Below, one piece after another: positions 1 to 64,000 of a DNA stretch of 64,000 nucleotides. Position 1 is the first letter of the stretch; every line of letters starts with the position of its first letter. Where the stretch lies: positions 179,272-243,271 of the forward strand of contig RCMX01000001.1 of NCBI GenBank assembly GCA_004348925.1, in the 5' to 3' direction. Origin of the DNA: Actinomycetota bacterium (lineage in GTDB: Bacteria; Actinomycetota; Coriobacteriia; Anaerosomatales; Anaerosomataceae). Under the pieces are notes generated by a model. That model did no database searches. It was not told the DNA's origin and saw nothing but the letters and a program-made list of their open reading frames with translations. A program made the translations under genes and the position numbers.

Positions 1-187
1 TGTCGGTTTCGGCGGAGCGCTTACGCCGCTCGGGGAGAGTCTTCCCGGTGTGGCTGCGATCGGTGTCGCCTGCGTCCTGGGCTGCTGGGCCGCGGCGTAC
101 TTGCTCGTGCTGGGGCCTGACGAGCGTGCTGGCGTGCTGGCGCGGCTGGTCGCGTTCGCCGGCGGCCGAGGAGGCGGAGCGGCATGA
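1..187 (+). CDS. C-terminal fragment of a membrane protein, possibly a polysaccharide flippase
   Basis: The reading frame is open from the window edge (codons begin at base 2) to a TGA at 185-187. It gives the last 61 residues of a larger protein. They contain one hydrophobic helix (VAAIGVACVLGCWAAAYLLV) followed by a short basic Gly/Arg-rich tail. The stop overlaps the start of the next gene as ATGA, so the two are co-transcribed. A C-terminal helix next to a glycosyltransferase suggests a Wzx/MurJ-like polysaccharide exporter, but the fragment is too short to assign a family. Confidence 0.55.
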   Translation, partial: VGFGGALTPLGESLPGVAAIGVACVLGCWAAAYLLVLGPDERAGVLARLVAFAGGRGGGAA

Positions 188-1233
188 GCGAGCGCACGCG
201 ACCTATGATTTCGGTGGTAGTCCCTGTCTACGACGTCGAGGCGTACCTGCCCGCGTGCCTCGATTCGATCCTGGAGCAGACGTTCGAGGACTTCGAGGTC
301 GTTGTGGTCAACGACGGCTCCACGGACGGCTCGCAGGCGATCATCGACCGCTATGCAGCCAGCGACGGCGACCGGGTACGTGCGTTCGTGAAACCAAACG
401 GCGGACTTGGCGATGCCCGCAACTTCGGCATCGAACATTCGAGGGGCGACTACCTTGCTTTCGTCGACTCGGATGACACGATCGAACCGACGATGCTTGA
501 GGAGATGCTCGCCCGTGTCCGTGAGACCGGTGCCGAGATGGTCATCTGTGGCATCCGGCGTTTCGCGGACGGGGAGCCGGATTCGCCGTATCTGCCGGAG
601 CCCGACATCAGCGCCTTCGGCCATTCACTTGCCGAGCGGCCCGACCTGCTCTTCCGGGTCGACGCGAGCGCTTGCGACAAGTTGTACGCACGTGTGCTGC
701 TCGACCGCACGGGCGCGCGGTTCCCTCGCGACATCGTCTTCGAGGACGTTCCAACGGTATTCGTGCTCGCAGCGTGCGCGAATCGCATCGAGAAGATCGA
801 CGAACCGCTCTATCGGTATCGTCGCGACCGCGCCGGGTCGATCACCGGTGGCCATGGGGAGCGCCACCTCGAGCTTGTCGAGGCGTTCCGCCGTCTGGAT
901 GAGCGCCTTGCCGCGTCCGACATGTGCGGTGCGGCCACCGATGATGCGCTGCTGCGCCTGCATCTGACACACCTGATCGCGGGCCGTTACCCCGACTTCC
1001 TGCTCCTCGCCGACGGTGTGGACCGTGCGGCGTTTCTCGGCGCGGCGTTCGAGTTGATCGATGCGAGGTTCCCCGGCTGGCGTGACAGTGCGGTCTGTGG
1101 GGAGCTGTGGCCGAATGCGCTGCTCCGCCGCATCAGCACCCATCGTTCGCTGCTGGTGGCGTTCTGTCGCATGCCGAGACGCATCTACCTCTCAGCGCTC
1201 CGCCGCATGGGGGCATTCGACCCGCTCCGCTAG
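184..1233 (+). CDS. Family 2 glycosyltransferase
   Basis: Predicted to transfer a sugar from a nucleotide-sugar donor to a growing surface glycan on the cytoplasmic face of the membrane. The 349-residue protein has the GT-A nucleotide-binding start ISVVVPVYDVEAYLPACLDS near residue 9, then VVVNDGSTDGS, NGGLGDARNFGI and the metal-binding DXD-type motif FVDSDD near residue 98. These are hallmarks of GT2 (WcaA-like) enzymes. The C-terminal 200 residues are less conserved and probably define the acceptor. The start is set by the ATGA overlap with the preceding gene. No further glycan gene follows directly; the cytochrome cassette begins after a 225-nt gap. Donor and acceptor cannot be read from the sequence. 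Confidence 0.88.
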   Translation: MSERTRPMISVVVPVYDVEAYLPACLDSILEQTFEDFEVVVVNDGSTDGSQAIIDRYAASDGDRVRAFVKPNGGLGDARNFGIEHSRGDYLAFVDSDDTIEPTMLEEMLARVRETGAEMVICGIRRFADGEPDSPYLPEPDISAFGHSLAERPDLLFRVDASACDKLYARVLLDRTGARFPRDIVFEDVPTVFVLAACANRIEKIDEPLYRYRRDRAGSITGGHGERHLELVEAFRRLDERLAASDMCGAATDDALLRLHLTHLIAGRYPDFLLLADGVDRAAFLGAAFELIDARFPGWRDSAVCGELWPNALLRRISTHRSLLVAFCRMPRRIYLSALRRMGAFDPLR

Positions 1234-1458
1234 AGCAGGTGCTCATTCTGTGAATCGATGTGAACACATTGTTAGTGTTGTGTGTGCGTATGGCACCGAC
1301 GTTGCTTGAGTTGATGCAGGAAACCGATGTCGATTCGAGCGAATCACCTCGAAGTCGATGTGTGAAGCTCGTGAAGACGTGCGTGGATGCAGTACACTGG
1401 CGCGTGGCCGCTGCCGGGCGGCTGCGCGAACCCATGAAGAACGCCCAGGAGGATCCAT

Positions 1459-2247
1459 ATGTCTGACGTCCTGCCGCCTATCGAGGTGGATGAGACCGAG
1501 TCCGAGAACCGCATTGCGGCGAGACCGCGCTCCGGGATGATGGACGATCCCGTAGTGCGCAAGATGACATACCTGGCTGTCGGCCTGGTCATCGTCTTCC
1601 TGCTCGTTGTCGTGACGGCCCTGCTCACGGGTGTGGCGACCCCGTCTGGCCCGCGAACGCTCGCGGAACGCGAAGTCGCCGTGGCCGGTGCGGCCGTTCA
1701 GGCCGGCAGCACGGACACTGCCGTCTGGGGGCAATACGTCGCCGCGCTTATCGCGGACAAGCAGTACGGTCGGGCACGGGACTTCATCACCCAGGGTCGT
1801 GAATCGCTGGATGACTCGAAGACCGCCGAGTTCTCGCTGGCGGAGGCACGTCTCTATTCAGCGCAGAAGCAGTACAAGAAGGCCATTGAGCTGGCCGAGA
1901 AGACGAAGAAGCAGGTCAAGGATGCATTCGATGCGCGCATCGCTCAGGGCGGGATGGTCAAGAAGACCGCGGAGCTCGAGGGTATGCACTCGAACTACTA
2001 CGATGCCGTTCTCGTAGAGGCGGAGGCGTATCGGTCGCTGGAGGATTGGGCGAACGCGATCACGCAGTACGATCTCTACATCAGCGGCAACGGGGGAGCG
2101 TCGGACATCCTTGTCGATCGCGCCAACGTTAAGATCGAAGCTGGAGATGCCGCTGGCGCCGAGAAGGACTTCAAAGAGGCGCTTCGGTTCGTGCCCGACG
2201 ACCCCGAGGCACTGGCCGGACTCAAGAGGATCGGAGTTGCGAAATGA
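1459..2247 (+). CDS. Membrane-anchored TPR protein (cassette A)
   Basis: A 262-residue protein with a charged cytoplasmic N-terminus, one membrane helix at about residues 36-60 (YLAVGLVIVFLLVVVTALL), and a helical domain outside the membrane. That domain reads as tetratricopeptide repeats, for example around LVDRANVKIEAGDAAGAEKDFKEALRF. The ATG follows a clear AGGAGG at about 1448. The stop overlaps the NHL gene by ATGA. A paralogue with the same architecture lies at 15219-15962, also directly followed by an NHL gene. TPR domains are protein-interaction scaffolds, so a role in assembling or organising the neighbouring cytochromes is inferred, not shown. The 225-nt gap upstream holds a weak -10-like TACACT at 1393-1398 and nothing else convincing. 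Confidence 0.82.
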   Translation: MSDVLPPIEVDETESENRIAARPRSGMMDDPVVRKMTYLAVGLVIVFLLVVVTALLTGVATPSGPRTLAEREVAVAGAAVQAGSTDTAVWGQYVAALIADKQYGRARDFITQGRESLDDSKTAEFSLAEARLYSAQKQYKKAIELAEKTKKQVKDAFDARIAQGGMVKKTAELEGMHSNYYDAVLVEAEAYRSLEDWANAITQYDLYISGNGGASDILVDRANVKIEAGDAAGAEKDFKEALRFVPDDPEALAGLKRIGVAK

Positions 2248-3530
2248 GTGTCGGTACCGACTCGGTAGCCCCAACGCCCTCGAGCCAGGTCACCCGGTCA
2301 CGTCGCGGTCGTCGGATTCTCGGCGTTGTTCTCGCGGTGCTGATCCTCCTGCTCGGTCTGTCCACATACTTCCTCTACAGGATGGTCACCCCGGTGGGCG
2401 GCAATGTCGGCGGCTCGACAGCGGTCGACGATGGGGGACTCGTCTGGGTCCGATCGATCTACGGCAAGAGCGACGCCCCGGCCGATCAGTTCGACCAGAC
2501 GCAGGGAGTCGCTTCCGCGGCCGACGGCTCGCTGTGGATCACAGACGGTGGTCATTTCACCCTTATGCACTTCGCTGCCGACGGCCGCTATCTGGGCGAA
2601 ACCAAGGGCCCTGCCGACACTCCGTTGCAGGCACCGTCCCGTCTCGCCATCGGCGAAGACGGCAAGATCTACGCATGCGAGACCATGGGGGACTCCATCC
2701 GGGTGATCGATCCGAGCAACGTGACGACTGACGCGGGATCATTCAACATCCCGCAACCCGTCTCGGTGGCTGTGAGCGACGACAGGATCGCTGTCGGCGC
2801 CGTCTCGGGTTTTGCCATTCTCGAGAAGTCCGGCAAGCCGATCAAGGTGTTCGGATCGCGTGGCAAGGGTGACGATCAGTTCGACTACGTCCATGGCATC
2901 GCCTTCGACGAGCAGGGCAACGTCTACGTCGCCGACTCCTACAACAACCGTCTCAGTGCGTATGACAAGGATGGCAACCGGCTGTGGATCATTCGAACCG
3001 GCAAGCCGTCAAACTCCGCCGAGCAGGTCAACGACAATCTCACCGTCGCCGAGCCGACGGATGCCGCGCTGAAGGGTAAGGACGCCCTCCAGCTGCCGCT
3101 GGGGCTTACTGTTGACGGGGCTGGCCGAGTCGTCGTCATCGATATGTACGATTGCACGCTCGCCGTGTTCAATGCCGACGATGGGTCGTTCGTCGGCAAG
3201 TACGGCATCGAAGGTGCTGATGACGGACAGTTCTTCTACCCGGCAAGTGTGTCCTACGACGCGGGGCGTGATTGGTTCACTGTCGCTGACAGCCTGAACA
3301 ATCGGGTCCAGATCGTCCGGATTCCCGGATCGGCAGGCGGATCGGGTGTCGTCGCGACGGTGCGTCGCGCCATAGCGGGCCCGCTCCGGGCATGCATTTA
3401 CCCGTTCCTTCTCCTGCTCGTGGCCTTCATCGTGTGGCTCGTGGTGCGGAGGCGCCGACAGAAGCGTGACCTGGATCACGAAGCGACCGATAGTGACAGA
3501 GAATTAAGGAATCTAGCGCCGACTGAATGA
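2244..3530 (+). CDS. NHL-repeat beta-propeller protein anchored at both ends (cassette A)
   Basis: A 428-residue protein. Residues about 27-48 form an N-terminal membrane helix. The middle carries repeated NHL-type blades, with motifs such as GIAFDEQGNVYVADSYNNRL and VSYDAGRDWFTVADSLNNRV. A second hydrophobic helix (YPFLLLLVAFIVWLVV) near residue 385 is followed by a basic tail. The propeller should therefore be displayed outside the cell, held by helices on both sides. The block WVRSIYG just after the first helix and GQFFYP before the last blade recur in the paralogue at 15959-17206. NHL proteins occur next to multiheme cytochrome genes in other electron-transferring bacteria, but their role there is unsettled. 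Confidence 0.85.
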   Translation: MSVGTDSVAPTPSSQVTRSRRGRRILGVVLAVLILLLGLSTYFLYRMVTPVGGNVGGSTAVDDGGLVWVRSIYGKSDAPADQFDQTQGVASAADGSLWITDGGHFTLMHFAADGRYLGETKGPADTPLQAPSRLAIGEDGKIYACETMGDSIRVIDPSNVTTDAGSFNIPQPVSVAVSDDRIAVGAVSGFAILEKSGKPIKVFGSRGKGDDQFDYVHGIAFDEQGNVYVADSYNNRLSAYDKDGNRLWIIRTGKPSNSAEQVNDNLTVAEPTDAALKGKDALQLPLGLTVDGAGRVVVIDMYDCTLAVFNADDGSFVGKYGIEGADDGQFFYPASVSYDAGRDWFTVADSLNNRVQIVRIPGSAGGSGVVATVRRAIAGPLRACIYPFLLLLVAFIVWLVVRRRRQKRDLDHEATDSDRELRNLAPTE

Positions 3531-3589
3531 GAGTTGGCTGAGGATTTGCTCACATATGCATGTTGTGTGAAGAAGATGTTCGCAATTCC

Positions 3590-3618
3590 TTGAGAAGATG
3601 TGCTCAGCACGATATAGT
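3590..3618 (+). promoter_or_regulatory. Sigma-A type promoter for the secreted cytochrome
   Basis: TTGAGA at 3590-3595 and TATAGT at 3613-3618 are separated by exactly 17 nt. Each element matches the housekeeping consensus at five of six positions. It lies in the AT-richer 174-nt gap between the NHL gene and the cytochrome gene, giving a 5' leader of roughly 80-120 nt. The cytochrome can thus be transcribed separately from the TPR-NHL pair. Confidence 0.65.
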
Positions 3619-3746
3619 TGTCGAGACAGCAACGCGTTCTGTGATGCCCGAAGGGTGATCGGAATCGCTATCTGTGAATTCAGCTCAAGACAGGAGGTGA
3701 ACATATGAATAGAGCGTTCTTCCCTTCAATCAACAAAGGAGTCTCC

Positions 3747-4847
3747 ATGAAGAAGACCCTCATCGTTCTCGCGCTCGCGGTCGCCCTCACACTTGCCTTC
3801 TCGGCCACCGCATTCGCGACTTCGGCGAAGACCTGGAACTTCCAGGAGGATTACTACAGCTGGGGTTCAGTCTCCGGTAACGGCATCGGTCAGGTTGGTT
3901 TCGAGCTTGGCAGCGGCGGTAGCACCACTACCGTTGGCCTTGCTAACGTCAACCCCGCCAATCCGGGCGTGCACGCCAACTACCTGGCCAACACGGCCAA
4001 GTGCGGCATCTGTCACTCGGTCCACCGCGCGAACGCGAGCGGCGTCAAGCTGCTGAACACCGCGACCGCGACGTGCGCCGGTTGCCACAAGGCCGGCACC
4101 TCGACGGTCACGGACGTTCTCGTGTCCTGGCAGTCCGGCGGCCCGCACAGCTCCGGCACCGACGCGAGCTGTAACACCCGAGGCTGCCACCTCAACAACC
4201 CGCACGGCGCGGGCGCGTCGCAGTACAAGATCTTCGCTGCGAAGCTCATCGGCAACGTGGCGGACCCCGCCTCCGGTGCCAAGGCTGACGAGTCGGTCGC
4301 TCGCGCACTTGTCGACTCGGTTGCCTCGGGCATCACCGCTGACATGCTTAACGGCGTGACCGCGATCGACAACGGCACGCGTCAGGCGATTGTTGTCGGC
4401 TACACCTGCAACAGCGCAGGCTGCCACGAGCAGACCATGCTGCCGGTGATCAAGGCAGGGTACTCCGAGGACCGTGAGACCATCTACCCGGGTGGTTCTT
4501 TCATCGCGAAGACCGGTCACATCACCGCTGCAGCTGACGCAAGCTACACCGTCGGCGTGACCAGTGGCCCCGCTGCGCACTCGTCGTTCAACCCGATCAA
4601 CGGCTGCACGAGCTGCCACGATCAGACCGACTCGCTTACCGGCTCCGGCTTCACGTTCCCGCACTCGGAGACCCCGGCCGGCACGAGCAACCTGGGCGCT
4701 GGCCGTGCGTACCTGTGGATGGGTGTCGCGAGCGACGCCTCTGGCGCTGACCTCACCGCCATGAGCGACCAGAACATGAAGTCGTTCGACGGCGCTTGTC
4801 TCAAGTGCCATCGCTCGGGCGCCACGGGTATTGGTGAGACCCACTAG
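3747..4847 (+). CDS. Secreted multiheme c-type cytochrome (cassette A)
   Basis: An exported electron-transfer protein of 366 residues. It has a classical signal peptide (MKKTLIVLALAVALTLAFSA, cleavage after AFA) and no C-terminal anchor, so it is probably released or bound in the wall. Heme sites in order are CGICH, CAGCH, CNTRGCH, CNSAGCH, CTSCH and CLKCH: four CXXCH and two CX4CH. CX4CH sites are known in some tetraheme c3-type cytochromes. ATG 3747 follows AAAGGAG and gives a clean signal peptide. An upstream in-frame ATG at 3705 also follows a good AGGAGGTGA and would add 14 residues. A GNRA-loop hairpin follows the stop. Cassette B has no counterpart. The electron partner is unknown. Confidence 0.9.
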   Translation: MKKTLIVLALAVALTLAFSATAFATSAKTWNFQEDYYSWGSVSGNGIGQVGFELGSGGSTTTVGLANVNPANPGVHANYLANTAKCGICHSVHRANASGVKLLNTATATCAGCHKAGTSTVTDVLVSWQSGGPHSSGTDASCNTRGCHLNNPHGAGASQYKIFAAKLIGNVADPASGAKADESVARALVDSVASGITADMLNGVTAIDNGTRQAIVVGYTCNSAGCHEQTMLPVIKAGYSEDRETIYPGGSFIAKTGHITAAADASYTVGVTSGPAAHSSFNPINGCTSCHDQTDSLTGSGFTFPHSETPAGTSNLGAGRAYLWMGVASDASGADLTAMSDQNMKSFDGACLKCHRSGATGIGETH

Positions 4848-4887
4848 TACTTGAATTTGGAACCTCGGTTCTGGATACGTGTTCGAA

Positions 4888-4917
4888 GGGGGTCGGCTCC
4901 GCAAGGAGTCGGCCCCC
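4888..4917 (+). terminator. Terminator-like hairpin after the secreted cytochrome
   Basis: A 13-bp stem (4888-4900 with 4905-4917, including two G-U pairs) closes on a GCAA tetraloop 40 nt after the stop codon. It is not followed by a U-run, so termination may be inefficient or the hairpin may stabilise the mRNA 3' end. Confidence 0.6.
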
Positions 4918-5043
4918 TCGACTTCCCGGCTCGCACCCGTCCCGACGTGTCGCGCATGGCATCTCGGGCGCTGGGTGCGCTGTGGTACAGTTGGTTTTCC
5001 TCGATCATCTTCCTGTCAACTCGAGATCCCCGGGTAGGCTTCC

Positions 5044-6003
5044 GTGCGAATCCCTCGCCCCAAGACCATACGGCATGCAATCATCCTTGCGGCGGTGATG
5101 GCGTTTGTCGGCGTCCTTATGGCGACGAGTTATGTGACCATCACGCTTCCCGGCTGCGTCGCCTGCCATTCCAAGGGAGCGTTCGGGTCAGCGACCCAGG
5201 CTGCTCCGCATGCGGGGGTTGCATGCGCCTCCTGCCATGTCTCCTCATCGGTAACCGGACGCATCGCATTCGGACTGCAGACGACGTTTCACATGCTGGT
5301 TCCGATCGTTTCGGGTGACGGACGGGAGTGGGAGCGGGTTCCCGACGGGCGGTGTCTCACGTGTCACCAGGAGGTGCGGACCAAGGTCGTCACTGTGGGC
5401 GGCATTCGAATCGCACATTCGACATGTGATGTCGACTCGGCGTGCACGGATTGTCACTCCACGACGGCTCATGGTGCGGCGACCACATGGATCCGCACGT
5501 ACGACATGAACACCTGTCTGCGGTGTCACGTCACCGAGGCATCGACGGCATGCGATCTGTGCCATGCGGAGGGCCGTCGGCCCGCTGACAGGATAACCGC
5601 GGGGGTCTTTGCCACCACGCATGGTCCTCAGTGGCAGAAGACGCACGGTATGGGAGACTCGGCGACGTGCATCGTGTGTCACACCACCGCCACGTGCGCG
5701 AAATGCCATGGACCTGGGTTGCCGCATGAGGCGAAGTTCATCCAAACGCACCCGCAGTATGCATCGTCTCCGACTGCCAAGTGCGATGGTTGTCATGAGA
5801 AGCGGTTCTGTGATGACTGCCACGGTCTCGAGATGCCGCACACCGCCGCGTTCACTGCCAAACATGCGACAGCGGCAGCGGACAAGGCCCTCTGCGATCG
5901 CTGTCATGCAGCAAGCGATTGCACGGTCTGTCACCTCAAGCACATCCATCCCGGTGGAGCGGTGGGGAACTTCCCCAATCGACCGCAGGGGGGTGGTCGG
6001 TGA
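5044..6003 (+). CDS. Membrane-anchored 12-heme c-type cytochrome (cassette A)
   Basis: A 319-residue protein that starts with a short basic segment and one membrane helix (AIILAAVMAFVGVLMATSYV), as in NapC/NrfH-type quinol-linked cytochromes. It then has twelve CXXCH sites: CVACH, CASCH, CLTCH, CTDCH, CLRCH, CDLCH, CIVCH, CAKCH, CDGCH, CDDCH, CDRCH and CTVCH. The start is GTG. The paralogue at 18012-18959 also has exactly twelve sites with matching local motifs (CDxCHxxEMPHxAxFxAxH). Likely role: moving electrons from the membrane quinone pool to outer cytochromes. The quinol link is inferred from the architecture. The stop overlaps the next gene as TGATG. Confidence 0.9.
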   Translation: MRIPRPKTIRHAIILAAVMAFVGVLMATSYVTITLPGCVACHSKGAFGSATQAAPHAGVACASCHVSSSVTGRIAFGLQTTFHMLVPIVSGDGREWERVPDGRCLTCHQEVRTKVVTVGGIRIAHSTCDVDSACTDCHSTTAHGAATTWIRTYDMNTCLRCHVTEASTACDLCHAEGRRPADRITAGVFATTHGPQWQKTHGMGDSATCIVCHTTATCAKCHGPGLPHEAKFIQTHPQYASSPTAKCDGCHEKRFCDDCHGLEMPHTAAFTAKHATAAADKALCDRCHAASDCTVCHLKHIHPGGAVGNFPNRPQGGGR

Positions 6004-7199
6004 TGGCGGAGCTTGGACGCACGTTGCAGCTGCTGCTGAACCGGCTCGTCACGCTGTTCGTCGACCCCACATCGAACCTGTCGGCTGCCTTCGTGCTGTA
6101 CGGCATCATCGCGCTCGCGGTCCTGATCCTGCTCATCATCGCGATCCTGTACATCATGTCGACACCTGAAGAAGGTGAGACCGAGGTAGGTGAGGCGTCC
6201 CGACCGAAGGCCACCAGCGAGTCTCGCGTGTCACGTCCCCGGGCTCCGCGTCCGCCGGTCACCGCGCGTACCGTCTGGTTGCGGGTAGGCGTCACCGCCG
6301 CCCTCCTGCTCGGTGTGGTCATCGTTACCGGCCTGTCGACCTCACAGAGAGCACTCTGCCTGGGCTGTCACGCCGTCAGCCCGCACGCGGCCGCAGATGT
6401 GAAGCGTGATACTCATGCAACGGTTGCCTGCGTGGGTTGCCATGAGCCGATGGGCACGCTCGGTCGCTATACGAGCGCCGTTCCTGGACGAGTCACGCAC
6501 ATCATCAGGGCGCTGGTCGGTGTGGACGCGACGGGGGATTACGGCTCCGTGACCCGTTCGGCATGTTCCAACTGCCATGCGAAGGACATCGCGAACACCA
6601 CGCTGAACACCGACCTCGGTCTGAAGATGTCGCACGTCGAGCCGGCGGCGACGTCCATTCGTTGCGTCGACTGCCACAAGCTTGCGGGCGGCATCGTCTC
6701 CGTGCACAACGCTGGCATGGACCCCTGCCTCAGGTGCCACGATGCGAAGACGGCATCGAGCGATTGTTCCACCTGCCACGACAAGCAGGTTGCCGCTGCC
6801 GCGCGCTCGCGCACGACGTCGATGACGGCGGAGCAGATCACCGACGTGAGATGCGGCGGGTGTCACGATGAGAAGAAGTCGTGCGACCCGTGCCACGGTA
6901 CCCGCATGCCCCACACCCGGGAGTTCATGGCCTACGCGCATGCTCGCGCCGGCGCCGTCGATTTTTGGTACAACGGCGGCAAGGGATGTGCGGTGTGCCA
7001 TACGTCGACGCGCCGCCCGTGCACGAAGTGTCACTCGCCTCGACTCGGTCGCGCACATACTCCGAGCATGGCGCTCGGCCACACTACGGGGAATTCGTCC
7101 GGGTGCAGTTGTCACCAGCAGTGGGCGCTGTCTCCGCAGCGTGACTTCTGCAAGGACGTCTGTCACACCCCGGCAGCTATTGCAGGAAGTCCGCGATAG
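6003..7199 (+). CDS. Membrane multiheme cytochrome with unusual C-terminal heme motifs (cassette A)
   Basis: A 398-residue protein translated from ATG 6003 within the TGATG overlap. It has two hydrophobic segments, at about 23-52 (AAFVLYGIIALAVLILLIIA) and about 95-115, separated by a charged, Pro/Arg-rich linker. The heme region follows, with ten CXXCH sites (CLGCH, CVGCH, CSNCH, CVDCH, CLRCH, CSTCH, CGGCH, CDPCH, CAVCH, CTKCH). The last 40 residues contain CSCH (one residue between the cysteines) and CKDVCH (three residues), whose ability to bind heme is uncertain. The paralogue at 17203-18009 has the same two-helix layout but fewer hemes. The protein is probably the membrane partner of the 12-heme cytochrome. 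Confidence 0.86.
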   Translation: MAELGRTLQLLLNRLVTLFVDPTSNLSAAFVLYGIIALAVLILLIIAILYIMSTPEEGETEVGEASRPKATSESRVSRPRAPRPPVTARTVWLRVGVTAALLLGVVIVTGLSTSQRALCLGCHAVSPHAAADVKRDTHATVACVGCHEPMGTLGRYTSAVPGRVTHIIRALVGVDATGDYGSVTRSACSNCHAKDIANTTLNTDLGLKMSHVEPAATSIRCVDCHKLAGGIVSVHNAGMDPCLRCHDAKTASSDCSTCHDKQVAAAARSRTTSMTAEQITDVRCGGCHDEKKSCDPCHGTRMPHTREFMAYAHARAGAVDFWYNGGKGCAVCHTSTRRPCTKCHSPRLGRAHTPSMALGHTTGNSSGCSCHQQWALSPQRDFCKDVCHTPAAIAGSPR

Positions 7200-7201
7200 A
7201 C

Positions 7202-9049
7202 ATGTCGCGCCCGGGGGATGGCAGGCGGGTGAGCGGCGGGCAGACGGTGCTCATGGCCGGACTCCTCCTCGCGGCATTCGTCGCTCCCGGAGCATGGTTC
7301 GTCACGCACATCCCTCCGGCGCCGGCAGCGAAACTGCTCATGCTGGTCACCGCAGGGCTGTGGTTCGGGTCCGGTGCCCTCGGCATCTACTCGTTCCGGC
7401 GTATCGACCGTCGTGTCAGGTTCGCGCTGGCGGCGCTGCTTGTTGCGGTCGCGGCTTCCTTTGTTGCGGGTGGCTGGCTCTACGAGGTCGCCTTCTTCGA
7501 CCTGTTCGCCGACATGCCGCTGGTCGCTTGGCTTGCGTTTCCCGCCGTCTTCGCACTCGCATCAGGGATGCACGTGCGAGCTGATGCAGTGAGGATGAGC
7601 GCCGCGACAGTGGTTGTCGTAGGCGTCCTGCTCGCGCTCGTGATGGCCTTTCAATTCCTCACGACCGGGACGAGTCACGTCTTCGGAAGCAGCGCGTACA
7701 GTGTCACGGCGCTCGTCCCCGTCGTGCCGCTTGCCGTCGGGCTGGGGCTCGACGCTCATGGACCCAGGCGCGTCGCTTGGCTGACCGGCGCGGGGCTTGT
7801 CCTCGTATCGCTCGGCGCGTTCTCCGGCGCACTGACGGGGACCGTGGCGGCTGCGTTCTCGGGAGTCGTTAGTACTGCGATCCTCGGCGTTGCGCTCGGC
7901 GGCACGCGGGGTAGGGTGATGCGCACCATCGGGGTCGTGCTGGCGGCGCTTGCGGTCGCCGGCATGCTGTTCGTGCAGGTTCCAGCGCTCAGTTCGAGAT
8001 GGGTGAACCCGCAAAGCATGGGCGCGTTCGGGAAGAACGTGGTATCGCGCACGTACATGTGGTCGGGCGCGCAGGAGATGCTGTTGGCACGCCCACTGCT
8101 CGGGTTCGGACCCTCCGGGTACCGTCTGCACGCTGCAGAGTACCTTGCCCCGGAGGCGCTGCAGTTCGGCCCCGATATCGCGGGCAACGCCGACCCGACG
8201 GTCTACAGTCCGCAGTCGCCTCACTCGATTCTTTGGGAGATCGCAACACGGCTTGGCGTTGTCGGTTTGCTGGCGTTCGCGGGTTTGCTCGCGACCTGGC
8301 TGTCGGCGGTGATCGGGCTCGTCGCATCGAAGGACATGGCGACGCTGCGCACCGCGTTGGCCGCCGGATTCCTCGCGGCTATCTTCGCGACGCTCGTGAA
8401 CCCGGTTCTGTTCCCGATCGGGCTGCTGTCGACGGCCATCGCAGGGCTGTCGATAGCGCCTGTTGCGAGTGAGACGACGCGTGAGCCTGCGCCTGCGGCG
8501 CGTTCGAGAGCGTTGTACGCCGTTCTCGGCGTGGCGGTCATCGTGGCTGCTGTCTGGCTGTATGCCGGGGAGTGGCGAACGTACACCGCAGACTCGAACA
8601 ATGCGAGCGTGTTGATCGACACGTATGAATCCGCGCTGCGGATCACACCGGGACAGCCGACCGCCACGCGGCTCCTCCTGGACGCCGAGCTCTTCTCGGC
8701 AACAGATGACGCGTCGATGCGGGCGATTCAGGCGCGAATCGATGCCGGTCCGGACTACATGCTGAAGTTCGCGCCGAACGCCGTCGACCTGGTCGCTTAC
8801 TCGCTCATGCAGGCAGAGCGCACGGGTCGCACTGATGTATCGTGGGAGCAGGCGACCCTCGATCGTGCTGCATCTGTGCTCCCCCCGATACCTTCGCTCG
8901 TGGCCGAGCAACTGCATATCGCGCTCATCACAGGCGACGAACGGGCGGTGGGGGCCGCGTTGCCGGCGGTGCGGCAATGGGGGCGGTTGTATCCGTACAG
9001 CGATACGTACATCCGGCGCGCCGAGGAGCTTCTCGGCATCGTGAACTAG
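7202..9049 (+). CDS. O-antigen ligase/polymerase-family membrane protein
   Basis: A 615-residue polytopic protein with about ten to twelve hydrophobic helices over residues 15-450. Its centre carries the O-antigen ligase (Wzy_C/WaaL) pattern: a periplasmic-type loop with WSGAQEMLLARPLLGFGPSG, then SPQSPHSILWEIATRLGVVG leading into the next helix. The last 150 residues are soluble and helical, perhaps TPR-like. In a Gram-positive such proteins polymerise or attach surface polysaccharide or protein-linked glycans. It begins 2 nt after the cassette A cytochrome and ends in a 4-nt CTAG overlap with the convergent glycan operon. Polymerase versus ligase activity cannot be told apart from the sequence. 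Confidence 0.82.
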   Translation: MSRPGDGRRVSGGQTVLMAGLLLAAFVAPGAWFVTHIPPAPAAKLLMLVTAGLWFGSGALGIYSFRRIDRRVRFALAALLVAVAASFVAGGWLYEVAFFDLFADMPLVAWLAFPAVFALASGMHVRADAVRMSAATVVVVGVLLALVMAFQFLTTGTSHVFGSSAYSVTALVPVVPLAVGLGLDAHGPRRVAWLTGAGLVLVSLGAFSGALTGTVAAAFSGVVSTAILGVALGGTRGRVMRTIGVVLAALAVAGMLFVQVPALSSRWVNPQSMGAFGKNVVSRTYMWSGAQEMLLARPLLGFGPSGYRLHAAEYLAPEALQFGPDIAGNADPTVYSPQSPHSILWEIATRLGVVGLLAFAGLLATWLSAVIGLVASKDMATLRTALAAGFLAAIFATLVNPVLFPIGLLSTAIAGLSIAPVASETTREPAPAARSRALYAVLGVAVIVAAVWLYAGEWRTYTADSNNASVLIDTYESALRITPGQPTATRLLLDAELFSATDDASMRAIQARIDAGPDYMLKFAPNAVDLVAYSLMQAERTGRTDVSWEQATLDRAASVLPPIPSLVAEQLHIALITGDERAVGAALPAVRQWGRLYPYSDTYIRRAEELLGIVN

Positions 9050-10908
9050 TTGCCGAGCTGCTCGCGCTCGGCGAAGCCCGGCTCCAGCCGCTCCACCAGT
9101 TCGCGCATGACGCCGCTCCTGGCGTCGATCGCCGCATCGATGAGCATACGGACGTCGGTCGAGAACGTGGTTGATTCGGCCGATGACCGGCGCACCCGGA
9201 GAATCTTCTTGCGCGTGGATGGTTCGAGCGACTCGCTTTCGGTGACGAGCGACTCGTGGAGCTTCTCGCCGGGACGAAGTCCGATGAACTCGATGTCGGC
9301 GGGCACGCCCGAAAGAGCGATCATCTTGCGTGCAAGGTCGACTATGCGTACCGGATCGCCCATCTCGAGAACGAAGATGTCGCCGGGCGTGCCGATCGCT
9401 TGAGCCTGCAGGACCAGTCTCGATGCTTCGGGGATGGTCATGAAGTAGCGAGTGACGTCGGGGTCGGTCACCGTGAGCGGCCCACCGTGGCGCAGTTGCT
9501 CCTCGAAGATCGGTACGACCGATCCTCGGCTGGCCAACACGTTGCCGAACCGCACCGCGACGCCGTTCAGTACGCCCGACGAGACCGCATCGAGCATGAT
9601 CCTCTCGGCAAGCGACTTGGTGAGCCCCATCATGTTCACGGGAGCCACGGCTTTGTCCGTCGAGACGAGCACGAATCGACCGACGCCGTGAACGCGGCAT
9701 GCCTCGATGACGTTGAGCGTGCCGAGCACGTTGGTCTTGATCGCCTCACGCGGTGCGATCTCCATGAGCGGAACGTGCTTGTATGCGGCAGCGTGCAGCA
9801 CGAGCTGCGGTTGATGCGTGCGCATGAGCGCATCCAGCCGGGGGGCGTCGCGCACGTCGCAGATGCACATGACCGGGGCCGTCGAACCGCTAGAGGTGAG
9901 CTCCAACCACAGCTCGTACAGGCGCGTCTCGTCGATCTCCATAAGCAGCAGTGTCGCAGGCTCGAACCGCATGATCTGGCGGCAGAGCTCCGCACCGATC
10001 GAGCCTCCGGCGCCCGTGACCGCGACGACCTTGCCGCGGATGGTGCCCGCCACCTCGTCGATGTCGATAGGGGTGAGCTCACGGCCGAGCAAGTCCTCGA
10101 CATCGACGCTGCGCAGGTCGCGCAGGTCGACCGATCCCTTCGCGATGACGAGCTCCGGCATCACACGCGTCTCGACACCCGCGTCTGCAGCCTCGTTCAG
10201 CACGCGGCGGACGAGTTCTTTCGGCGCCGAGGGAAGCGCGACGACGATCTCCTCGATCCCGCGCTCGCGGACCACTTCGGTCAGCTCGGCCGTGGTGCCG
10301 AGGACGGGCACGCCGCTGATGGTGCGGCGCTTCAGTGCCGGTTCGTCGTCGAGGAAGCCGACCGCCGAGAGACCGAGGTCGGGGCGGTTCTGGATCTCAC
10401 GAAGGAGGAGCGACCCGGCACTGCCTGCGCCGACGATGAGCACCCGTCGACCGCTTCCGACGTGCGAGGTCCGCAGGTAGAGGTACACGCGCGCGGTCAT
10501 CCGCGCGGCCGCTGCGCCGAGAAAGACCAGCACCGCCTGGATGAAGAGCACGCCGAACGGTACGGGTCGCATCCCCGCCTGAAGCGGCGCGATGACGTCT
10601 GCGCCAAGAAGCACCGCGAAGCACAGTGCTGTCGCGGCGGCGAGGCGAAGCAGCGTGTCGACGCCGACGAAGCGGAGCACGAGGCGGTAGAGACCGAAGA
10701 CGGCGAACGCGACGCCGTAGAGGAGCGTGGCTGCGATGACGAGCGGGACGACCCACGACGTGAACGGCTCGGGCGTCGCGCCGTCGAACCGCGCGTAGTA
10801 CGCAGCGATCGTCGCGAGCAGCACGATTGCGGCATCGAGTGCGATCAGCAGCGTGTTCCACAGGCGTCCGGTCGCTCGCGCCCGGGCGAAGACGGATGAG
10901 CGCGTCAT
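9046..10908 (-). CDS. UDP-N-acetylglucosamine 4,6-dehydratase-like protein (PglF/WbpM/CapD family)
   Basis: A 620-residue nucleotide-sugar dehydratase. Residues 1-145 form four to five membrane helices. Residues 155-260 form a first nucleotide-binding fold (VLIVGAGSAGSLLLREI). Residues 293-600 form the SDR catalytic domain with TGAGGSIGAELC near 298-308, HAAAYKHVPLME near 372-383 and STDKAVAPVNMMGLTK at 416-431. The usual catalytic Tyr of YxxxK is Met427 before Lys431, as in the membrane-bound WbpM-type dehydratases, which use a Ser-Met-Lys set. Product expected: UDP-4-keto-6-deoxy-GlcNAc. It is last in a five-gene minus-strand operon, overlapping the aminotransferase gene by ATGA. Confidence 0.88.
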   Translation of the reverse strand: MTRSSVFARARATGRLWNTLLIALDAAIVLLATIAAYYARFDGATPEPFTSWVVPLVIAATLLYGVAFAVFGLYRLVLRFVGVDTLLRLAAATALCFAVLLGADVIAPLQAGMRPVPFGVLFIQAVLVFLGAAAARMTARVYLYLRTSHVGSGRRVLIVGAGSAGSLLLREIQNRPDLGLSAVGFLDDEPALKRRTISGVPVLGTTAELTEVVRERGIEEIVVALPSAPKELVRRVLNEAADAGVETRVMPELVIAKGSVDLRDLRSVDVEDLLGRELTPIDIDEVAGTIRGKVVAVTGAGGSIGAELCRQIMRFEPATLLLMEIDETRLYELWLELTSSGSTAPVMCICDVRDAPRLDALMRTHQPQLVLHAAAYKHVPLMEIAPREAIKTNVLGTLNVIEACRVHGVGRFVLVSTDKAVAPVNMMGLTKSLAERIMLDAVSSGVLNGVAVRFGNVLASRGSVVPIFEEQLRHGGPLTVTDPDVTRYFMTIPEASRLVLQAQAIGTPGDIFVLEMGDPVRIVDLARKMIALSGVPADIEFIGLRPGEKLHESLVTESESLEPSTRKKILRVRRSSAESTTFSTDVRMLIDAAIDARSGVMRELVERLEPGFAEREQLGN

Positions 10909-12125
10909 GATGCCGCGACCTCCATGACCTTGCGGACGGCTGCGATGGTGTCGTCGATGTCTTCGGCAGTCAGCGTCGGGTGCACGTAGAACGCCAGCTG
11001 CGTTTCATGCGCCGCGGCCGCCCCTGGCAGGCGGTCCGCCGGGCCAAGTCCCGCTGTCGTGAACGCCCGCTCACGGTAGATCTCGCAGCAGCTGCCGTAC
11101 TGGCAGGGCACGCCCTCGGCGACGATGGCCGAGATGATCCGGTCACGGTCCCAGCCCGGCGCGAGGGCCTCGGGCAGTACGTGCGCATAGAGGCGGTAAA
11201 ACGCGCTTCGGGTCCCGCCTTCCGGAAGCGGCACGCGAAGTCCGGGCGCCCCCGCGATGCCAGCCGCGAGTCGCTCCGCATTCGCGCGCCGCGCCGCGAG
11301 CATCTTCGGGAGGCGTACCAACCCACCGCGCGCGAGCACGGCGGCCACCTCGTGCATGCGCCAGTTGGTGCCGAAGCTCTCGACAAGCCAGCGGAATGAG
11401 GTCCCCGATTCGTCGCCGCCTGTCTCGGCTATGCGGGCGAGCGACTTGCCGTGATCCTTGTACGCCCAGGCGCGTGCGAACGCGTCGTCATCGTCGAGCA
11501 CGAGCATGCCGCCTTCTCCCGCCGAGATGACCTTGTCCTGGCAGAAGGAGAACGCCGCAGCATGGGTGCCGGGGGCGCCGACCTGCCGGCCGGCCATGGT
11601 CGCTCCGTGCGCCTGCGCGCAGTCCTCGATCACGATGAGGTCGTGTGATGCGGCGAGGGCCGAGAGCGACTCGATGTCGACGGGCCAGCCGCCAACGTGC
11701 ACCGCGATGATCGCCCTGGTGCGGGAGGTGAGCACGGCTTCCGCGGTCGCCGCCGTCAGGTTGCCCGAGACGGCGTCGATGTCTGCCACGACGGGAGTCG
11801 CACCAACGGCCGTCACGGCGCTTGCGGTGGCTATGAACGTTCGCGACGGGATGACGACCTCGTCGCCCACTCCGATCTCGAACGCGCGCAGGGAAAGCTC
11901 CAGAGCGACGGTGCCATTCGCCACCGCGATCGCGTGTGCCCGACCGAGCGACGCCGCGTACTCGGCCTCGAGCGTGCGACCGTGTGTGCCGGTCCAGTAG
12001 TTGGCAGTCCCGGCGCGCAGGATATCCACGACAGTCGCGACATCGGCGTCGTCGTAGACGGGCCAGGAGGGCATGGGTTCGGTGCGGATCGGCGAGCCAC
12101 CATCTATGGCAAGGTCGTGGGGCAC
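10905..12125 (-). CDS. DegT/DnrJ/EryC1/StrS family sugar aminotransferase (PglE-like)
   Basis: A 406-residue PLP enzyme expected to aminate a 4-keto (or 3-keto) nucleotide sugar. Visible motifs are ANGTVALELSLRAF, DCAQAHGA and the Schiff-base lysine in SFCQDKVISAGEGG. The GTG start at 12125 lies 2 nt after the acetyltransferase stop; a longer frame upstream would overlap that gene heavily and looks unlike the family. Together with the adjacent 4,6-dehydratase, PglD-like acetyltransferase and phosphoglycosyltransferase it matches the enzyme set for UDP-N,N'-diacetylbacillosamine. The exact sugar is inferred from this context. Confidence 0.87.
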   Translation of the reverse strand: MPHDLAIDGGSPIRTEPMPSWPVYDDADVATVVDILRAGTANYWTGTHGRTLEAEYAASLGRAHAIAVANGTVALELSLRAFEIGVGDEVVIPSRTFIATASAVTAVGATPVVADIDAVSGNLTAATAEAVLTSRTRAIIAVHVGGWPVDIESLSALAASHDLIVIEDCAQAHGATMAGRQVGAPGTHAAAFSFCQDKVISAGEGGMLVLDDDDAFARAWAYKDHGKSLARIAETGGDESGTSFRWLVESFGTNWRMHEVAAVLARGGLVRLPKMLAARRANAERLAAGIAGAPGLRVPLPEGGTRSAFYRLYAHVLPEALAPGWDRDRIISAIVAEGVPCQYGSCCEIYRERAFTTAGLGPADRLPGAAAAHETQLAFYVHPTLTAEDIDDTIAAVRKVMEVAAS

Positions 12126-12127
12126 GC

Positions 12128-12739
12128 TCAGGCTCCGATCGGTCGGATGGGCTGCGCCGGAACGCCAGCGAAGACCATGCCGTCCGGCACGTCGCCGATG
12201 ACCGCAGCGCCAGCGCCGACGACGCTGTTGTCGCCGATGCACGCTCGCGGCACGACGCTCACGCCAGCGCCGAGCAGCGTGCCCGTCCCGACGCTCACTC
12301 CGCCGCAGAGACTCGCGGTGGGGCCGATGAGGACATGGTCGCCCACGACACAGTCGTGATCGACGGTGCAGCCGGTGTTCAGGATGACGTCCTGACCGAC
12401 GCGCGCATCGACATTGACGATGACGCCCGCTGCGACGAAGGTGCCGGCTCCAAGCGTGACCGTCTCGGCGATGACGGCCGTGGGATGCACGACCGTGGCG
12501 GGAGTCAGGCCCTGCGCGACATACGCCGCGAACGCCCGGGCGCGCGCTGCGTTGTCGCCGATGGCTGCGATGAAGACGTCGAACGCGACATCCTGAGCAG
12601 CCAGCAGCACCGGCACGCCGAGAAGCGCCTCGGCGCCACCCTCGTGTCCGACTGCGGCAACCACATCGAATCCCGCGAGGCGGGCGGCATCGATGACGAC
12701 CTTCGCGTGCCCGCCCGCACCGACCACCAACAGTCTCAC
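12128..12739 (-). CDS. Sugar O/N-acetyltransferase, PglD/NeuD-like
   Basis: A 203-residue protein with an N-terminal nucleotide-binding segment ([18 protein letters not shown]) and a C-terminal left-handed beta-helix of hexapeptide repeats (for example VTLGAGTFVAAGVIVNVDAR and VSVGTGTLLGAGVSVVPRA). It ends in VFAGVPAQPIRP, the typical NeuD/PglD tail. The family transfers acetyl from acetyl-CoA to an amino-sugar. The GTG start at 12739 follows AAGGAGG; earlier in-frame codons run through the neighbouring gene. His in VDHDCVVGDH is a candidate catalytic base. It overlaps the phosphoglycosyltransferase by 4 nt. Confidence 0.87.
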   Translation of the reverse strand: MRLLVVGAGGHAKVVIDAARLAGFDVVAAVGHEGGAEALLGVPVLLAAQDVAFDVFIAAIGDNAARARAFAAYVAQGLTPATVVHPTAVIAETVTLGAGTFVAAGVIVNVDARVGQDVILNTGCTVDHDCVVGDHVLIGPTASLCGGVSVGTGTLLGAGVSVVPRACIGDNSVVGAGAAVIGDVPDGMVFAGVPAQPIRPIGA

Positions 12740-13392
12740 AGATCCTCCTTGTGGTCGCCGGATGCGATATCGGGGTCGAACGGCCGCACCGTCGTCCTGC
12801 CCGGTGCGTCCACGCCGCGACCGCCTACGAGGGCGCCAACGGTTCGAGCCAGCACGCGGACATCGAATAGAAACGACCGATGGTCCACATAATAGACATC
12901 CATCGCGAGGCGCTCGGGCCAATCTACGGCGTTTCGGCCGTTGACCTGCGCCCATCCGGTGATTCCGGGCCGGACCTCGTGCCTACGAGCCTGTTCGGTA
13001 TTGTACCGCGTGAGGTAGTCGGTTAGCAGCGGACGCGGTCCGACGAAGCTCATGTTGCCGACAAGCACGTTCCACAGTTGCGGTAGCTCGTCGAGCGAGG
13101 TGACGCGGAGTGCCCGGCCGATGCGTGTCAGCCGCTCCGCGTCCGTGTAAACCGCCGCGAGATCGCCGATGTCTCCGGGCGCCTGCCGCATCGTCCGGAA
13201 CTTGAGGATCGTGAAAGGGCGCCCGCCGCGACCGGGGCGGCTCTGCGTGAAGAGCACGGGCCGACCGACGTCGATCATGACGAGCACCGACACGAGGAGC
13301 AGCAGCGGGCTCACAAGCACCAGCAGGAATGCCGAGAACACGATATCGAGCAGGCGCTTGACGGCGTCATACACGCGATGCGACGGCTTCAC
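12736..13392 (-). CDS. Phosphoglycosyl transferase (PglC/WcaJ-type initiating sugar transferase)
   Basis: A 218-residue protein that should place the first sugar-1-phosphate on undecaprenyl phosphate, starting a lipid-linked glycan. One N-terminal reentrant or membrane helix ([20 protein letters not shown]) is followed by FTILKFRTM, the catalytic Asp-Glu dyad in [12 protein letters not shown], and [24 protein letters not shown] follows. The short size and single helix match the PglC-like monotopic class rather than the five-helix WcaJ/WbaP form. The GTG start at 13392 follows GAGGAG and overlaps the GT4 gene by 26 nt. Confidence 0.9.
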
Positions 13393-14515
13393 CGTACAGC
13401 TCCTCGTAGTCGGCGATCACGGCAGCGAGCGAGAACTCGCGGACGGCGCGTGCGCGGGCGGCCTCGCCGCGACGGCGCGTCTCGGCAGGGTCGGCAGCGG
13501 CCTCGTCGATGGCCGAGGCGAGCGCAGCGGCCGTGGCCGGAACGATCCACCCGGCATCATCCCCGACCGCGTCGCTGATGCCACGCGTCTGCGTCCCGAT
13601 GACCGGCCTGCATGCCGCCATCGCCTCAAGCACCGAGCGGGGCAACCCCTCTCGAGCCGAGACGAGTGCCAGGGCGCTGCTTGCCGCAAGCACTGCGGGG
13701 ATGTCGTGCCGGTAGCCGGCGAAGCGCACCCGCTCCGCGACTCCGAGCGCCGTCGCCGCTTCGCGCACCTCGGCCTCAAGCGGGCCCTCGCCTACAAGCA
13801 GCAGCACGGCGTCGGACGCTCTCACCGCCGAGAACGCCTCCAGCAGCAGTCGGTGGCGCTTCACCGGCGCGAACTCGGCGATCATCGTGAGAACGAAGGC
13901 ATCCTCCGTAACGGCCAGCTCGCGGCGCAGGGCCGCGACATCGCCCTCGCAAACGGCCGATGTGCTGTAGCGCTCGACGTCCACGCCGATGCCGGGGATG
14001 AAACGTACGCGCGCCGGGGCGATGCCTCCCAGCGACTGCGCGGCCGCGTAGTCCTCGGCGTTGATGGTGACGAGGAAGTCGGTCCACCGCGCGGCGACCT
14101 TCTCGAGCGTCCGGTACAGAGCATGCGGCACTGCCGGCTGGCCCCGGTAGAAGTGAAAGCCGTGCGCGGTGTAGATGACGATCGGACGAGACGGACCGCG
14201 CTGATGCCTGAGCGCGAAACGCGTCACGAAGGCGGCGATCGGGGTGTGAACGTGCACAATGTCGTACGCGCCCTCGGTCACGATCGCACGGATCCGTGCC
14301 GCCGTGCCGATGAGATTGGATGGCGAGAGCGGATTCCGGGTCCAGGCCACATCGAAGCGCCTGTCGAATTCGCGCTCAAGGGCGTCTGCCTCGGTCGCGC
14401 CGTTTGCAAGTGCGTCGACGCGCCAGCCCTGCGCCCGGAAGTGACGGGCGAAGGGGAGTAGGAAGGCTTCAAGGGTGACTGGAACGGTCGTCACGAAGAG
14501 TGCCGAACGGCCCAC
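13367..14515 (-). CDS. Family 4 glycosyltransferase (PglA-like)
   Basis: A 382-residue GT-B enzyme that probably adds the second sugar to the lipid-linked intermediate. Key features are FVTTVPVTLEAFLLPFARHF at the N-terminus, DIVHVHTPIAAFVTRFALR, AEFAPVKRHRLLLEAF and the EX7E motif EGLPRSVLEAMA in the donor-binding domain. It is first in the minus-strand operon; the GTG start at 14515 has GAGGAGG upstream. A TACTAT at 14580-14575 (minus strand) could be its -10 box, but no matching -35 is seen. The sugar donor is unknown. Confidence 0.88.
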   Translation of the reverse strand: MGRSALFVTTVPVTLEAFLLPFARHFRAQGWRVDALANGATEADALEREFDRRFDVAWTRNPLSPSNLIGTAARIRAIVTEGAYDIVHVHTPIAAFVTRFALRHQRGPSRPIVIYTAHGFHFYRGQPAVPHALYRTLEKVAARWTDFLVTINAEDYAAAQSLGGIAPARVRFIPGIGVDVERYSTSAVCEGDVAALRRELAVTEDAFVLTMIAEFAPVKRHRLLLEAFSAVRASDAVLLLVGEGPLEAEVREAATALGVAERVRFAGYRHDIPAVLAASSALALVSAREGLPRSVLEAMAACRPVIGTQTRGISDAVGDDAGWIVPATAAALASAIDEAAADPAETRRRGEAARARAVREFSLAAVIADYEELYGEAVASRV

Positions 14516-14640
14516 AGTGCCCGCCTCCTCGTCGTGTCGTTCACTGTCACGGTTGCCCTTCCGCGGTCGCGTTCATAGTAGCGTACGCGCGATGCTGCGG
14601 CACGCCTGCGGAGCTACGGGAAGCCGCGACGCGTGGTATG

Positions 14641-14649
14641 TGCTAGGAT
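14641..14649 (+). promoter_or_regulatory. Extended -10 motif upstream of leuD
   Basis: The sequence TGCTAGGAT forms an extended -10 (TG-N-TAGGAT) about 40 nt before the leuD start. The same TG-N-TAGGAT occurs at 29156-29164 before the TrpR-like gene. No good -35 is visible, as expected for extended -10 promoters. Confidence 0.4.
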
Positions 14650-14689
14650 TCCTGCCCAGGCAGTCGAATCGCGCAGGAGGCGGGTCATC

Positions 14690-15184
14690 GTGGAGTTCCG
14701 CGGCACAGTCCATAAGTACGGTCGCGACATCGATACCGATGTCATCATCCCTGCCCGCTATCTCAACACATCCGTGCCCGAGGAACTTGCGGAGCATTGC
14801 ATGGAGGATCTCGATGCCGGCTTCGTCGGCAAGGTAGCCGCAGGCGACATCCTCGTAGCTGACGAGAACTTCGGCTGCGGCTCGAGTCGCGAGCACGCAC
14901 CCATCGCGATCAAGGCCGCTGGCGTGAGCGTCATCATCGCGAAGAGCTTCGCGCGCATCTTCTACCGCAACGCCATCAACACGGGACTCCCCATCATGGA
15001 GGCGCCAGATGCCGTTGACGGCATCAGCGATGGCGACAAAGTGGTCGTGGATGCCGATAGCGGGACCATCACGAACGAGACGACCGGCGCGACGTACCGG
15101 GCGCAGCCGTTCCCGCCGTTCATCAAGGACATCATCGAGACCGGTGGCCTGATCGAATCGGTGAAGCAGCGCGTGCGCGGATAG
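14690..15184 (+). CDS. leuD: 3-isopropylmalate dehydratase small subunit
   Basis: Small (swivel) subunit of the aconitase-like isomerase that converts 2- to 3-isopropylmalate in leucine synthesis. With CimA in this window it would also process citramalate. The 164-residue length matches the short LeuD/HacB type. Motifs are DIDTDVIIPARYLN, the substrate loop GCGSSREHAPIAI and AKSFARIFYRNAINTGLP. The GTG at 14690 follows GCAGGAGG; upstream frame extension is unlike the family. The large subunit LeuC is not in the window. leuB lies 4 kb away, separated by cytochrome cassette B. Confidence 0.93.
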   Translation: MEFRGTVHKYGRDIDTDVIIPARYLNTSVPEELAEHCMEDLDAGFVGKVAAGDILVADENFGCGSSREHAPIAIKAAGVSVIIAKSFARIFYRNAINTGLPIMEAPDAVDGISDGDKVVVDADSGTITNETTGATYRAQPFPPFIKDIIETGGLIESVKQRVRG

Positions 15185-15218
15185 CCGGCTCACTGCCATT
15201 CCAGCCGAGGAGAGCGTC

Positions 15219-15962
15219 GTGATTCCTGGCATCGAACTCGACCCCACCAGCGGGCCCGCGCCGCGGCGTCGACCGCCCGTGAGCCGGGCCTCGATGATGG
15301 CCGCGATCCTCGTGACCATCATCGTCATCCTCGCCGCTGTCGCCGTGATAGTCGTCTACGGGCTGAGCGTGTCCAAAGCTCCCCGGACCGCGGTCGAACG
15401 GGCGACAGCGATCGCCGAGGTTGCGACCAGCCAGCAGCCCACAGTCGCGACCAACTGGGTCGACCTGACGTACGCCTACATCGCAGAAGGTCGCCATTCT
15501 GACGCGCGTCGGGCGAGCGCCACGGGCAAAGCCGCGGGCGATCTACCGGCGTTCTACATCGCCGACGCGCTTATCCTTGAGCGGGAGGGCGACCAGAGCG
15601 GGGCTATCGCAGGCTACGAAGCCGCCAAACAGAAAGCGATCTCGTATCACGAAGGTCTCGTATCGGCAGCTGCCGATAAGGGCGTGTCCTACTCGGCGTT
15701 GAACGAGGACCTTGCGGACGCGGCGATCTACAAGGCGCGTCTGCTCGTGAAGGCGGGAGACGCCGCGGCGGCGGTAGCCGAGTACGGTATCGCTCTCACG
15801 ATCGATCCCCGTATGGCCGACGTGCTCGTCGAGCGGGCGGGCGCGAAAGCGACGCTCGGCGACCTAGCGGGCGCGAGGGCAGACTACGCGGCGGCGCTCC
15901 GGTACATCCCCGACCTGCCTGAAGCGCTCGATGGGCTCTCAAGACTCGAGGAGGCCCGATGA
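15219..15962 (+). CDS. Membrane-anchored TPR protein (cassette B)
   Basis: A 247-residue paralogue of the protein at 1459-2247. A cytoplasmic Pro/Arg-rich start is followed by a membrane helix at about residues 26-50 (ILVTIIVILAAVAVIVVYG). A helical TPR-like domain follows, its last repeats reading as YKARLLVKAGDAAAAVAEYG and AGAKATLGDLAGARADYAAA. The GTG start follows CGAGGAGA. The stop overlaps the NHL gene by ATGA, exactly as in cassette A. It begins 35 nt after leuD, so it may be read from the leuD transcript. Function is inferred only: an extracytoplasmic scaffold. Confidence 0.8.
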   Translation: MIPGIELDPTSGPAPRRRPPVSRASMMAAILVTIIVILAAVAVIVVYGLSVSKAPRTAVERATAIAEVATSQQPTVATNWVDLTYAYIAEGRHSDARRASATGKAAGDLPAFYIADALILEREGDQSGAIAGYEAAKQKAISYHEGLVSAAADKGVSYSALNEDLADAAIYKARLLVKAGDAAAAVAEYGIALTIDPRMADVLVERAGAKATLGDLAGARADYAAALRYIPDLPEALDGLSRLEEAR

Positions 15963-17206
15963 GCGCACCGAATGCCGACGCCGATCGTCGTAGCGTGGCT
16001 GCCCTGAGCGTGGTTCTCGTGCTCCTCCTGCTGGTTCTTGCCGGGGTCGGTTACTTCTTCATCCGCATCCTGGTACCGGCCGGCAGCCCCGCGCCATCCA
16101 ATGCCGATTCAGACATGACGTGGGTCCGTTCCATCTACGGCTACGGGCCGTCCGCCGCCGAGCAGCTCCTTGGCCCATCCGCGGTGGCCGCGGCGCCCGA
16201 TGGCACGATCTACGCGACAGACCCCCAGCGCGGGCGGGTTCTGGCATTTCACCCCGACGGCACATTCAAGGGCCTCATCGCCACCGAGGCGAGCGGAACC
16301 GCGACCGGCGGCCTGGGACGTCCGACCGATGTGGCGGTGGACGCTGACGGGTCGGTCTATGTGAGCGACTACGCGAACGGCAAGGTCCTCGTGTTCGCGG
16401 AGGACTTCACCTTTTCCCGCGAGTGGAAGGTGCCCCTTGCCATGGGCATCGACGTCGTGGATTCGACCGTGTACGTCCGAAGCGGCGGCCAGGTCGTCAC
16501 CTTTGCGACAGACGGGACCGAGCTCTCCCGGATCGTCCGTCCGGGCCGCGGCCCGGACGCGGTCACGTACCTGGCGGGCGGCATCACCGCAGACGCACGG
16601 CGCGTGTACGTCGCCGATGCGCTCAATCAGAGCATCAAAGCGTTTGACGCTGGCGGCAACCTGCTCTGGGCGCGATCTCGGCCATCCGAAGTCGCAAGCG
16701 GATCGGTTGTCGGTACGTCTGCCGCGACGCAGAGCGCAGCGGCTCAGATGGACCTTCGGATCGACCTGCCGCAGGACGTCGTGTTGGACGGCGCCGGTCG
16801 GCTGATCGCGGTCGATGCCTTCAGCTTCAGCGTGCTCGCGCTCGACCCCGAATCGGGCGAGATCGAGGCCGCGTACGGTGACGAGGGTCGGGCGGACGGG
16901 CAGTTCGTCTATCCGTCCAGCATCGCGTATGACGCCCGGCGCGATTGGTTCGTCATCGCGGACACCGCAAACAACCGCCTGCAGGTCGTGCGCATCACGG
17001 GTTCGGGAGGCGGCATCGGCGCAGCAGCGTCTCGAGCGCTGGCGAGTCCGTTCAGGGTGTGCGCAGTCCCGCTGCTGGCCTTGGTGCTTGCTATCGGCGT
17101 CGTCGTCGCGACGCGAGGTCGGCGAGGCTCGTCAGCTTCGGCCACCGGGGAGCGAGACACCTCGGGCACAGGGCCCTCTATTCCTGGCGCAGAACCGCCG
17201 AGCTAG
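15959..17206 (+). CDS. NHL-repeat beta-propeller protein anchored at both ends (cassette B)
   Basis: A 415-residue paralogue of the NHL protein at 2244-3530. It has an N-terminal helix (AALSVVLVLLLLVLAGVGYFF), then WVRSIYG and NHL blades such as PTDVAVDADGSVYVSDYANG and SIAYDARRDWFVIADTANNR. A C-terminal helix (VCAVPLLALVLAIGVVVAT) and a charged tail follow. The propeller should face outward. The gene ends in a CTAG overlap with the convergent cytochrome gene, so the two halves of cassette B face each other. This differs from the co-directional cassette A. Ligand or partner unknown; cytochrome docking is a reasonable guess. Confidence 0.84.
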   Translation: MSAPNADADRRSVAALSVVLVLLLLVLAGVGYFFIRILVPAGSPAPSNADSDMTWVRSIYGYGPSAAEQLLGPSAVAAAPDGTIYATDPQRGRVLAFHPDGTFKGLIATEASGTATGGLGRPTDVAVDADGSVYVSDYANGKVLVFAEDFTFSREWKVPLAMGIDVVDSTVYVRSGGQVVTFATDGTELSRIVRPGRGPDAVTYLAGGITADARRVYVADALNQSIKAFDAGGNLLWARSRPSEVASGSVVGTSAATQSAAAQMDLRIDLPQDVVLDGAGRLIAVDAFSFSVLALDPESGEIEAAYGDEGRADGQFVYPSSIAYDARRDWFVIADTANNRLQVVRITGSGGGIGAAASRALASPFRVCAVPLLALVLAIGVVVATRGRRGSSASATGERDTSGTGPSIPGAEPPS

Positions 17207-18009
17207 GGCGCGGCATGGCACCCGTCGCACCGCGGCGGAGGCAGCGTGACGCTGCCGAAGTCACGGCCGGCGGCGGCGGCCATGGAGGGGTCGCCCTCGT
17301 GGCAGACGAAGCAGGCGTTCAGGGCGCGCTCGCCGTCGTGGCACGTCAGGCATCGGCCCATCACCCCGCGACCCGCCGCGCCGCTTCCATGGCCCACCGA
17401 TGCGTGGCACTCGAGGCACTCCATGCCCGCAGCGATGATGTATCCGTGCTCGACGACGATTCCTCGCTCCGAGGTTGTCGTTCCCCCACGTATCGCTCCG
17501 TGGCAGCCGAGGCATCGCAGACTCGACACGCGCTTCCGTGCGACGAGCGTATCGCGTCCGGCTACGCTGGCCACCAGATGCCGCGTCCGGGTCATGGCGG
17601 CGTCTGCCACAGACGTCTCGTGGCAGCTCACGCATCGAGATGAGGCGTGCGGCGAAGCCGACCACGCCGAGGAGGCGTCTTGCATGCTGTGGCACGTCCC
17701 CGAGCAGTAGGAATCGGTGCCGCTTGAGACATACGTCGAGACAAGTGCGATGAAGCAGAGCAGGGCGATGATCGGTGCTCGGCGGCGGCGAAGCAGAGTC
17801 GCGACCGCGGACGCTCGGCGTTCTGCGGGGGGTGTGTCGACCCCAGCGGCGCGGGAGTCCTTCGGACGCACGATGAAGATCATGATGACCACTGCGATGA
17901 CGAGCACGAAGACCACGACGACCGCAAGCGCGAGCGATGCGGCCGCCATATTCGATGAAGGGTTTGAGACCAACTGCCGCAGTGATTCCAGAAGCGAGGA
18001 GAGATCCAT
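17203..18009 (-). CDS. Membrane multiheme cytochrome with CX3CH first site (cassette B)
   Basis: A protein of about 268 residues and paralogue of the 6003-7199 product. It has two helices, at about 22-48 (MAAASLALAVVVVFVLVIAV) and 80-95, joined by a charged linker. The heme sites then follow: CSGTCH (three residues between the cysteines, followed by SM), CVSCH, CLGCH, CLECH, CLTCH, CFVCH and CDGCH. That is six canonical sites plus one CX3CH. CHxM at the first site recalls NrfH/NapC, where Met is a heme ligand. ATG 18009 has GGAGG at good spacing; GTG 18015, overlapping the upstream stop, is an alternative start. Probably works with the adjacent 12-heme protein. Confidence 0.85.
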   Translation of the reverse strand: MDLSSLLESLRQLVSNPSSNMAAASLALAVVVVFVLVIAVVIMIFIVRPKDSRAAGVDTPPAERRASAVATLLRRRRAPIIALLCFIALVSTYVSSGTDSYCSGTCHSMQDASSAWSASPHASSRCVSCHETSVADAAMTRTRHLVASVAGRDTLVARKRVSSLRCLGCHGAIRGGTTTSERGIVVEHGYIIAAGMECLECHASVGHGSGAAGRGVMGRCLTCHDGERALNACFVCHEGDPSMAAAAGRDFGSVTLPPPRCDGCHAAP

Positions 18010-18011
18010 GG

Positions 18012-18959
18012 TCACTCGCCTCCAGGCTCGGGTGCGCCGCTCGTCGACGCTGATGCCCCGGCATGCTCGTCATGGCATCTGCTGCAATCGGCCTGCCTGT
18101 GACACGCCAGGCAACGCGCGTCTGCGGGACCGCGGGCGGCTGTGCCGTGCTCGGCAAGGAATCCAGCGGGGTGGGGCATCTCTATCTGATGGCATGCGTC
18201 GCAGAACGCCGCCCGGTCATGGCATGTGAGGCAGGTGCTGTCCGCTTTGCGCGCGTCTACGCCGTGGCGCCCGGGGAAGTCGTCACCGTGGGGCAGGGCG
18301 ATCTTGTGGCACCTCACGCAGAACTCGGTCTGATGGCACGTGCGACAGTATCGGATCTCGTCCAGGCCGTGAGCGTCGCTCCAACCGGTGGCGTGCGTGG
18401 TCGCCCAGGGGGCCTTCTTGAGGCGGTCCGCGGTGGTCCTGAGCGTGTGGCAGGAATCGCACGCTGCGGGAGCCTGGACGTCGAGATGACAGGCGACGCA
18501 TGCTTCCATCGAAGGCGAGCGCTTCCATCGCACCGCGTCGCCGTGCGCGGCCGCCGCGTGACAGCCGTCGCAGGTGCCATCGACAGCGCACGTTTCATGA
18601 CGGATCCTGAGCCCGTTGTTCTCTGCTGTTCCCTTGCCCACGTCAGCGTGGCAGCGCAGGCATGCGGCCGCCGAGAGTAGCGACGTCGGTCGGGTGAGCG
18701 TCGTCTCGCCGGCCCGCGGATACATGCGACCGAACTCCGCCAGCTTGAATGCGGGGTAGTCCCACGCGCCGGCCTGAAGGTGGCACGAGTAGCAGCTGAC
18801 AGCGGCATGTGGTGACGCATCGAGCGCCCGGATGTACGGCTTCATCGAGTGACAGGCGCCGCACACCGCAGTCGACGACGTCACGACGGAGACGACGATC
18901 AGCGCCATCGCGATGAGTGCGAGCAGGGGGACGGCGATGCGGCGCGATGCTTTCGTCAC
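18012..18959 (-). CDS. NrfH/NapC-like 12-heme membrane cytochrome (cassette B)
   Basis: A 315-residue protein with one N-terminal helix (IAVPLLALIAMALIVVSVV) directly followed by CGACHSM, the CXXCHxM signature of the first heme in NrfH/NapC quinol dehydrogenases. Eleven more CXXCH sites follow: CYSCH, CLRCH, CDGCH, CVACH, CDSCH, CRTCH, CVRCH, CLTCH, CDACH, CLACH and CSRCH. The GTG at 18959 has GGAG 8 nt upstream; a longer frame to a TTG at 19022 lacks such support. The gene matches the 5044-6003 product in heme number and order. The likely job is to take electrons from menaquinol and pass them outward; direction and partner are not proven. Confidence 0.88.
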   Translation of the reverse strand: MTKASRRIAVPLLALIAMALIVVSVVTSSTAVCGACHSMKPYIRALDASPHAAVSCYSCHLQAGAWDYPAFKLAEFGRMYPRAGETTLTRPTSLLSAAACLRCHADVGKGTAENNGLRIRHETCAVDGTCDGCHAAAAHGDAVRWKRSPSMEACVACHLDVQAPAACDSCHTLRTTADRLKKAPWATTHATGWSDAHGLDEIRYCRTCHQTEFCVRCHKIALPHGDDFPGRHGVDARKADSTCLTCHDRAAFCDACHQIEMPHPAGFLAEHGTAARGPADARCLACHRQADCSRCHDEHAGASASTSGAPEPGGE

Positions 18960-19091
18960 GCGTTCGTCTCCGTTCCGGCGGGTCGTTGGATCGGCCTCGT
19001 GCGACGTGATGGGCCCGGTCAATGATAGTCGGCGCGCGCGCGTGATGCCAGAAGTGCTCCCGATCGTCTGCCTGTGTCCTCGCGCGCGTGC

Positions 19092-19120
19092 TTGACCCGC
19101 GCTACAATGTCCCGAATACT
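19092..19120 (+). promoter_or_regulatory. Promoter of leuB
   Basis: TTGACC at 19092-19097 and AATACT at 19115-19120 are spaced by 17 nt, 28 nt before the leuB ATG. A second -10-like TACAAT lies between them within GCTACAATGT (19101-19110). The same ten bases recur upstream of cimA at 23515-23524. Confidence 0.5.
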
Positions 19121-19147
19121 CTCAGGCCACGAACGGGAGATTCGCGC

Positions 19148-20275
19148 ATGAGCCGCACGACCTACCACATCTGCCTCCTGCCGGGCGACGGTATCGGTCC
19201 CGAGATCACCGCGGAAGCCGTCAAGATTCTCGGCGTCCTGGGAGACCGGTTCGGCGTGGCGTTCACGTTCGAGGAGGCGCTTCTCGGCGGTGCTGCGATC
19301 GACGCTACCGGCTCTCCGCTTCCTGAAGCGACGCTCACCGCGGCGCATGCTGCCGACGCCGTGTTGCTGGCGGCTATCGGCGGGCCCAAGTGGGATACCA
19401 CCGACCCCGCAAAGCCGCGTCCCGAGCAGGGGCTGCTCGGCATACGCAAGGCGCTCGGGCTGTATGCGAACCTGCGTCCCGTCAAGCTCTTCGGAGCACT
19501 TGCGGCGGCGTCCTCGCTCAAGCCTGAGTACCTCGAGGGTGTCGACATGCTCATCGTTCGCGAACTGACCGGTGGTCTCTACTTCGGTGCGCGCGCGCGA
19601 GAGACCGGCGTCGCGGGCGCGGCCACGGGCGGCGGCGAGGGCATGCGGGCGTACGACACGATGGAGTATCGCGAGTTCGAGATCGAGCGGATCGCGCGAA
19701 CGGCATTCGAGGCGGCACGCAAGCGCGGCGGCAAGGTGCACTCGGTCGACAAGGCCAACGTGCTTGAAAGCAGCAGGCTGTGGCGCGAGGTCGTGCACCG
19801 TCTGCACGCAGCCGAGTTCTCCGACGTGGAGTTGCTCGACCAGCTCGTCGACAACACCGCGATGCAGCTCATCCGCTGGCCGGCGCAGTTCGATGTCGTG
19901 GTGACCGAGAACATGTTCGGCGACATTCTGTCGGACGAGGCGTCGATGCTCACCGGGTCGCTCGGCATGCTGGCAAGCGCGTCGCTCGGCGACGGCACGG
20001 CGCTCTACGAGCCGAGCCACGGCTCCGCGCCGGATATCGCCGGTCAGGGCATCGCGAATCCGCTCGCCATGCTGCTCTCGGTGGAGATGATGCTGCGCTA
20101 CAGCTTCGACATGCAAGAGGCAGCCGATGCGCTTGCCTCGGCGATCGAAGACGTGCTGGCCGAGGGATGGCGCACCCGCGACATCGCCGACACCGACACG
20201 CTGCCGCAGAAGATGGTGGGCACCACGGCGATGGGCAATCTTGTCGCCGAGCGTCTGGCGGCTGTTAGGCGCTAG
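19148..20275 (+). CDS. leuB: 3-isopropylmalate dehydrogenase
   Basis: NAD-dependent oxidative decarboxylase of leucine synthesis. It also handles 3-methylmalate when isoleucine is made from citramalate. The 375 residues include [11 protein letters not shown] at the start, the substrate-binding loop [10 protein letters not shown], the metal and substrate region [14 protein letters not shown] with [12 protein letters not shown], and [12 protein letters not shown] near the C-terminus. ATG 19148 with GGGAGA upstream is preferred over an in-frame upstream ATG at 19088. A close promoter and the reversed cassette B make this the start of a separate leuB-ilvE transcript; ilvE begins 58 nt downstream. 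Confidence 0.95.
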
Positions 20276-20333
20276 TATTGGAACACGTCACGCGGGCGGG
20301 GGCTCACGGGGCACTACCGGAAGGGGAACGGCC

Positions 20334-21248
20334 ATGGCACTGCCCAAGGTGGATTTCATCTGGATGGATGGCGAGCTTGTCGAGTGGGATAAGGCGCAGG
20401 TTCACGTCCTCACGCACGCGCTGCACTACGGCTCCGGCGTGTTCGAGGGCATCCGCTGCTACGAAACGCCCGACGGCCCTGCCGTCTTCCGTCTCCGCGA
20501 GCACATGGAGCGCTTCGAGCGTTCCGCCAAGATGCTCTTCATGGACCTCGGGTACTCCGTCGACGAGATGGTCGAGGCAGTCAAGGAGACCATCCGCGCG
20601 AACAAGCTGCCATCGTGCTACATCCGCCCGATCGCGTTTCGCGGGTACGGCGTCATGGGGCTCGATCCCATCCCGGCGCCGGTGAGTGTGTCGATCGCGT
20701 GTTGGCCCTGGGAGACGTACATGGGTGAGGAAGCGCTGACGAAGGGTGTTGACGTCGGCGTGTCGTCGTGGCGCCAGCGCGGCATCAACTCGATGCCACC
20801 TGCGATCAAGGCGACCGGCAACTACCTCAACAGCTCGCTCGCACGCATCGAGGCAAACCGTCACGGCTACAGCGAGGCCGTCCTTCTCAACGAGGAGGGC
20901 AAGGTCTGTGAGGGCACCGGCGAGAACCTGTTCATCGTCCGCGACGGTGTCATATCCACGCCGCCCGTCTCGGACGGTCTGCTCGCGGGAATCACGCGGG
21001 AATCGATCATGGTCATCGCGGATGCGCTCGACTATCCGGTGATCGAAGAGTCGCTCGTGCGCACGGATCTCTACACTGCCGATGAGATGTTCATGACCGG
21101 CTCCGCTGCCGAGGTCGTGCCGGTCCGCTCGGTGGACGGACGGGTCATCGGCGATGCCGGTCCCATCACGCTCGAGCTTCAGAAGACGTTCTTCCGCGTC
21201 GTCCACGGCGAAGAGGCCGATTTCGAGGACTGGCTGGAGCGCCTGTAG
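20334..21248 (+). CDS. ilvE: Branched-chain amino acid aminotransferase
   Basis: Class IV PLP transaminase catalysing the last step to leucine, isoleucine and valine. The 304 residues include HALHYGSGVFEGIRCYE, the Schiff-base lysine in PAIKATGNYLNSSLARIEA (about residue 160), EGTGENLFIVRDG and MTGSAAEVVPVRSVDGR. These are the standard BCAT pattern. ATG 20334 follows AAGGGGAA. It is immediately downstream of leuB and probably co-transcribed. A D-amino acid aminotransferase is less likely given the long BCAT-specific N-terminal region. Confidence 0.94.
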   Translation: MALPKVDFIWMDGELVEWDKAQVHVLTHALHYGSGVFEGIRCYETPDGPAVFRLREHMERFERSAKMLFMDLGYSVDEMVEAVKETIRANKLPSCYIRPIAFRGYGVMGLDPIPAPVSVSIACWPWETYMGEEALTKGVDVGVSSWRQRGINSMPPAIKATGNYLNSSLARIEANRHGYSEAVLLNEEGKVCEGTGENLFIVRDGVISTPPVSDGLLAGITRESIMVIADALDYPVIEESLVRTDLYTADEMFMTGSAAEVVPVRSVDGRVIGDAGPITLELQKTFFRVVHGEEADFEDWLERL

Positions 21249-21314
21249 CAGATCCGCGCGCTCAACCGAACCGACAACCCATGCTCCATACGGCACGCAT
21301 TCCTGCTCGATGTT

Positions 21315-21347
21315 TACGTTCGCTGAACGTACATTAGGTGATACGAT
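21315..21347 (+). promoter_or_regulatory. Palindrome plus -10 box upstream of the PBP gene
   Basis: A perfect 7-bp inverted repeat, TACGTTC-GCT-GAACGTA, spans 21315-21331. The -10-like TACGAT lies at 21342-21347. The position 17 nt upstream of that -10 falls inside the palindrome, so a bound regulator would cover the -35 region. The arm order (GTTC outward, GAAC inward) is not the SOS box arrangement. Confidence 0.4.
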
Positions 21348-21475
21348 TCTCGTGATCGCGTCGGCAGCCGTCAGCTGCAGGGCTCGAGGGGGCGCGGCCG
21401 GCCGGATCGTTGTGGCGATAGCCCGGGTCCGGTACGCGCGGGGGTTGTGGAACGCGAGGCAGGGAGCGAGGTCTG

Positions 21476-23470
21476 GTGCGCAGGCGCGGACTCATCAAGG
21501 CGCTCTTGTTCGTGACAGTAGCGCTCTCCGTCGTCCTGGTGCTGATCCTGGCTCTCGAAGGCTACCTTTGGTACCTGTCGAGCCACCTGCCGGACGTTCA
21601 AATGGACTCCGGTGCGTTCCAGGTCGCCGAGACGTCAGTCGTCTACGCCGCGGATGGAAGCGTTCTGGCCGAGTGGTACGACGAGCAGGACCGAACCGTC
21701 ATCGACGATGACCTCATCCCGGGTCATCTGAAGGCCGCGGCCGTCGCGATCGAGGACCGGCGTTTCTACGAGCACGGCGGCATCGACATCAAGGCGATCG
21801 CGCGTGCTTTCTCGCGGAATGCCCAGGAGGGCGCGGTTCGCGAGGGCGGCTCTACCATCACGCAGCAGACGGTGAAACTGCTCTATACCGGCGGGGAGCG
21901 AACGCTCAAGCGCAAGCTTCAGGAGGCGATGCTCGCCATCTCCCTGGAGACCCAGGCCGATAAGGACCAGGTGCTCGGCATGTATCTGAACACCGTCTAC
22001 TTCGGACGGGGCGCGTACGGCGTCGAGAGCGCGGCGCAGCGCTTTTTCGGCGTGACCAGCAAGGACCTCACGCTACCGCAATGCGCCCTCCTGGCGGGCT
22101 GCATCCAATCTCCGTCGCGGTTCGATCCGCTCGTGAACCCCGGCCCGGCGCTCGAGCGTCGCAACATCGTGCTTCGCGAGATGCGCGAGCAGGGCATGAT
22201 CACCGCCGAGCAGGCGCGGATTGCTTCGCGCGAACCACTCGGGCTCTCGCGGGACTCCGATGAACAGCAGCCTCGATTCGCGCCGTACTTCGTCGAGTAC
22301 GTCCGGCGCGATCTGCTGACCCGCCTCGGTTCCGAGAAGCTGTATCGCGGTGGGCTGCGCATCTACACGACGCTCGATCCGGCTGCGCAGCGTGCTGCCG
22401 AGGCTGCGGCGAAGGTTCTACCCGACGCGAAGACGGACCCGGAAGTCGCGATCGCGGCCGTTCGCTGGAGGGATGGCGCGGTGGTCGCGATCGTGGGGGG
22501 TCGGGACTTCACGAAGGAGCAGTTCGACCTGGCGACGCAGGGGAAGCGGCAGACAGGCTCGGCTTTCAAGCCCTTCGTGCTCGCCGCGGCACTGGAGAAC
22601 GGCTATCGACTCGACTCGAAGTGGGATGCCTCGCCGTTCTCGACGCCGGTCAAGGACGAGACCTGGCGGGTGGAGAACTACGAGAACAGCATCCGGAGCG
22701 GCACCTACACGCTTGAACTCGCGACCATCTGGTCGATCAACACCGTGTATGCTCGGCTTATCACCGCTGTCGGTCCGGCCGATGTCGTCGATGTGGCGCA
22801 TCGGATGGGAATCACCACGCCGATCGACCCCGATCCGGCGATCGCGCTTGGCGGCCTTACGACCGGTGTCTCGCCGCTTGAGATGGCTTCGGCGTTCGGC
22901 ACCATAGCCAACAAGGGGCTTGCCGTTCCGCCATCAGGGATCGACCGCGTCACCGATGACAGCGGCGCGATACTCTACGCACCGGTCAAGAGCGGGACGC
23001 GCGCGATAAGCGCGGCGAACGCTGCCACGATAGGCGGCGTTCTGAACCAGGTGTACACGAAGGGCACCGGCAGCGCGGCGAATACGGGCCGATGGGGAGC
23101 CGTCAAGACGGGTACGGCACAGTCGTGGCAGGACGCCTGGGTTGTCGGCTACTCGGGCGATATCAGCACGGCGGTATGGATCGGCTTCCCTGAGGCGCAG
23201 AAGCCGATGACCAACGTACATGGCATCAAGGTCACGGGCGGTAGTTACCCCGCGGAGGTCTGGAAGCGGTTCATGTCGGTTGCGACAGCTCCGGGGGCGA
23301 CGACGGGCCCCACCGAGACGACGGTCGTCGATGAGTCGAGAGAGACCATGATGGTCTACACGCTGTGTCCGGAGTCGCTGCTGATCGCACGACCCGGTTG
23401 TCCGGAGAAGATGGAACTGGAGCTGCCGGCGGGATCCATGGTCAGGGACCTCTGCGATCGGAGGCACTGA
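21476..23470 (+). CDS. Bifunctional class A penicillin-binding protein (PBP1A type)
   Basis: Peptidoglycan glycosyltransferase and DD-transpeptidase of 664 residues. It has one N-terminal membrane anchor (ALLFVTVALSVVLVLILALE). The GT51 domain has the catalytic glutamate in AIEDRRFYEHGGIDIKAIAR (about residue 92) and GGSTITQQTVKLL. The transpeptidase domain has SAFK (active serine near residue 361), the SIN motif in IWSINTVYARL (about 420) and KTGTAQ (about 543). All catalytic motifs are present. The GTG start is weakly supported by AGGGAGCGAGG upstream. Transcribed alone from its own promoter region. Confidence 0.95.
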   Translation: MRRRGLIKALLFVTVALSVVLVLILALEGYLWYLSSHLPDVQMDSGAFQVAETSVVYAADGSVLAEWYDEQDRTVIDDDLIPGHLKAAAVAIEDRRFYEHGGIDIKAIARAFSRNAQEGAVREGGSTITQQTVKLLYTGGERTLKRKLQEAMLAISLETQADKDQVLGMYLNTVYFGRGAYGVESAAQRFFGVTSKDLTLPQCALLAGCIQSPSRFDPLVNPGPALERRNIVLREMREQGMITAEQARIASREPLGLSRDSDEQQPRFAPYFVEYVRRDLLTRLGSEKLYRGGLRIYTTLDPAAQRAAEAAAKVLPDAKTDPEVAIAAVRWRDGAVVAIVGGRDFTKEQFDLATQGKRQTGSAFKPFVLAAALENGYRLDSKWDASPFSTPVKDETWRVENYENSIRSGTYTLELATIWSINTVYARLITAVGPADVVDVAHRMGITTPIDPDPAIALGGLTTGVSPLEMASAFGTIANKGLAVPPSGIDRVTDDSGAILYAPVKSGTRAISAANAATIGGVLNQVYTKGTGSAANTGRWGAVKTGTAQSWQDAWVVGYSGDISTAVWIGFPEAQKPMTNVHGIKVTGGSYPAEVWKRFMSVATAPGATTGPTETTVVDESRETMMVYTLCPESLLIARPGCPEKMELELPAGSMVRDLCDRRH

Positions 23471-23578
23471 TCGCGCTCCATTCGCGGGGCAGCCTGCTCC
23501 CTCGGCCCGTCTCGGCTACAATGTTGTCTCACATGCGAGGCACAGTGACGGTCTCCTTGTCGGGAAGGACCGAGATCC

Positions 23579-25153
23579 ATGTTCACCCTCTACGACACCA
23601 CACTGCGTGACGGAACCCAGCGGGAGGGGATGTCCCTCTCGGTGGAGGACAAGCTGCGCATCGCGATGCGCCTCGACGATCTCGGCATCGACTACATCGA
23701 AGGCGGGTTCCCGGGCTCCAACCCGAAGGACATCGAGTTCTTCGAGCGCGTGAGGAACGTGTCGTTTACGCATGCCACCGTCACCGCGTTCGGGTCGACG
23801 TGCCGCAAAGACATCTCGGCTGCCGAGGATACCGGACTGCAGGCGCTGCTCGACACCGGCTGCGAGGCGCTGTGTATCTTCGGCAAGGCGTGGGATATCC
23901 ACGTCACCGAGACTTTGCAGGCGTCGCTTGAGGAGAACGTGCGCATGGTGCGCGACTCGGTCGCCTTCCTCAAGGCAGCTGGCCGCACAGTCTTCTTCGA
24001 CGCCGAGCACTTCTTCGATGGCTACAAGCACAACGCACCGTACGCCAAGGCGGTGTGTCGGGCCGCTGCCGAGGCGGGCGCAGACGCGATCGTGCTCTGC
24101 GACACGAACGGCGGAACGCTCCCGCACGAAGTCGCGCTGATCGTGACCCTCATGAACGATGAGTTCGAGGTGCCGCTCGGCATACACGCGCACAACGACG
24201 GCGCATGCGCTGTCGCGAACTCGGTCGTTGCGATCGACGCGGGATGCATACACGTGCAGGGCACCATGAACGGCTACGGCGAGCGCGCGGGTAATGCCGA
24301 TCTCACCTCGATCATCCCTGCTCTCAAGCTCAAAATGGGCATCGACTGCGTGACCGACGACCAGCTCCGCCTGCTCACGGAGGTCTCGCACTTCGTCGCC
24401 GAGACGGCGAACCTCTCGCCGTACCCGCAGCAGCCGTACGTGGGCGCGAGCGCATTCGCACACAAAGGCGGCGTGCATGCGAGCGCGGCGGCGCGTCTGT
24501 CCGAGGCGTACGAGCACATCGATCCCTCCTCGGTGGGCAACCTCGCACGCGTCGTCGTGAGCGAGCTCGCCGGACGCGCAAGCCTCGTCATGAAAGCCGC
24601 CGAGATGGGCATCGAGGTCTCGGCCAACGACAGCGTGCTGGCGGGCGTGCTCGACTCCATCAAGGAGAAGGAGTACCGCGGCTACTCGTTCGAGGCCGCG
24701 GATGCATCGCTCGAGATCATGTTGCGAAAGGCGGTCGGCACGTACGCGCCGTTCTTCAGGCTGGAGAGCTTCCGCTGCATCATGGAGAAGCGCGAGGACG
24801 GACGCGTCATGACCGAGGCCACCATCAAGGTGCACGTGGAGGGTCACCGATTCATCGCCACGGCCGAGGGAAACGGTCCCGTCAACGCGCTCGACCGGGC
24901 TCTGCGTATTGCGATCGGGCGCTTCTATCCTGCCCTCGAGCCCATCGAGCTCACCGACTTCAAGGTGCGTGTCCTCGACGAGAAGAAAGGCACCGGCGCG
25001 GTCACGCGCGTGCTCATCGAATCGGCCGACGGAGACAAGAGCTGGGGTACGGTGGGGGTCTCGGAGAACATCATCGAGGCCTCCTGGGAGGCGCTGGTCG
25101 ACTCGGTGGAGTACGGCCTTTCTCACCCGAGGCAGGAGAACGGACGTCAGTAG
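23579..25153 (+). CDS. cimA: (R)-citramalate synthase
   Basis: Condenses pyruvate and acetyl-CoA to citramalate, giving a threonine-independent entry to isoleucine. The 524 residues comprise an HMGL-like TIM barrel starting YDTTLRDGTQREGMSLSVED, with the metal-binding GIHAHNDGACAVANSV, then a C-terminal regulatory domain (about 400-520). Length and details such as ALCIFGKAWDIHVTETL match the long CimA family rather than LeuA. ATG 23579 follows AAGGACC. The -10-like TACAAT at 23517-23522 sits in the ten-base motif shared with leuB. LeuD and LeuB in the window provide the following steps. Confidence 0.9.
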   Translation: MFTLYDTTLRDGTQREGMSLSVEDKLRIAMRLDDLGIDYIEGGFPGSNPKDIEFFERVRNVSFTHATVTAFGSTCRKDISAAEDTGLQALLDTGCEALCIFGKAWDIHVTETLQASLEENVRMVRDSVAFLKAAGRTVFFDAEHFFDGYKHNAPYAKAVCRAAAEAGADAIVLCDTNGGTLPHEVALIVTLMNDEFEVPLGIHAHNDGACAVANSVVAIDAGCIHVQGTMNGYGERAGNADLTSIIPALKLKMGIDCVTDDQLRLLTEVSHFVAETANLSPYPQQPYVGASAFAHKGGVHASAAARLSEAYEHIDPSSVGNLARVVVSELAGRASLVMKAAEMGIEVSANDSVLAGVLDSIKEKEYRGYSFEAADASLEIMLRKAVGTYAPFFRLESFRCIMEKREDGRVMTEATIKVHVEGHRFIATAEGNGPVNALDRALRIAIGRFYPALEPIELTDFKVRVLDEKKGTGAVTRVLIESADGDKSWGTVGVSENIIEASWEALVDSVEYGLSHPRQENGRQ

Positions 25154-25203
25154 TGGAACTGAACCACTAGGAGTTCACCGCTTATCCGCCCACGGGAGCC
25201 AGC

Positions 25204-25953
25204 ATGAGAGTCGTCCGCATATTCCAGGATGAGGACGTTCGCTACGGTCTTGCGGACGACAGCATGATCACGCTCATCTCGGACGAGCCATTCGCCGCGT
25301 GGGAGGCTGAAGGCGTCGTGCCGCTCAGCCAGGCACAGCTGCTGTCTCCGGTGATTCCGACGAAGATCGTCTGCGTCGGCATCAACTACCGTGAGCATGC
25401 GCGTGAGATGGGCCACAAGATCTCGGACGAGCCTGTGATCTTCCTGAAGCCCCCGACCGCCGTCAACGGCCCTCGAGGCGAGATCCGGGTCCCGGACTCG
25501 ATGGACAGCGTCGACTACGAGGGCGAGCTCGCGGCGGTCATCGGGCGCAGGACGCATAGGGTGACCGCCGAGGCCGCCCGGGCGCACGTGCTCGGCTTCC
25601 TGTGCGCGAACGACGTCACGGCGCGTTCACTGCAGAAGGTCGACGGGCAATGGACCCGCGCAAAGGGCTTCGACACCTTCTGCCCCGTGGGTCCCTGGGT
25701 CGAGACCGACATAGATCCGCTCGACCTGAAGATCGAGACGTATGTGAATGGTGAGATGAAGCAGTCGGCGCGCACCTCGGACATGATCCGGGATCCGTTC
25801 GAGCTGGTGAGCTTCGTGAGCGGCATCATGACCCTCCTCCCGGGCGATCTCGTGCTGACCGGTACGCCCGGTGGCATCGGGCCGATGTTCCGTGGTGACG
25901 TCGTCGAGGTCCGGATCGAGGGCATCGGGAGCCTGATCAACTCGGTCGTGTGA
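25204..25953 (+). CDS. Fumarylacetoacetate hydrolase family protein
   Basis: A 249-residue FAH-fold enzyme acting on a 2-keto acid type substrate (hydrolysis, decarboxylation or isomerisation). It shows CVGINYREHAREMG, the divalent-metal site with DYEGELAAVIGR (Glu-Glu with a later Asp in CANDVTARSLQ), AKGFDTFCPVGPW and the conserved TGTPGGIGP. A short N-terminal domain of about 50 residues precedes the catalytic fold, as in the HpcE/YcgM-like group. The substrate cannot be told. It follows cimA after 50 nt and could share its transcript. Confidence 0.85.
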   Translation: MRVVRIFQDEDVRYGLADDSMITLISDEPFAAWEAEGVVPLSQAQLLSPVIPTKIVCVGINYREHAREMGHKISDEPVIFLKPPTAVNGPRGEIRVPDSMDSVDYEGELAAVIGRRTHRVTAEAARAHVLGFLCANDVTARSLQKVDGQWTRAKGFDTFCPVGPWVETDIDPLDLKIETYVNGEMKQSARTSDMIRDPFELVSFVSGIMTLLPGDLVLTGTPGGIGPMFRGDVVEVRIEGIGSLINSVV

Positions 25954-25975
25954 CGTGCGTGTCAGTCGCGTGAGA

Positions 25976-25981
25976 TATACT
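25976..25981 (+). promoter_or_regulatory. -10 box upstream of the CWB2 surface protein
   Basis: TATACT matches the -10 consensus at five of six positions and lies 55 nt before the TTG start at 26037. The best -35 candidate (GTGACG at 25950-25955) is spaced 20 nt, longer than usual, so this promoter may need an activator. Confidence 0.35.
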
Positions 25982-26036
25982 GCGTGAAACTCTCCCTGTA
26001 CCAGTCTGCGCCGCATCGCAGTGCCGAGGAGTCGTC

Positions 26037-28355
26037 TTGAGGAACCGTTGGCTATCGTGTGTCGTCGCGCTCGGCGTTATTGCGGTGTTCGCGATTCCCG
26101 CGAGCGCGCCGGCGTTCATGGCCGACTTCTTCGACGGCAGCGCCTCCGGGAACGCTGTGTACGAGGAGATGGCCATACGCCCCGAAGCCCTCTATGACAG
26201 CACGACCGGCAAGACGATCGTGGCGTACCAGGGCTTCGGCATGAATCCGTACGTCGCGGCGTACGACCAGGCGACGGGCGAGTGGGAGGGGCCGTATCAG
26301 GCCGGCGCCAATCCACTAGATGATGACGCGCACGGAGGTCCGTCGCTGGTGGTGGATGCCGAGGGGTACGTCCACGTCTTCTACGGCGCGCACGGCCGCT
26401 CGCTGCTGCACTCCAGAAGCGTGCGACCTCACGACATATCGGAGTGGAGCGAGCTTGGGCCGGTACGTGCCGAGTGGCGCTCGGGCGAGACGACCGTGAC
26501 AGGCATCATCCCGGCGACGTACCCGCAACCGTTCTTCGACGCCCGCAGCGGGAAGCTCCGGTTGTTCTATCGCAGCTCGGCGAATGGCTACTGGTACAGC
26601 ATCACCTCCACTGGCGGCGCGGGCGTCTGGGCCGAACAAACGACCGTCTTGCAGGGGGATTCGAAGTCGGAGTGGTACTACGCGAACTTCTCGCAGGCGC
26701 CGGATGGAGACATCCTCGGCGCGTTCCTGATTCGCGACTTCGCCGAGGCGCCGACATCGAGCGACTACTTCATCCGCCGCAACGCCTACTACATGCGCGA
26801 AGATGCCGACTCGGGAGTGTGGATGACGGCGACCGGGGAATCGGTTCCCGCGACGATGACCCGCGAGGCTGTCGACGCCTCCTGCACCGTCTACAACTCC
26901 GGCACCGAGTACCTCAACCAGATCGTGGTGCGGGACTCCCCGGACGGGCCGTGCGTCCTGTTCGTGAGCGGCTCGCACGAACCCACGTCCACGTATACAT
27001 GGCACTTCACCAGGTGGTCCTCCCCGGAGAGCACATGGACGGTGCCGACCGATATCGTCGACACAGATCACTTCTTCGATGCCGGAACGTTCCAGGTGCT
27101 GCCTGACGGGACCATCGAGGCGTTCCTCGTGACAGGTGGGACACCAGACGAGTCGGCGACCCTCGCCGACGCCAGGCTTGCTGCGCGAGGCGGTGATGTC
27201 GTCCGTTTCACCTCCGAGGACGGCGGCGCGACTTTCGAGCGCCGCCAGACCCTCAAGTCATCGCCGGGCCCCTGGGCCCGCTATAACGATCCGCAGATGG
27301 TCGACGGGTACGACGGTGGACCGCGGGTGTTCTTCTCGGAGTGGAACAACGACTTCGCGAACTACGTGCACAAGGTGTATCTCTGGGGCGATGAGGGATT
27401 CGCCGACCGGGAGTTCACACCGCAGTCGAAGCGACTTGCGGGGACGAACCGGGTCAGCACGGCTGTTGCGGTTTCTGCGCAGACGTTTGCCTCGGGTGCC
27501 GAAACCGTGATCATCGCATCCAAGTCGAACTATCCAGACGCGCTCTGCGGCGCTCCGCTCGCATACTCGCTGCGGGCGCCGGTGCTACTCACGGACTCAC
27601 GTTCGCTCGATGCGAGTGCCGCCGAGGAGATCAGGAGGCTCGGAGCCTCGAAGGCGATCGTGCTCGGCGGGGCATCCGCGATCTCGACCGGTGTGGCGTC
27701 GGAGGTCGCTCGCACCCTTGCGCGCCCCGCAAGCGTGAAGCGCCTTGGCGGCAGCAATCGCTATGAGACGTCGGTGCTCATCCAGCGGGAACTCGCGGCG
27801 ACCCGCGGCAAGCCGGAGCGGGTCGTGATCGCCTCGGGCGCGGATTTCCCCGACGCGCTCGCGATCTCGCCATTGGCGTCCCGGAAGAACATGCCGATCC
27901 TGCTGACCGACCCCTCGAAGCTCGTGACCGTGACAGCCGACGCCATCGCCGCGAGTGGCGCCACCGGCGCGATCATCGTCGGAGGTGAAGCGGCAGTGAG
28001 CGAGGCCGTCAAGGAGTCGGTCACGCGGATCACCCCGTGGTTCGCGCGCCTCGGTGGAGACGATCGGTGGCAGACCGCTCGCATCATCGATGAGTACTCC
28101 CTGTCGCAGGGGATGTCCCTCGAGCGATTCGTGGTGTGCACGGGCGAGAACTTCCCCGACGCGCTTGCGGGGGGCGTGCTGGCCGCCCGCATGAACGGCC
28201 CCCTCCTGCTCACGCAGCGCGATCGGCTCGCGCCGGCAACAGCCGGATTGCTCGTTCCGAGACCCGACACACTGTGGTGGTATGTCCTTGGCGCGGATGC
28301 GGCCGTCTCACCCGACGTCGCCAACGAGATCGCGGCCCGGTTGTTCGAAGAATGA
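26037..28355 (+). CDS. Secreted surface protein with three cell wall-binding type 2 repeats
   Basis: A 772-residue exported protein. The signal peptide covers residues 1-30 (SCVVALGVIAVFAIPASAPA). Residues 40-460 form a beta-rich region with Asp-box-like turns (APDGDILGAF, EDGGATFERR), suggesting a sialidase-like propeller. Residues 462-770 hold three CWB2 repeats opening at LAGTNRVSTAVAVS, LGGSNRYETSVLIQ and LGGDDRWQTARIID, each with a PDALxxxPLA-type core and an IVLGG or similar turn. CWB2 repeats attach proteins to anionic wall polymers in Gram-positives. The start is TTG after GAGGAG. The enzymatic activity of the N-terminal region, if any, is unknown. Confidence 0.88.
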   Translation: MRNRWLSCVVALGVIAVFAIPASAPAFMADFFDGSASGNAVYEEMAIRPEALYDSTTGKTIVAYQGFGMNPYVAAYDQATGEWEGPYQAGANPLDDDAHGGPSLVVDAEGYVHVFYGAHGRSLLHSRSVRPHDISEWSELGPVRAEWRSGETTVTGIIPATYPQPFFDARSGKLRLFYRSSANGYWYSITSTGGAGVWAEQTTVLQGDSKSEWYYANFSQAPDGDILGAFLIRDFAEAPTSSDYFIRRNAYYMREDADSGVWMTATGESVPATMTREAVDASCTVYNSGTEYLNQIVVRDSPDGPCVLFVSGSHEPTSTYTWHFTRWSSPESTWTVPTDIVDTDHFFDAGTFQVLPDGTIEAFLVTGGTPDESATLADARLAARGGDVVRFTSEDGGATFERRQTLKSSPGPWARYNDPQMVDGYDGGPRVFFSEWNNDFANYVHKVYLWGDEGFADREFTPQSKRLAGTNRVSTAVAVSAQTFASGAETVIIASKSNYPDALCGAPLAYSLRAPVLLTDSRSLDASAAEEIRRLGASKAIVLGGASAISTGVASEVARTLARPASVKRLGGSNRYETSVLIQRELAATRGKPERVVIASGADFPDALAISPLASRKNMPILLTDPSKLVTVTADAIAASGATGAIIVGGEAAVSEAVKESVTRITPWFARLGGDDRWQTARIIDEYSLSQGMSLERFVVCTGENFPDALAGGVLAARMNGPLLLTQRDRLAPATAGLLVPRPDTLWWYVLGADAAVSPDVANEIAARLFEE

Positions 28356-28364
28356 CGGCCCACG

Positions 28365-28380
28365 CTTGACCTCGGTCAAG
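28365..28380 (+). promoter_or_regulatory. Perfect 7-bp palindrome overlapping a -35-like TTGACC
   Basis: CTTGACC-TC-GGTCAAG lies 10 nt after the CWB2 gene and 61 nt before the next start. The left arm contains TTGACC (28366-28371), a good -35; only a weak -10 (TCATGT, 28389-28394) sits 17 nt on. A dyad overlapping or adjoining the -35 is typical of operators, including MerR-type sites, but the regulator is unknown. Confidence 0.4.
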
Positions 28381-28441
28381 TCCCCGTGTCATGTGCAGGT
28401 GAGATGATGGCTCCCGAACAGGCAGCTGCCGAGGAGACCAT

Positions 28442-29065
28442 ATGGATGCCGATACGCATAAGCTGAGATTCCGTGACTCGTATGCGCTGCTCTACGCCCT
28501 CACGCTACTCATCTTCATCCCTGCCATCATCGGTCTGGGCACGCAGCCGTACTACTCCTACACTCCGGCGTATCTCGCCTTCATGGTGGCGCCGCCACTC
28601 GCCGCGATGCTCATCCTTGTCTTCACCCATCAGCGGTCGGCGACACCCCTTCGCACTGCTGGGAAGGCTGTGCTGTTCGGCGTGGTCAGCATGATCGGCG
28701 GTGGCGCACTGTTCCTCACGTCAAGCTTCTTCCTGGCGTTTCTCGGCCCTGCGTTCGAGTCGCACACGTTCGGACCGTTGCAGATCGGTGTGGGCGTGAT
28801 CATGCTCGGGTTCGCGACACCGCTCGTTTTGTCCGCGATCAGCAGAGTACGGACGCTTCGTCCCGGTGCGCTTGTCGAGGCAGTCGCCCTGATCGTCGCA
28901 CTCGTCGCGTTTGCCTGGATCGGGTGGGTCATCCTCACACAGCAGGGCACGCTCCAGCAGGTGCTTCGCAAGGACCAGGTGTCGTACCTTGTCGGCGGCG
29001 TTCTGTGGTACATACCTGCGTACGCTCTCGTCGGCTCGATCATCCGCTCGATCGGGGTGCTCTGA
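28442..29065 (+). CDS. Six-helix integral membrane protein of unknown function
   Basis: A 207-residue hydrophobic protein with about six membrane helices: near residues 17-33, 43-66, 79-104, 112-133, 140-163 and 175-200. Short charged loops separate them. No catalytic or transport motif is recognised. ATG 28442 follows GAGGAGACC. It stands alone between the CWB2 gene and the TrpR-like gene, behind a palindromic site. It is not assigned to any family here. Confidence 0.75.
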   Translation: MDADTHKLRFRDSYALLYALTLLIFIPAIIGLGTQPYYSYTPAYLAFMVAPPLAAMLILVFTHQRSATPLRTAGKAVLFGVVSMIGGGALFLTSSFFLAFLGPAFESHTFGPLQIGVGVIMLGFATPLVLSAISRVRTLRPGALVEAVALIVALVAFAWIGWVILTQQGTLQQVLRKDQVSYLVGGVLWYIPAYALVGSIIRSIGVL

Positions 29066-29155
29066 GGCGTTCCGCGCGATGCGTCTGCGGCCCGCGCCGC
29101 CTATCGGAAAGCTCCATCCGCTCGGCTGCATAGAGCCCAGCATCTCGTCGTCGAG

Positions 29156-29164
29156 TGGTAGGAT
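29156..29164 (+). promoter_or_regulatory. Extended -10 motif upstream of the TrpR-like gene and dnaE
   Basis: TGGTAGGAT is an extended -10 (TG-N-TAGGAT), 48 nt before the ATG at 29212. It matches the motif before leuD at 14641-14649. No -35 is apparent. Confidence 0.4.
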
Positions 29165-29211
29165 TGGCACATCATCTTGTGTGTCCGCGACGATCCGGGG
29201 AGCAGCTGCTC

Positions 29212-29523
29212 ATGTCTTCCGACCGCCTCCGTACGCCCGAAGTAGAGGCCCTCTTGCGCGCGCTCCTCACGCTCGAGAACGATGATGATGCGTATGCGTT
29301 CTTGCAGGATCTGTGCACGATCCGTGAGATCCAGGATATGGCCCAGCGGTACGCGGTCGCCCGGATGCTCGACGCTGGCGAACACTACACCAGGATCCAG
29401 GAGGCGACCGGAGCGTCCACCACGACGATCAGCCGTGTCAGCCGCTGTCTCAACTACGGCGCCGAGGGCTATCGCCGCGTACTCGATCGCGCGGCTGACG
29501 GTTCCGCGAAGGCGGGCGAGTAG
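29212..29523 (+). CDS. TrpR-like DNA-binding protein, YerC/YecD family
   Basis: A 103-residue all-helical protein related to the Trp repressor. The DNA-binding segment MLDAGEHYTRIQEATGASTTTISRVSRCL is a helix-turn-helix in the TrpR position, preceded by LCTIREIQDMAQRYAVARML. This is the YerC/YecD branch; its ligand and targets are not established, and tryptophan sensing cannot be assumed. ATG 29212 follows GGGGAG. The gene ends 5 nt before dnaE, so the pair is one transcript, an odd association for a small regulator. The trp operon further along carries an inverted repeat at its promoter, but no link can be shown. Confidence 0.85.
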   Translation: MSSDRLRTPEVEALLRALLTLENDDDAYAFLQDLCTIREIQDMAQRYAVARMLDAGEHYTRIQEATGASTTTISRVSRCLNYGAEGYRRVLDRAADGSAKAGE

Positions 29524-29528
29524 CCTTC

Positions 29529-32500
29529 ATGTCGCGGTTCGTCCACCTGCACACCCACTCGGAGTATTCGCTGCTCGACGGCCACGCCAAGATCGAGGGG
29601 TTGCTCGATCGGGCGGCTGAGCTCGACATGCCCGCGCTTGCGCTCACCGATCACGGCGTGATGTTCGGAGCCGTCGAGTTCTACAAGGCGGCCACCCATG
29701 GCAACCCGAAGACCGGCCGAGAGCCGATCAAACCGGTCATCGGCTGCGAGATCTACTTCACGCCGGACTCGCGCAAGAAGCGTGACGGCAAGCCGCGTCT
29801 CAATCACCTCCTCTTGCTCGCACGAAACGACACCGGTTACCGGAACCTCATGGCGATGGTCTCCGAGGCGTGGACGACCGGCTACTACTACAAGCCGCAG
29901 GTGGACGAGGAGCTCCTCAGGCAATACTCCGAAGGCCTCATCGCCACCTCAGCGTGCATGAGCGGCATCGTCAGTAAGTCCTTCGAGCACCGCCAGCCGG
30001 AGGAAGCGCGCCGGTGGGCGGAGACGTATGCCTCGATCTTCGGCGATGGGAACTTCTACCTGGAGATCCAGGAGCAGGGCATCGTCGCGGACAACGGGGT
30101 GTCGCAAAAGGAGCTCAATCGCGAGATCGTCGGTCTGGCGAACGAGCTTGGCCTGCCGATCGTCGCCACCAACGACATCCACTACGTAAAGGCCGCGCAT
30201 GCCGAGGCGCAAGACATGCTGGTGTGCATCCAGACCGGCAAGACGGTCGATGATGAAAGCCGCATGAAGTTCTCCTCGGATCAGTTCTTCATGAAGTCAG
30301 CCGAGGAGATGGAAAGCGCGCTGCCGGAGTACCCGCACGCGTTCGCAAGCACGCTCGAGATCGCGGAGCGCTGCGACGTGCACCTCGAGTTTGGCAAGAT
30401 CATCCTGCCCGTCTTCGAGGTGCCGAAAGGCTTCTCGGAAGACGAGTACCTTCGCGAGGAGTGCATCGAGGGTCTCAAGAAACGCTACGGCGACCCGATT
30501 CCCGACGAGCCGATGCAGCGTCTCACCGACGAGCTCAAGGTCATCACCGACAAGGGTCTCTCGGCGTACTTCCTCATCGTGGCGGACTTCGTCAAGTGGG
30601 CGAAGGGCAACGACATCGGTGTCGGTCCCGGCCGAGGAAGCGCCGCCGGATCCATCATCAGCTACGCACTCGGGATCACGAGTCTCGACCCGATCGAGCA
30701 CGGATTGCTCTTCGAACGCTTCCTGAACCCCGAGCGTACTGAGATGCCCGACATCGATATCGACTTCGACGACGAACGTCGGAGCGAGGTTATCGACTAC
30801 GTGAAGGACAAGTACGGCGAGGACAAAGTCGCGCAGGTCGTTACGTACTCCACGATGAAGGCGCGCGCCGCCGTGCGCGACGCCGGGCGCGTGCTCGGCT
30901 ACCCGTTCGGCGTGCCCGACAAGATCGCCAAGCAGATCCAGGAAGGCCCCGACGCCACGATCGAGGGCTCGCTCGCGACCAACCCGGATCTCAAGGCCGA
31001 CTACGATGCAGGCGGCGACACGAAGCGCGTCATCGACGCAGCGCGCTCGCTTGAAGGCACGGCTCGCGGCGAGGGCATCCACGCGGCCGCTGTCGTTATC
31101 TGCCGTGACCCGCTCTCGTGCTACACCCCGGTGAAGCTCGACACCAAGGGCGGCGCGATCATCACGCAGTACGAGGGCAACGTCATCGCGGACCTCGGCC
31201 TGCTCAAGATGGACTTCCTCGGCTTGCGTACGCTTACTGTGCTCGCCAAGGCCGTGAAGGCGATCAAGGAGAATCACGGCGTCGAGATCGACCTCGAGAC
31301 GCTCCCGATGGACGACAAGCCCACGTTTGAGCTGCTGCAGCGCGCGGATACCGACGGCGTGTTCCAGGTGGAATCACCCGGCATGAAGCGCGTGCTCAAG
31401 GACCTCAAGCCCACGGTGTTCGCCGACATCGTCGCCGTTGTGGCGCTCTACCGCCCGGGCCCGATGGACTCGATCCCGGACTTCATCGCTCGCAAGCATG
31501 GGCGCAAGGCGATCTCGTACTACGACAACCGCATCAAGTACATCCTTGAAGAGACGTACGGCGCCATCGTCTACCAGGAACAGGCGATGCGCATCACGAT
31601 GGAGATGGGCGGCTTCTCGGCGGCGAAAGCCGACAAGTTGCGCAAGGGTATGGGCAAGAAGATCCAGGCGATCGTCGACGGTCTCAAGCCCGAGTTCATC
31701 AAGGGTGCCGCCGAGCGCGGCTACGACCCCAAGATCGCCGAGAAGGTCTGGTCCGACATCGAGGCGTTCGCGCAGTACGCGTTCAACAAGAGCCACGCTG
31801 CGGCATACGGCCTTCTTGCATATCAGACGGCGTACCTCAAGGCGCACTATCCGCTCGAGTACATGGCCGCGAACCTCACGAGCTATACCGGGAAGTCCGA
31901 GACGATCGTGAAGTATGTCGCCGCGTGCAACAGCGCGGGGATCAAGGTCCTACCGCCGGATGTGAACTCCTCGGGGAAGGACTTCACGGCCGTCGAGGGC
32001 GCCATCCGCTTCGGGCTTGCCGGTATCCGCAACGTCGGCGAAGGAATCGTCGACACCATCGTCGCCGAGCGCAAAGCGGGCGGCCCGTTCACGTCGTTCC
32101 ACGATTTCTGTGCGCGGATCGATCAGAAGCTCATCAACAAGAAGACGCTCGAGGCGCTCATCAAGGCGGGGGCGTTCGATTCGACCGGCTACACCCGCAA
32201 ACAGCTGATGGAGTGCATGGACAGCGCGGTAGAAGGCGCGACCAAGCGGCAGAAGGACATCGCGAGCGGGCAGGGTTCGATCTTCGACATGTTCGAGCCC
32301 GAGGAGCATGGCATGGACGACACCATCCCGCCCGCCGATGGCGTGGAGTGGGACAAGGGCGTGAAGCTCGCGTTCGAGAAGGAGATGCTGGGCATCTACG
32401 TCACCGATCACCCGCTTTCTGACATCGCCGAGATGATCAGAGCTTCACGCACCGTCTCGCTCGGCGATGTGGAGTCGCTGCGGGACGGTACGACCGGATG

Positions 32501-32993
32501 GTTTGCCGGCATCATCACGAAGTCGGACCGGATCGCCACGAAGGCCGGCAAGCTGATGGGGACGTTCGTGCTCGAGGACCTCGAGGGGTCCATGGAGGGC
32601 GTGCTCTTCCCGCAGATGTACGACAAGTTCCGCGATCTGATCAAGGTGGACGGCGTCGTGCGCGTTCGCGCCAAGGTGGAGTCTTCGGACCGGGGCACGA
32701 AGCTTATGGTGCAAGACGTCCAGCCGCTGGGGGACAGTGGCAGGTTCGAGAAGCCACCGGTCGTGCTTGTGGTACGAACCGATGCTTCGATGCTCAGCAA
32801 CGGCAGGGGTGCGGCGTTCAAGGAGATCCTCAAGCACCACACGGGTCGCGACAAGGTTCATGTGCAGCTCGTCAGCAACGAGGGTACGAAGGTACTCGAG
32901 ATGCCGGCGGAGTTCCGGGTGGACGCGTCCTCGGCGGGGCTGCATGCGGAGCTCAAGGAGCTGCTCGGCGAGGGGTCTGTCTGGGAGCAGTAG
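29529..32993 (+). CDS. dnaE: DNA polymerase III alpha subunit
   Basis: Replicative polymerase catalytic subunit of 1154 residues. The N-terminal PHP domain begins VHLHTHSEYSLLDGHAKIEG and keeps its metal-binding histidines. The C-family polymerase core contains GPGRGSAAGSIISYALGI and the catalytic aspartates in MPDIDIDFDDERR (about residues 406-418). Later motifs include KSHAAAYGLLAYQTAYLKAHYP, helix-hairpin-helix sequence near 830-880 and an OB-fold region (about 990-1080). The length is normal for DnaE1. It lies 5 nt after the TrpR-like gene, and the his promoter begins just after its stop. Confidence 0.97.
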   Translation: MSRFVHLHTHSEYSLLDGHAKIEGLLDRAAELDMPALALTDHGVMFGAVEFYKAATHGNPKTGREPIKPVIGCEIYFTPDSRKKRDGKPRLNHLLLLARNDTGYRNLMAMVSEAWTTGYYYKPQVDEELLRQYSEGLIATSACMSGIVSKSFEHRQPEEARRWAETYASIFGDGNFYLEIQEQGIVADNGVSQKELNREIVGLANELGLPIVATNDIHYVKAAHAEAQDMLVCIQTGKTVDDESRMKFSSDQFFMKSAEEMESALPEYPHAFASTLEIAERCDVHLEFGKIILPVFEVPKGFSEDEYLREECIEGLKKRYGDPIPDEPMQRLTDELKVITDKGLSAYFLIVADFVKWAKGNDIGVGPGRGSAAGSIISYALGITSLDPIEHGLLFERFLNPERTEMPDIDIDFDDERRSEVIDYVKDKYGEDKVAQVVTYSTMKARAAVRDAGRVLGYPFGVPDKIAKQIQEGPDATIEGSLATNPDLKADYDAGGDTKRVIDAARSLEGTARGEGIHAAAVVICRDPLSCYTPVKLDTKGGAIITQYEGNVIADLGLLKMDFLGLRTLTVLAKAVKAIKENHGVEIDLETLPMDDKPTFELLQRADTDGVFQVESPGMKRVLKDLKPTVFADIVAVVALYRPGPMDSIPDFIARKHGRKAISYYDNRIKYILEETYGAIVYQEQAMRITMEMGGFSAAKADKLRKGMGKKIQAIVDGLKPEFIKGAAERGYDPKIAEKVWSDIEAFAQYAFNKSHAAAYGLLAYQTAYLKAHYPLEYMAANLTSYTGKSETIVKYVAACNSAGIKVLPPDVNSSGKDFTAVEGAIRFGLAGIRNVGEGIVDTIVAERKAGGPFTSFHDFCARIDQKLINKKTLEALIKAGAFDSTGYTRKQLMECMDSAVEGATKRQKDIASGQGSIFDMFEPEEHGMDDTIPPADGVEWDKGVKLAFEKEMLGIYVTDHPLSDIAEMIRASRTVSLGDVESLRDGTTGWFAGIITKSDRIATKAGKLMGTFVLEDLEGSMEGVLFPQMYDKFRDLIKVDGVVRVRAKVESSDRGTKLMVQDVQPLGDSGRFEKPPVVLVVRTDASMLSNGRGAAFKEILKHHTGRDKVHVQLVSNEGTKVLEMPAEFRVDASSAGLHAELKELLGEGSVWEQ

Positions 32994-32996
32994 CGC

Positions 32997-33025
32997 TTGA
33001 CGCGAGGGGGGCTCCATGCGATACT
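32997..33025 (+). promoter_or_regulatory. Promoter of the histidine operon
   Basis: TTGACG (32997-33002) and GATACT (33020-33025) are spaced by 17 nt, starting 3 nt after the dnaE stop. This predicts a leader of about 40 nt. No T-box or His-codon leader peptide is visible in the 80-nt gap, so control is probably by feedback on HisG/HisZ or by initiation. Confidence 0.6.
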
Positions 33026-33073
33026 GCGCTACGCTACCACTCCACCGTGATAAAGTACCGAGAGGTGAATGAC

Positions 33074-34342
33074 ATGCGCCCGCAGACGCCGAGGGGATTC
33101 AGGGACGTGCTCTTCCAGGAGGCAGCCGAGCGCGAGGCTGTCTCTCGTGCGATGGGTGACGTATTCGCCGCATGGGGTTACGCACCGGTGGAAACGCCCG
33201 TCGTCGAGGAGTACGCGGTGCTCGCCGCAGGCGTAGGCGCTGCTGCCGAGCGAACCGCGTTCCGACTGTTCGACCTTGATGGCAGCCTGCTGGCGCTCCG
33301 TCCCGAGATGACTGTTCCGATCGCCCGTGTGGCTGCATCACGACTGGCCGAGCAGCCGGGTCCGCACCGCGTGCGGTACGTCGCCCCGGTCTTCCGCGAG
33401 CACGCCTCGCTGCGTGGCCAGGCGCGCCAGTTCACCCAGGCGGGTATCGAGTTCGTCGGTGCAGGCGGCCCCGTGGCTGATGCCGAGGTCGTGTCGCTTG
33501 CTGTCGAGGCCCTGGAGGCAGCCGGACTCACGGCGTACACCATCGGGATCGGCACGGTCGAGGTCCTGCGCGATCTCATCGCTGCATCCGGCGCCGACGG
33601 GATCTGGGGTGGGGCGGTGATCGCAGCCGCGCACCAGCGCAACCTCGTCGAGTTGGAGCGGTTGGCCTCTGACCCGAGCGTTCGCCCGGAAGTCGCTGCC
33701 GCGCTCATGGCAGCCCCGCGAATCCGCGGCGGCCGAGAGGCGCTCGATCAGTGCCGTGATTTGCTCGTCGCGTGCGGATGCACGGACACGCTTCGTAACC
33801 TGCGTGAGACGTACCGCGTGCTGGAGGGTCTCGGCTATGCGGATCGCGTGACCGTCGACTTCGGCATCATGCGTTCGTTCGACTACTACACCGGTTTCGT
33901 GCTCGAGGCATATGCCCCGGGACTCGGGCTGCCGCTCGGCGGTGGCGGGCGCTACGATCGGCTGCTCGCAACATTCGGCGCGCCGGCACCCGCAGCCGGC
34001 TTCGCGCTCGGCGTCGAGCGCGTCATGATCGCGCTTGCCGAGCAGGGAGCGACGCCTGCCGTGTCCGGGCTCGATGCAGTCATCGGAGGACTCGATTCCG
34101 TGGCGGTCTTCTCGGCCGCGCGTGACCTGCGCGCTGCGGGATGGCGCGTGGCGCCGGCAGTCGGTCAGGACGGCATCGCACTCGTGCGGGAAGCGGAGCG
34201 CGCCGATGCGGCCGAGGCGCTCGTGGCCGACGACGGTGCGATCATCCGGCTCGACCGTGCGGGTGAGCGCGCTCTGCCGCTGGAGAAGCCACTGCCTTCG
34301 GCGCCCGGGTCGACCTGGGCGCAGAAAGGCGGTGCACGATGA
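33074..34342 (+). CDS. hisZ: ATP phosphoribosyltransferase regulatory subunit
   Basis: HisRS-like paralogue that pairs with short-form HisG and carries histidine feedback. The 422 residues start with RPQTPRGFRDVLFQEAAERE. They keep class II aminoacyl-tRNA synthetase-like segments (FRLFDLDGSLLALRPEMTVPIARVAA, VRYVAPVFREH, SFDYYTGFVLEAY and FALGVERVMIALAEQG) but have only a degenerate C-terminal region in place of the anticodon-binding domain. ATG 33074 follows AGAGGTG. It overlaps hisG by 4 nt, and that hisG is the short form that requires HisZ, which decides between hisZ and hisS. Confidence 0.92.
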   Translation: MRPQTPRGFRDVLFQEAAEREAVSRAMGDVFAAWGYAPVETPVVEEYAVLAAGVGAAAERTAFRLFDLDGSLLALRPEMTVPIARVAASRLAEQPGPHRVRYVAPVFREHASLRGQARQFTQAGIEFVGAGGPVADAEVVSLAVEALEAAGLTAYTIGIGTVEVLRDLIAASGADGIWGGAVIAAAHQRNLVELERLASDPSVRPEVAAALMAAPRIRGGREALDQCRDLLVACGCTDTLRNLRETYRVLEGLGYADRVTVDFGIMRSFDYYTGFVLEAYAPGLGLPLGGGGRYDRLLATFGAPAPAAGFALGVERVMIALAEQGATPAVSGLDAVIGGLDSVAVFSAARDLRAAGWRVAPAVGQDGIALVREAERADAAEALVADDGAIIRLDRAGERALPLEKPLPSAPGSTWAQKGGAR

Positions 34343-35010
34343 TCGTCCGCATGCCATCCGAGGCGTCCCGGCCGCTCCGCATCGCCGTTCCCAAAGGAGC
34401 GCTGTTCGCGGACTCCGTGCGCGCGCTCGAGCTCGCAGGTATCGACGTCACCGGCCTCGCGGATCCCGGCCGTCACCTGATTGTTCGCTCCTCAGACGCC
34501 GAGTTCATCATCGCGAAGCCCACCGACGTGCCCATCTACGTCGCCTATGGCGGCGTTGACGTGGCGATTTCCGGCAAGGACGTGCTCGTCGAGGCCGATC
34601 TTGACGTCGTCGAGATGGTGGACCTCTGCTTCGGCGGATGCCGATTCGTGGTCGCGGAACCCGAGGACGCCCCGCGCAGCATCGATGAGCTCTACCGTCA
34701 CCTTGGCGTGATCCGCGTCGCCACCAAGTATCCGCGCATCGCCGAGGCGCACTTCGCCGCTCGCGGCGTGCAGGTGGAGATCGTCAAGCTGCATGGGAAC
34801 ATAGAGTTGGCTCCGCTCATCGGGCTTGCGGATCGCATCGTTGACATCACGGCAACCGGTCGAACGCTTGCTGAGAACAATCTGCGTATCGTGGAAGAGG
34901 TGCTCGCGTCGACGGCGCGGTTCGTGGCGAACCCGGTGAGTCTCAAGACCGAACCGGAGCGCGTACGAGACCTCGCGGACAGGCTTGCGGCCGTCGTGCC
35001 GCTGCCATAG
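34339..35010 (+). CDS. hisG: ATP phosphoribosyltransferase, short form
   Basis: First enzyme of histidine synthesis (ATP plus PRPP to phosphoribosyl-ATP). At 223 residues it has the two periplasmic-binding-like lobes (IAVPKGALFADSVRALELAGI; AEFIIAKPTDVPIYVAYGGVDVAISGKDVL). It also has VDITATGRTLAENNLRIVEEV, but it lacks the C-terminal ACT-like regulatory domain of long HisG. It therefore needs HisZ, encoded just upstream with an ATGA overlap. The start is fixed by that overlap. Confidence 0.95.
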   Translation: MIVRMPSEASRPLRIAVPKGALFADSVRALELAGIDVTGLADPGRHLIVRSSDAEFIIAKPTDVPIYVAYGGVDVAISGKDVLVEADLDVVEMVDLCFGGCRFVVAEPEDAPRSIDELYRHLGVIRVATKYPRIAEAHFAARGVQVEIVKLHGNIELAPLIGLADRIVDITATGRTLAENNLRIVEEVLASTARFVANPVSLKTEPERVRDLADRLAAVVPLP

Positions 35011-35027
35011 GAAGGGGAGACCACGAC

Positions 35028-36341
35028 ATGATGCGACGAATCGAACTTGCGCGTGGCACGTGGCTCGAAGCCGGTGATATTCCGCGCAGCGGCGGCATAG
35101 ACGCCGAGGTGCTCAACGTGGCATCACGGATCATCGACGACGTACGCGCCCGCGGCGACGAAGCGCTGCGCGACTACACCGAGCAATTCGACCATGCGGT
35201 AGTCGGCGAGTTTGCCGTCACCGAAGAAGAGATGACCGAGGCGCTCGATCTCGTGGGCGACGACTTCAAGGAGGCTATCTCGGCTGCCGCGATGGCGATC
35301 GAGGACTTCCACCGTCGTCAGGTGCCGCAGAGCTGGTTCACCGTGGAGGAGGGCGGCATCTTCCTCGGGCAGAAAGTCACGCCGATAGCGCGCGTGGGTA
35401 TCTACGTGCCCGGTGGGCGCGCCTGCTACCCGTCGAGCGTGCTCATGAACGCGATCCCGGCGTTCGTAGCCGGCGTCGAGGAAGTGGCGATGGTCGTTCC
35501 TCCGGGACCCGACGGCAAGGTCAACCCGTACACGCTTGCCGCGGCCGCCGAGGCCGGGGTCACCGAGATCTACAAGGTCGGCGGCGCACAGGCGATCGCG
35601 GCGCTCGCGGTCGGCACGGCCTCGATCCCGCGGGTCGACAAGATCACCGGACCCGGTAACGCCTACGTGACCGCCGCGAAGAAGCTCGTGATGGGCGAAG
35701 TCGGCATCGACATGCTCGCCGGACCGAGCGAGGTTCTCATCCTTGCCGATGAGACCGCGGAACCCGCGTTCGTCGCGATCGACCTCATGGCGCAGGCCGA
35801 GCACGACCCGAAGGCTGCGACGTATCTGGTGACGACTGACCCCGACCTCCCCGATGCCGTCGATGAAGCGCTCGAGATCCTGCTCGAGGACTCTGCCCGC
35901 GCGGATGTGATTCGACGGTCGCTTTCTGACAACGGCGTCGTCATCATCTGCCCGGACGTGGATGTCGCCATCGATGCCGCGAACCTCGTGGCGCCGGAGC
36001 ACCTGGAGGTCATGATGGCCGAGCCGCTGGAGCTGCTCGGCAGTATCCGTAACGCTGGTGCGATCTTCCTCGGCCCGTGGACGCCCGAGAGCGTTGGCGA
36101 CTACGTTGCCGGGCCCAACCACGTCCTGCCAACCGGCGGGACCGCACGATTCTCAAGCCCGCTGTCCGTGGACGATTTCATCAAGAAGTCCTCGGTGCTG
36201 AGCTACTCGCTCGAGGGGCTCGAGATGGACGGCCCCACGGTGATGACGATCGCCCAGGCCGAGGGGCTCGAAGCACATGCCCGCGCCGTCGGCCTGCGTC
36301 TTGCCATGGCGTACGCGCTCGACGATGACGGGGAGGAGTAG
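35028..36341 (+). CDS. hisD: Histidinol dehydrogenase
   Basis: NAD-dependent, zinc-containing enzyme for the last two oxidations to histidine. The 437 residues include GIYVPGGRACYPSSVLMNAIPA, KVGGAQAIAALAVGT, KITGPGNAYVTAAKK, DMLAGPSEVLILAD, the zinc ligands in DLMAQAEHDPKA, and GPNHVLPTGGTARFSSPLSV. All conserved blocks are present. Two adjacent ATG codons (35028 and 35031) follow AAGGGGAGA. It lies 17 nt after hisG and directly abuts hisC. Confidence 0.97.
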   Translation: MMRRIELARGTWLEAGDIPRSGGIDAEVLNVASRIIDDVRARGDEALRDYTEQFDHAVVGEFAVTEEEMTEALDLVGDDFKEAISAAAMAIEDFHRRQVPQSWFTVEEGGIFLGQKVTPIARVGIYVPGGRACYPSSVLMNAIPAFVAGVEEVAMVVPPGPDGKVNPYTLAAAAEAGVTEIYKVGGAQAIAALAVGTASIPRVDKITGPGNAYVTAAKKLVMGEVGIDMLAGPSEVLILADETAEPAFVAIDLMAQAEHDPKAATYLVTTDPDLPDAVDEALEILLEDSARADVIRRSLSDNGVVIICPDVDVAIDAANLVAPEHLEVMMAEPLELLGSIRNAGAIFLGPWTPESVGDYVAGPNHVLPTGGTARFSSPLSVDDFIKKSSVLSYSLEGLEMDGPTVMTIAQAEGLEAHARAVGLRLAMAYALDDDGEE

Positions 36342-37472
36342 ATGGACCGTCTCCGCCCACCGCGCAAGGAGCTCGAAGCGCTCACGCCGTACGACGCGAA
36401 GGACGTTCGCGCCGATGTGATGCTGGCAAGCAATGAGAACCCGCTCAACCTCCCCGGTGAACTCCTGGAGAAGCTTTCGGAGCTGGCCGCGCGCATCCCG
36501 TACAACCGCTATCCCGACCCGCTCGCTGGCAAGTTGCGCGAGATGATCGCCGAGGCCAACGGTCTTGAGCCGGGCAACGTGCTCGTCGGCAACGGTGGCG
36601 ACGAGCTCATCTTCGACCTGCTGCTGGCATGGGGCGGTCCGGGCCGCACGCTCATCGACCTACCGCCCACATTCGCGATGTATGGCATCGACGCCGAGAT
36701 GACCGGCACGGAAGTCATCAGATTGCCGCGCATGGCCGACTACAGCATCGACGGCGACGCGCTCCTTGAGCGGCTGAAGCCGTGTGATGTCGACATCGTG
36801 ATGATCGCGAACCCCAATAACCCGACTGGAACGCTTGCCTCGGAAACGCTCCTGATCGACGTGCTCAACTCGACCGATGCCCTCGTGCTCGTCGATGAGG
36901 CGTACTTCGAATTCTCGCGCCACACCATGCGTCCGCACATGTCGCGTCACCCGAACCTCGTCATCCTCCGCACGTTCTCCAAGGCGTTCTCGCTCGCCGG
37001 CCTGCGCGCGGGGTACCTGCTCGCGCACGAGGACGTCATCCGCGAGCTCACCAAGGTGCGGCAGCCGTACTCGGTCAATCGCTTCAGCCAGGTGGCGGCG
37101 CAGCTCGTCTTCCGTGAGCGGCCGGTCTTCGAGGCGGGCATCAGTCAGCTCCTGCGCCAGCGCGACACGCTCGTGCACGGACTCTCGGCGCTCGACGAGG
37201 TGACGGTCTACCCCTCCGAGGCGAACTTCGTGCTCTTCAAGGTGGCACATGCCTCGGCGGTCTGGCGCGACCTGCTGCACGAGCACTCGGTGCTCATCCG
37301 GGACTTCTCCCGCGCACCGGGGCTTGAGGATTGCCTGCGCGTGAGCGTGGGAACCGAGGAGGAGGTCGGTCGGTTCCTGCAGGGCATGGACGAGATCCTC
37401 TCCCGACGCCACGCGAGCGACCACTTCGGCGTTGCGGCGACGGCATCACGGCACCTCGAGGAAGGACAGTAG
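36342..37472 (+). CDS. hisC: Histidinol-phosphate aminotransferase
   Basis: Fold-type I PLP aminotransferase (376 residues) converting imidazole-acetol phosphate to histidinol phosphate. Motifs are LASNENPLNLP, VGNGGDELIFDLLL, MIANPNNPTGTLAS, VDEAYFEFSRHTM and the Schiff-base lysine in RTFSKAFSLAGLRAGYLLA, with RVSVGTEEEVGRFL at the end. ATG 36342 follows the hisD stop with no gap, so translation is coupled. Its position between hisD and hisB supports HisC over other class I aminotransferases. Confidence 0.96.
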   Translation: MDRLRPPRKELEALTPYDAKDVRADVMLASNENPLNLPGELLEKLSELAARIPYNRYPDPLAGKLREMIAEANGLEPGNVLVGNGGDELIFDLLLAWGGPGRTLIDLPPTFAMYGIDAEMTGTEVIRLPRMADYSIDGDALLERLKPCDVDIVMIANPNNPTGTLASETLLIDVLNSTDALVLVDEAYFEFSRHTMRPHMSRHPNLVILRTFSKAFSLAGLRAGYLLAHEDVIRELTKVRQPYSVNRFSQVAAQLVFRERPVFEAGISQLLRQRDTLVHGLSALDEVTVYPSEANFVLFKVAHASAVWRDLLHEHSVLIRDFSRAPGLEDCLRVSVGTEEEVGRFLQGMDEILSRRHASDHFGVAATASRHLEEGQ

Positions 37473-37473
37473 C

Positions 37474-38061
37474 GTGGGACGCACCGCGATCCTGACGCGC
37501 ACGACGCGTGAGACCGACATCACCATCGAGCTCGATCTCGACGGCTCGGGCACAACGACAGTCGCCACCGGCGTACCGTTCTTCGATCACATGCTCGAAG
37601 CGTTCGGTCGGCACGCGCTGCTCGACCTGAACGTGCGAGCCACCGGCGATCTCGCGGTGGACGCGCACCACACGGTTGAAGACGTCGGCATCGTGCTCGG
37701 CTCGGCGGTCGCGCAGGCGCTCGGCGATCGTGCGGGCATCCGGCGTTTCGGCTCGGCCGTCGTGCCGATGGACGAGGCGCTCGTGCTTGCGGCCATCGAC
37801 ATCTCGGGTCGCGGGCAGCTGCACTACGCGGTGGAGACGCCCATCGAGGTGATCGGCACGTTCGATACGACGCTCGCCAAGGAGTTCCTTATCGCGTTCG
37901 CAAGCAACGCCGGCCTCACCTTGCACGTGATGGCGTTCGCCGGAGAGAACGCGCATCACATCATCGAGGCCGCGTTCAAGTCCGTAGCACGCGCACTTGC
38001 CGAGGCGATCGCGCTCGACTCGCGCGTGACGGGCGTGCCGAGCACGAAGGGCTCGCTGTGA
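37474..38061 (+). CDS. hisB: Imidazoleglycerol-phosphate dehydratase
   Basis: Manganese-dependent dehydratase of histidine synthesis, 195 residues. This is the monofunctional form without the histidinol-phosphatase domain of enterobacterial HisB. Metal-binding histidine motifs are visible: FFDHMLEAF, DAHHTVEDVGI, EFLIAFASNAGLTLH and ENAHHIIEAAFKSVARAL. The GTG at 37474 lies 1 nt after the hisC stop with AAGGA upstream. The stop overlaps hisH by GTGA. A separate histidinol phosphatase is therefore needed and is not recognised in this operon. Confidence 0.96.
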   Translation: MGRTAILTRTTRETDITIELDLDGSGTTTVATGVPFFDHMLEAFGRHALLDLNVRATGDLAVDAHHTVEDVGIVLGSAVAQALGDRAGIRRFGSAVVPMDEALVLAAIDISGRGQLHYAVETPIEVIGTFDTTLAKEFLIAFASNAGLTLHVMAFAGENAHHIIEAAFKSVARALAEAIALDSRVTGVPSTKGSL

Positions 38062-38681
38062 TCGCTATCATCGACTACAGGATGGGGAATCTCAGGAGTG
38101 TCCAGAAGGGCTTCGAGCACGCGGGAGTGCGCGACGTCGTCGTGACCGACGATCCGGAGGTCGTGCGTGCTGCTGACGGCATCGTATTGCCGGGCGTCGG
38201 CGCCTTTCGTGACGCCAGCGCGAACCTGAAGGCGAGCGGATTGTGGGAGCTCCTGCTCTCGCGTGTTGCCGCAGGCACGCCCTTTCTCGGCATATGCCTG
38301 GGCATGCAGCTGCTGGCGTCCGTCGGCCTCGAGGACGGCGAGTGGGAAGGTCTGGGGATGATCCCGGGCACCTGCGAGCGACTCCCCGGTGGTGTGAAGA
38401 TCCCGCACATCGGCTGGAACACGGTCGCCTATCCACGCGAGAGTCGCCTGTTCGACGGGATCCCGGCGGACACGGCGTTCTACTTCGTGCACTCGTATCA
38501 CCTCCGGCCGAGCGATCCTTCTTGTATCATCGGGAGCACGGAGTACGGTGTGCCGTTCGCGGCTGCCGTACAGGCCGGTTCGGCATACGCCGTGCAGTTC
38601 CACCCCGAGAAGTCCTCGGACATGGGACTCAGGCTGCTCGCGAATTTCGGCGCAATCGTCACCGAAAGGGGCTCGCGATGA
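38058..38681 (+). CDS. hisH: Imidazole glycerol phosphate synthase, glutaminase subunit
   Basis: Class I glutamine amidotransferase that supplies ammonia to HisF. In 207 residues it has AIIDYRMGNLRSV, VLPGVGAFRDA, the nucleophile Cys80 in GICLGMQLLAS, VPHIGWNT-like PHIGWNTV, and the His and Glu of QFHPEKSSDMG. The start is GTG in a GTGA overlap with hisB, and the stop overlaps hisA by ATGA. Complete triad, normal length. Confidence 0.96.
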   Translation: MIAIIDYRMGNLRSVQKGFEHAGVRDVVVTDDPEVVRAADGIVLPGVGAFRDASANLKASGLWELLLSRVAAGTPFLGICLGMQLLASVGLEDGEWEGLGMIPGTCERLPGGVKIPHIGWNTVAYPRESRLFDGIPADTAFYFVHSYHLRPSDPSCIIGSTEYGVPFAAAVQAGSAYAVQFHPEKSSDMGLRLLANFGAIVTERGSR

Positions 38682-39406
38682 TCGTCTTTCCCGCGATCGA
38701 TATCCTTGATGGCAAGGCCGTGAGACTGCTGCAGGGGCGGCTCGACGCGGTGACCGTCTACAACGACGATCCTGTGGATCAGGCCCGGAAGTGGATCGAC
38801 CAGGGTGCCGAGTGGCTCCATGTGGTCGATCTCGACGGCGCCGTCACCGGTGAGGCCAAGAACATCGAGTACCTCGAGCGCATCGCCGCTCTCGGCACGC
38901 CGGTGCAAACCGGTGGAGGCCTTCGCTCGATGGAGATGCTCGATCGGCTCAACGCCATCGGCATCAGGCGCATGGTGCTCGGGACCGCGCTCGTCACGCA
39001 GCCCGCGCTTGTTTCCGAGGCGTGCGAGCGCTTCGGCGGGGCCATCGTCGCCGGGATAGACGCCCGGGACGGCAAGGTGGCCATCCAGGGGTGGCGGCAG
39101 GGGACCGAGTACGGTGTGCTGGAGCTTATCCGCGAGCTGGAACTGCTCGGCGTGAAGCGCCTTGCATACACCGACATCAGCAAGGACGGCATGCAGACCG
39201 GCGTGAACTACGGCGCATACCGCGCGCTTGCCGGGCAGATCGATATCCCGATGACCGCTTCCGGTGGCGTCTCCACCCTCGACGACATCGCGGACCTCTA
39301 CACGCTCGGATTGCAGCTTGAGGGCGTCATCGTGGGCAAGGCGCTCTACGAGGACAGCTTCTCGCTTGCGGACGCGATCCGTGTCGGCCGCGGCGAAGAG
39401 GTGTAG
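38678..39406 (+). CDS. hisA: Phosphoribosylformimino-5-aminoimidazole carboxamide ribotide isomerase
   Basis: TIM-barrel Amadori isomerase, 242 residues. The N-terminal catalytic aspartate is in [14 protein letters not shown]. Phosphate-binding loops are [15 protein letters not shown] and [15 protein letters not shown], and the second catalytic aspartate is in [15 protein letters not shown]. The paired duplicate structure is like HisF, encoded 3 nt downstream. ATG 38678 overlaps the hisH stop. Some actinomycetes use a bifunctional HisA/TrpF (PriA); a separate trpF in this window argues against that here. Confidence 0.95.
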
Positions 39407-39409
39407 CGC

Positions 39410-40171
39410 GTGCTCATGAAGCGCGTCATCCCGTGCCTCGACGTCCATGAAGGGCGCGTGGTCAAGGGCGTCAACTTCATCGACCTGCGTGACGCAGGCG
39501 ATCCTGTGGAGCTTGCCGCAGCATATGATAAAGAGGGCGCTGACGAGCTCGTCTTCCTCGACATCACCGCAACGCACGAGGATCGGCCTCTCATGCTCGA
39601 GGTGGCGCGCCGCACGGCCGAAGAGGTCTTCATCCCGTACACGGTCGGTGGCGGAATGCGTACCTCGGCAGACATCCGCGCGATGCTCTCGGCCGGCTGC
39701 GACAAGATCTCCATGAACTCGGCGGCCGTTGCGGCACCCGGACTCATCACCGAGACCAGCCGCATCTACGGTTCGCAGTGCATCGTCGTCGCCATCGACG
39801 CCCGGCGCGTGCCGGGTTCGTCGCGCTGGGAGGTGTTCGTCTCCGGCGGACGCACGAACACCGGACTCGACGCGGTCGCCTGGGCAGAGGAAGCCGAGCG
39901 CCTGGGCGCTGGCGAGATCCTGCTCACGAGTATGGACCGCGACGGCACCAAGGACGGCTTCGACATCGACCTCACCCGGGCTATCACGCGCGCCGTGAAC
40001 ATTCCCGTCATCGCAAGCGGCGGTGCGGGTGAGCTCGACGATTTCGCCGAAGTGGTCATCGAGGCCGATGCCGACGCCGTGCTCGCGGCGAGCGTCTTCC
40101 ACTTCGGTCAGTTCTCGGTTCGCCAGGTGAAAGAAGCGATGGCCGCACACGGCGTCCCGGTGAGGTTGTGA
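39410..40171 (+). CDS. hisF: Imidazole glycerol phosphate synthase, cyclase subunit
   Basis: TIM-barrel cyclase, 253 residues, that uses ammonia from HisH to form imidazole glycerol phosphate and AICAR. Conserved parts are [20 protein letters not shown] with the first catalytic Asp, [39 protein letters not shown] with the second Asp, and [12 protein letters not shown]. The start is GTG 39410. Its stop overlaps the next gene by GTGA. Confidence 0.97.
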
Positions 40172-40656
40172 GCATGCGTCCTATGCGACGATACGACCAC
40201 CGTATGCCTGCCGAGGAGACCGAGGCGTTTCTCGGGCAGGCCGAGGTGTTGCGTTTGGGGATGACCGACGAGCATGGTCCGTACGTGGTGCCTGTGAACT
40301 TCGGGTACGCCGGCGGCGTGCTCTACGTGCACGGACCAGGCGAGGGGCGGCGTCTCGACGCGATCGCCCGCGATCCGCGTGTGTGCTTCGAGGCCGACGA
40401 GTGCGAGATCATCCGCGCGGACAAGCCGTGCGGTTTCACGGCCCGCTTCAAGAGCGTGGTCGGATACGGCATCGCCCGGGTTCTCGCAACGCCCGCCGAG
40501 AAGCGCGCCGCACTCGACGTGATCATGCGGCAGTACGGCAGCACCGGCGACGGGATCCCCGATGCGACGCTCGGTCGCACGACTGTCATAGCCATCGAGG
40601 TCGAATCGATGGAAGGCAAGTGGCACAACCAGCCGCGTGCAGGGGAGAGTGACTGA
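40168..40656 (+). CDS. Pyridoxamine 5'-phosphate oxidase-like flavin split-barrel protein
   Basis: A 162-residue protein of the FMN-binding split-barrel type (Pyridox_ox_2/NimA-like). It has [40 protein letters not shown], then VCFEADE and [13 protein letters not shown], and a C-terminal [10 protein letters not shown]. This group includes flavin- or heme-binding reductases and nitroimidazole reductases; the substrate is unknown. It sits inside the his operon between hisF and hisI, overlapping hisF by 4 nt and ending 1 nt before hisI. It is thus co-expressed with histidine synthesis, without an obvious role there. GTG 40168 or ATG 40174 may be the start. Confidence 0.85.
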
Positions 40657-40657
40657 C

Positions 40658-41023
40658 ATGGAGCTTCCCCAACTGACGTACGACGAGCGGGGACTCATCC
40701 CTGTGGTCGTGCAGCAGTACGACACGCTCGAGGTGCTGATGGTCGCCTGGATGGACGCCGAGGCGCTTCGACGCACCGTTGAGAGCGGCCGCACCTGGTT
40801 CTGGAGCCGCTCGCGCCAGGAGTACTGGAACAAAGGCGAGAGTTCGGGTCATTTCCAGGTCGTCAAGGACATCCGCTACGATTGCGATGCCGACACGCTG
40901 CTGGTGCTCGTCGACCAGACCGGTGCGGCATGCCACACCGGCGAGCACAGCTGCTTCTACCGCACCCTGCGAAGCGGCACCGGGGCTGCAGAAGAGAACA
41001 CCGACAGCGTTCCGCTGTCGTGA
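40658..41023 (+). CDS. hisI: Phosphoribosyl-AMP cyclohydrolase
   Basis: Zinc- and magnesium-dependent hydrolase opening the adenine ring of phosphoribosyl-AMP. The 121 residues show [35 protein letters not shown], the metal-binding [14 protein letters not shown], and the zinc cysteines in [14 protein letters not shown]. It is the stand-alone form; hisE follows as a separate gene. ATG 40658 follows GGGGAGAG. Confidence 0.96.
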
Positions 41024-41040
41024 AGGATGAGGAGCGCACC

Positions 41041-41373
41041 ATGACGACCGATCCGCTCGGTACACCGACCCCGGCTGCTCAGCCACATATCGGCCCGGTC
41101 CTTGAAGAGGTCTTCGCGGTGCTTGCGTCGCGAAAGCAGCAGCTGCCCGAGGACAGCTACACGGCCAAGCTGCTGCTCGGCCCGCAAGACAAACTCCTCA
41201 AGAAGATAGGCGAAGAAGCGAGCGAAGTGATCATCGCCGCGCGCGATCGTGACCGGCAGCAGCTTCGCTACGAGATCGGCGACCTTGTGTACCATCTCAT
41301 GGTCGTCATGATCCGCGAGGACCTCACGCTCGATGACCTCGCTGTCGAGCTGGCCGATCGCCGTAAGAAGTAG
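41041..41373 (+). CDS. hisE: Phosphoribosyl-ATP pyrophosphatase
   Basis: All-helical MazG-like enzyme removing pyrophosphate from phosphoribosyl-ATP. The 110 residues contain KLLLGPQDKLLKKIGEEASEV (metal-binding Glu residues) and YEIGDLVYHLMVVM (Glu and Asp ligands). The N-terminus has about 20 extra Pro/Thr-rich residues before the fold. ATG 41041 follows GAGGAG. It is the last his gene, with a further membrane protein 6 nt downstream. Confidence 0.95.
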   Translation: MTTDPLGTPTPAAQPHIGPVLEEVFAVLASRKQQLPEDSYTAKLLLGPQDKLLKKIGEEASEVIIAARDRDRQQLRYEIGDLVYHLMVVMIREDLTLDDLAVELADRRKK

Positions 41374-41379
41374 CAGGCG

Positions 41380-42483
41380 ATGGCGCTGCGATCGGGAATG
41401 ACGGAGCTAACACTGCCGCCCGGTGTGCGCTCGGCGAAGATCGAGCCGCTGTGGCGTCGCGTCGATCGCAACCGCCGCAGGGTCCTCTTCTTCTCGGTGG
41501 CGTTCTCGGCGGTCATTGCGTTTCTCGCGGCGCTTGTCGCCACCCTGGCACTGTTCCTGGTGGGCGCGCTGCTCTCCGATGTCGCGGTCGGTCTCTGGAT
41601 CGCCAAAGGCGCGCTTGTCTGGGGTTTCCCGGCGTCGTTCGTGGGCACGCTCGCGTGGGTGCTGTGGCGGGCGTCGCGATCCGAGCGGTTCTTGCTCAAG
41701 CGCCTCGGTGCGAGGATCACGGCGCAGGGCGAGATCCTCGCCGTCAAGCGCGTGCTCAAAGACATGTCGATCGCCGTCGGGCTGCCGCATTCGCCGCCGC
41801 TGTACATCATCGAGGTCGACAAGGTGAACGCATTCGCCATCGGCCGCTCATACGAACGGGCGGCGATCGGCGTGACTCGCGGGTTCGTGGACAAACTCAC
41901 GGACGACGAGCAGCGCGCGGTCTTCGCGAACCTGATGGCCCGCATTCGCGCACTCGATACACTCTTCGCAACGGTCGTCTCGGCGCTCATGGGCCCGATC
42001 TGGGCGATCCGCGACCACGACCTCACGGTGAAGGAGCGCGAGATGGAGGACCGCAACGGGCATGCTTACGTGGCCAGCCGCTCCGGTTCCGACGCCTTCG
42101 CCGCATGGTTTGTCATCTACGGCGTGGTCGTCGTGGTGACCGAGTTCCTGTCCTGGTGGCATCAGGAGTCCGCGTGGCTTTCCTCCGAGAAAGCCGACGC
42201 CGAGGGCATGATGCTCCTCAAGGATCCCCGCTCGATGCTTGCCGCACTCGAGCGGGTGCTCGGCGCCGACAACTTCGTGCCGACTGCGGGTGACGCGTAC
42301 TCCCAGCTCTTCTACTGCTGGGCAGGGTTCGGCTTCGCCCCCGAGGACGACCCCGAGTTCCGCAGGGTGTCCCGTCTTCGGGAAGTGCTCGGTGCCGAGG
42401 GGCTCGCGCAACGTCCGTCGCCGAACCTGGCGGGATGGGCCGTCGCGCCTGTCGCGCCGCGGGTCGAGCGTGAACCGTCGTGA
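41380..42483 (+). CDS. M48/HtpX-like membrane protein lacking the HExxH zinc motif
   Basis: A 367-residue protein aligned by eye to M48 peptidases. It has two N-terminal helices (about 35-62 and 66-95), then the family block VNAFAIGRSYERAAIGVTRGF followed by LTDDEQRAVFANLMARIRALD. In active HtpX-like enzymes the equivalent of the last segment is AHELSHIKNRD. Here residues 184-188 are NLMAR, so both zinc histidines and the catalytic glutamate are missing. The third-ligand region EKADAEG (about 270) is kept, after another helix at 240-257. It is probably a pseudopeptidase or scaffold. It is 6 nt after hisE and overlaps the HtrA-like gene by 4 nt. Confidence 0.75.
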   Translation: MALRSGMTELTLPPGVRSAKIEPLWRRVDRNRRRVLFFSVAFSAVIAFLAALVATLALFLVGALLSDVAVGLWIAKGALVWGFPASFVGTLAWVLWRASRSERFLLKRLGARITAQGEILAVKRVLKDMSIAVGLPHSPPLYIIEVDKVNAFAIGRSYERAAIGVTRGFVDKLTDDEQRAVFANLMARIRALDTLFATVVSALMGPIWAIRDHDLTVKEREMEDRNGHAYVASRSGSDAFAAWFVIYGVVVVVTEFLSWWHQESAWLSSEKADAEGMMLLKDPRSMLAALERVLGADNFVPTAGDAYSQLFYCWAGFGFAPEDDPEFRRVSRLREVLGAEGLAQRPSPNLAGWAVAPVAPRVEREPS

Positions 42484-43577
42484 CGTCGCGCGTCGCATGG
42501 CTGCTTCTGGCATCGGCGGTGTTGGCTCTTGCGCTCGTGCCCGCAGCGAGCGCGCAGTCGTCGCTTGAGGGCGCGACGAGCGCCGTCGTGGCGATCACGG
42601 CCGGCGCCGAGCGTATCGGCACAGGCTTCATCATCGCGCCCGATCGCGTCCTCACGGTCTCGCACGTCGTTGACGCTGCCGCAGGGCTACAGGCGCGCGT
42701 GCTCGTCGAGAACCGGCTTGAGCCGTACACGGTCATCGCGATCGATCGCACTCGCGACCTCGCGCTTCTCGAGGTTTCGTTGCCGTCAATCGACCCCATC
42801 GTGTGGGGCCGCAGTGCCGATCTGCTGCGCGGCCAGGACGTGATCGTTCTCGGATTCCCCATCGGGCTTCGTTCCGTCTCGCTCACCAAGGGCGTCGTTT
42901 CCTCGCCAGTCCAAACGTTCGAGGGTTCGACGTACGTCCAGACGGACGCGGCGATCAACCCGGGAAACAGCGGCGGGCCGCTCGTCGATGAACAGGGCCG
43001 CCTTGTCGGAGTGAACGTCGCCAAGATCGCGGACGTCGAGGTCGACGCTGTGGGCTTCAGCATTCCGGCAGACGATGCGCGTAGGTTCCTCGCCGAGAAT
43101 GCCCCGGACGTTGCGATCGTTACCGAAGGCGGTCCCGTACGCGCTGGCGGTAGTCCCTGGCGGGTACTTGCCCCGGTGCTCGCGGTCGCCGGTGTCGCGC
43201 TCCTCGCTGCAGGGATCCTGTTCGCACGACAGCAGCGCCGGGTGCGCCCGGTTGCGGAGCCGCCCGCAGCGACGGTTGCACGCTACCGCTTCGCGGTCGA
43301 GGCAGGTGGAGCACGCTCCGAGAGGCTGGTTCGTCTGCCGTCGGTCGTCGGCACGGCCGCAAATGCCGACATCCGCGTTGAAGATGCCGCACCGTACGCG
43401 GTACGGCTCGTGGCTGCCGGCCCCGCGGTCGAGGCGCTTGAGCTCACGGACTCAGGCGGTCTGTACTGCGGCGACGGATGCGTTCGAACCGTGGTGCTCG
43501 AGCGTGGACAGGGGTTCCGCGTCGCTGCCACCACCGTGACGTTCCTTGGTGAGGAGCGTGTGATCCGGGAACGGTGA
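42480..43577 (+). CDS. HtrA-like trypsin-family serine protease with membrane anchor
   Basis: An exported protein of 365 residues. It has a signal peptide (WLLLASAVLALALVPAASA) and an S1C protease domain with the triad His62 (TVSHVV), Asp93 (TRDLALLEV) and Ser164 (NPGNSGGPLVD). A single helix follows at about 222-240, then a C-terminal domain of about 110 residues (RLVRLPSVVGTAANADIRVED) that loosely resembles an FHA fold. No PDZ domain is seen. The start is GTG in a GTGA overlap with the M48-like gene, suggesting a joint function in envelope protein quality control or signalling. Confidence 0.85.
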   Translation: MTSRVAWLLLASAVLALALVPAASAQSSLEGATSAVVAITAGAERIGTGFIIAPDRVLTVSHVVDAAAGLQARVLVENRLEPYTVIAIDRTRDLALLEVSLPSIDPIVWGRSADLLRGQDVIVLGFPIGLRSVSLTKGVVSSPVQTFEGSTYVQTDAAINPGNSGGPLVDEQGRLVGVNVAKIADVEVDAVGFSIPADDARRFLAENAPDVAIVTEGGPVRAGGSPWRVLAPVLAVAGVALLAAGILFARQQRRVRPVAEPPAATVARYRFAVEAGGARSERLVRLPSVVGTAANADIRVEDAAPYAVRLVAAGPAVEALELTDSGGLYCGDGCVRTVVLERGQGFRVAATTVTFLGEERVIRER

Positions 43578-43630
43578 GGCACGCGTTCGATAGCTGGATC
43601 CGGTAGTGCACGGGCTCGAGGGGGAGGACA

Positions 43631-45355
43631 ATGGCCCACAACGGCAAGCAACGCCGCTCGCCTGCGACGCAGATAGCGGCGACATTCGTCCTGATCGCGG
43701 TCGTGACGGCGGGCGCGTACGCGGGACTTCGCTACGCGACACCGGCTCTTGAGCAGCCGCCACTCCTCAGGCCGCGGACGACGCAGCCCTCCGTCCTGCC
43801 CACCGTCACCGTCACGCTACCTTCGCCTCCCGGCACAGACCCGAACGCCGACGGCATCAAGATCGCGACCTTCCTCGGCGATGAGACCCGCCGGTTCTAC
43901 GGCGTCGGCCCGGTTCCCGAGACGCTCGAGGTCATCTGGAGGGCGAAGATCGGCGGTGGCACGACGGGGGGCACCGGGAAGCCCTCGACTGAGCCCTCCG
44001 GTTCCCCGGCGGCGGCTGCGGGCCTGGTCACCTGGTACGGGACCGGCTGGACCGGTCAGCCCGCGTTGGTTCGCGAGAACGGGAAGCTCTACCTTCTCGT
44101 GGGCGGATTCGACCACAACCTTGTGAAGATCGATGCCGAGACAGGCAAGGAGCTGTGGGCATACGAGTATCCGGATGTCATCAAGGGCTCGCCGACCGTG
44201 TTCGAGGACCCGGCGGCACCGGGTGACCCGTCGCGCTATGTGGTCATGGTCGGGTCGCGTCGGGGCTTCCCGATAGGCATCGGCGCTGCGGATATCGCGC
44301 CGCTGCGCGCCGTGTCGTATGCGACCGGCAAGGAGCTCTGGCGCTTGCCTGTGCCGCACACCAAGAGCTACAGCCGGGATGCCGACGGCAGCGGCTTCGT
44401 GGTCGACGGCACGGCGTGGGTGCCGGTGGAGTCTGGCAACTTCTACCGGCTCGACCCCTTCGCAACGCAGGATTGGAAGGGTTTCAAGACGCCGAAGATC
44501 CTCGCCGAGACGCTCCTGCTTGGCGACAAGCGTGCGGTGAGCCACGGCGGCAACCTGGTGCTCGAAAGCTCGCCGGCGCTCCTCGGCGACCGGGTCTACG
44601 CAGCCTCGGGTGCAGGCCACATCTACGGGATGAACAAGGAGACGCTCAAGGTGGAGTGGGACTTCTTCACCGGCTCTGACATCGACGGCTCCACGGTGGT
44701 CACCTCCGATGGCTTTATCCTCGCCGAGATCGAGAAGCAGTACATCAAAGGGAAGGGTGGGCTTATCAAGCTCGACCCTCGCAAGCCCGCCGCCGAGGCG
44801 CTCGTGTGGTACTTCCCGACGGGAGACCGCGCGTTCGCCGACTGGGCGGGCGGCATCATCGGTTCGTCCTCGGTGAACGATAGCTACAACGCGGACGGTT
44901 CCCGGCCGGCGCTCGCGGCGTGTACTGCGATCGATGGCAACCTCTACGTGGTCTCGCAGGACAACCTGGCCGAGGAGACCGTGTCCGGCCCCAATCTCGA
45001 GAAGAACCTTCCCACGCCGAAGGTCGTCTTCAAGGAGAACATCGGCGGGGCGATCTCCACGCCGATCATGGTGGACGACTACGTGATCGCCGCCGGCTAC
45101 GGCAACACCGTGAACGTCTACAAGCTCACCTACACGCCCGGTGCCGACGGTCCCGGCGTGGCACTCAAAACGCGGGCGGGGGAGACAGTCTCGGTGAGCG
45201 TCAAGCGTGCGGCGCGCTTCACGGGCGGTGGCAGCTACGAGTCCACGCCGATCGTGTGGCAGGGCCGCATCTACATCGGCTCGCGCGACGGCTACCTGTA
45301 CTGCCTCGGCGATCCGGCGTACAAGCCGGAGGTGGCGGTGCCGGGCACGCCGTAG
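43631..45355 (+). CDS. PQQ-type beta-propeller protein, membrane-anchored
   Basis: A 574-residue protein with one N-terminal helix (AATFVLIAVVTAGAYAGLRYA) and a Pro/Thr-rich linker. A large beta-propeller follows, built from PQQ-like blades such as LYLLVGGFDHNLVKIDAETGKELWAYEY, VSYATGKELWRLP and RIYIGSRDGYLYCLGD. Blades of this type occur in quinoprotein dehydrogenases and also in non-enzymatic scaffold proteins. No clear catalytic Asp/Glu or disulfide ring pair marks it as a dehydrogenase. GGGGGAGG precedes the ATG. It follows the protease gene by 53 nt. Confidence 0.8.
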   Translation: MAHNGKQRRSPATQIAATFVLIAVVTAGAYAGLRYATPALEQPPLLRPRTTQPSVLPTVTVTLPSPPGTDPNADGIKIATFLGDETRRFYGVGPVPETLEVIWRAKIGGGTTGGTGKPSTEPSGSPAAAAGLVTWYGTGWTGQPALVRENGKLYLLVGGFDHNLVKIDAETGKELWAYEYPDVIKGSPTVFEDPAAPGDPSRYVVMVGSRRGFPIGIGAADIAPLRAVSYATGKELWRLPVPHTKSYSRDADGSGFVVDGTAWVPVESGNFYRLDPFATQDWKGFKTPKILAETLLLGDKRAVSHGGNLVLESSPALLGDRVYAASGAGHIYGMNKETLKVEWDFFTGSDIDGSTVVTSDGFILAEIEKQYIKGKGGLIKLDPRKPAAEALVWYFPTGDRAFADWAGGIIGSSSVNDSYNADGSRPALAACTAIDGNLYVVSQDNLAEETVSGPNLEKNLPTPKVVFKENIGGAISTPIMVDDYVIAAGYGNTVNVYKLTYTPGADGPGVALKTRAGETVSVSVKRAARFTGGGSYESTPIVWQGRIYIGSRDGYLYCLGDPAYKPEVAVPGTP

Positions 45356-45374
45356 GCGACCGCGTGCGCATCGG

Positions 45375-45788
45375 CTACAGCAGGCGGATCTCCACCGCCG
45401 TCGTGATGTCGGCGAATGCCCGGTGGTCGGCCGTCACGAGCGGGCATCCAAGTTCTTCGGCAAATGCGAGGAATAGCGCGTCATAGACGGTGATGTCGTT
45501 CGTGTACGCAAGGGATGTGGCACGTCCGATGCGCGACGTGTCAGCGTCGATGAGCTCGAGATGAAGCTGCTCGAAAGCTTCGAGGGCATCGAGAACGTCC
45601 GGCGCGCTCAGGCCTGAGTATCGCAGGCCGTTGGCGACCTCGACGGGCAGTGTGGCTGGCGCCACGAGCAGGATGCGACGGGCGAGGTGTGCGTCGAGCA
45701 GTGCCATTGCTTCGGGTACCGAGTCCTCGCCGTCCTGGAACACCCACTTGAAGGCGACCGAGGTGTCGACGACGACCGGGGCGTTCAT
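45375..45788 (-). CDS. vapC: VapC-type PIN-domain ribonuclease toxin
   Basis: A 137-residue PIN-fold endoribonuclease. The acidic metal-binding residues are in place: Asp8 (VVVDTSVAFKWV), Glu50 (LPVEVANGL), Asp103 (TVYDALFLAFAEEL) and Asp121 (LVTADHRAF). Such toxins cleave tRNA or rRNA and are inhibited by the neighbouring antitoxin. It overlaps the antitoxin gene by ATGA, the usual order (antitoxin first). The target is unknown. Confidence 0.9.
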   Translation of the reverse strand: MNAPVVVDTSVAFKWVFQDGEDSVPEAMALLDAHLARRILLVAPATLPVEVANGLRYSGLSAPDVLDALEAFEQLHLELIDADTSRIGRATSLAYTNDITVYDALFLAFAEELGCPLVTADHRAFADITTAVEIRLL

Positions 45789-46072
45789 CGGCTGCTCGCA
45801 GGAGGGGTGTCGCGCTCCCGGTCTTCGCGCAGACGTGCGAGCAGGTCGGTGCCCGGGGGAAGGCGCCTGCCGATTCTCGCGAGCGAAGCGACGCCCCTCT
45901 CGATGTCCTTGGCGCGGCGTTCCTCGGCAGAGAGGTTGTGTACGTCGGCCAGGTAGCGCGCACTCGCCTCGGCGATGAATCCGCTGCGAGAGAGGCCGAG
46001 CTCATCCGCTGCAGCGTCGATCTCCTCGACGAGATCCGGCGAAAGGGAGACGTTCACTTTGTAGACACCCAC
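45785..46072 (-). CDS. vapB: Ribbon-helix-helix antitoxin (VapB-like)
   Basis: A 95-residue protein whose start, YKVNVSLSPDLVEEIDAAADELGLSRSGFIAEASARYL, is a ribbon-helix-helix DNA-binding fold. The charged C-terminal half should wrap and inhibit VapC. GTG 46072 follows GAGGAG. Upstream lies an operator-like region with a tandem 12-bp repeat. Autoregulation of the pair is expected from the family. Confidence 0.88.
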   Translation of the reverse strand: MGVYKVNVSLSPDLVEEIDAAADELGLSRSGFIAEASARYLADVHNLSAEERRAKDIERGVASLARIGRRLPPGTDLLARLREDRERDTPPASSR

Positions 46073-46083
46073 GGCTCCTCCTC

Positions 46084-46123
46084 GCTACCGAGATACACCA
46101 AAGAGATACACCAATATGGTAGC
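46084..46123 (-). promoter_or_regulatory. Operator region of vapBC: tandem 12-bp repeats inside an inverted repeat
   Basis: On the plus strand GAGATACACCAA occurs twice, at 46090-46101 and 46103-46114 (13-nt period). The pair is flanked by GCTACC (46084-46089) and its inverse GGTAGC (46118-46123). It lies just upstream of vapB. Ribbon-helix-helix antitoxins bind tandem short sites of this kind, so this is the probable autoregulatory operator. Confidence 0.6.
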
Positions 46124-46141
46124 CGTGCCCTCTGACACGTT

Positions 46142-46188
46142 CAACCGTCCGGACCACGGTTGCACCATCACCTCTCGGCTGGTAGAGT
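46142..46188 (+). promoter_or_regulatory. trp operon promoter with an inverted repeat over the -35
   Basis: TTGCAC (46160-46165) and TAGAGT (46183-46188) are spaced by 17 nt, placing transcription start near 46195 at the head of the T-box leader. A perfect 7-bp inverted repeat, CAACCGT (46142-46148) and ACGGTTG (46156-46162), overlaps the -35. This suggests a repressor or activator acting in addition to the T-box. Confidence 0.55.
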
Positions 46189-46194
46189 TCTCGG

Positions 46195-46500
46195 CAATCA
46201 CATAGCACGCCTGTGACGGGGAGTAGTACTCCGGAAGCACTGCATAGAGAGTCGGGGACGGTGGAAACCCGACGTGTGTGACCGGCAGGAATGGACCTCT
46301 GAGGCTCCTGGGACAACGGCAGCGATGCCTACTAGTCCCGGCGGAAGCCCACCGATACAAGGGACCGGGTATAGCGAGAGGGTTTCGCAGTACTGCAGGA
46401 AGAGGCCGCGGCGGCAACACTGCGGCAAGTAGGGTGGCACCACGGGAGCGAAGCTCTCGTCCCTTCGAGGACGAGGGCTTTTTGTATTCTCCGGGTCCAT
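46195..46500 (+). promoter_or_regulatory. T-box riboswitch sensing uncharged tRNA-Trp
   Basis: Transcriptional T-box leader of the trp operon. The conserved T-box sequence AGGGTGGCACCACG is at 46431-46444, just before an intrinsic terminator. A stem-I specifier fits TGG at 46292-46294 in the context GGAATGGACC, the Trp codon. The variable base in TGGC is C, which pairs with the G73 discriminator of tRNA-Trp. When tryptophan is short, uncharged tRNA-Trp should stabilise the antiterminator and allow read-through into trpE. Confidence 0.92.
46453..46483 (+). terminator. T-box controlled intrinsic terminator
   Basis: A 10-bp stem (46453-46462 with 46469-46478, one G-U pair) with a 6-nt loop is followed by TTTTT at 46479-46483. 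It lies immediately 3' of the T-box sequence, so antiterminator and terminator are mutually exclusive. Confidence 0.88.
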
Positions 46501-46514
46501 CCAGAAAGCGAGTC

Positions 46515-48008
46515 ATGCACATGATCGTTCCGAGCAAGGAAGCGTTCGTCCGGCTGGCAGCCGATCACGACGTCGTGCCGGTCGCCCGCGAGGTCTACGC
46601 CGACCTCGCCACGCCGATCAGCGCGTTCATGTCCCTTGCCGAGGGTGCTGAGCACGCGTTCTTGCTGGAGAGCGTCCTTGGCGGCGAGCGGCTCGGCCGC
46701 TATAGCTTCCTCGGCGTGGGTGACCGGGAGGTCATCACCGCTCGCGGCGACGAAGTCGTCATCGAGAACGGTGGCGTCACCGGTGAGCGCGCCGGCGATC
46801 CCCTGCGGGTCGTGGCGCGCAAGCTCGACGCCGGTCGCGTTGCGCGGGTCCCCGGGCTGCCGCTCTTCGTAGGCGGCGCGGTCGGGTTCCTCGGCTATGA
46901 GGCGACCGCAGGGTTCGAGCGCGTTCCCCGCCACGAGAACGACGAGCTCAACGTCCCCGACCTGGTCTTTATGATGGCCGACATCGTGGTCGCCTTCGAT
47001 CACGCGCGGCGCGTCATGCAGGTCATCGCGCCGGTACGCCCCGGGGGCGCACCGGAGGCCGCCTACGACGCGGCGCTCAAGCGCATCGACGTCTACCTCA
47101 AGCGCATCGACGAAGGCCCTCGCGGCGCTGAGCTCGGCTCGGTGGGCGCGGCGGCCGAGGTGCCGCTCACCGCACACACGTCCCGCGAGGAGTTCATCGC
47201 GAGCGTGGAGGCGGGCAAGGAGCACATCGCGGCCGGCGACATCTTCCAGATCGTGCTCTCGCAGCGTTTCTCGGCACCGTATGAGGGCGACGGGCTCGAC
47301 CTGTATCGCGTGCTCCGCGCGGTCAACCCGAGCCCGTACATGTTCTACGTCCGCACGCGTGAGGTCACGCTCGTCGGTTCGAGCCCTGAGCCGCTCGTGC
47401 GTGTGGAGGACGGCACCGTGCTCACGCGTCCGCTCGCCGGCACGCGCCCGCGCGGCGTCGATGCTGCCGAGGACGGGCGTCTGCGCGCGGACCTGCTCGC
47501 CGACGAGAAGGAGCGCGCCGAGCACGTCATGCTCGTGGATCTCGGGCGCAACGACCTCGGCCGCGTGAGCGCGCCGGGCACCGTGAAAGTCGACGAGCTC
47601 ATGGAAGTCGAGTACTACAGCCACGTCATGCACATCGTCAGCAACGTCACCGGTGTGCTTGCCGAGGGGAAGGACGCCTTCGACGCACTGCGCGCCACGT
47701 TCCCGGCAGGCACCGTCTCCGGCGCGCCGAAAGTGCGCGCGATGGAGCTCATCGCCGGTCTCGAGCCAGCTGCACGCGGTCCGTACGCCGGCACGGTCGG
47801 CTACTTCGGCCTCGATGGCGCGATGGACATGTGCATCACGATTCGCACGATCGTCCTCGCGAACGGTCGGGCGTACCTGCAATCCGGCGCGGGTATCGTT
47901 GCCGATTCCAACCCGGAGCTCGAGTTCGAGGAGTGCCAGCACAAGGCGCGCGCGCTTCACCGGGCGCTCGAACTCGCCGCCGGAATGTACGAGGACGTGT
48001 CGGCATGA
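46515..48008 (+). CDS. trpE: Anthranilate synthase component I
   Basis: Chorismate-utilising subunit of anthranilate synthase, 497 residues. The N-terminal domain holds the tryptophan feedback region ([19 protein letters not shown] with LLES). The chorismate-binding domain contains [55 protein letters not shown] and [19 protein letters not shown]. Two ATG codons (46515 and 46521) are possible; neither has a strong Shine-Dalgarno sequence. The stop overlaps trpGD by ATGA. Confidence 0.96.
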
Positions 48009-49711
48009 TCCTCGTCATCGACAACTACGACTCTTTCACCTACAACCTCGTGCAGCTCCTCGCGGCGCTCGGCGGCGAGGTTCGCGTTGAGCGCAACGAC
48101 GCCATCACCGCCAGGGACGCCCTCGCGCTTGCGCCTGCCGGTATCGTGATCTCGCCAGGGCCGGGCACGCCAGCCGAGGCGGGCGTCTCGGCAGACGTGG
48201 TGCGCGCTGCGGTCGCCGCGGGCGTGCCGGTGCTGGGCGTGTGCCTCGGCCATCAGGTGATCGCCGAGGTGTACGGTGGGGCGGTCTGCCGTTCGCCGAA
48301 GCCGGTGCACGGCAAGACCGACGACATCACTCACGACGGCCTCGGCATCTTCACGGGCGTCCCGAGCCCGTTCACCGCGACTCGCTACCACTCGCTCTGC
48401 GTGGACGCGACGAGCGTGCCGGACGCGACCCTCGAGGTCACGGCGCGCACGCCCGACGGCGTCATCATGGGCCTGCGTCACCGCGACAAGCCCGTCTTCG
48501 GCGTGCAGTTCCATCCCGAAAGCGTGCTCACGCCCGAGGGCACCAAGCTCCTCGCGAACTTCCTCGATATCTGCGGCGAGGTGCCGCTTTCCGGCGGCGT
48601 CTCCGGCGCTCCGGCTACGCTCGCGGCGGCCGGTGGCACGGCGCGTTCCTCGGCCAGGCTTGCCGAGGTGACCGGCATCGGCGGCGCGATAGCGCGGGTG
48701 AGCAGCGGCAATGCGCTCTCCGAGACCGAAGCCGAGCTTGTCATGAACGCGATCATGGACGGCGAGGCGACCCCGGCGCAGATCAGCGCGCTCGTGGTGG
48801 GGATGCGGATGAAGGGTGAGACGGTCGACGAGATCGTCGGCTTCGCCCGCGCCATGCGCCAGCACGCCACGCCCGTGCGCCCCATGGCGGCGCGCTACAT
48901 CGACACCTGCGGGACCGGCGGCGACGGCCTGCACACCTTCAACATCTCCACGACCACGGCGTTCGTCGTCGCAGGCGCAGGCGTGCCGGTGGCCAAGCAC
49001 GGCAACCGCGCGGTCTCCTCGGCAGCCGGAAGCGCGGACGTGCTCGAGGCGCTCGGGGTGAACGTGGGCCTGAACGCCGCCGCGATGGCGCGCTGCATCG
49101 ATGAGTGCGGCGTGGGCTTCCTCTTCGCGCAGTCGCTCCACGCGAGCATGCGTCACGCGGGCCCCGCGCGTCGCGAGATCGGCATCCGCACCGTCTTCAA
49201 CATCCTCGGGCCGCTCACGAACCCGGCGGGCGCGAAGCGGCAGCTTCTCGGCGTGTACGACGCGAACCTCGCTCCGCTCATGGCGGAAGTTGCCGGACGC
49301 CTCGGTGCCGAGCGGGTCCTCGTCGTGCACGGCCATCCCGGCATGGACGAGGTCTCCGCGAGCGGCCCGACGACCGTCTCGGAGTTCGATGCCGAGGCAG
49401 GCGGCGTGCGCACCTACACGGTTCTGCCCGAGGAGATCGGCGTCGCGCGCGGCACGCTTGCGGACATCGCCGGTGGCGATGCTGCCGAGAACGCTACGAT
49501 CCTGCGGGCTATCCTCGGTGGCGAGCACGGCCCCAAGCGCGACGTGGTCCTCGTGAACGCCGCCGCCGCGCTGCTGGCGGCCGGCGAGGTCGCCGACCTC
49601 GCCGAGGGCGTCGTGCGCGCTCGCGAGTCGATTGACTCGGGCCGCGCTTCCGAGGCGCTCGACCTGCTCGTGAGCGTGAGCGCGCGACTGGCAAGGGAGG
49701 CGGCGGAGTGA
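48005..49711 (+). CDS. trpGD: Fused anthranilate synthase glutaminase and anthranilate phosphoribosyltransferase
   Basis: A 568-residue fusion. Residues 1-195 are the class I glutaminase TrpG with Cys80 (VLGVCLGHQ) and His170/Glu172 ([10 protein letters not shown]). After a linker of about 30 Ala/Gly/Ser-rich residues, 225-568 form TrpD, with [23 protein letters not shown], the PRPP site [17 protein letters not shown] and [17 protein letters not shown]. The first part gives ammonia to TrpE; the second adds phosphoribose to anthranilate. Such fusions are known in enterobacteria and Thermotoga. It overlaps trpE (ATGA) and trpC (GTGA). Confidence 0.96.
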
Positions 49712-50508
49712 ACTTCCTCGAGACCGTCATGGCAAAGCGCCGCGACCGCATCAAGGCCGAGTACGGCGACCTCTCGCCGGCCGACCGCGAGCGGCTCGCC
49801 GCCTGTTCGCGCGCGCCCCGGGAGTTCGGTGCAGCACTCCGCGAGCGGCCCGATGTCGCTGTCATTGCGGAGGTCAAGAAGGCGTCCCCGAGCGCGGGGC
49901 CGATCGCGCCCGACTGTGAGGCGTCGAAGCAGGCGCTGCACTACCAGGACGGCGGTGCGGCGGCGATCAGCGTGCTGACCGAACCCGAGTACTTCGGCGG
50001 CAGCTTCGCGGACCTCTCGGACGTGGCCGACGCGGTGGACGTGCCGGTGCTCTGCAAGGACTTCGTGGTGGACCCGGTGCAGCTCTTCATCGCACGCGGC
50101 CATGGCGCCGACGCGGTACTCCTCATGGTGTCGGTACTCGGCCACATGACGCGCGACTATGCGCACATCGCTGAGACGCTCGGCATGACGCCGGTGGTGG
50201 AGATCGTCTCGGAAGAAGAGCTCACGATCGCGCTTGGCGTGCGCTCGGGCGTGGTCGCCGTGAATAGCCGCGATCTGCGCACGCTCGACGTCGACCCGGA
50301 GCGCGCGCGCGAGGTCATCCGCGCCGCCGGACGCTACGAACTCACGCTCGTCTCGGCAAGCGGTGTGAAGACGCGCGCGGACGTGGAAGCCGCCGCGGAG
50401 GTCGGCGCGCATGCGGTTCTTGTCGGCGAGACGCTCATGCGCTCGCCGTTTCCCGAGGACGTGCTTGCGGAATTGACCGGTGTTGCGAAGCGAGTGATCG
50501 CGGTCTGA
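49708..50508 (+). CDS. trpC: Indole-3-glycerol phosphate synthase
   Basis: TIM-barrel enzyme closing the indole ring, 266 residues. Catalytic lysine and glutamate blocks are visible: [72 protein letters not shown] and [14 protein letters not shown]. The start is GTG in the overlap with trpGD. A 72-nt gap with a GC-rich hairpin separates it from trpB2, the largest gap in the operon. Confidence 0.96.
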
Positions 50509-50550
50509 CAGGGAACACGCGGCATCGCCACCGGGCGAGCCGCCGGATTT

Positions 50551-50566
50551 CGGGGCAGGCGCCCCG
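50551..50566 (+). other. GC-rich hairpin before trpB2
   Basis: CGGGGC-AGGC-GCCCCG forms a perfect 6-bp stem with a 4-nt loop, ending just before the GGGAGGGAGA ribosome-binding region of trpB2. There is no U-run, so it is more likely an mRNA-stability or translation element than a terminator. Confidence 0.4.
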
Positions 50567-50580
50567 GGAGGGAGAACGAC

Positions 50581-51948
50581 ATGGGCAGCGACAAGACCAG
50601 GTTCGGACTCGACGAGACCAGGATCCCCGAGGCCTGGTACAACGTTGCGCCCGACCTCAAGAACCCGCCGGCGCCACCGAAGGCGTTCGCGCCCGACGGT
50701 ACCGAGCTCACGCCAGATCAGGTGGGGGAGCGTCTCGCCTCGATCTTCCCGATGGAGGTTCTCAAGCAGGAGATGTCGACCGATCGTTGGATCGACATCC
50801 CGGGTGCCGTCATCGACGTCTACAAGACCTACCGCCCGTCGCCGCTGCTGCGCGCTCGTCAGCTGGAGCGCGTGCTCGGTCTGCCCGAAGGCGTCAAGAT
50901 CTTCTACAAGTACGAAGGCGTGAGTCCCGCGGGTTCGCACAAGCCCAACACCGCCATCCCGCAGGCGTACTACAACAAGCAGGAAGGCATCACCAAGATC
51001 TCCACCGAGACGGGCGCGGGCCAGTGGGGCAGCGCGCTCTCGATCGCCGGTGCTCTGTATGGCATCGACGTCGAGGTCTTCATGGTGGGCGTGAGCTACG
51101 ACCAGAAGCCGTACCGCCGCATCCTCATGGAGACGTACGGCGGCACGGTCCACAAGTCGCCGAGTAACCTCACCGACGCCGGTCGTCACGTGCTGGCGAT
51201 GGATCCGGACTCCACCGGTTCGCTCGGCATCGCTATCTCCGAGGCAGTCGAGGTCGCCATCAAGGACCCGGGCACGCACTACGCGCTCGGCTCGGTGCTC
51301 AATCACGTGTGCCTGCACCAGACGATCATCGGTCTTGAGGCAATCGAGCAGATGGCGCTTGCCGACGAGGAGCCCGACGTGGTCGTTGCGTGCGTGGGCG
51401 GCGGCTCGAACTTCGCCGGGCTCGCGTTCCCGTACTACCATCGCAAGCTCGAGGGCAAGAGCAGCGCCCGACTGCTTGCCGTGGAGCCGAAGGCATGCCC
51501 GACGCTCACCGCCGGTGAGTACCGCTACGACCTCGGCGACGAGGCTGGCATGACGCCGCAGATGCTCATGTACACGCTCGGTCACGACTTCGTACCCGCA
51601 GGCATCCACGCCGGCGGCCTCCGCTACCACGGCGACTCGCCGCTCGTGAGCCAGCTCGTGCACGAAGGCGAGGCCGAGGCCATCGCCGTCGACCAGACCG
51701 CGTGCTTCGCGGCGGCCGTGCAGTTCGCCCGTGCCGAGGGCATCCTGCCCGCGCCTGAGTCGAGCCACGCGATCCGCGCGGCGATCGACGAGGCGCTCGC
51801 CGCCCAGGCAGCCGGTGTGGACCGCACCATCCTGTTCAACCTGTCGGGTCACGGTCACTTCGACCTGGCTGCGTATGCCCAGTACAACAGCGGCGAGCTC
51901 AGGGACTTCGACTTCGCCGCGGGCGCCACGCTCTGTGAGAACGAGTAG
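50581..51948 (+). CDS. trpB2: Tryptophan synthase beta chain, TrpB2 type
   Basis: A 455-residue PLP enzyme making tryptophan from indole and serine. It belongs to the longer TrpB2 group: N-terminal region IPEAWYNVAPDL, TYRPSPLLRARQLE, PLP lysine in [52 protein letters not shown] and LFNLSGHGHFDL. TrpB2 proteins usually work without tight pairing to TrpA and may salvage free indole. A canonical trpB is two genes downstream, so the operon carries both forms. Confidence 0.93.
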   Translation: MGSDKTRFGLDETRIPEAWYNVAPDLKNPPAPPKAFAPDGTELTPDQVGERLASIFPMEVLKQEMSTDRWIDIPGAVIDVYKTYRPSPLLRARQLERVLGLPEGVKIFYKYEGVSPAGSHKPNTAIPQAYYNKQEGITKISTETGAGQWGSALSIAGALYGIDVEVFMVGVSYDQKPYRRILMETYGGTVHKSPSNLTDAGRHVLAMDPDSTGSLGIAISEAVEVAIKDPGTHYALGSVLNHVCLHQTIIGLEAIEQMALADEEPDVVVACVGGGSNFAGLAFPYYHRKLEGKSSARLLAVEPKACPTLTAGEYRYDLGDEAGMTPQMLMYTLGHDFVPAGIHAGGLRYHGDSPLVSQLVHEGEAEAIAVDQTACFAAAVQFARAEGILPAPESSHAIRAAIDEALAAQAAGVDRTILFNLSGHGHFDLAAYAQYNSGELRDFDFAAGATLCENE

Positions 51949-51952
51949 CGCT

Positions 51953-52585
51953 GTGCGAACGCGCGTCAAGATATGCGGCATCACGAACCCCGGGGACGCC
52001 CGCACCGCCGTCGCGGCGGGCGCAGACGCCCTCGGGGTGGTGCTCGCCCCCAGCTCCCGGCAGGTCACCATCGCCGAGGCAGCCCGGGCGCTCGCCGATG
52101 TGCCACCGCTCGTGGCGCGCGTGGGCGTGTTCGTGAACGCGGATCCGGCGTATGTCGCCGAGGCGGTCGAACGCATCGGCCTCACGTACGTGCAGTTCCA
52201 CGGCGATGAGTCGCCCGAGGTCTGCGCGGCTGCGCCGGTGCCGGTCATCAAAGCGATGCAAGTCGGCACGGCGTTCGCTCTTGAAGACCTCGAACCCTTC
52301 GGGGCGGCCGTCCGCGCATTCCTGCTCGACGCTACGGATCCTCGCAAACGCGGCGGGACCGGACGGACCTTCAACTGGCAACTCCTCACTCGCAACCGCC
52401 CCGACGGGCTTCACCTCATTCTTGCGGGCGGTCTCTCGCCGCAGAACGTGGCCGAGGCGATCCGCATCGCCCGCCCGTTCGCCGTTGACGTCTCCTCGGG
52501 GGTCGAGGAGCATCCCGGCCACAAGGACCCCATCAAGATCGCAGCATTCATGGCCGCCGTGCGCGCGGCCGACGAGGAGGGATGA
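51953..52585 (+). CDS. trpF: Phosphoribosylanthranilate isomerase
   Basis: TIM-barrel Amadori isomerase, 210 residues. Catalytic cysteine in RVKICGITNPGDA, LGVVLAPSSRQVT, YVQFHGDESPEV, the catalytic Asp in FLLDATDPRKRGGTGRTFNW, LAGGLSPQNVAEAI and VDVSSGVEEHPGHKDP. GTG 51953 begins 4 nt after the trpB2 stop. The presence of a dedicated trpF fits with hisA being monofunctional. Confidence 0.95.
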   Translation: MRTRVKICGITNPGDARTAVAAGADALGVVLAPSSRQVTIAEAARALADVPPLVARVGVFVNADPAYVAEAVERIGLTYVQFHGDESPEVCAAAPVPVIKAMQVGTAFALEDLEPFGAAVRAFLLDATDPRKRGGTGRTFNWQLLTRNRPDGLHLILAGGLSPQNVAEAIRIARPFAVDVSSGVEEHPGHKDPIKIAAFMAAVRAADEEG

Positions 52586-52588
52586 CGC

Positions 52589-53827
52589 ATGTCCGATGTT
52601 CTCTTGCCGTCTGCCGACGATGCGTACGCCAGCCCCGACGCGCAGGGCTTCTTCGGCCCGTACGGCGGCACGTTCGTGCCCGAGACGGTCATGCCGGTGC
52701 TCGCCGAACTTGAAGCGGCGTACCGCGAGGCGCAGGCGGATCCGGCCTTTGCCGGGGAACTCCGCACGCTCCTCACCGACTACGTGGGCCGCCCCTCGCC
52801 GCTCTACCGCGCCGACCGACTCGCCGAGGCGACCGGTCTTGGCGCCGTATACCTCAAGCGCGAGGATCTCAACCACACCGGCGCGCACAAGATCAACAAC
52901 ACGCTGGGGCAGTGCCTGCTCGCCAAGCGCATGGGCAAGCACCGCGTGATCGCCGAGACGGGCGCCGGTCAGCATGGCGTTGCGACGGCCACGACCGCCG
53001 CGCTCATGGGCCTTGAGTGCGCCGTCTTCATGGGCACCGAGGACATCCGTCGTCAGTCGCTCAACGTCTACAAGATGCGGCTCCTCGGCGCCGAGGTGGT
53101 TCCCGTAGCCGAGGGCACCGGCACGCTCGCCGATGCCGTCACCGCGGCACTCCGCCACTGGGTCGAGCGCGTCGAGGACACCTTCTACGTGATCGGCTCG
53201 GTTGTGGGCCCGCACCCGTATCCCGCAATCGTGCGCGACTTCCAGGCCGTGATCGGCACCGAGACCATCGCGCAGATGGCCGAGAAGTCCATCCCGCGGG
53301 TGGATGCGGTCGTCGCGTGCGTGGGCGGAGGCAGCAACGCCGCCGGCATGTTCTACCCGTTCCTGCGCGATGTCCCTGCCGAGAAGCGCCCGCTGCTTGT
53401 GGGCGCCGAGGCCGCCGGTCTGGGACTCGAGAGCGGCAAGCATGGTGCCGCGCTCACGAAAGGCTCGCCGGGCGTGCTGCACGGCTTCTACAGCTACCTG
53501 CTCCAGGACGAGGCAGGCAACCCGCTTGAGGCGTACTCCATCTCGGCCGGCCTCGACTACCCGGGCGTCGGTCCCGAGCACAGCTTCTTCAAGGATGAGG
53601 GCCTGGTGCGCTACGAAGCGGTCACCGACCGGGAGGCCGTCGATGCGTTCGCGCTCTGCACGCGCACGGAAGGCATCATCCCGGCGATCGAGTCGTCGCA
53701 CGCGCTTGCGCTTCTGCCGCGCCTCGCTGCCGAGCTTGGCCCCGACGCCGTCGTGATCGTGAACGTGAGTGGCCGAGGCGACAAGGACATGGACATCGTG
53801 CGCGAAGCAGGTCTCGGCGTTGACTGA
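52589..53827 (+). CDS. trpB: Tryptophan synthase beta chain (canonical TrpB1)
   Basis: A 412-residue PLP enzyme that pairs with TrpA. Conserved elements are [29 protein letters not shown], the Schiff-base lysine in [46 protein letters not shown] and the C-terminal [19 protein letters not shown] 52589 lies 3 nt after trpF. The end overlaps the likely TTG start of trpA. Confidence 0.97.
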
Positions 53828-54710
53828 CGCGCGGGACAGCGAGGACGCCGTGCGTCCCGGCTTGCTGTCCTCGCCTGATTCTGCGCCTGCGGCGCCGAAT
53901 CAGGCTGCGGAGGCGGCGCCGGGACGCAGTGCGTCCTCGCTGGGCGCGGCATTCTCGCGCTCGGGGGCGGTGTTGGTGGCGTACGTGATGGCGGGGTATC
54001 CCGACCGCGCGGGGTCGCTGGCGGCGCTTGACGCAGTCGCGAGTGGCGGTGCGGGCGTCATCGAGCTTGGCGTGCCGTACGGCGACGCTGTAGCTGACGG
54101 ACCTGTGATCGTCGAGGCCGGCAAAGCGGCGCTCGCGAACGGCTTCGGTCTGGCCGAGACGATCGCGCTCGCCGGTGAGTTCATCGGCACGCACGCCGAC
54201 GCACCGCCGGTCGCGCTCATGACGTACCTGAACCCGATGATGCGCCTCGGCTTCCCGCGGGTGGCCGCCCTCGCTGCCGAGGCGGGCGTGAGCGGCTTCA
54301 TCGTGCCCGACCTGCCGCCGGACTCTCCGATGACCGATCGCTGGCTGGCGGAGAGCGAGCCGCTTGGCATCGATACCGTCTTTCTGGCGGCGCCGACCTC
54401 GACGCCCGAGCGCCTCGCGGCGCTCGGTGCCCGTTCCCGCGGCTTCCTGTACGTGGTGTCCTCGCTCGGCGTGACGGGGGAGCGCGACGAACTCGCGGCG
54501 GGACTCGCCGGGCTTGTGGAGCGCGTGCGCGAGCACACGACGCTGCCGGTTGTGGTCGGCTTCGGAGTGGGTACGCCCGAGCAGGCCGCCGAGGTCGCGA
54601 AGATCGCCGACGGCGTCGTCGTCGGGAGCGCGATCGTGCGGCGTCAGGGGGAACCCGTCGTGCTCGGGGCGTTCGTGCGCGAGCTTGTGGCAGGTGTCCG
54701 CGGCGCCTAG
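53820..54710 (+). CDS. trpA: Tryptophan synthase alpha chain
   Basis: Cleaves indole-3-glycerol phosphate to indole and passes it to TrpB. The TIM barrel starts at [22 protein letters not shown]. It has the catalytic glutamate in [18 protein letters not shown], the catalytic aspartate region, [25 protein letters not shown] and [16 protein letters not shown]. The start is uncertain: TTG 53820 overlaps the trpB stop, and GTG 53850 is an alternative. Either way there is an N-terminal extension of about 30-40 low-complexity residues absent from usual TrpA. It is encoded by a 106-bp palindromic element. The stop overlaps the convergent gene by CTAG. Confidence 0.93.
53837..53942 (+). repeat. 106-bp imperfect palindrome at the trpB-trpA junction
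   Basis: Outer arms 53837-53860 and 53919-53942 match at 22 of 24 positions as inverted repeats. Inside them a second perfect 9-bp pair, GCCTGATTC (53873-53881) and GAATCAGGC (53897-53905), surrounds a GC-rich loop. The element lies within the extended 5' end of trpA and encodes its Ala/Pro/Ser-rich linker. The structure resembles a REP- or MITE-like insertion or a strong RNA hairpin. Confidence 0.8.
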
Positions 54711-55144
54711 ACGGCGACGTTTCGCCGGAACAGGTCGCGACTCATGATCCCGCCTTCGACGCCCAGTGCGAGAAGCGCTGCGGCGAAGAGCGCGAAGAAC
54801 ACCACCACGACAGCCGACTCCCAGCCGCCCGGTTCGATCTCGCCGTTCGCGAGACCTGTGAGCGTCGCGACGATCGCGCCTGCCACGGGCGCGGCAACTG
54901 CGATACCCGCCGTGATGCCAATGAGCAGACGCCTGTCGTGTGCACGCAATGAGGCGATCACTACCAGCACGCCGCCCACAAGCGCCACGATTCCAAGCTC
55001 CGCAGGCATCAGCCAGTCGAATCGAAACCCCTCGCCCTGAACCAGGCTCACAGCCGAAAGGAGGACAGGCGCCGCGATCGGGACAAGTACAACCAGGGTC
55101 CCGGCGAGGGCAAGCGCTTTGGTAAGAGCGTCAGTACGTTTCAT
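54707..55144 (-). CDS. Four-helix integral membrane protein of unknown function
   Basis: A 145-residue protein with about four hydrophobic segments (residues 8-32, 46-65, 75-98 and 112-132) and a short basic C-terminus. No recognised motif. The ATG at 55144 is chosen because the frame upstream is a GC-rich read-through of repeat sequence. A hairpin overlaps the ribosome-binding region. It is downstream of and co-directional with the DUF2207-type gene (68-nt gap) and ends in a CTAG overlap with trpA. Confidence 0.7.
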   Translation of the reverse strand: MKRTDALTKALALAGTLVVLVPIAAPVLLSAVSLVQGEGFRFDWLMPAELGIVALVGGVLVVIASLRAHDRRLLIGITAGIAVAAPVAGAIVATLTGLANGEIEPGGWESAVVVVFFALFAAALLALGVEGGIMSRDLFRRNVAV

Positions 55145-55149
55145 CCTAG

Positions 55150-55168
55150 ACACCCCCTCATGGGGTGT
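55150..55168 (-). other. Hairpin over the ribosome-binding region of the four-helix protein
   Basis: ACACCCC (55150-55156) pairs perfectly with GGGGTGT (55162-55168) across a 5-nt loop. On the minus strand the G-rich candidate Shine-Dalgarno sequence lies in this stem, 6 nt before the ATG, so translation may be limited unless the stem opens. Confidence 0.4.
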
Positions 55169-55212
55169 GTTCCCACATAGTCGACGAAACATGAGGCCCC
55201 TGTAGTGAGGTC

Positions 55213-57063
55213 CTAGCCCGCTCCGCCACCACCGCCGCCACCACCGCCGCCACCGCCGCCCGAGAAGCCACCGCCACCGCCGCTGGCGCTCGACATCTGG
55301 CTGCTCGCGATGCTTGCCGCCGAGGCGAACCCGCCCGCCATAGCCGAAGCCGGCGACGCGTAGCCGGGGCCCGACGACACCCACCACACGGTGTGGGCCA
55401 GGTACGGGTCGGCGAGGACTTGCGGAACCTTCACGCGCATCGCTTCGATGACCTGCTCGGCGATGCCGAAGACGACGGCCATCACGAGGAAGTGTTCCCA
55501 GAGGATCACGTGCGTCGGTGGCGCTTCGTCCAGGCGGCTGAAGTCGCGGAGGTAGTCACGCAGGCCGCGGTACTTGGCGTAGAGTTCGTTCGCTTCGGGA
55601 GTGCGCCGCGGCATCTGGAAGGCGATGACGAAGATGGCGATGGCGCACGGAACGCCGATGAGCGCCCCCCAGGCGTTCTCGGCGAAGCTTGAGGCCATGA
55701 TGCCGACGACTGCCACGAACATCGAGATGACGATGAGCACCCACTTGAGTGTGTTGCCTGTCTTCTCGAAGAAGCCGCGCTTGTCGGCATCGGCCTGTAC
55801 GGCGTTCTTCCAGTTGGTCATTCCTTTCGCGAAGGTCTCCGGACGCGATTTCGCCGCGGCCTTGAGCTCGCCTATGGTGAGCGTGCTGCCACCGGCGATG
55901 GTCGTGAACAGGAACGAGAGCAGCTCCTGCTCGAACGGCGCGAGCTCCGACCACTTCGACGAATCGAGCTTGAGCTCGTAGGTGCTCTCGGACTTGCTGC
56001 CGAACAGGCTCGCCTTCGTCTCGGTGGTGGGGCGCACGCTGATGACGCTGCGGTTCGCGAGATCCATGAGCGTGGCGACCGTCTCGGCGTCACCGATCGT
56101 GCCCCAGCGCCACAGGGCGCCCACCGTCGCCGGGGGCAGGTCGCTCGGCAGCTCGCGGAAGTAGCCGCCGGGGTAGCTCGACGTGCGTTCCTTGCCGTGC
56201 TTGAAGAACCAATAGAGCGCGAGACCGAGCCCGGCAAGCGGGATGACGATGCCCGCGATAGTCCCGCCAAGCACCGCGCGCCGCGCTGCGCGCCGCGTGG
56301 CGTTCGCCTCGTTCGCGAGGCGGCCTTCTGCGGCGAGAACCGTTGCTGCACGCGTTCCGGGTGTCGGGACGGCGTTTGCGAGGGCCGCGCGTGGGAAGAG
56401 TGCTCGTCCCTCGACGAACGTGTAGGCCGGCAGGTCGCTCACGTCGAGCGTCATGCCCGCGCCGTTCTTGGCGACAACACCGGTGAGCGGCCCATGCGCC
56501 CATACCTTGAGCTCGTCGGCCGGGAAGTTCCCCGGGAACGCGACGTCGACGTGCACGTTCCCGACGCCGTGGTCCCAGCGGTCGCCGATGAACTTCCAGT
56601 AGAACTCGCCGGTGTCATCCCATGCCTTCGCCGCATCCGCAACGGTGTATTCGAGCACGAACGTGGCTTTCGCGTCGCTCGTCGCGTGGAACGCGTCCAC
56701 GCGGATCGTGCCGCCTTGATCGACGACGGTGTACGTGCCGGGTGTGCCGCCGGAGGAGGCGAGCGCGTACTCACCGCCCGGTCCGCTCATGCCGGTGATG
56801 GTGATGTCCCCGAACCGGTACGCCGGGTCCGAAGGTGCGGTGTCGAGTTCCCAGTAGACGAAGCTGAACGAGCCGCTGAAGTCGAACGTGCGCTCTTCCT
56901 GCACGTGCAGCATACCGGCGTCGTCGACGGTGGCGGTGATGTCCACCGTCGGTATGGTGTACGACTTCGCGTCGGCCGAGGCGGGCGCTGTGAGGGCCAG
57001 CGCGAGCACCAGGGCCGCGAGCGCTGCGAGGGCGCGCGTGCTCGTGAGGCGAATGCGGATCAT
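55213..57063 (-). CDS. DUF2207-type predicted membrane protein
   Basis: A 616-residue protein. It has a signal peptide (ALAALAALVLALALTAPASA) and an extracytoplasmic beta-rich domain opening YTIPTVDITATVDDAGMLHVQEERTFDF. A helix lies near residue 267-285. A cytoplasmic region contains LPPATVGALWRWG, followed by two helices near 440-480 (WVLIVISMFVAVVGIMASS). The end is Gly/Ser-rich (SGGGGGFSGGGGG). This is the layout of DUF2207 proteins, whose function is not known. ATG 57063 follows GAGGAGG. The 299-nt divergent gap to nadE shows no clear element. Confidence 0.85.
   Translation of the reverse strand: MIRIRLTSTRALAALAALVLALALTAPASADAKSYTIPTVDITATVDDAGMLHVQEERTFDFSGSFSFVYWELDTAPSDPAYRFGDITITGMSGPGGEYALASSGGTPGTYTVVDQGGTIRVDAFHATSDAKATFVLEYTVADAAKAWDDTGEFYWKFIGDRWDHGVGNVHVDVAFPGNFPADELKVWAHGPLTGVVAKNGAGMTLDVSDLPAYTFVEGRALFPRAALANAVPTPGTRAATVLAAEGRLANEANATRRAARRAVLGGTIAGIVIPLAGLGLALYWFFKHGKERTSSYPGGYFRELPSDLPPATVGALWRWGTIGDAETVATLMDLANRSVISVRPTTETKASLFGSKSESTYELKLDSSKWSELAPFEQELLSFLFTTIAGGSTLTIGELKAAAKSRPETFAKGMTNWKNAVQADADKRGFFEKTGNTLKWVLIVISMFVAVVGIMASSFAENAWGALIGVPCAIAIFVIAFQMPRRTPEANELYAKYRGLRDYLRDFSRLDEAPPTHVILWEHFLVMAVVFGIAEQVIEAMRVKVPQVLADPYLAHTVWWVSSGPGYASPASAMAGGFASAASIASSQMSSASGGGGGFSGGGGGGGGGGGGGAG
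55222..55261 (-). repeat. GGC/GGT trinucleotide tract encoding a polyglycine tail
   Basis: Forty bases of near-uniform CCG/CCA triplets on the plus strand encode the run of glycines at the C-terminus of the DUF2207-type protein. Such tails are common in this family; the tract could vary in length by slippage. Confidence 0.7.
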
Positions 57064-57362
57064 CGGTGTCCTCCTCGGTAGGGCGCATGCTTCCGGGTGC
57101 GTACGGTGCCCACTCCATCGACTCTGCGAACATAGCATACGCGGGTGTCCGAGTGGTCGCTCAGACACCGGGATTCGACGCCGACGGCTGACAGCCATCA
57201 CCTGAGCAGCTGTGCCGCGGGCGCTCGTGGTGCCGCCGACCATCGCGAGGTGGCGTGTCTTGGGACTCGCCGTCATTCTGATGGCGCAATACCCGCCTTT
57301 ACGAGCTATCGTGCGCTAAACTGAAGGTGTCAGGGGGCAGCTCATTCTCGGGTAGGATATGC

Positions 57363-58964
57363 ATGCGTATCGCGCTCGCACAGATCGATCCCACCGTCGG
57401 CGACATCGACGGCAACCTTGCACTCTGTCTTCATGCCGCGGATCGGGCCGCTGCGGGTCACGCTGACATCCTTCTCCTGCCCGAACTCGCGCTTCTCGGC
57501 TATCCGCCCGAGGACCTGCTCGCCAAGCCGCACTTCATCGAGCGCTCTATGGAAGCCGCCGAGACGTTCGCGCGGCTCACACCGTGCCCGGCGCTCGTCG
57601 GCTTTGCTTTCCGCGACTCGAAGGGCACGTTCAACGCAGCGGCCTTCTGCCGCGGCGGTATCATCGAGCGTCTCTACCGCAAGCAGCTGCTTCCGAACTA
57701 CGGCGTCTTCGACGAGGAGCGCTACTTCGAGCCCGGGGTCGAGGATGCCATCGTCGAGATAGCCGGTACCTGGTGCGGGATAACGGTCTGTGAGGACGCG
57801 TGGTTCCCGGAACCGGCGGCTCGTGTGGCGCAAAGCGGTGCGCAGGTGCTGCTCAACATCTCCGCTTCGCCGTTCCATGTGGGGAAGGGCCGTTCTCGCG
57901 AAAGCATGTTGCGCGACCGGGCTGTGAGCAACAACCTTTGGTTTGCGTACTGCAACGTAGCCGGCGGTCAAGACGAACTCGTCTTCGACGGTCGTTCGGT
58001 CGTGATCGCCCCGAATGGCGGCGTGATCGCGCGTGCGCGGGCGTTCGCGGAGGACTTCCTGATTGTCGACATCGATCCGGACGCTACCGAGATGCCGATC
58101 ACGCGTCTGGAGCCGATCGAGTCCGAGGTCGAGGAGATGTACGACGCGCTCAAGCTCGGCCTGCGCGACTACATTCGCAAGAACGCCTTCACCGACGTCG
58201 TGATCGGTCTTTCCGGCGGTATCGACTCGGCGCTCACAGCGGTGCTCGCGGTCGATGCCCTCGGCGCCGAACACGTGCACGGGGTGCTGATGCCGTCCCG
58301 GTTCTCCTCGGAGGGGAGCATCGCCGACGCCGAGGAGCTCGCACGGCTCACCGGCATCGACACCGTGACGATTCCGATCGAGGAACCGTTTGCGGCGATC
58401 GAGCACGTGCTGGCGCCCACCTTCGGCGACCTGCCTGCCGATGTGACCGAGGAGAACATGCAGGCGCGTGTGCGTGGAGTGCTGCTTATGGCGCTCAGCA
58501 ACAAGTTCAACTGGCTGGTGCTCGCAACGGGCAACAAGAGCGAGCTCTCAGTCGGCTACAGCACGCTCTACGGCGACATGGTGGGCGGATTCGCGCCCAT
58601 CAAAGATGTGTTCAAGACGAAGGTGTACGACCTTGCACGTTGGCGAAACGAGCACGGGCAGGTGATTCCGACTGCGACGATCGAGAAGCCGCCGAGCGCC
58701 GAGCTGCGTCCCGATCAGACCGACCAGGACTCGCTCCCGCCGTACGACGCACTCGATGCGATCCTCCTCGCCTATGTGGAGCAGGACCATTCGGCGCGCG
58801 AGATCGTCGCTTCGGGGCAAGACGAGAGGATCGTCCGCACCGTCATCGGCCTGGTTGACGCCGCCGAGTACAAACGGCGGCAGGGACCGATCGGCATCAA
58901 GATCACGCCGAAAGCGTTCGGGAAGGATCGTCGCATGCCGATCACCAATCGCTTTGGCGGCTGA
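57363..58964 (+). CDS. nadE: Glutamine-dependent NAD+ synthetase
   Basis: A two-domain enzyme of 533 residues making NAD from deamido-NAD. The N-terminal nitrilase-type glutaminase has Glu in LLPELALLGYPPEDLL, Lys in YRKQLLPNYGVFDEERYF and Cys in GITVCEDAWFPEP. The C-terminal synthetase has the ATP pyrophosphatase loop VIGLSGGIDSALTAVLAVDAL, NKSELSVGYSTLYGDMVGGFAPIKDV and PPSAELRPDQTDQDSLPPY. ATG 57363 has GGTAGGA upstream; a few residues longer is possible. It is followed 1 nt later by the GNAT gene. Confidence 0.95.
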   Translation: MRIALAQIDPTVGDIDGNLALCLHAADRAAAGHADILLLPELALLGYPPEDLLAKPHFIERSMEAAETFARLTPCPALVGFAFRDSKGTFNAAAFCRGGIIERLYRKQLLPNYGVFDEERYFEPGVEDAIVEIAGTWCGITVCEDAWFPEPAARVAQSGAQVLLNISASPFHVGKGRSRESMLRDRAVSNNLWFAYCNVAGGQDELVFDGRSVVIAPNGGVIARARAFAEDFLIVDIDPDATEMPITRLEPIESEVEEMYDALKLGLRDYIRKNAFTDVVIGLSGGIDSALTAVLAVDALGAEHVHGVLMPSRFSSEGSIADAEELARLTGIDTVTIPIEEPFAAIEHVLAPTFGDLPADVTEENMQARVRGVLLMALSNKFNWLVLATGNKSELSVGYSTLYGDMVGGFAPIKDVFKTKVYDLARWRNEHGQVIPTATIEKPPSAELRPDQTDQDSLPPYDALDAILLAYVEQDHSAREIVASGQDERIVRTVIGLVDAAEYKRRQGPIGIKITPKAFGKDRRMPITNRFGG

Positions 58965-58965
58965 T

Positions 58966-59415
58966 GTGGTCGAGCTTCGCTGGGTCACCCCCGACGATCC
59001 GTGCATGCGAGAGGTCACCGAGCTTCGGTGGGAAGTGCTGATGGCGCCATTCGGGGTCTCGCGTGACGACGACTGGCACGATGACGACCCGCAGTCGCAC
59101 CATCTTGTCGCCGTCGAAGACGGGCGGGTTATCGGTTACTCGCGGCTGATCCAGGATGGGTGCGAGGGGCAGATCCGGCAAGTCGCGGTCTCGTTCGACC
59201 GACAGCGAGCCGGTATCGGCAGCGCCATGCTCGCCGAGACCGTCACCAAGGCCCGGGAGCTTGGTCTCGACCCCATATTCCTGCACGCCAGGACCCGCGC
59301 CGAGACGTTCTATCAGCGTCTTGGCTTCGTCACTTCGAGCGCCGAGCCGTTCCCGTACGGGCGCACCGGTATGCCGCATGTGCGGATGGAGATCAGGGGA
59401 GGCCGAGATGAGTGA
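58966..59415 (+). CDS. GNAT family N-acetyltransferase
   Basis: A 149-residue acetyltransferase of the ElaA-like type. It has VTELRWEVLMAPFG, SHHLVAVEDGRVIGYSRLI, the acetyl-CoA-binding VSFDRQRAGIGSAMLAETVTKARELG, and a terminal FLHARTRAETFYQRLGFVTSS. The substrate is unknown. GTG 58966 begins 1 nt after the nadE stop, so the genes are co-transcribed. The 192-nt gap that follows has no clear element beyond a GC-rich partial dyad near 59540. Confidence 0.85.
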   Translation: MVELRWVTPDDPCMREVTELRWEVLMAPFGVSRDDDWHDDDPQSHHLVAVEDGRVIGYSRLIQDGCEGQIRQVAVSFDRQRAGIGSAMLAETVTKARELGLDPIFLHARTRAETFYQRLGFVTSSAEPFPYGRTGMPHVRMEIRGGRDE

Positions 59416-59607
59416 CGGCGTGGTCTCCAGGGTGGCATCTTTCTGGCGTTCGGTCACGTGCCCCTGCGCTTTTCCATCTGATCGCCGCGGCAGCGATCAT
59501 TGCGGGATACCGCGCCCCAGACTGGTCGACGCCGTCTAGCGAAACGGCGTCCGTTCGCCTACTGTGTTTCGTGGTTAGTGCACTGTCAGTTGAGGAGGGA
59601 CTCACCC

Positions 59608-60567
59608 ATGCCAAGCATCACCCGTGATCAGGTCCACGTGCCCGCGGACGTACCCGCCGCGGCCCGAGAGACCTACATCGACAACTACATGGCCGCGACG
59701 CGTGGAACCGGCAGGCTGATGCTCTTCGCCTGCGATCAGAAGATCGAGCACCTCAACGAGGACTTCTTCGGCGAAGGGATCTCCGCCGAGGACAACGAGC
59801 CGGAGCATCTGTTCCGCATCGGCTCACAGGGCGTCTGTGGCGTTCTCGCAGGTCAGCGTGGCTTGATCGCGCAGTACGCGGCCGACTACCCCGAGATCAA
59901 CTACCTCGTGAAGATGAACTCCAAGACGCACCTGATCAAGACCTCGGCCACCGACCCGGCCAAGCACCAGGACGATCCGTACTCGCCGCAGATGTACGAT
60001 ATCCAGACGGTTCTCGACCTGCGCGACAACGGCGTGAACACGGTAGGCATCGGCTACACGATCTATCTCGGCAGCGAGTACGAGTCGACCATGATGCAGG
60101 AGGCGGGCCAGCTCATCGCCGACGCGCACTCGCTCGGTCTGATCGTCGTGCTGTGGATCTATCCGCGAGGCAAGGCCGTCAAGGATGAGAAGGACGCGAA
60201 CCTGATTGCCGGCGCGGCAGGCGTGGCACTCTGCCTGGGCGCCGATTTCGTGAAGGTCAACCCGCCCAAGGGCGACGAGGCGGAGACTTCCGCTGAGAAG
60301 ATCATCCAGGCGTCGAAGGCCTCGGGTCGCACCGGCCTGGTGTGTGCGGGCGGATCCACTGTCGCCGCGGATGTCTTTCTGACGCAGCTGTGGGAGCAGA
60401 TTCACATCGGCGGCGCCAAAGGCAACGCTACCGGCCGCAACATCCATCAGCGCTCGCTTGACGAGGCTGTCCGCCTGACGAAAGCCATCTCGGCCATCAC
60501 GCTCGCGGACTGGAGTGTCGAAGACGCGCTTGCGGTCTTCAGCGGCGAGAAGGACTTCTCGATCTAG
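59608..60567 (+). CDS. Class I fructose-bisphosphate aldolase, archaeal/FbaB-like type
   Basis: A 319-residue TIM-barrel aldolase of the DeoC/FbaB group. It has LMLFACDQKIEHLNEDFFG at the start, VVLWIYPRGKAVKDEKDANLIAGAAGVALCLGADFVKVNPPKGD with the Schiff-base lysine in FVKVN, LVCAGGSTVAADVFL and GGAKGNATGRNIHQRSLDEA. These match class I aldolases acting on fructose 1,6-bisphosphate or a related sugar phosphate. ATG 59608 follows GAGGAGGGA. It is monocistronic, closed by a strong hairpin. pfkA nearby supports a glycolytic role. Confidence 0.88.
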   Translation: MPSITRDQVHVPADVPAAARETYIDNYMAATRGTGRLMLFACDQKIEHLNEDFFGEGISAEDNEPEHLFRIGSQGVCGVLAGQRGLIAQYAADYPEINYLVKMNSKTHLIKTSATDPAKHQDDPYSPQMYDIQTVLDLRDNGVNTVGIGYTIYLGSEYESTMMQEAGQLIADAHSLGLIVVLWIYPRGKAVKDEKDANLIAGAAGVALCLGADFVKVNPPKGDEAETSAEKIIQASKASGRTGLVCAGGSTVAADVFLTQLWEQIHIGGAKGNATGRNIHQRSLDEAVRLTKAISAITLADWSVEDALAVFSGEKDFSI

Positions 60568-60597
60568 GCGTTTGCCGCCGAGACCGATGGCTAGAGA

Positions 60598-60630
60598 AGC
60601 GCGGCATCGCCTTGATGGCGGTGCCGCGCT
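60598..60630 (+). terminator. Strong hairpin after the aldolase gene
   Basis: A 14-bp stem (60598-60611 with 60617-60630, one G-U pair) with a 5-nt loop lies 31 nt after the stop. It is GC-rich but not followed by a U-run, so it may be an atypical terminator. TATCCTATACA just after it could be part of the accD promoter. Confidence 0.6.
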
Positions 60631-60707
60631 ATCCTATACACTTGCACGTGACGCATTCGGCCATCGGCCGAGGCGCGAGTCCCGCAAGCGACCGACCTGG
60701 GAGTCTC

Positions 60708-61631
60708 ATGCCCATCTCGGATTGGTTCAAGGCACGCGAGGGACGCCGCTACACGGTGGCGTCTACCGACAAGGCTGCCGATCTTCCCGACGGCGTCTGG
60801 CTGAAGTGCCCCTCGTGCAAGCACACCCTGTATCAGGGCGCGCTCAACGACAATCTCTCGGTGTGTCCGCATTGCGGTCACCACTTCGACATGCCCGCGT
60901 ACGACCGCGTGCTCGCGCTTGCCGATGAGGGGACGTTCGACGAAACCGAGGCGCTGGTCTCCTCGCTCGATCCGCTGCGCTTCTCGGCAGCGAAGCCGTA
61001 CGCCACGAGCCTTGCAAGCGCCAAGGAGAAGACCGGCCTTGCCGAGGCGATGATCACCGGTCGTGCGCTCCTCGGCGGACACCCGGTGGTGCTCGGCGCT
61101 ATGGACTTTCGCTTCATCGGCGCGTCGATGGGCTCCGCGGTTGGCGAGAAGATCGCCCGGGCGTTCGCACTTGCGCAGGCCGAGGACCGAGCGCTTGTGC
61201 TCGCGATCGCATCCGGCGGCGCACGCATGCAGGAGGGGATGCTCTCGCTCATGCAGATGGCGAAGACCGCTGCCGCAGCAGAGCGACTTTCCCGCGCGGG
61301 CGTCCCGTACCTCTCCATCCTCACGAATCCCACGTATGGCGGCGTCACCGCGAGCTTCCCGGTGCTAGCCGACGTGATCCTCGCCGAGCCGGGAGCGCTT
61401 ATCGGCTTCACGGGGCCGCGGGTGATCGAGCAGACCATTCGCCAGAGCCTGCCGAAGGGCTTCCAGACCGCCGAGTTCCTTGTGGAGCACGGGATGATCG
61501 ATGGGGTCGTGCCGCGTTCCGAGCTGCGCGACACGGTCGGTCGCATTCTGGACTACCTCTGCGCTCAGGACGTGCCCGAGGCCGCCGTCGGCGCCGTGTG
61601 TGCGGTGCCGACAGAGGACGGTGAGGCATAG
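60708..61631 (+). CDS. accD: Acetyl-CoA carboxylase carboxyltransferase subunit beta
   Basis: Transfers the carboxyl group from carboxybiotin to acetyl-CoA in fatty acid synthesis, together with AccA. The 307 residues start with PISDWFKAREGRRY. A four-cysteine zinc finger follows (CPSC, then CPHC 15 residues on). The crotonase-fold domain has ALVLAIASGGARMQEGMLSLMQM, ILTNPTYGGVTASF, EPGALIGFTGPRVIEQTI and FLVEHGMIDGVV. ATG 60708 follows GGGAG. accA abuts directly. Confidence 0.96.
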   Translation: MPISDWFKAREGRRYTVASTDKAADLPDGVWLKCPSCKHTLYQGALNDNLSVCPHCGHHFDMPAYDRVLALADEGTFDETEALVSSLDPLRFSAAKPYATSLASAKEKTGLAEAMITGRALLGGHPVVLGAMDFRFIGASMGSAVGEKIARAFALAQAEDRALVLAIASGGARMQEGMLSLMQMAKTAAAAERLSRAGVPYLSILTNPTYGGVTASFPVLADVILAEPGALIGFTGPRVIEQTIRQSLPKGFQTAEFLVEHGMIDGVVPRSELRDTVGRILDYLCAQDVPEAAVGAVCAVPTEDGEA

Positions 61632-62594
61632 ATGGCGCGCTTCGTGATGGAGTTCGAGCGCCCCCTTGCCGAACTCGAGGCCAAGCTCATCGAGCTCAAG
61701 GCGCTTGATGCGGCGGCCGAGTTGCATCTCGACCAGGAGATCGCCGAGCTTGAGGCCGAGGTCGAACAGCTTCGCGTGACGCTCTATCAGGCGCTCTCGC
61801 CGTGGGAGCGCGTGCAGGTGTCGCGTCATCCCGGGCGTCCGAAGACGCAGGACTACATCGAGACGCTCGGTAGCGATGTCTTCGAGTTGCGCGGCGATCG
61901 TACGTACGGTGACGACGAAGCGATCTTCGCAGGTCTGGTCACCATCGCCGGGCGGCGGTGCGTGTTACTCGGCCACCGAAAAGGAAAGAACACCAAAGAG
62001 AACATCCGCCGCAACTTCGGCAGCCCGCACCCGGAGGGGCTCCGCAAAGCCCGTCGCGCGATGCTGCTGGCCGAGAAGTTCGGTCTGCCGCTCGTGACGT
62101 TCATCGATACGCAGGGCGCACACCCCGGTCTTGAGGCCGAGGAGCGCGGTCAGGGCTGGGCCATTGCCGAGAACCTCGCCACGCTGGCGGCGCTTCGCGT
62201 GCCGGTCGTCGCGGTCGGCATCGGTGAAGGCGGCAGCGGCGGCGCGCTTGCCATCGGCTTCGGGGACCGCCTGATCATGCTTGAGAACGCGTACTACTCG
62301 GTGATCAGTCCCGAGGCGTGCGCGTCGATCCTCTACAAGGACGCGTCACGTGCACCCGAGACCTCGGCGTGCCTTCAGATGACGGCTGCCGATCTCGTGC
62401 GTCTCGGCATCGCGGACGAGATCGTCCCCGAGTCGCTCGGCGGGGCGCATCGTGACCCCGGGGCCGTCTTCGCTGCAGTGGAGCGCGCGATCTCCTCGGC
62501 ACTGGACTCGCTCTGCGGGCAGGAAGTCGGGGAGCTCGTGGAGAAGCGTTTCGAGAGGATATCGGCCATCGGGGTGTTCACGGAGGGGGAGTAG
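61632..62594 (+). CDS. accA: Acetyl-CoA carboxylase carboxyltransferase subunit alpha
   Basis: Partner of AccD, 320 residues. A coiled-coil N-terminus (ELEAKLIELKALDAAAEL) is followed by the biotin-carboxyl binding fold, with VQVSRHPGRPKTQDYIE, FGSPHPEGLRKARRAM, TFIDTQGAHPGLEAEERGQGWAIAENL, VGIGEGGSGGALAIG and YYSVISPEACASILYKD. ATG 61632 immediately follows the accD stop. Biotin carboxylase and carrier genes are not in the window. Confidence 0.96.
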   Translation: MARFVMEFERPLAELEAKLIELKALDAAAELHLDQEIAELEAEVEQLRVTLYQALSPWERVQVSRHPGRPKTQDYIETLGSDVFELRGDRTYGDDEAIFAGLVTIAGRRCVLLGHRKGKNTKENIRRNFGSPHPEGLRKARRAMLLAEKFGLPLVTFIDTQGAHPGLEAEERGQGWAIAENLATLAALRVPVVAVGIGEGGSGGALAIGFGDRLIMLENAYYSVISPEACASILYKDASRAPETSACLQMTAADLVRLGIADEIVPESLGGAHRDPGAVFAAVERAISSALDSLCGQEVGELVEKRFERISAIGVFTEGE

Positions 62595-62597
62595 GTC

Positions 62598-63566
62598 ATG
62601 ACCGGTACTGCTCGCATCGCGGTTCTCACCAGCGGAGGCGACGCGCCGGGCATGAACGCCGCCGTCCGCTCCGCCGTTCGCACAGCCATAGCGAACGGCG
62701 CCGAGGCTGTCGCCATCCGCCACGGCTACGAGGGGTTGCTCGACAACGACTTCGTTCCCATGGCACTCGGCAGCGTCGGTGGCATCCTCGACCGTGGCGG
62801 CACCTTCATCGGCACGTCGCGTTCCGAGCGCATGTTCTCCGAGGAGGGACTCGACCACGCAGCCGCGGTGCTCGCCGAACGCGGCGTGACCGGTCTTGTG
62901 ACCATCGGGGGGGACGGCACCTACCGGGCCGCCGAGGAGCTCCATCTTCGCGGCGTGAAGGTCATCGGCGTGCCGGGAACCATCGACAACGACATCGCGG
63001 CGACGGATACCACGATCGGATTCGACACCGCGCAGAACACCATCTGCGACGCGACGTCCAAGGTTCGCGACACCGCGTCCAGCCACGAGCGCACGTTCAT
63101 CATCGAGGTCATGGGTCGCTCCTGCGGCATGCTTGCGCTGTACGCGGGACTTGCTGCGGGCGCTGACTGCATCCTCGTACCGGAAGTCCCATGGCGCATC
63201 GAGGACATCTGCGCATCGGTCAGCCAGGGCATCGCGCGCGGCAAGAAGCACTCCATCATCGTGGTGTCCGAGGGTGCCGCGCACGCATTCGGCCTCGCCG
63301 AGGACCTCACGAAGGCGTGCGGGCACCAGGTGCGTGCGGTCGTTCTCGGCCATATCCAGCGCGGTGGGTCTCCCTCGGCGTTCGACAGGACGCTTGCGAG
63401 CCGGATGGGCGCGGCAGCAGTGGAGGCGCTCCTCGGCGGCGAGAGCGGCAAGGCAGTGTGCCTCCAGAATGCCGACATGGCGCTTGAGGAGCTCGCCAAG
63501 TGCTACAGCCATCACCATGAGATGAAGCGACACATCTACGACCTTGCGATGGTGCTTGCCCGATGA
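62598..63566 (+). CDS. pfkA: ATP-dependent 6-phosphofructokinase
   Basis: Phosphorylates fructose 6-phosphate in glycolysis, 322 residues. It has IAVLTSGGDAPGMNAAVRS, TIGGDGTYRAA at about 103-110 and VPGTIDNDIAATDTTIGFDTA with the catalytic Asp130. GRSCGMLALYAGLAAGAD and LGHIQRGGSPSAFDR follow. Gly107 in GGDG and Gly in PGTIDND indicate ATP rather than pyrophosphate as donor, by the known residue rule. It starts 3 nt after accA and overlaps the next gene by ATGA. Confidence 0.95.
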   Translation: MTGTARIAVLTSGGDAPGMNAAVRSAVRTAIANGAEAVAIRHGYEGLLDNDFVPMALGSVGGILDRGGTFIGTSRSERMFSEEGLDHAAAVLAERGVTGLVTIGGDGTYRAAEELHLRGVKVIGVPGTIDNDIAATDTTIGFDTAQNTICDATSKVRDTASSHERTFIIEVMGRSCGMLALYAGLAAGADCILVPEVPWRIEDICASVSQGIARGKKHSIIVVSEGAAHAFGLAEDLTKACGHQVRAVVLGHIQRGGSPSAFDRTLASRMGAAAVEALLGGESGKAVCLQNADMALEELAKCYSHHHEMKRHIYDLAMVLAR

Positions 63567-64000
63567 TCATGATCTCCGACGAATTGTTCACTTCGTTCCG
63601 CGACACCGGTCGCGACCTGTTCCTCACGGGCGCGATCTCCAGCCACGGCGGCAACATGAGCGTGCGGGTGGGAGACCGCATCCTCATCACGCGCAGCGGT
63701 TCGATGCTCGGGCGTCTCACGCGTGCCGACATCCTCGAGACCGACATCAGCGCGTGTCCCGAAGACGAAGGCTGCAGCCGCGAGCTTGTGGTGCATCGGG
63801 CCATCTACAGGGTCACCGACGCGCGCGCGATCGTGCACGCGCACACCGTGCACACCATCCACCGCTCACTCTTCTCCGACGTGATCGTGCCGCTCGATTC
63901 CGAGAGCAGGGCGATCCTCGGGGATGTCCCTGTGGTGTCGGCCGAGCAGACCATCGCGTCTCCCGAGGCAGCCGAGATCCTCTCGGCCGCGCTTGCCGAG
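63563..64000 (+). CDS. Class II aldolase/adducin family protein, 3' end beyond the window
   Basis: The frame is open for 146 codons to the window edge. It reads FLTGAISSHGGNMSVRVGDRILITRSGSMLGRLTRADI, then the catalytic Glu in CSRELVVHRAIYR and zinc-binding histidines in AIVHAHTVHTIHRS. This matches the L-fuculose-1-phosphate aldolase/ribulose-5-phosphate epimerase fold. The third zinc His and the C-terminus are missing because the window ends. It overlaps pfkA by ATGA, pointing to sugar-phosphate metabolism. A second ATG (63569) is possible. Confidence 0.85.
   Translation, partial: MIMISDELFTSFRDTGRDLFLTGAISSHGGNMSVRVGDRILITRSGSMLGRLTRADILETDISACPEDEGCSRELVVHRAIYRVTDARAIVHAHTVHTIHRSLFSDVIVPLDSESRAILGDVPVVSAEQTIASPEAAEILSAALAE

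Follow-up and report, generated by a model that had tools for sequence, protein, structure and literature searches.

In Escherichia coli, the TrpR repressor and an attenuator together control the trp operon. Control of initiation is also combined with a T-box in the Staphylococcus aureus met operon, for which the joint use of CodY and a T-box was described from experiments (PMC3771891). Trp T-boxes preceding trpE were published for Dehalococcoides (PMC2494555), and ileS T-boxes of Actinobacteria are mentioned in two surveys (PMC1262725 and PMC2494555). No publication on a trpE T-box leader of the lineage studied here was found in our literature search, whose scope did not extend to T-box surveys in subscription journals. 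The product of yerC was named HisR in PMC9413887, which describes the motif cacTTTAnnnnnnTAAAgtg in Firmicutes, Actinobacteria, and Synergistetes, in vitro binding with the Ruminococcus gnavus protein, and autoregulation of hisR in 20 actinobacterial genomes. Coriobacteriales and Eggerthellales are named among the actinobacterial orders in that source.

We analyzed a window of 64,000 nucleotides (the whole stretch of DNA introduced above) from a genome of an uncultured actinobacterial order near Coriobacteriia. A sequence-only reading had proposed dual control of the trp operon in this window, by a promoter dyad serving as an operator, possibly for a TrpR-family protein encoded at 29212, and by a tRNA-Trp T-box. 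The T-box half of the proposal was upheld by structure and conservation. The promoter-dyad half was not, as the dyad is not conserved and dyads of its kind occur at the rate expected by chance. We judge with high confidence that trp would be controlled by the T-box, that the dyad would be a chance repeat, and that the 29212 protein would be HisR, acting on the his operon. Features are listed in Table 1.

Table 1. Features of the trp and his regions, with positions in the window
Feature	Position	Strand	Basis or remark
YerC/YecD family TrpR-related protein, HisR in the literature	29212..29523	+	TIGR02531, 113.5 bits (cut-off 42.2)
Candidate HisR operator CACTCCACCGTGATAAAGTA	33038..33057	+	Window's best match to the published motif; 16 bp before hisZ
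Start of his operon: hisZ 33074-34339, hisG 34339-35007, hisD match 35100-36302	33074..36338	+	Protein matches
PIN-domain (VapC-like) toxin gene	45375..45788	-	Pfam PIN
RHH (CopG/VapB-like) antitoxin gene, divergent from trp	45785..46072	-	Pfam RHH_1
GATACACCAA direct repeats (46092, 46105)	46092..46114	-	Likely autoregulatory site (putative function)
Predicted vapBC promoter	46116..46144	-	-35 TTGAAC 46139-46144, 17 bp, -10 TACCAT 46116-46121
Dyad CAACCGTCCGGACCACGGTTG (CAACCGT-N7-ACGGTTG)	46142..46162	.	Exact; best read as chance
trp promoter	46160..46188	+	-35 TTGCAC 46160-46165, 17-bp spacer, -10 TAGAGT 46183-46188
tRNA-Trp T-box leader, stem I through antiterminator	46204..46467	+	RF00230, 85 bits, E 4.4e-19
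Specifier codon TGG (Trp)	46292..46294	+	Read within the T-box
Antiterminator, 7-nt bulge UGGCACC 46435-46441	46431..46464	+	UGGC complementary to tRNA-Trp GCCA
Intrinsic terminator, stem 46453-46478 then U5	46453..46483	+	Exclusive with the antiterminator
trpE	46515..48008	+	Profile match

The T-box match falls below the RF00230 gathering score of 93, a curator's cut-off rather than a mechanistic feature, and a default whole-window scan therefore lists none. The bulge carries TGGC at 46435-46438, and the genome's own tRNA-Trp (L175, 396-471) ends in G-CCA, so that the discriminator G faces the bulge C. The terminator hairpin (-17.4 kcal/mol) occupies the strand needed by the antiterminator. 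The TGG specifier and the discriminator-pairing C that had been read from the letters alone were confirmed by the RF00230 match, by the GCCA end of the tRNA, and by conservation. Judged by its sequence, the leader before trpE is an ordinary transcription-attenuation tRNA-Trp T-box, with a response to tRNA predicted from the known family.

A protein search for trpE gave matches in 49 of 61 genomes, ranging from genus to order. We read 48 leaders, the window's own included, and left out G041, in which the match starts at a contig end. An RF00230 match lies directly 5' of trpE in 47 of these leaders; the sole miss (L047) lies at a contig end and has only 35 bases. The gathering score was reached by 14 of the 47, and not by the window's own leader. 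The specifier is TGG in every one of the 47 T-boxes (46 by pattern, G059 by reading), and the bulge in the relatives is UGGC or UGGU. When the 47 leaders were aligned, standard pairs were found in 97.1% of cells for stem III plus the antiterminator (slid controls, ≤55.2%) and in 99.6% for the terminator (slid controls, ≤59.4%). Two-sided changes back 6 of 7 pairs in stem III and 1 of 10 in the terminator. Pairing reaches 100% and 99% in the antiterminator helices, which are nearly invariant, so covariation speaks neither for nor against them.

Following trpE, the genes are a fused trpG-trpD, trpC, a TrpB-like gene, trpF, trpB, and trpA, with trpE, trpGD, and the TrpB-like gene assigned by profile match and trpC, trpF, trpB, and trpA named by eye from ORFs. 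The TrpB-like gene (TIGR01415, 50581-51948) thus sits in the trp operon beside another ORF, named trpB by eye. Further T-boxes were observed elsewhere in the same genome. One, with an apparent ATG (Met) specifier, lies at 1501-1805 of L008 (C2:95133-95437), before a HcyBio homocysteine-biosynthesis gene (PF01837, 496 bits). A literature search for publications on a Met T-box at the HcyBio sulfur-incorporation route returned nothing obvious, and this T-box may merit attention. The others (L005, L007, and L009), with genes and specifiers read by eye, stand before genes resembling ilvD (apparent specifier CTC, Leu), ileS (apparent ATC, Ile), and pheS (a partial T-box match, apparent TTC, Phe).

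The trp promoter is of the sigma-70 type and has an extended -10, with TG one base 5' of TAGAGT. It was not listed by a generic promoter scan, TTGCAC/TAGAGT being under the scan threshold. The element recurs at near-constant spacing to stem I of the T-box in 43 of the 48 leaders, a promoter being counted as located if its -10 starts 29 to 37 bases 5' of the stem I anchor; this count leaves out G010, G018, G028, and G039, which have no anchor, and G032, which has no located promoter. The search demanded TTG, so that these three letters are necessarily conserved, and the fourth base of the -35 hexamer, which was not forced, is C in 37 of 42. Columns 5' of the -35 reach at most 0.8 bits, with just 4 bases available there in G022.

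The exact dyad that had been noted across the -35 is present at 46142-46162 and overlaps TTGCAC. Among the 43 leaders with a located promoter, in a comparison set of one genome per species, it was found in the window's own genome only. The three same-genus leaders (G001, G003, and G004) retain the promoter as TTGCGC-17/18-TA(G/C)A(G/C)T, with the dyad's left arm missing. A search for any other conserved dyad at the trp -35 (arms of at least 6, gap 0 to 20) gave hits at only two of the 43 promoters, that of the window and, with an unrelated dyad, that of G038. The proposed initiation-level operator did not survive this comparison: relatives that could be read keep the promoter but lack the dyad, the very outcome that the sequence-only reading had named as refuting; across the 43 promoters, no TrpR-type operator is conserved along with the promoter. 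In the trp upstream region of G024 (L057), an inverted repeat TGGTCCGGCC...GGCCGGACCA, which differs in sequence from the window's dyad, lies directly 5' of the -35.

Dyads of this kind are as frequent as chance would make them. Perfect 7+7 dyads with gaps of 0 to 15 number 146 in the window (~0.25 per 100 bp), vs 141 to 179 in six simulations with first-order Markov sequences (also used for the HisR site counts below); restricting the gap to 7 leaves 9 vs 4 to 15. Only the T-box stands above chance; the dyad, whose kind occurs at the simulated rate, does not. The exact trp dyad has a single copy in the 2.25-Mb genome, and sites with up to two mismatches number 13, the trp dyad itself included, vs 10 for a reversed-pattern control. 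We rejected two other roles for the dyad: that of an intrinsic terminator, as a T run is absent 3' of it on either strand, and that of a regulon site, as there is one genomic copy.

The vapBC-like module that diverges from trp offers an account of how the dyad arose. Its stretch was matched in 19 of 69 genomes of the order, the window's genome included; in the three same-genus trp upstream regions, the only match to it was a short one at the trp promoter end, seen in two. At 46092-46122, GATACACC direct repeats precede the vapB-like gene and recur with a AGTGTATC half site in homologous modules; such repeats are a likely autoregulatory site of the module. In the 12 loci compared, GATACACC repeats, AGTGTATC, and then a CTCTGACACGCGTCAA-type tail recur 5' of the module, and the tail ends in TCAA in 6 of the 11 other loci, one locus being cut before the tail end. 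The tail in the window is GACACGTTCAA, from which TTGAAC-17-TACCAT is read on the minus strand (46144-46116). All 11 other vapBC-like loci lack the dyad, with 5 to 7 mismatches of 14. The trp -35 and the predicted vapBC -35 stand back to back, 15 bp apart, with the perfect dyad across both; the TTG of the former makes up the right end of the dyad, and that of the latter probably the left. Three of the seven bases in each arm would thus probably come from a -35 TTG, with the other four matching by coincidence.

The sequence-only reading had also taken the gene at 29212 for a TrpR-family gene. The protein does fall within the Pfam Trp_repressor family, as the sole match in the genome, but it is not TrpR itself: it scores 26 bits against the TrpR model TIGR01321 (cut-off 67.25), below the score required of a TrpR equivalog, vs 113.5 against TIGR02531. 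A YerC/YecD family protein was found in 55 of 61 genomes. The candidate HisR operator lies directly 3' of TTGACG-17-GATACT (read by eye). For comparison across genomes, hisD was found in 29 of 31, and 26 upstream stretches were read, those of G011, G036, and G037 being too near contig ends. A HisR site with up to 3 of 14 mismatches precedes the his genes in 22 of the 26 genomes (0.05 of 26 in simulations), and one with up to 4 in 24 (1.15 of 26). The best site is located 5' of hisZ in the 22 genomes in which a sequence pattern identified that gene. Of the two genomes without a site, G032 lacks a YerC/YecD protein and G038 has one.

When the genome was scanned with the published consensus and 3 mismatches were allowed, 6 sites appeared vs 19 for the reversed control, so the pattern alone is not evidence, and position and conservation count instead. 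No HisR-type site was found at trp 46060-46210, where the best match has 6 mismatches; in the last 600 bases of the 48 trp leaders, the best match has at least 5 mismatches in 46 and 4 in two. Since a conserved candidate site is found at his and none at trp, the protein has its likely home at his. Based on family, motif, and conservation, it is most likely HisR and would control the his operon from 33038-33057. The candidate operator is conserved across this order, which the accessible part of PMC9413887 does not name among Actinobacteria.

In the explanation that we favor, the sigma-70-type promoter would drive transcription of trp, and a tRNA-Trp T-box of class I, which acts by terminating transcription, would exert control after initiation. 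Uncharged tRNA-Trp would pair through its anticodon CCA with the UGG specifier and through its GCCA end with the UGGC bulge, thereby holding the antiterminator, and RNA polymerase would proceed into trpE; with charged tRNA, the terminator would remain. The dyad would be a chance repeat at the point where the vapBC-like module abuts the trp promoter, rather than an operator, and HisR would act at his. Some points weigh against this explanation: the T-box scores below the RF00230 gathering score in this genome, although 14 of the 47 leaders reach it; coincidence alone would have to account for the four further matched bases per arm; and the vapBC promoter is a prediction, with the TCAA end in just 6 of the 11 homologous modules. 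Dual control, with the 29212 protein repressing initiation at the dyad and the T-box acting after initiation, would draw on an exact dyad overlapping the -35, on a TrpR-family gene within the window, and on the precedent of repressor plus leader control at E. coli trp. We nevertheless judge it extremely unlikely. The dyad occurs in one genome only, although the promoter and the protein are widely kept; at 21 bp with an odd center, it is unlike the 20-bp HisR and TrpR sites and dissimilar to their motifs; and the published-type site of the protein is located at his.

The dyad could instead belong to the vapBC-like module as its autoregulatory operator, with an incidental effect on trp. It lies just past the module, and its left end coincides with the predicted vapBC -35, but none of the 11 other homologous loci has it and the module has its own recurring repeats between the predicted -10 and vapB, making such a role very improbable. 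Another alternative is a species-specific operator of another regulator, common to both divergent promoters and coupling vapBC with trp: back-to-back -35 boxes under a perfect dyad would fit it, yet the chance-level frequency and single genomic copy of the dyad speak against it, and we give it scant credence. A more specific version, in which the arrival of the toxin-antitoxin module in one species made the shared dyad and a resident DNA-binding protein came to couple trp initiation to the module, atop the T-box, would be a long shot. The chance repeat that we favor carries a caution: two divergent promoters can between them produce a palindrome at a -35.

Compared with known systems, the locus resembles E. 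coli trp in the general idea of TrpR plus attenuator, but a conserved operator at the trp promoter is absent here. Initiation control combined with a T-box is already described for S. aureus met (PMC3771891), where regulator, amino acid, and phylum differ; here, the combination is unsupported, and a tempting case of dual trp control is removed. As in PMC9413887, a TIGR02531 protein accompanies a 20-bp CACTnnAnnnnnnTAAAGTn site just 5' of the his operon. Unlike the hisR autoregulation described there, hisZ-G-D here closely follow hisR and dnaE, and no site was found near hisR in the window, the best other match having 4 mismatches (at 28363). A TrpR-like gene is thus assigned to histidine control, with a candidate site conserved across genera. 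The leader shares with class I, Trp-specific T-boxes (RF00230, transcription attenuation) a stem I with specifier loop, a UGGN bulge, a competing terminator with U run, and a position 5' of the trp operon; it differs in lineage, and trp operons throughout an uncultured actinobacterial order near Coriobacteriia are added to those with a Trp T-box. The supposed combination of the two known mechanisms, Trp T-box and HisR, at trp is not supported, and what the locus provides is a new lineage for both.
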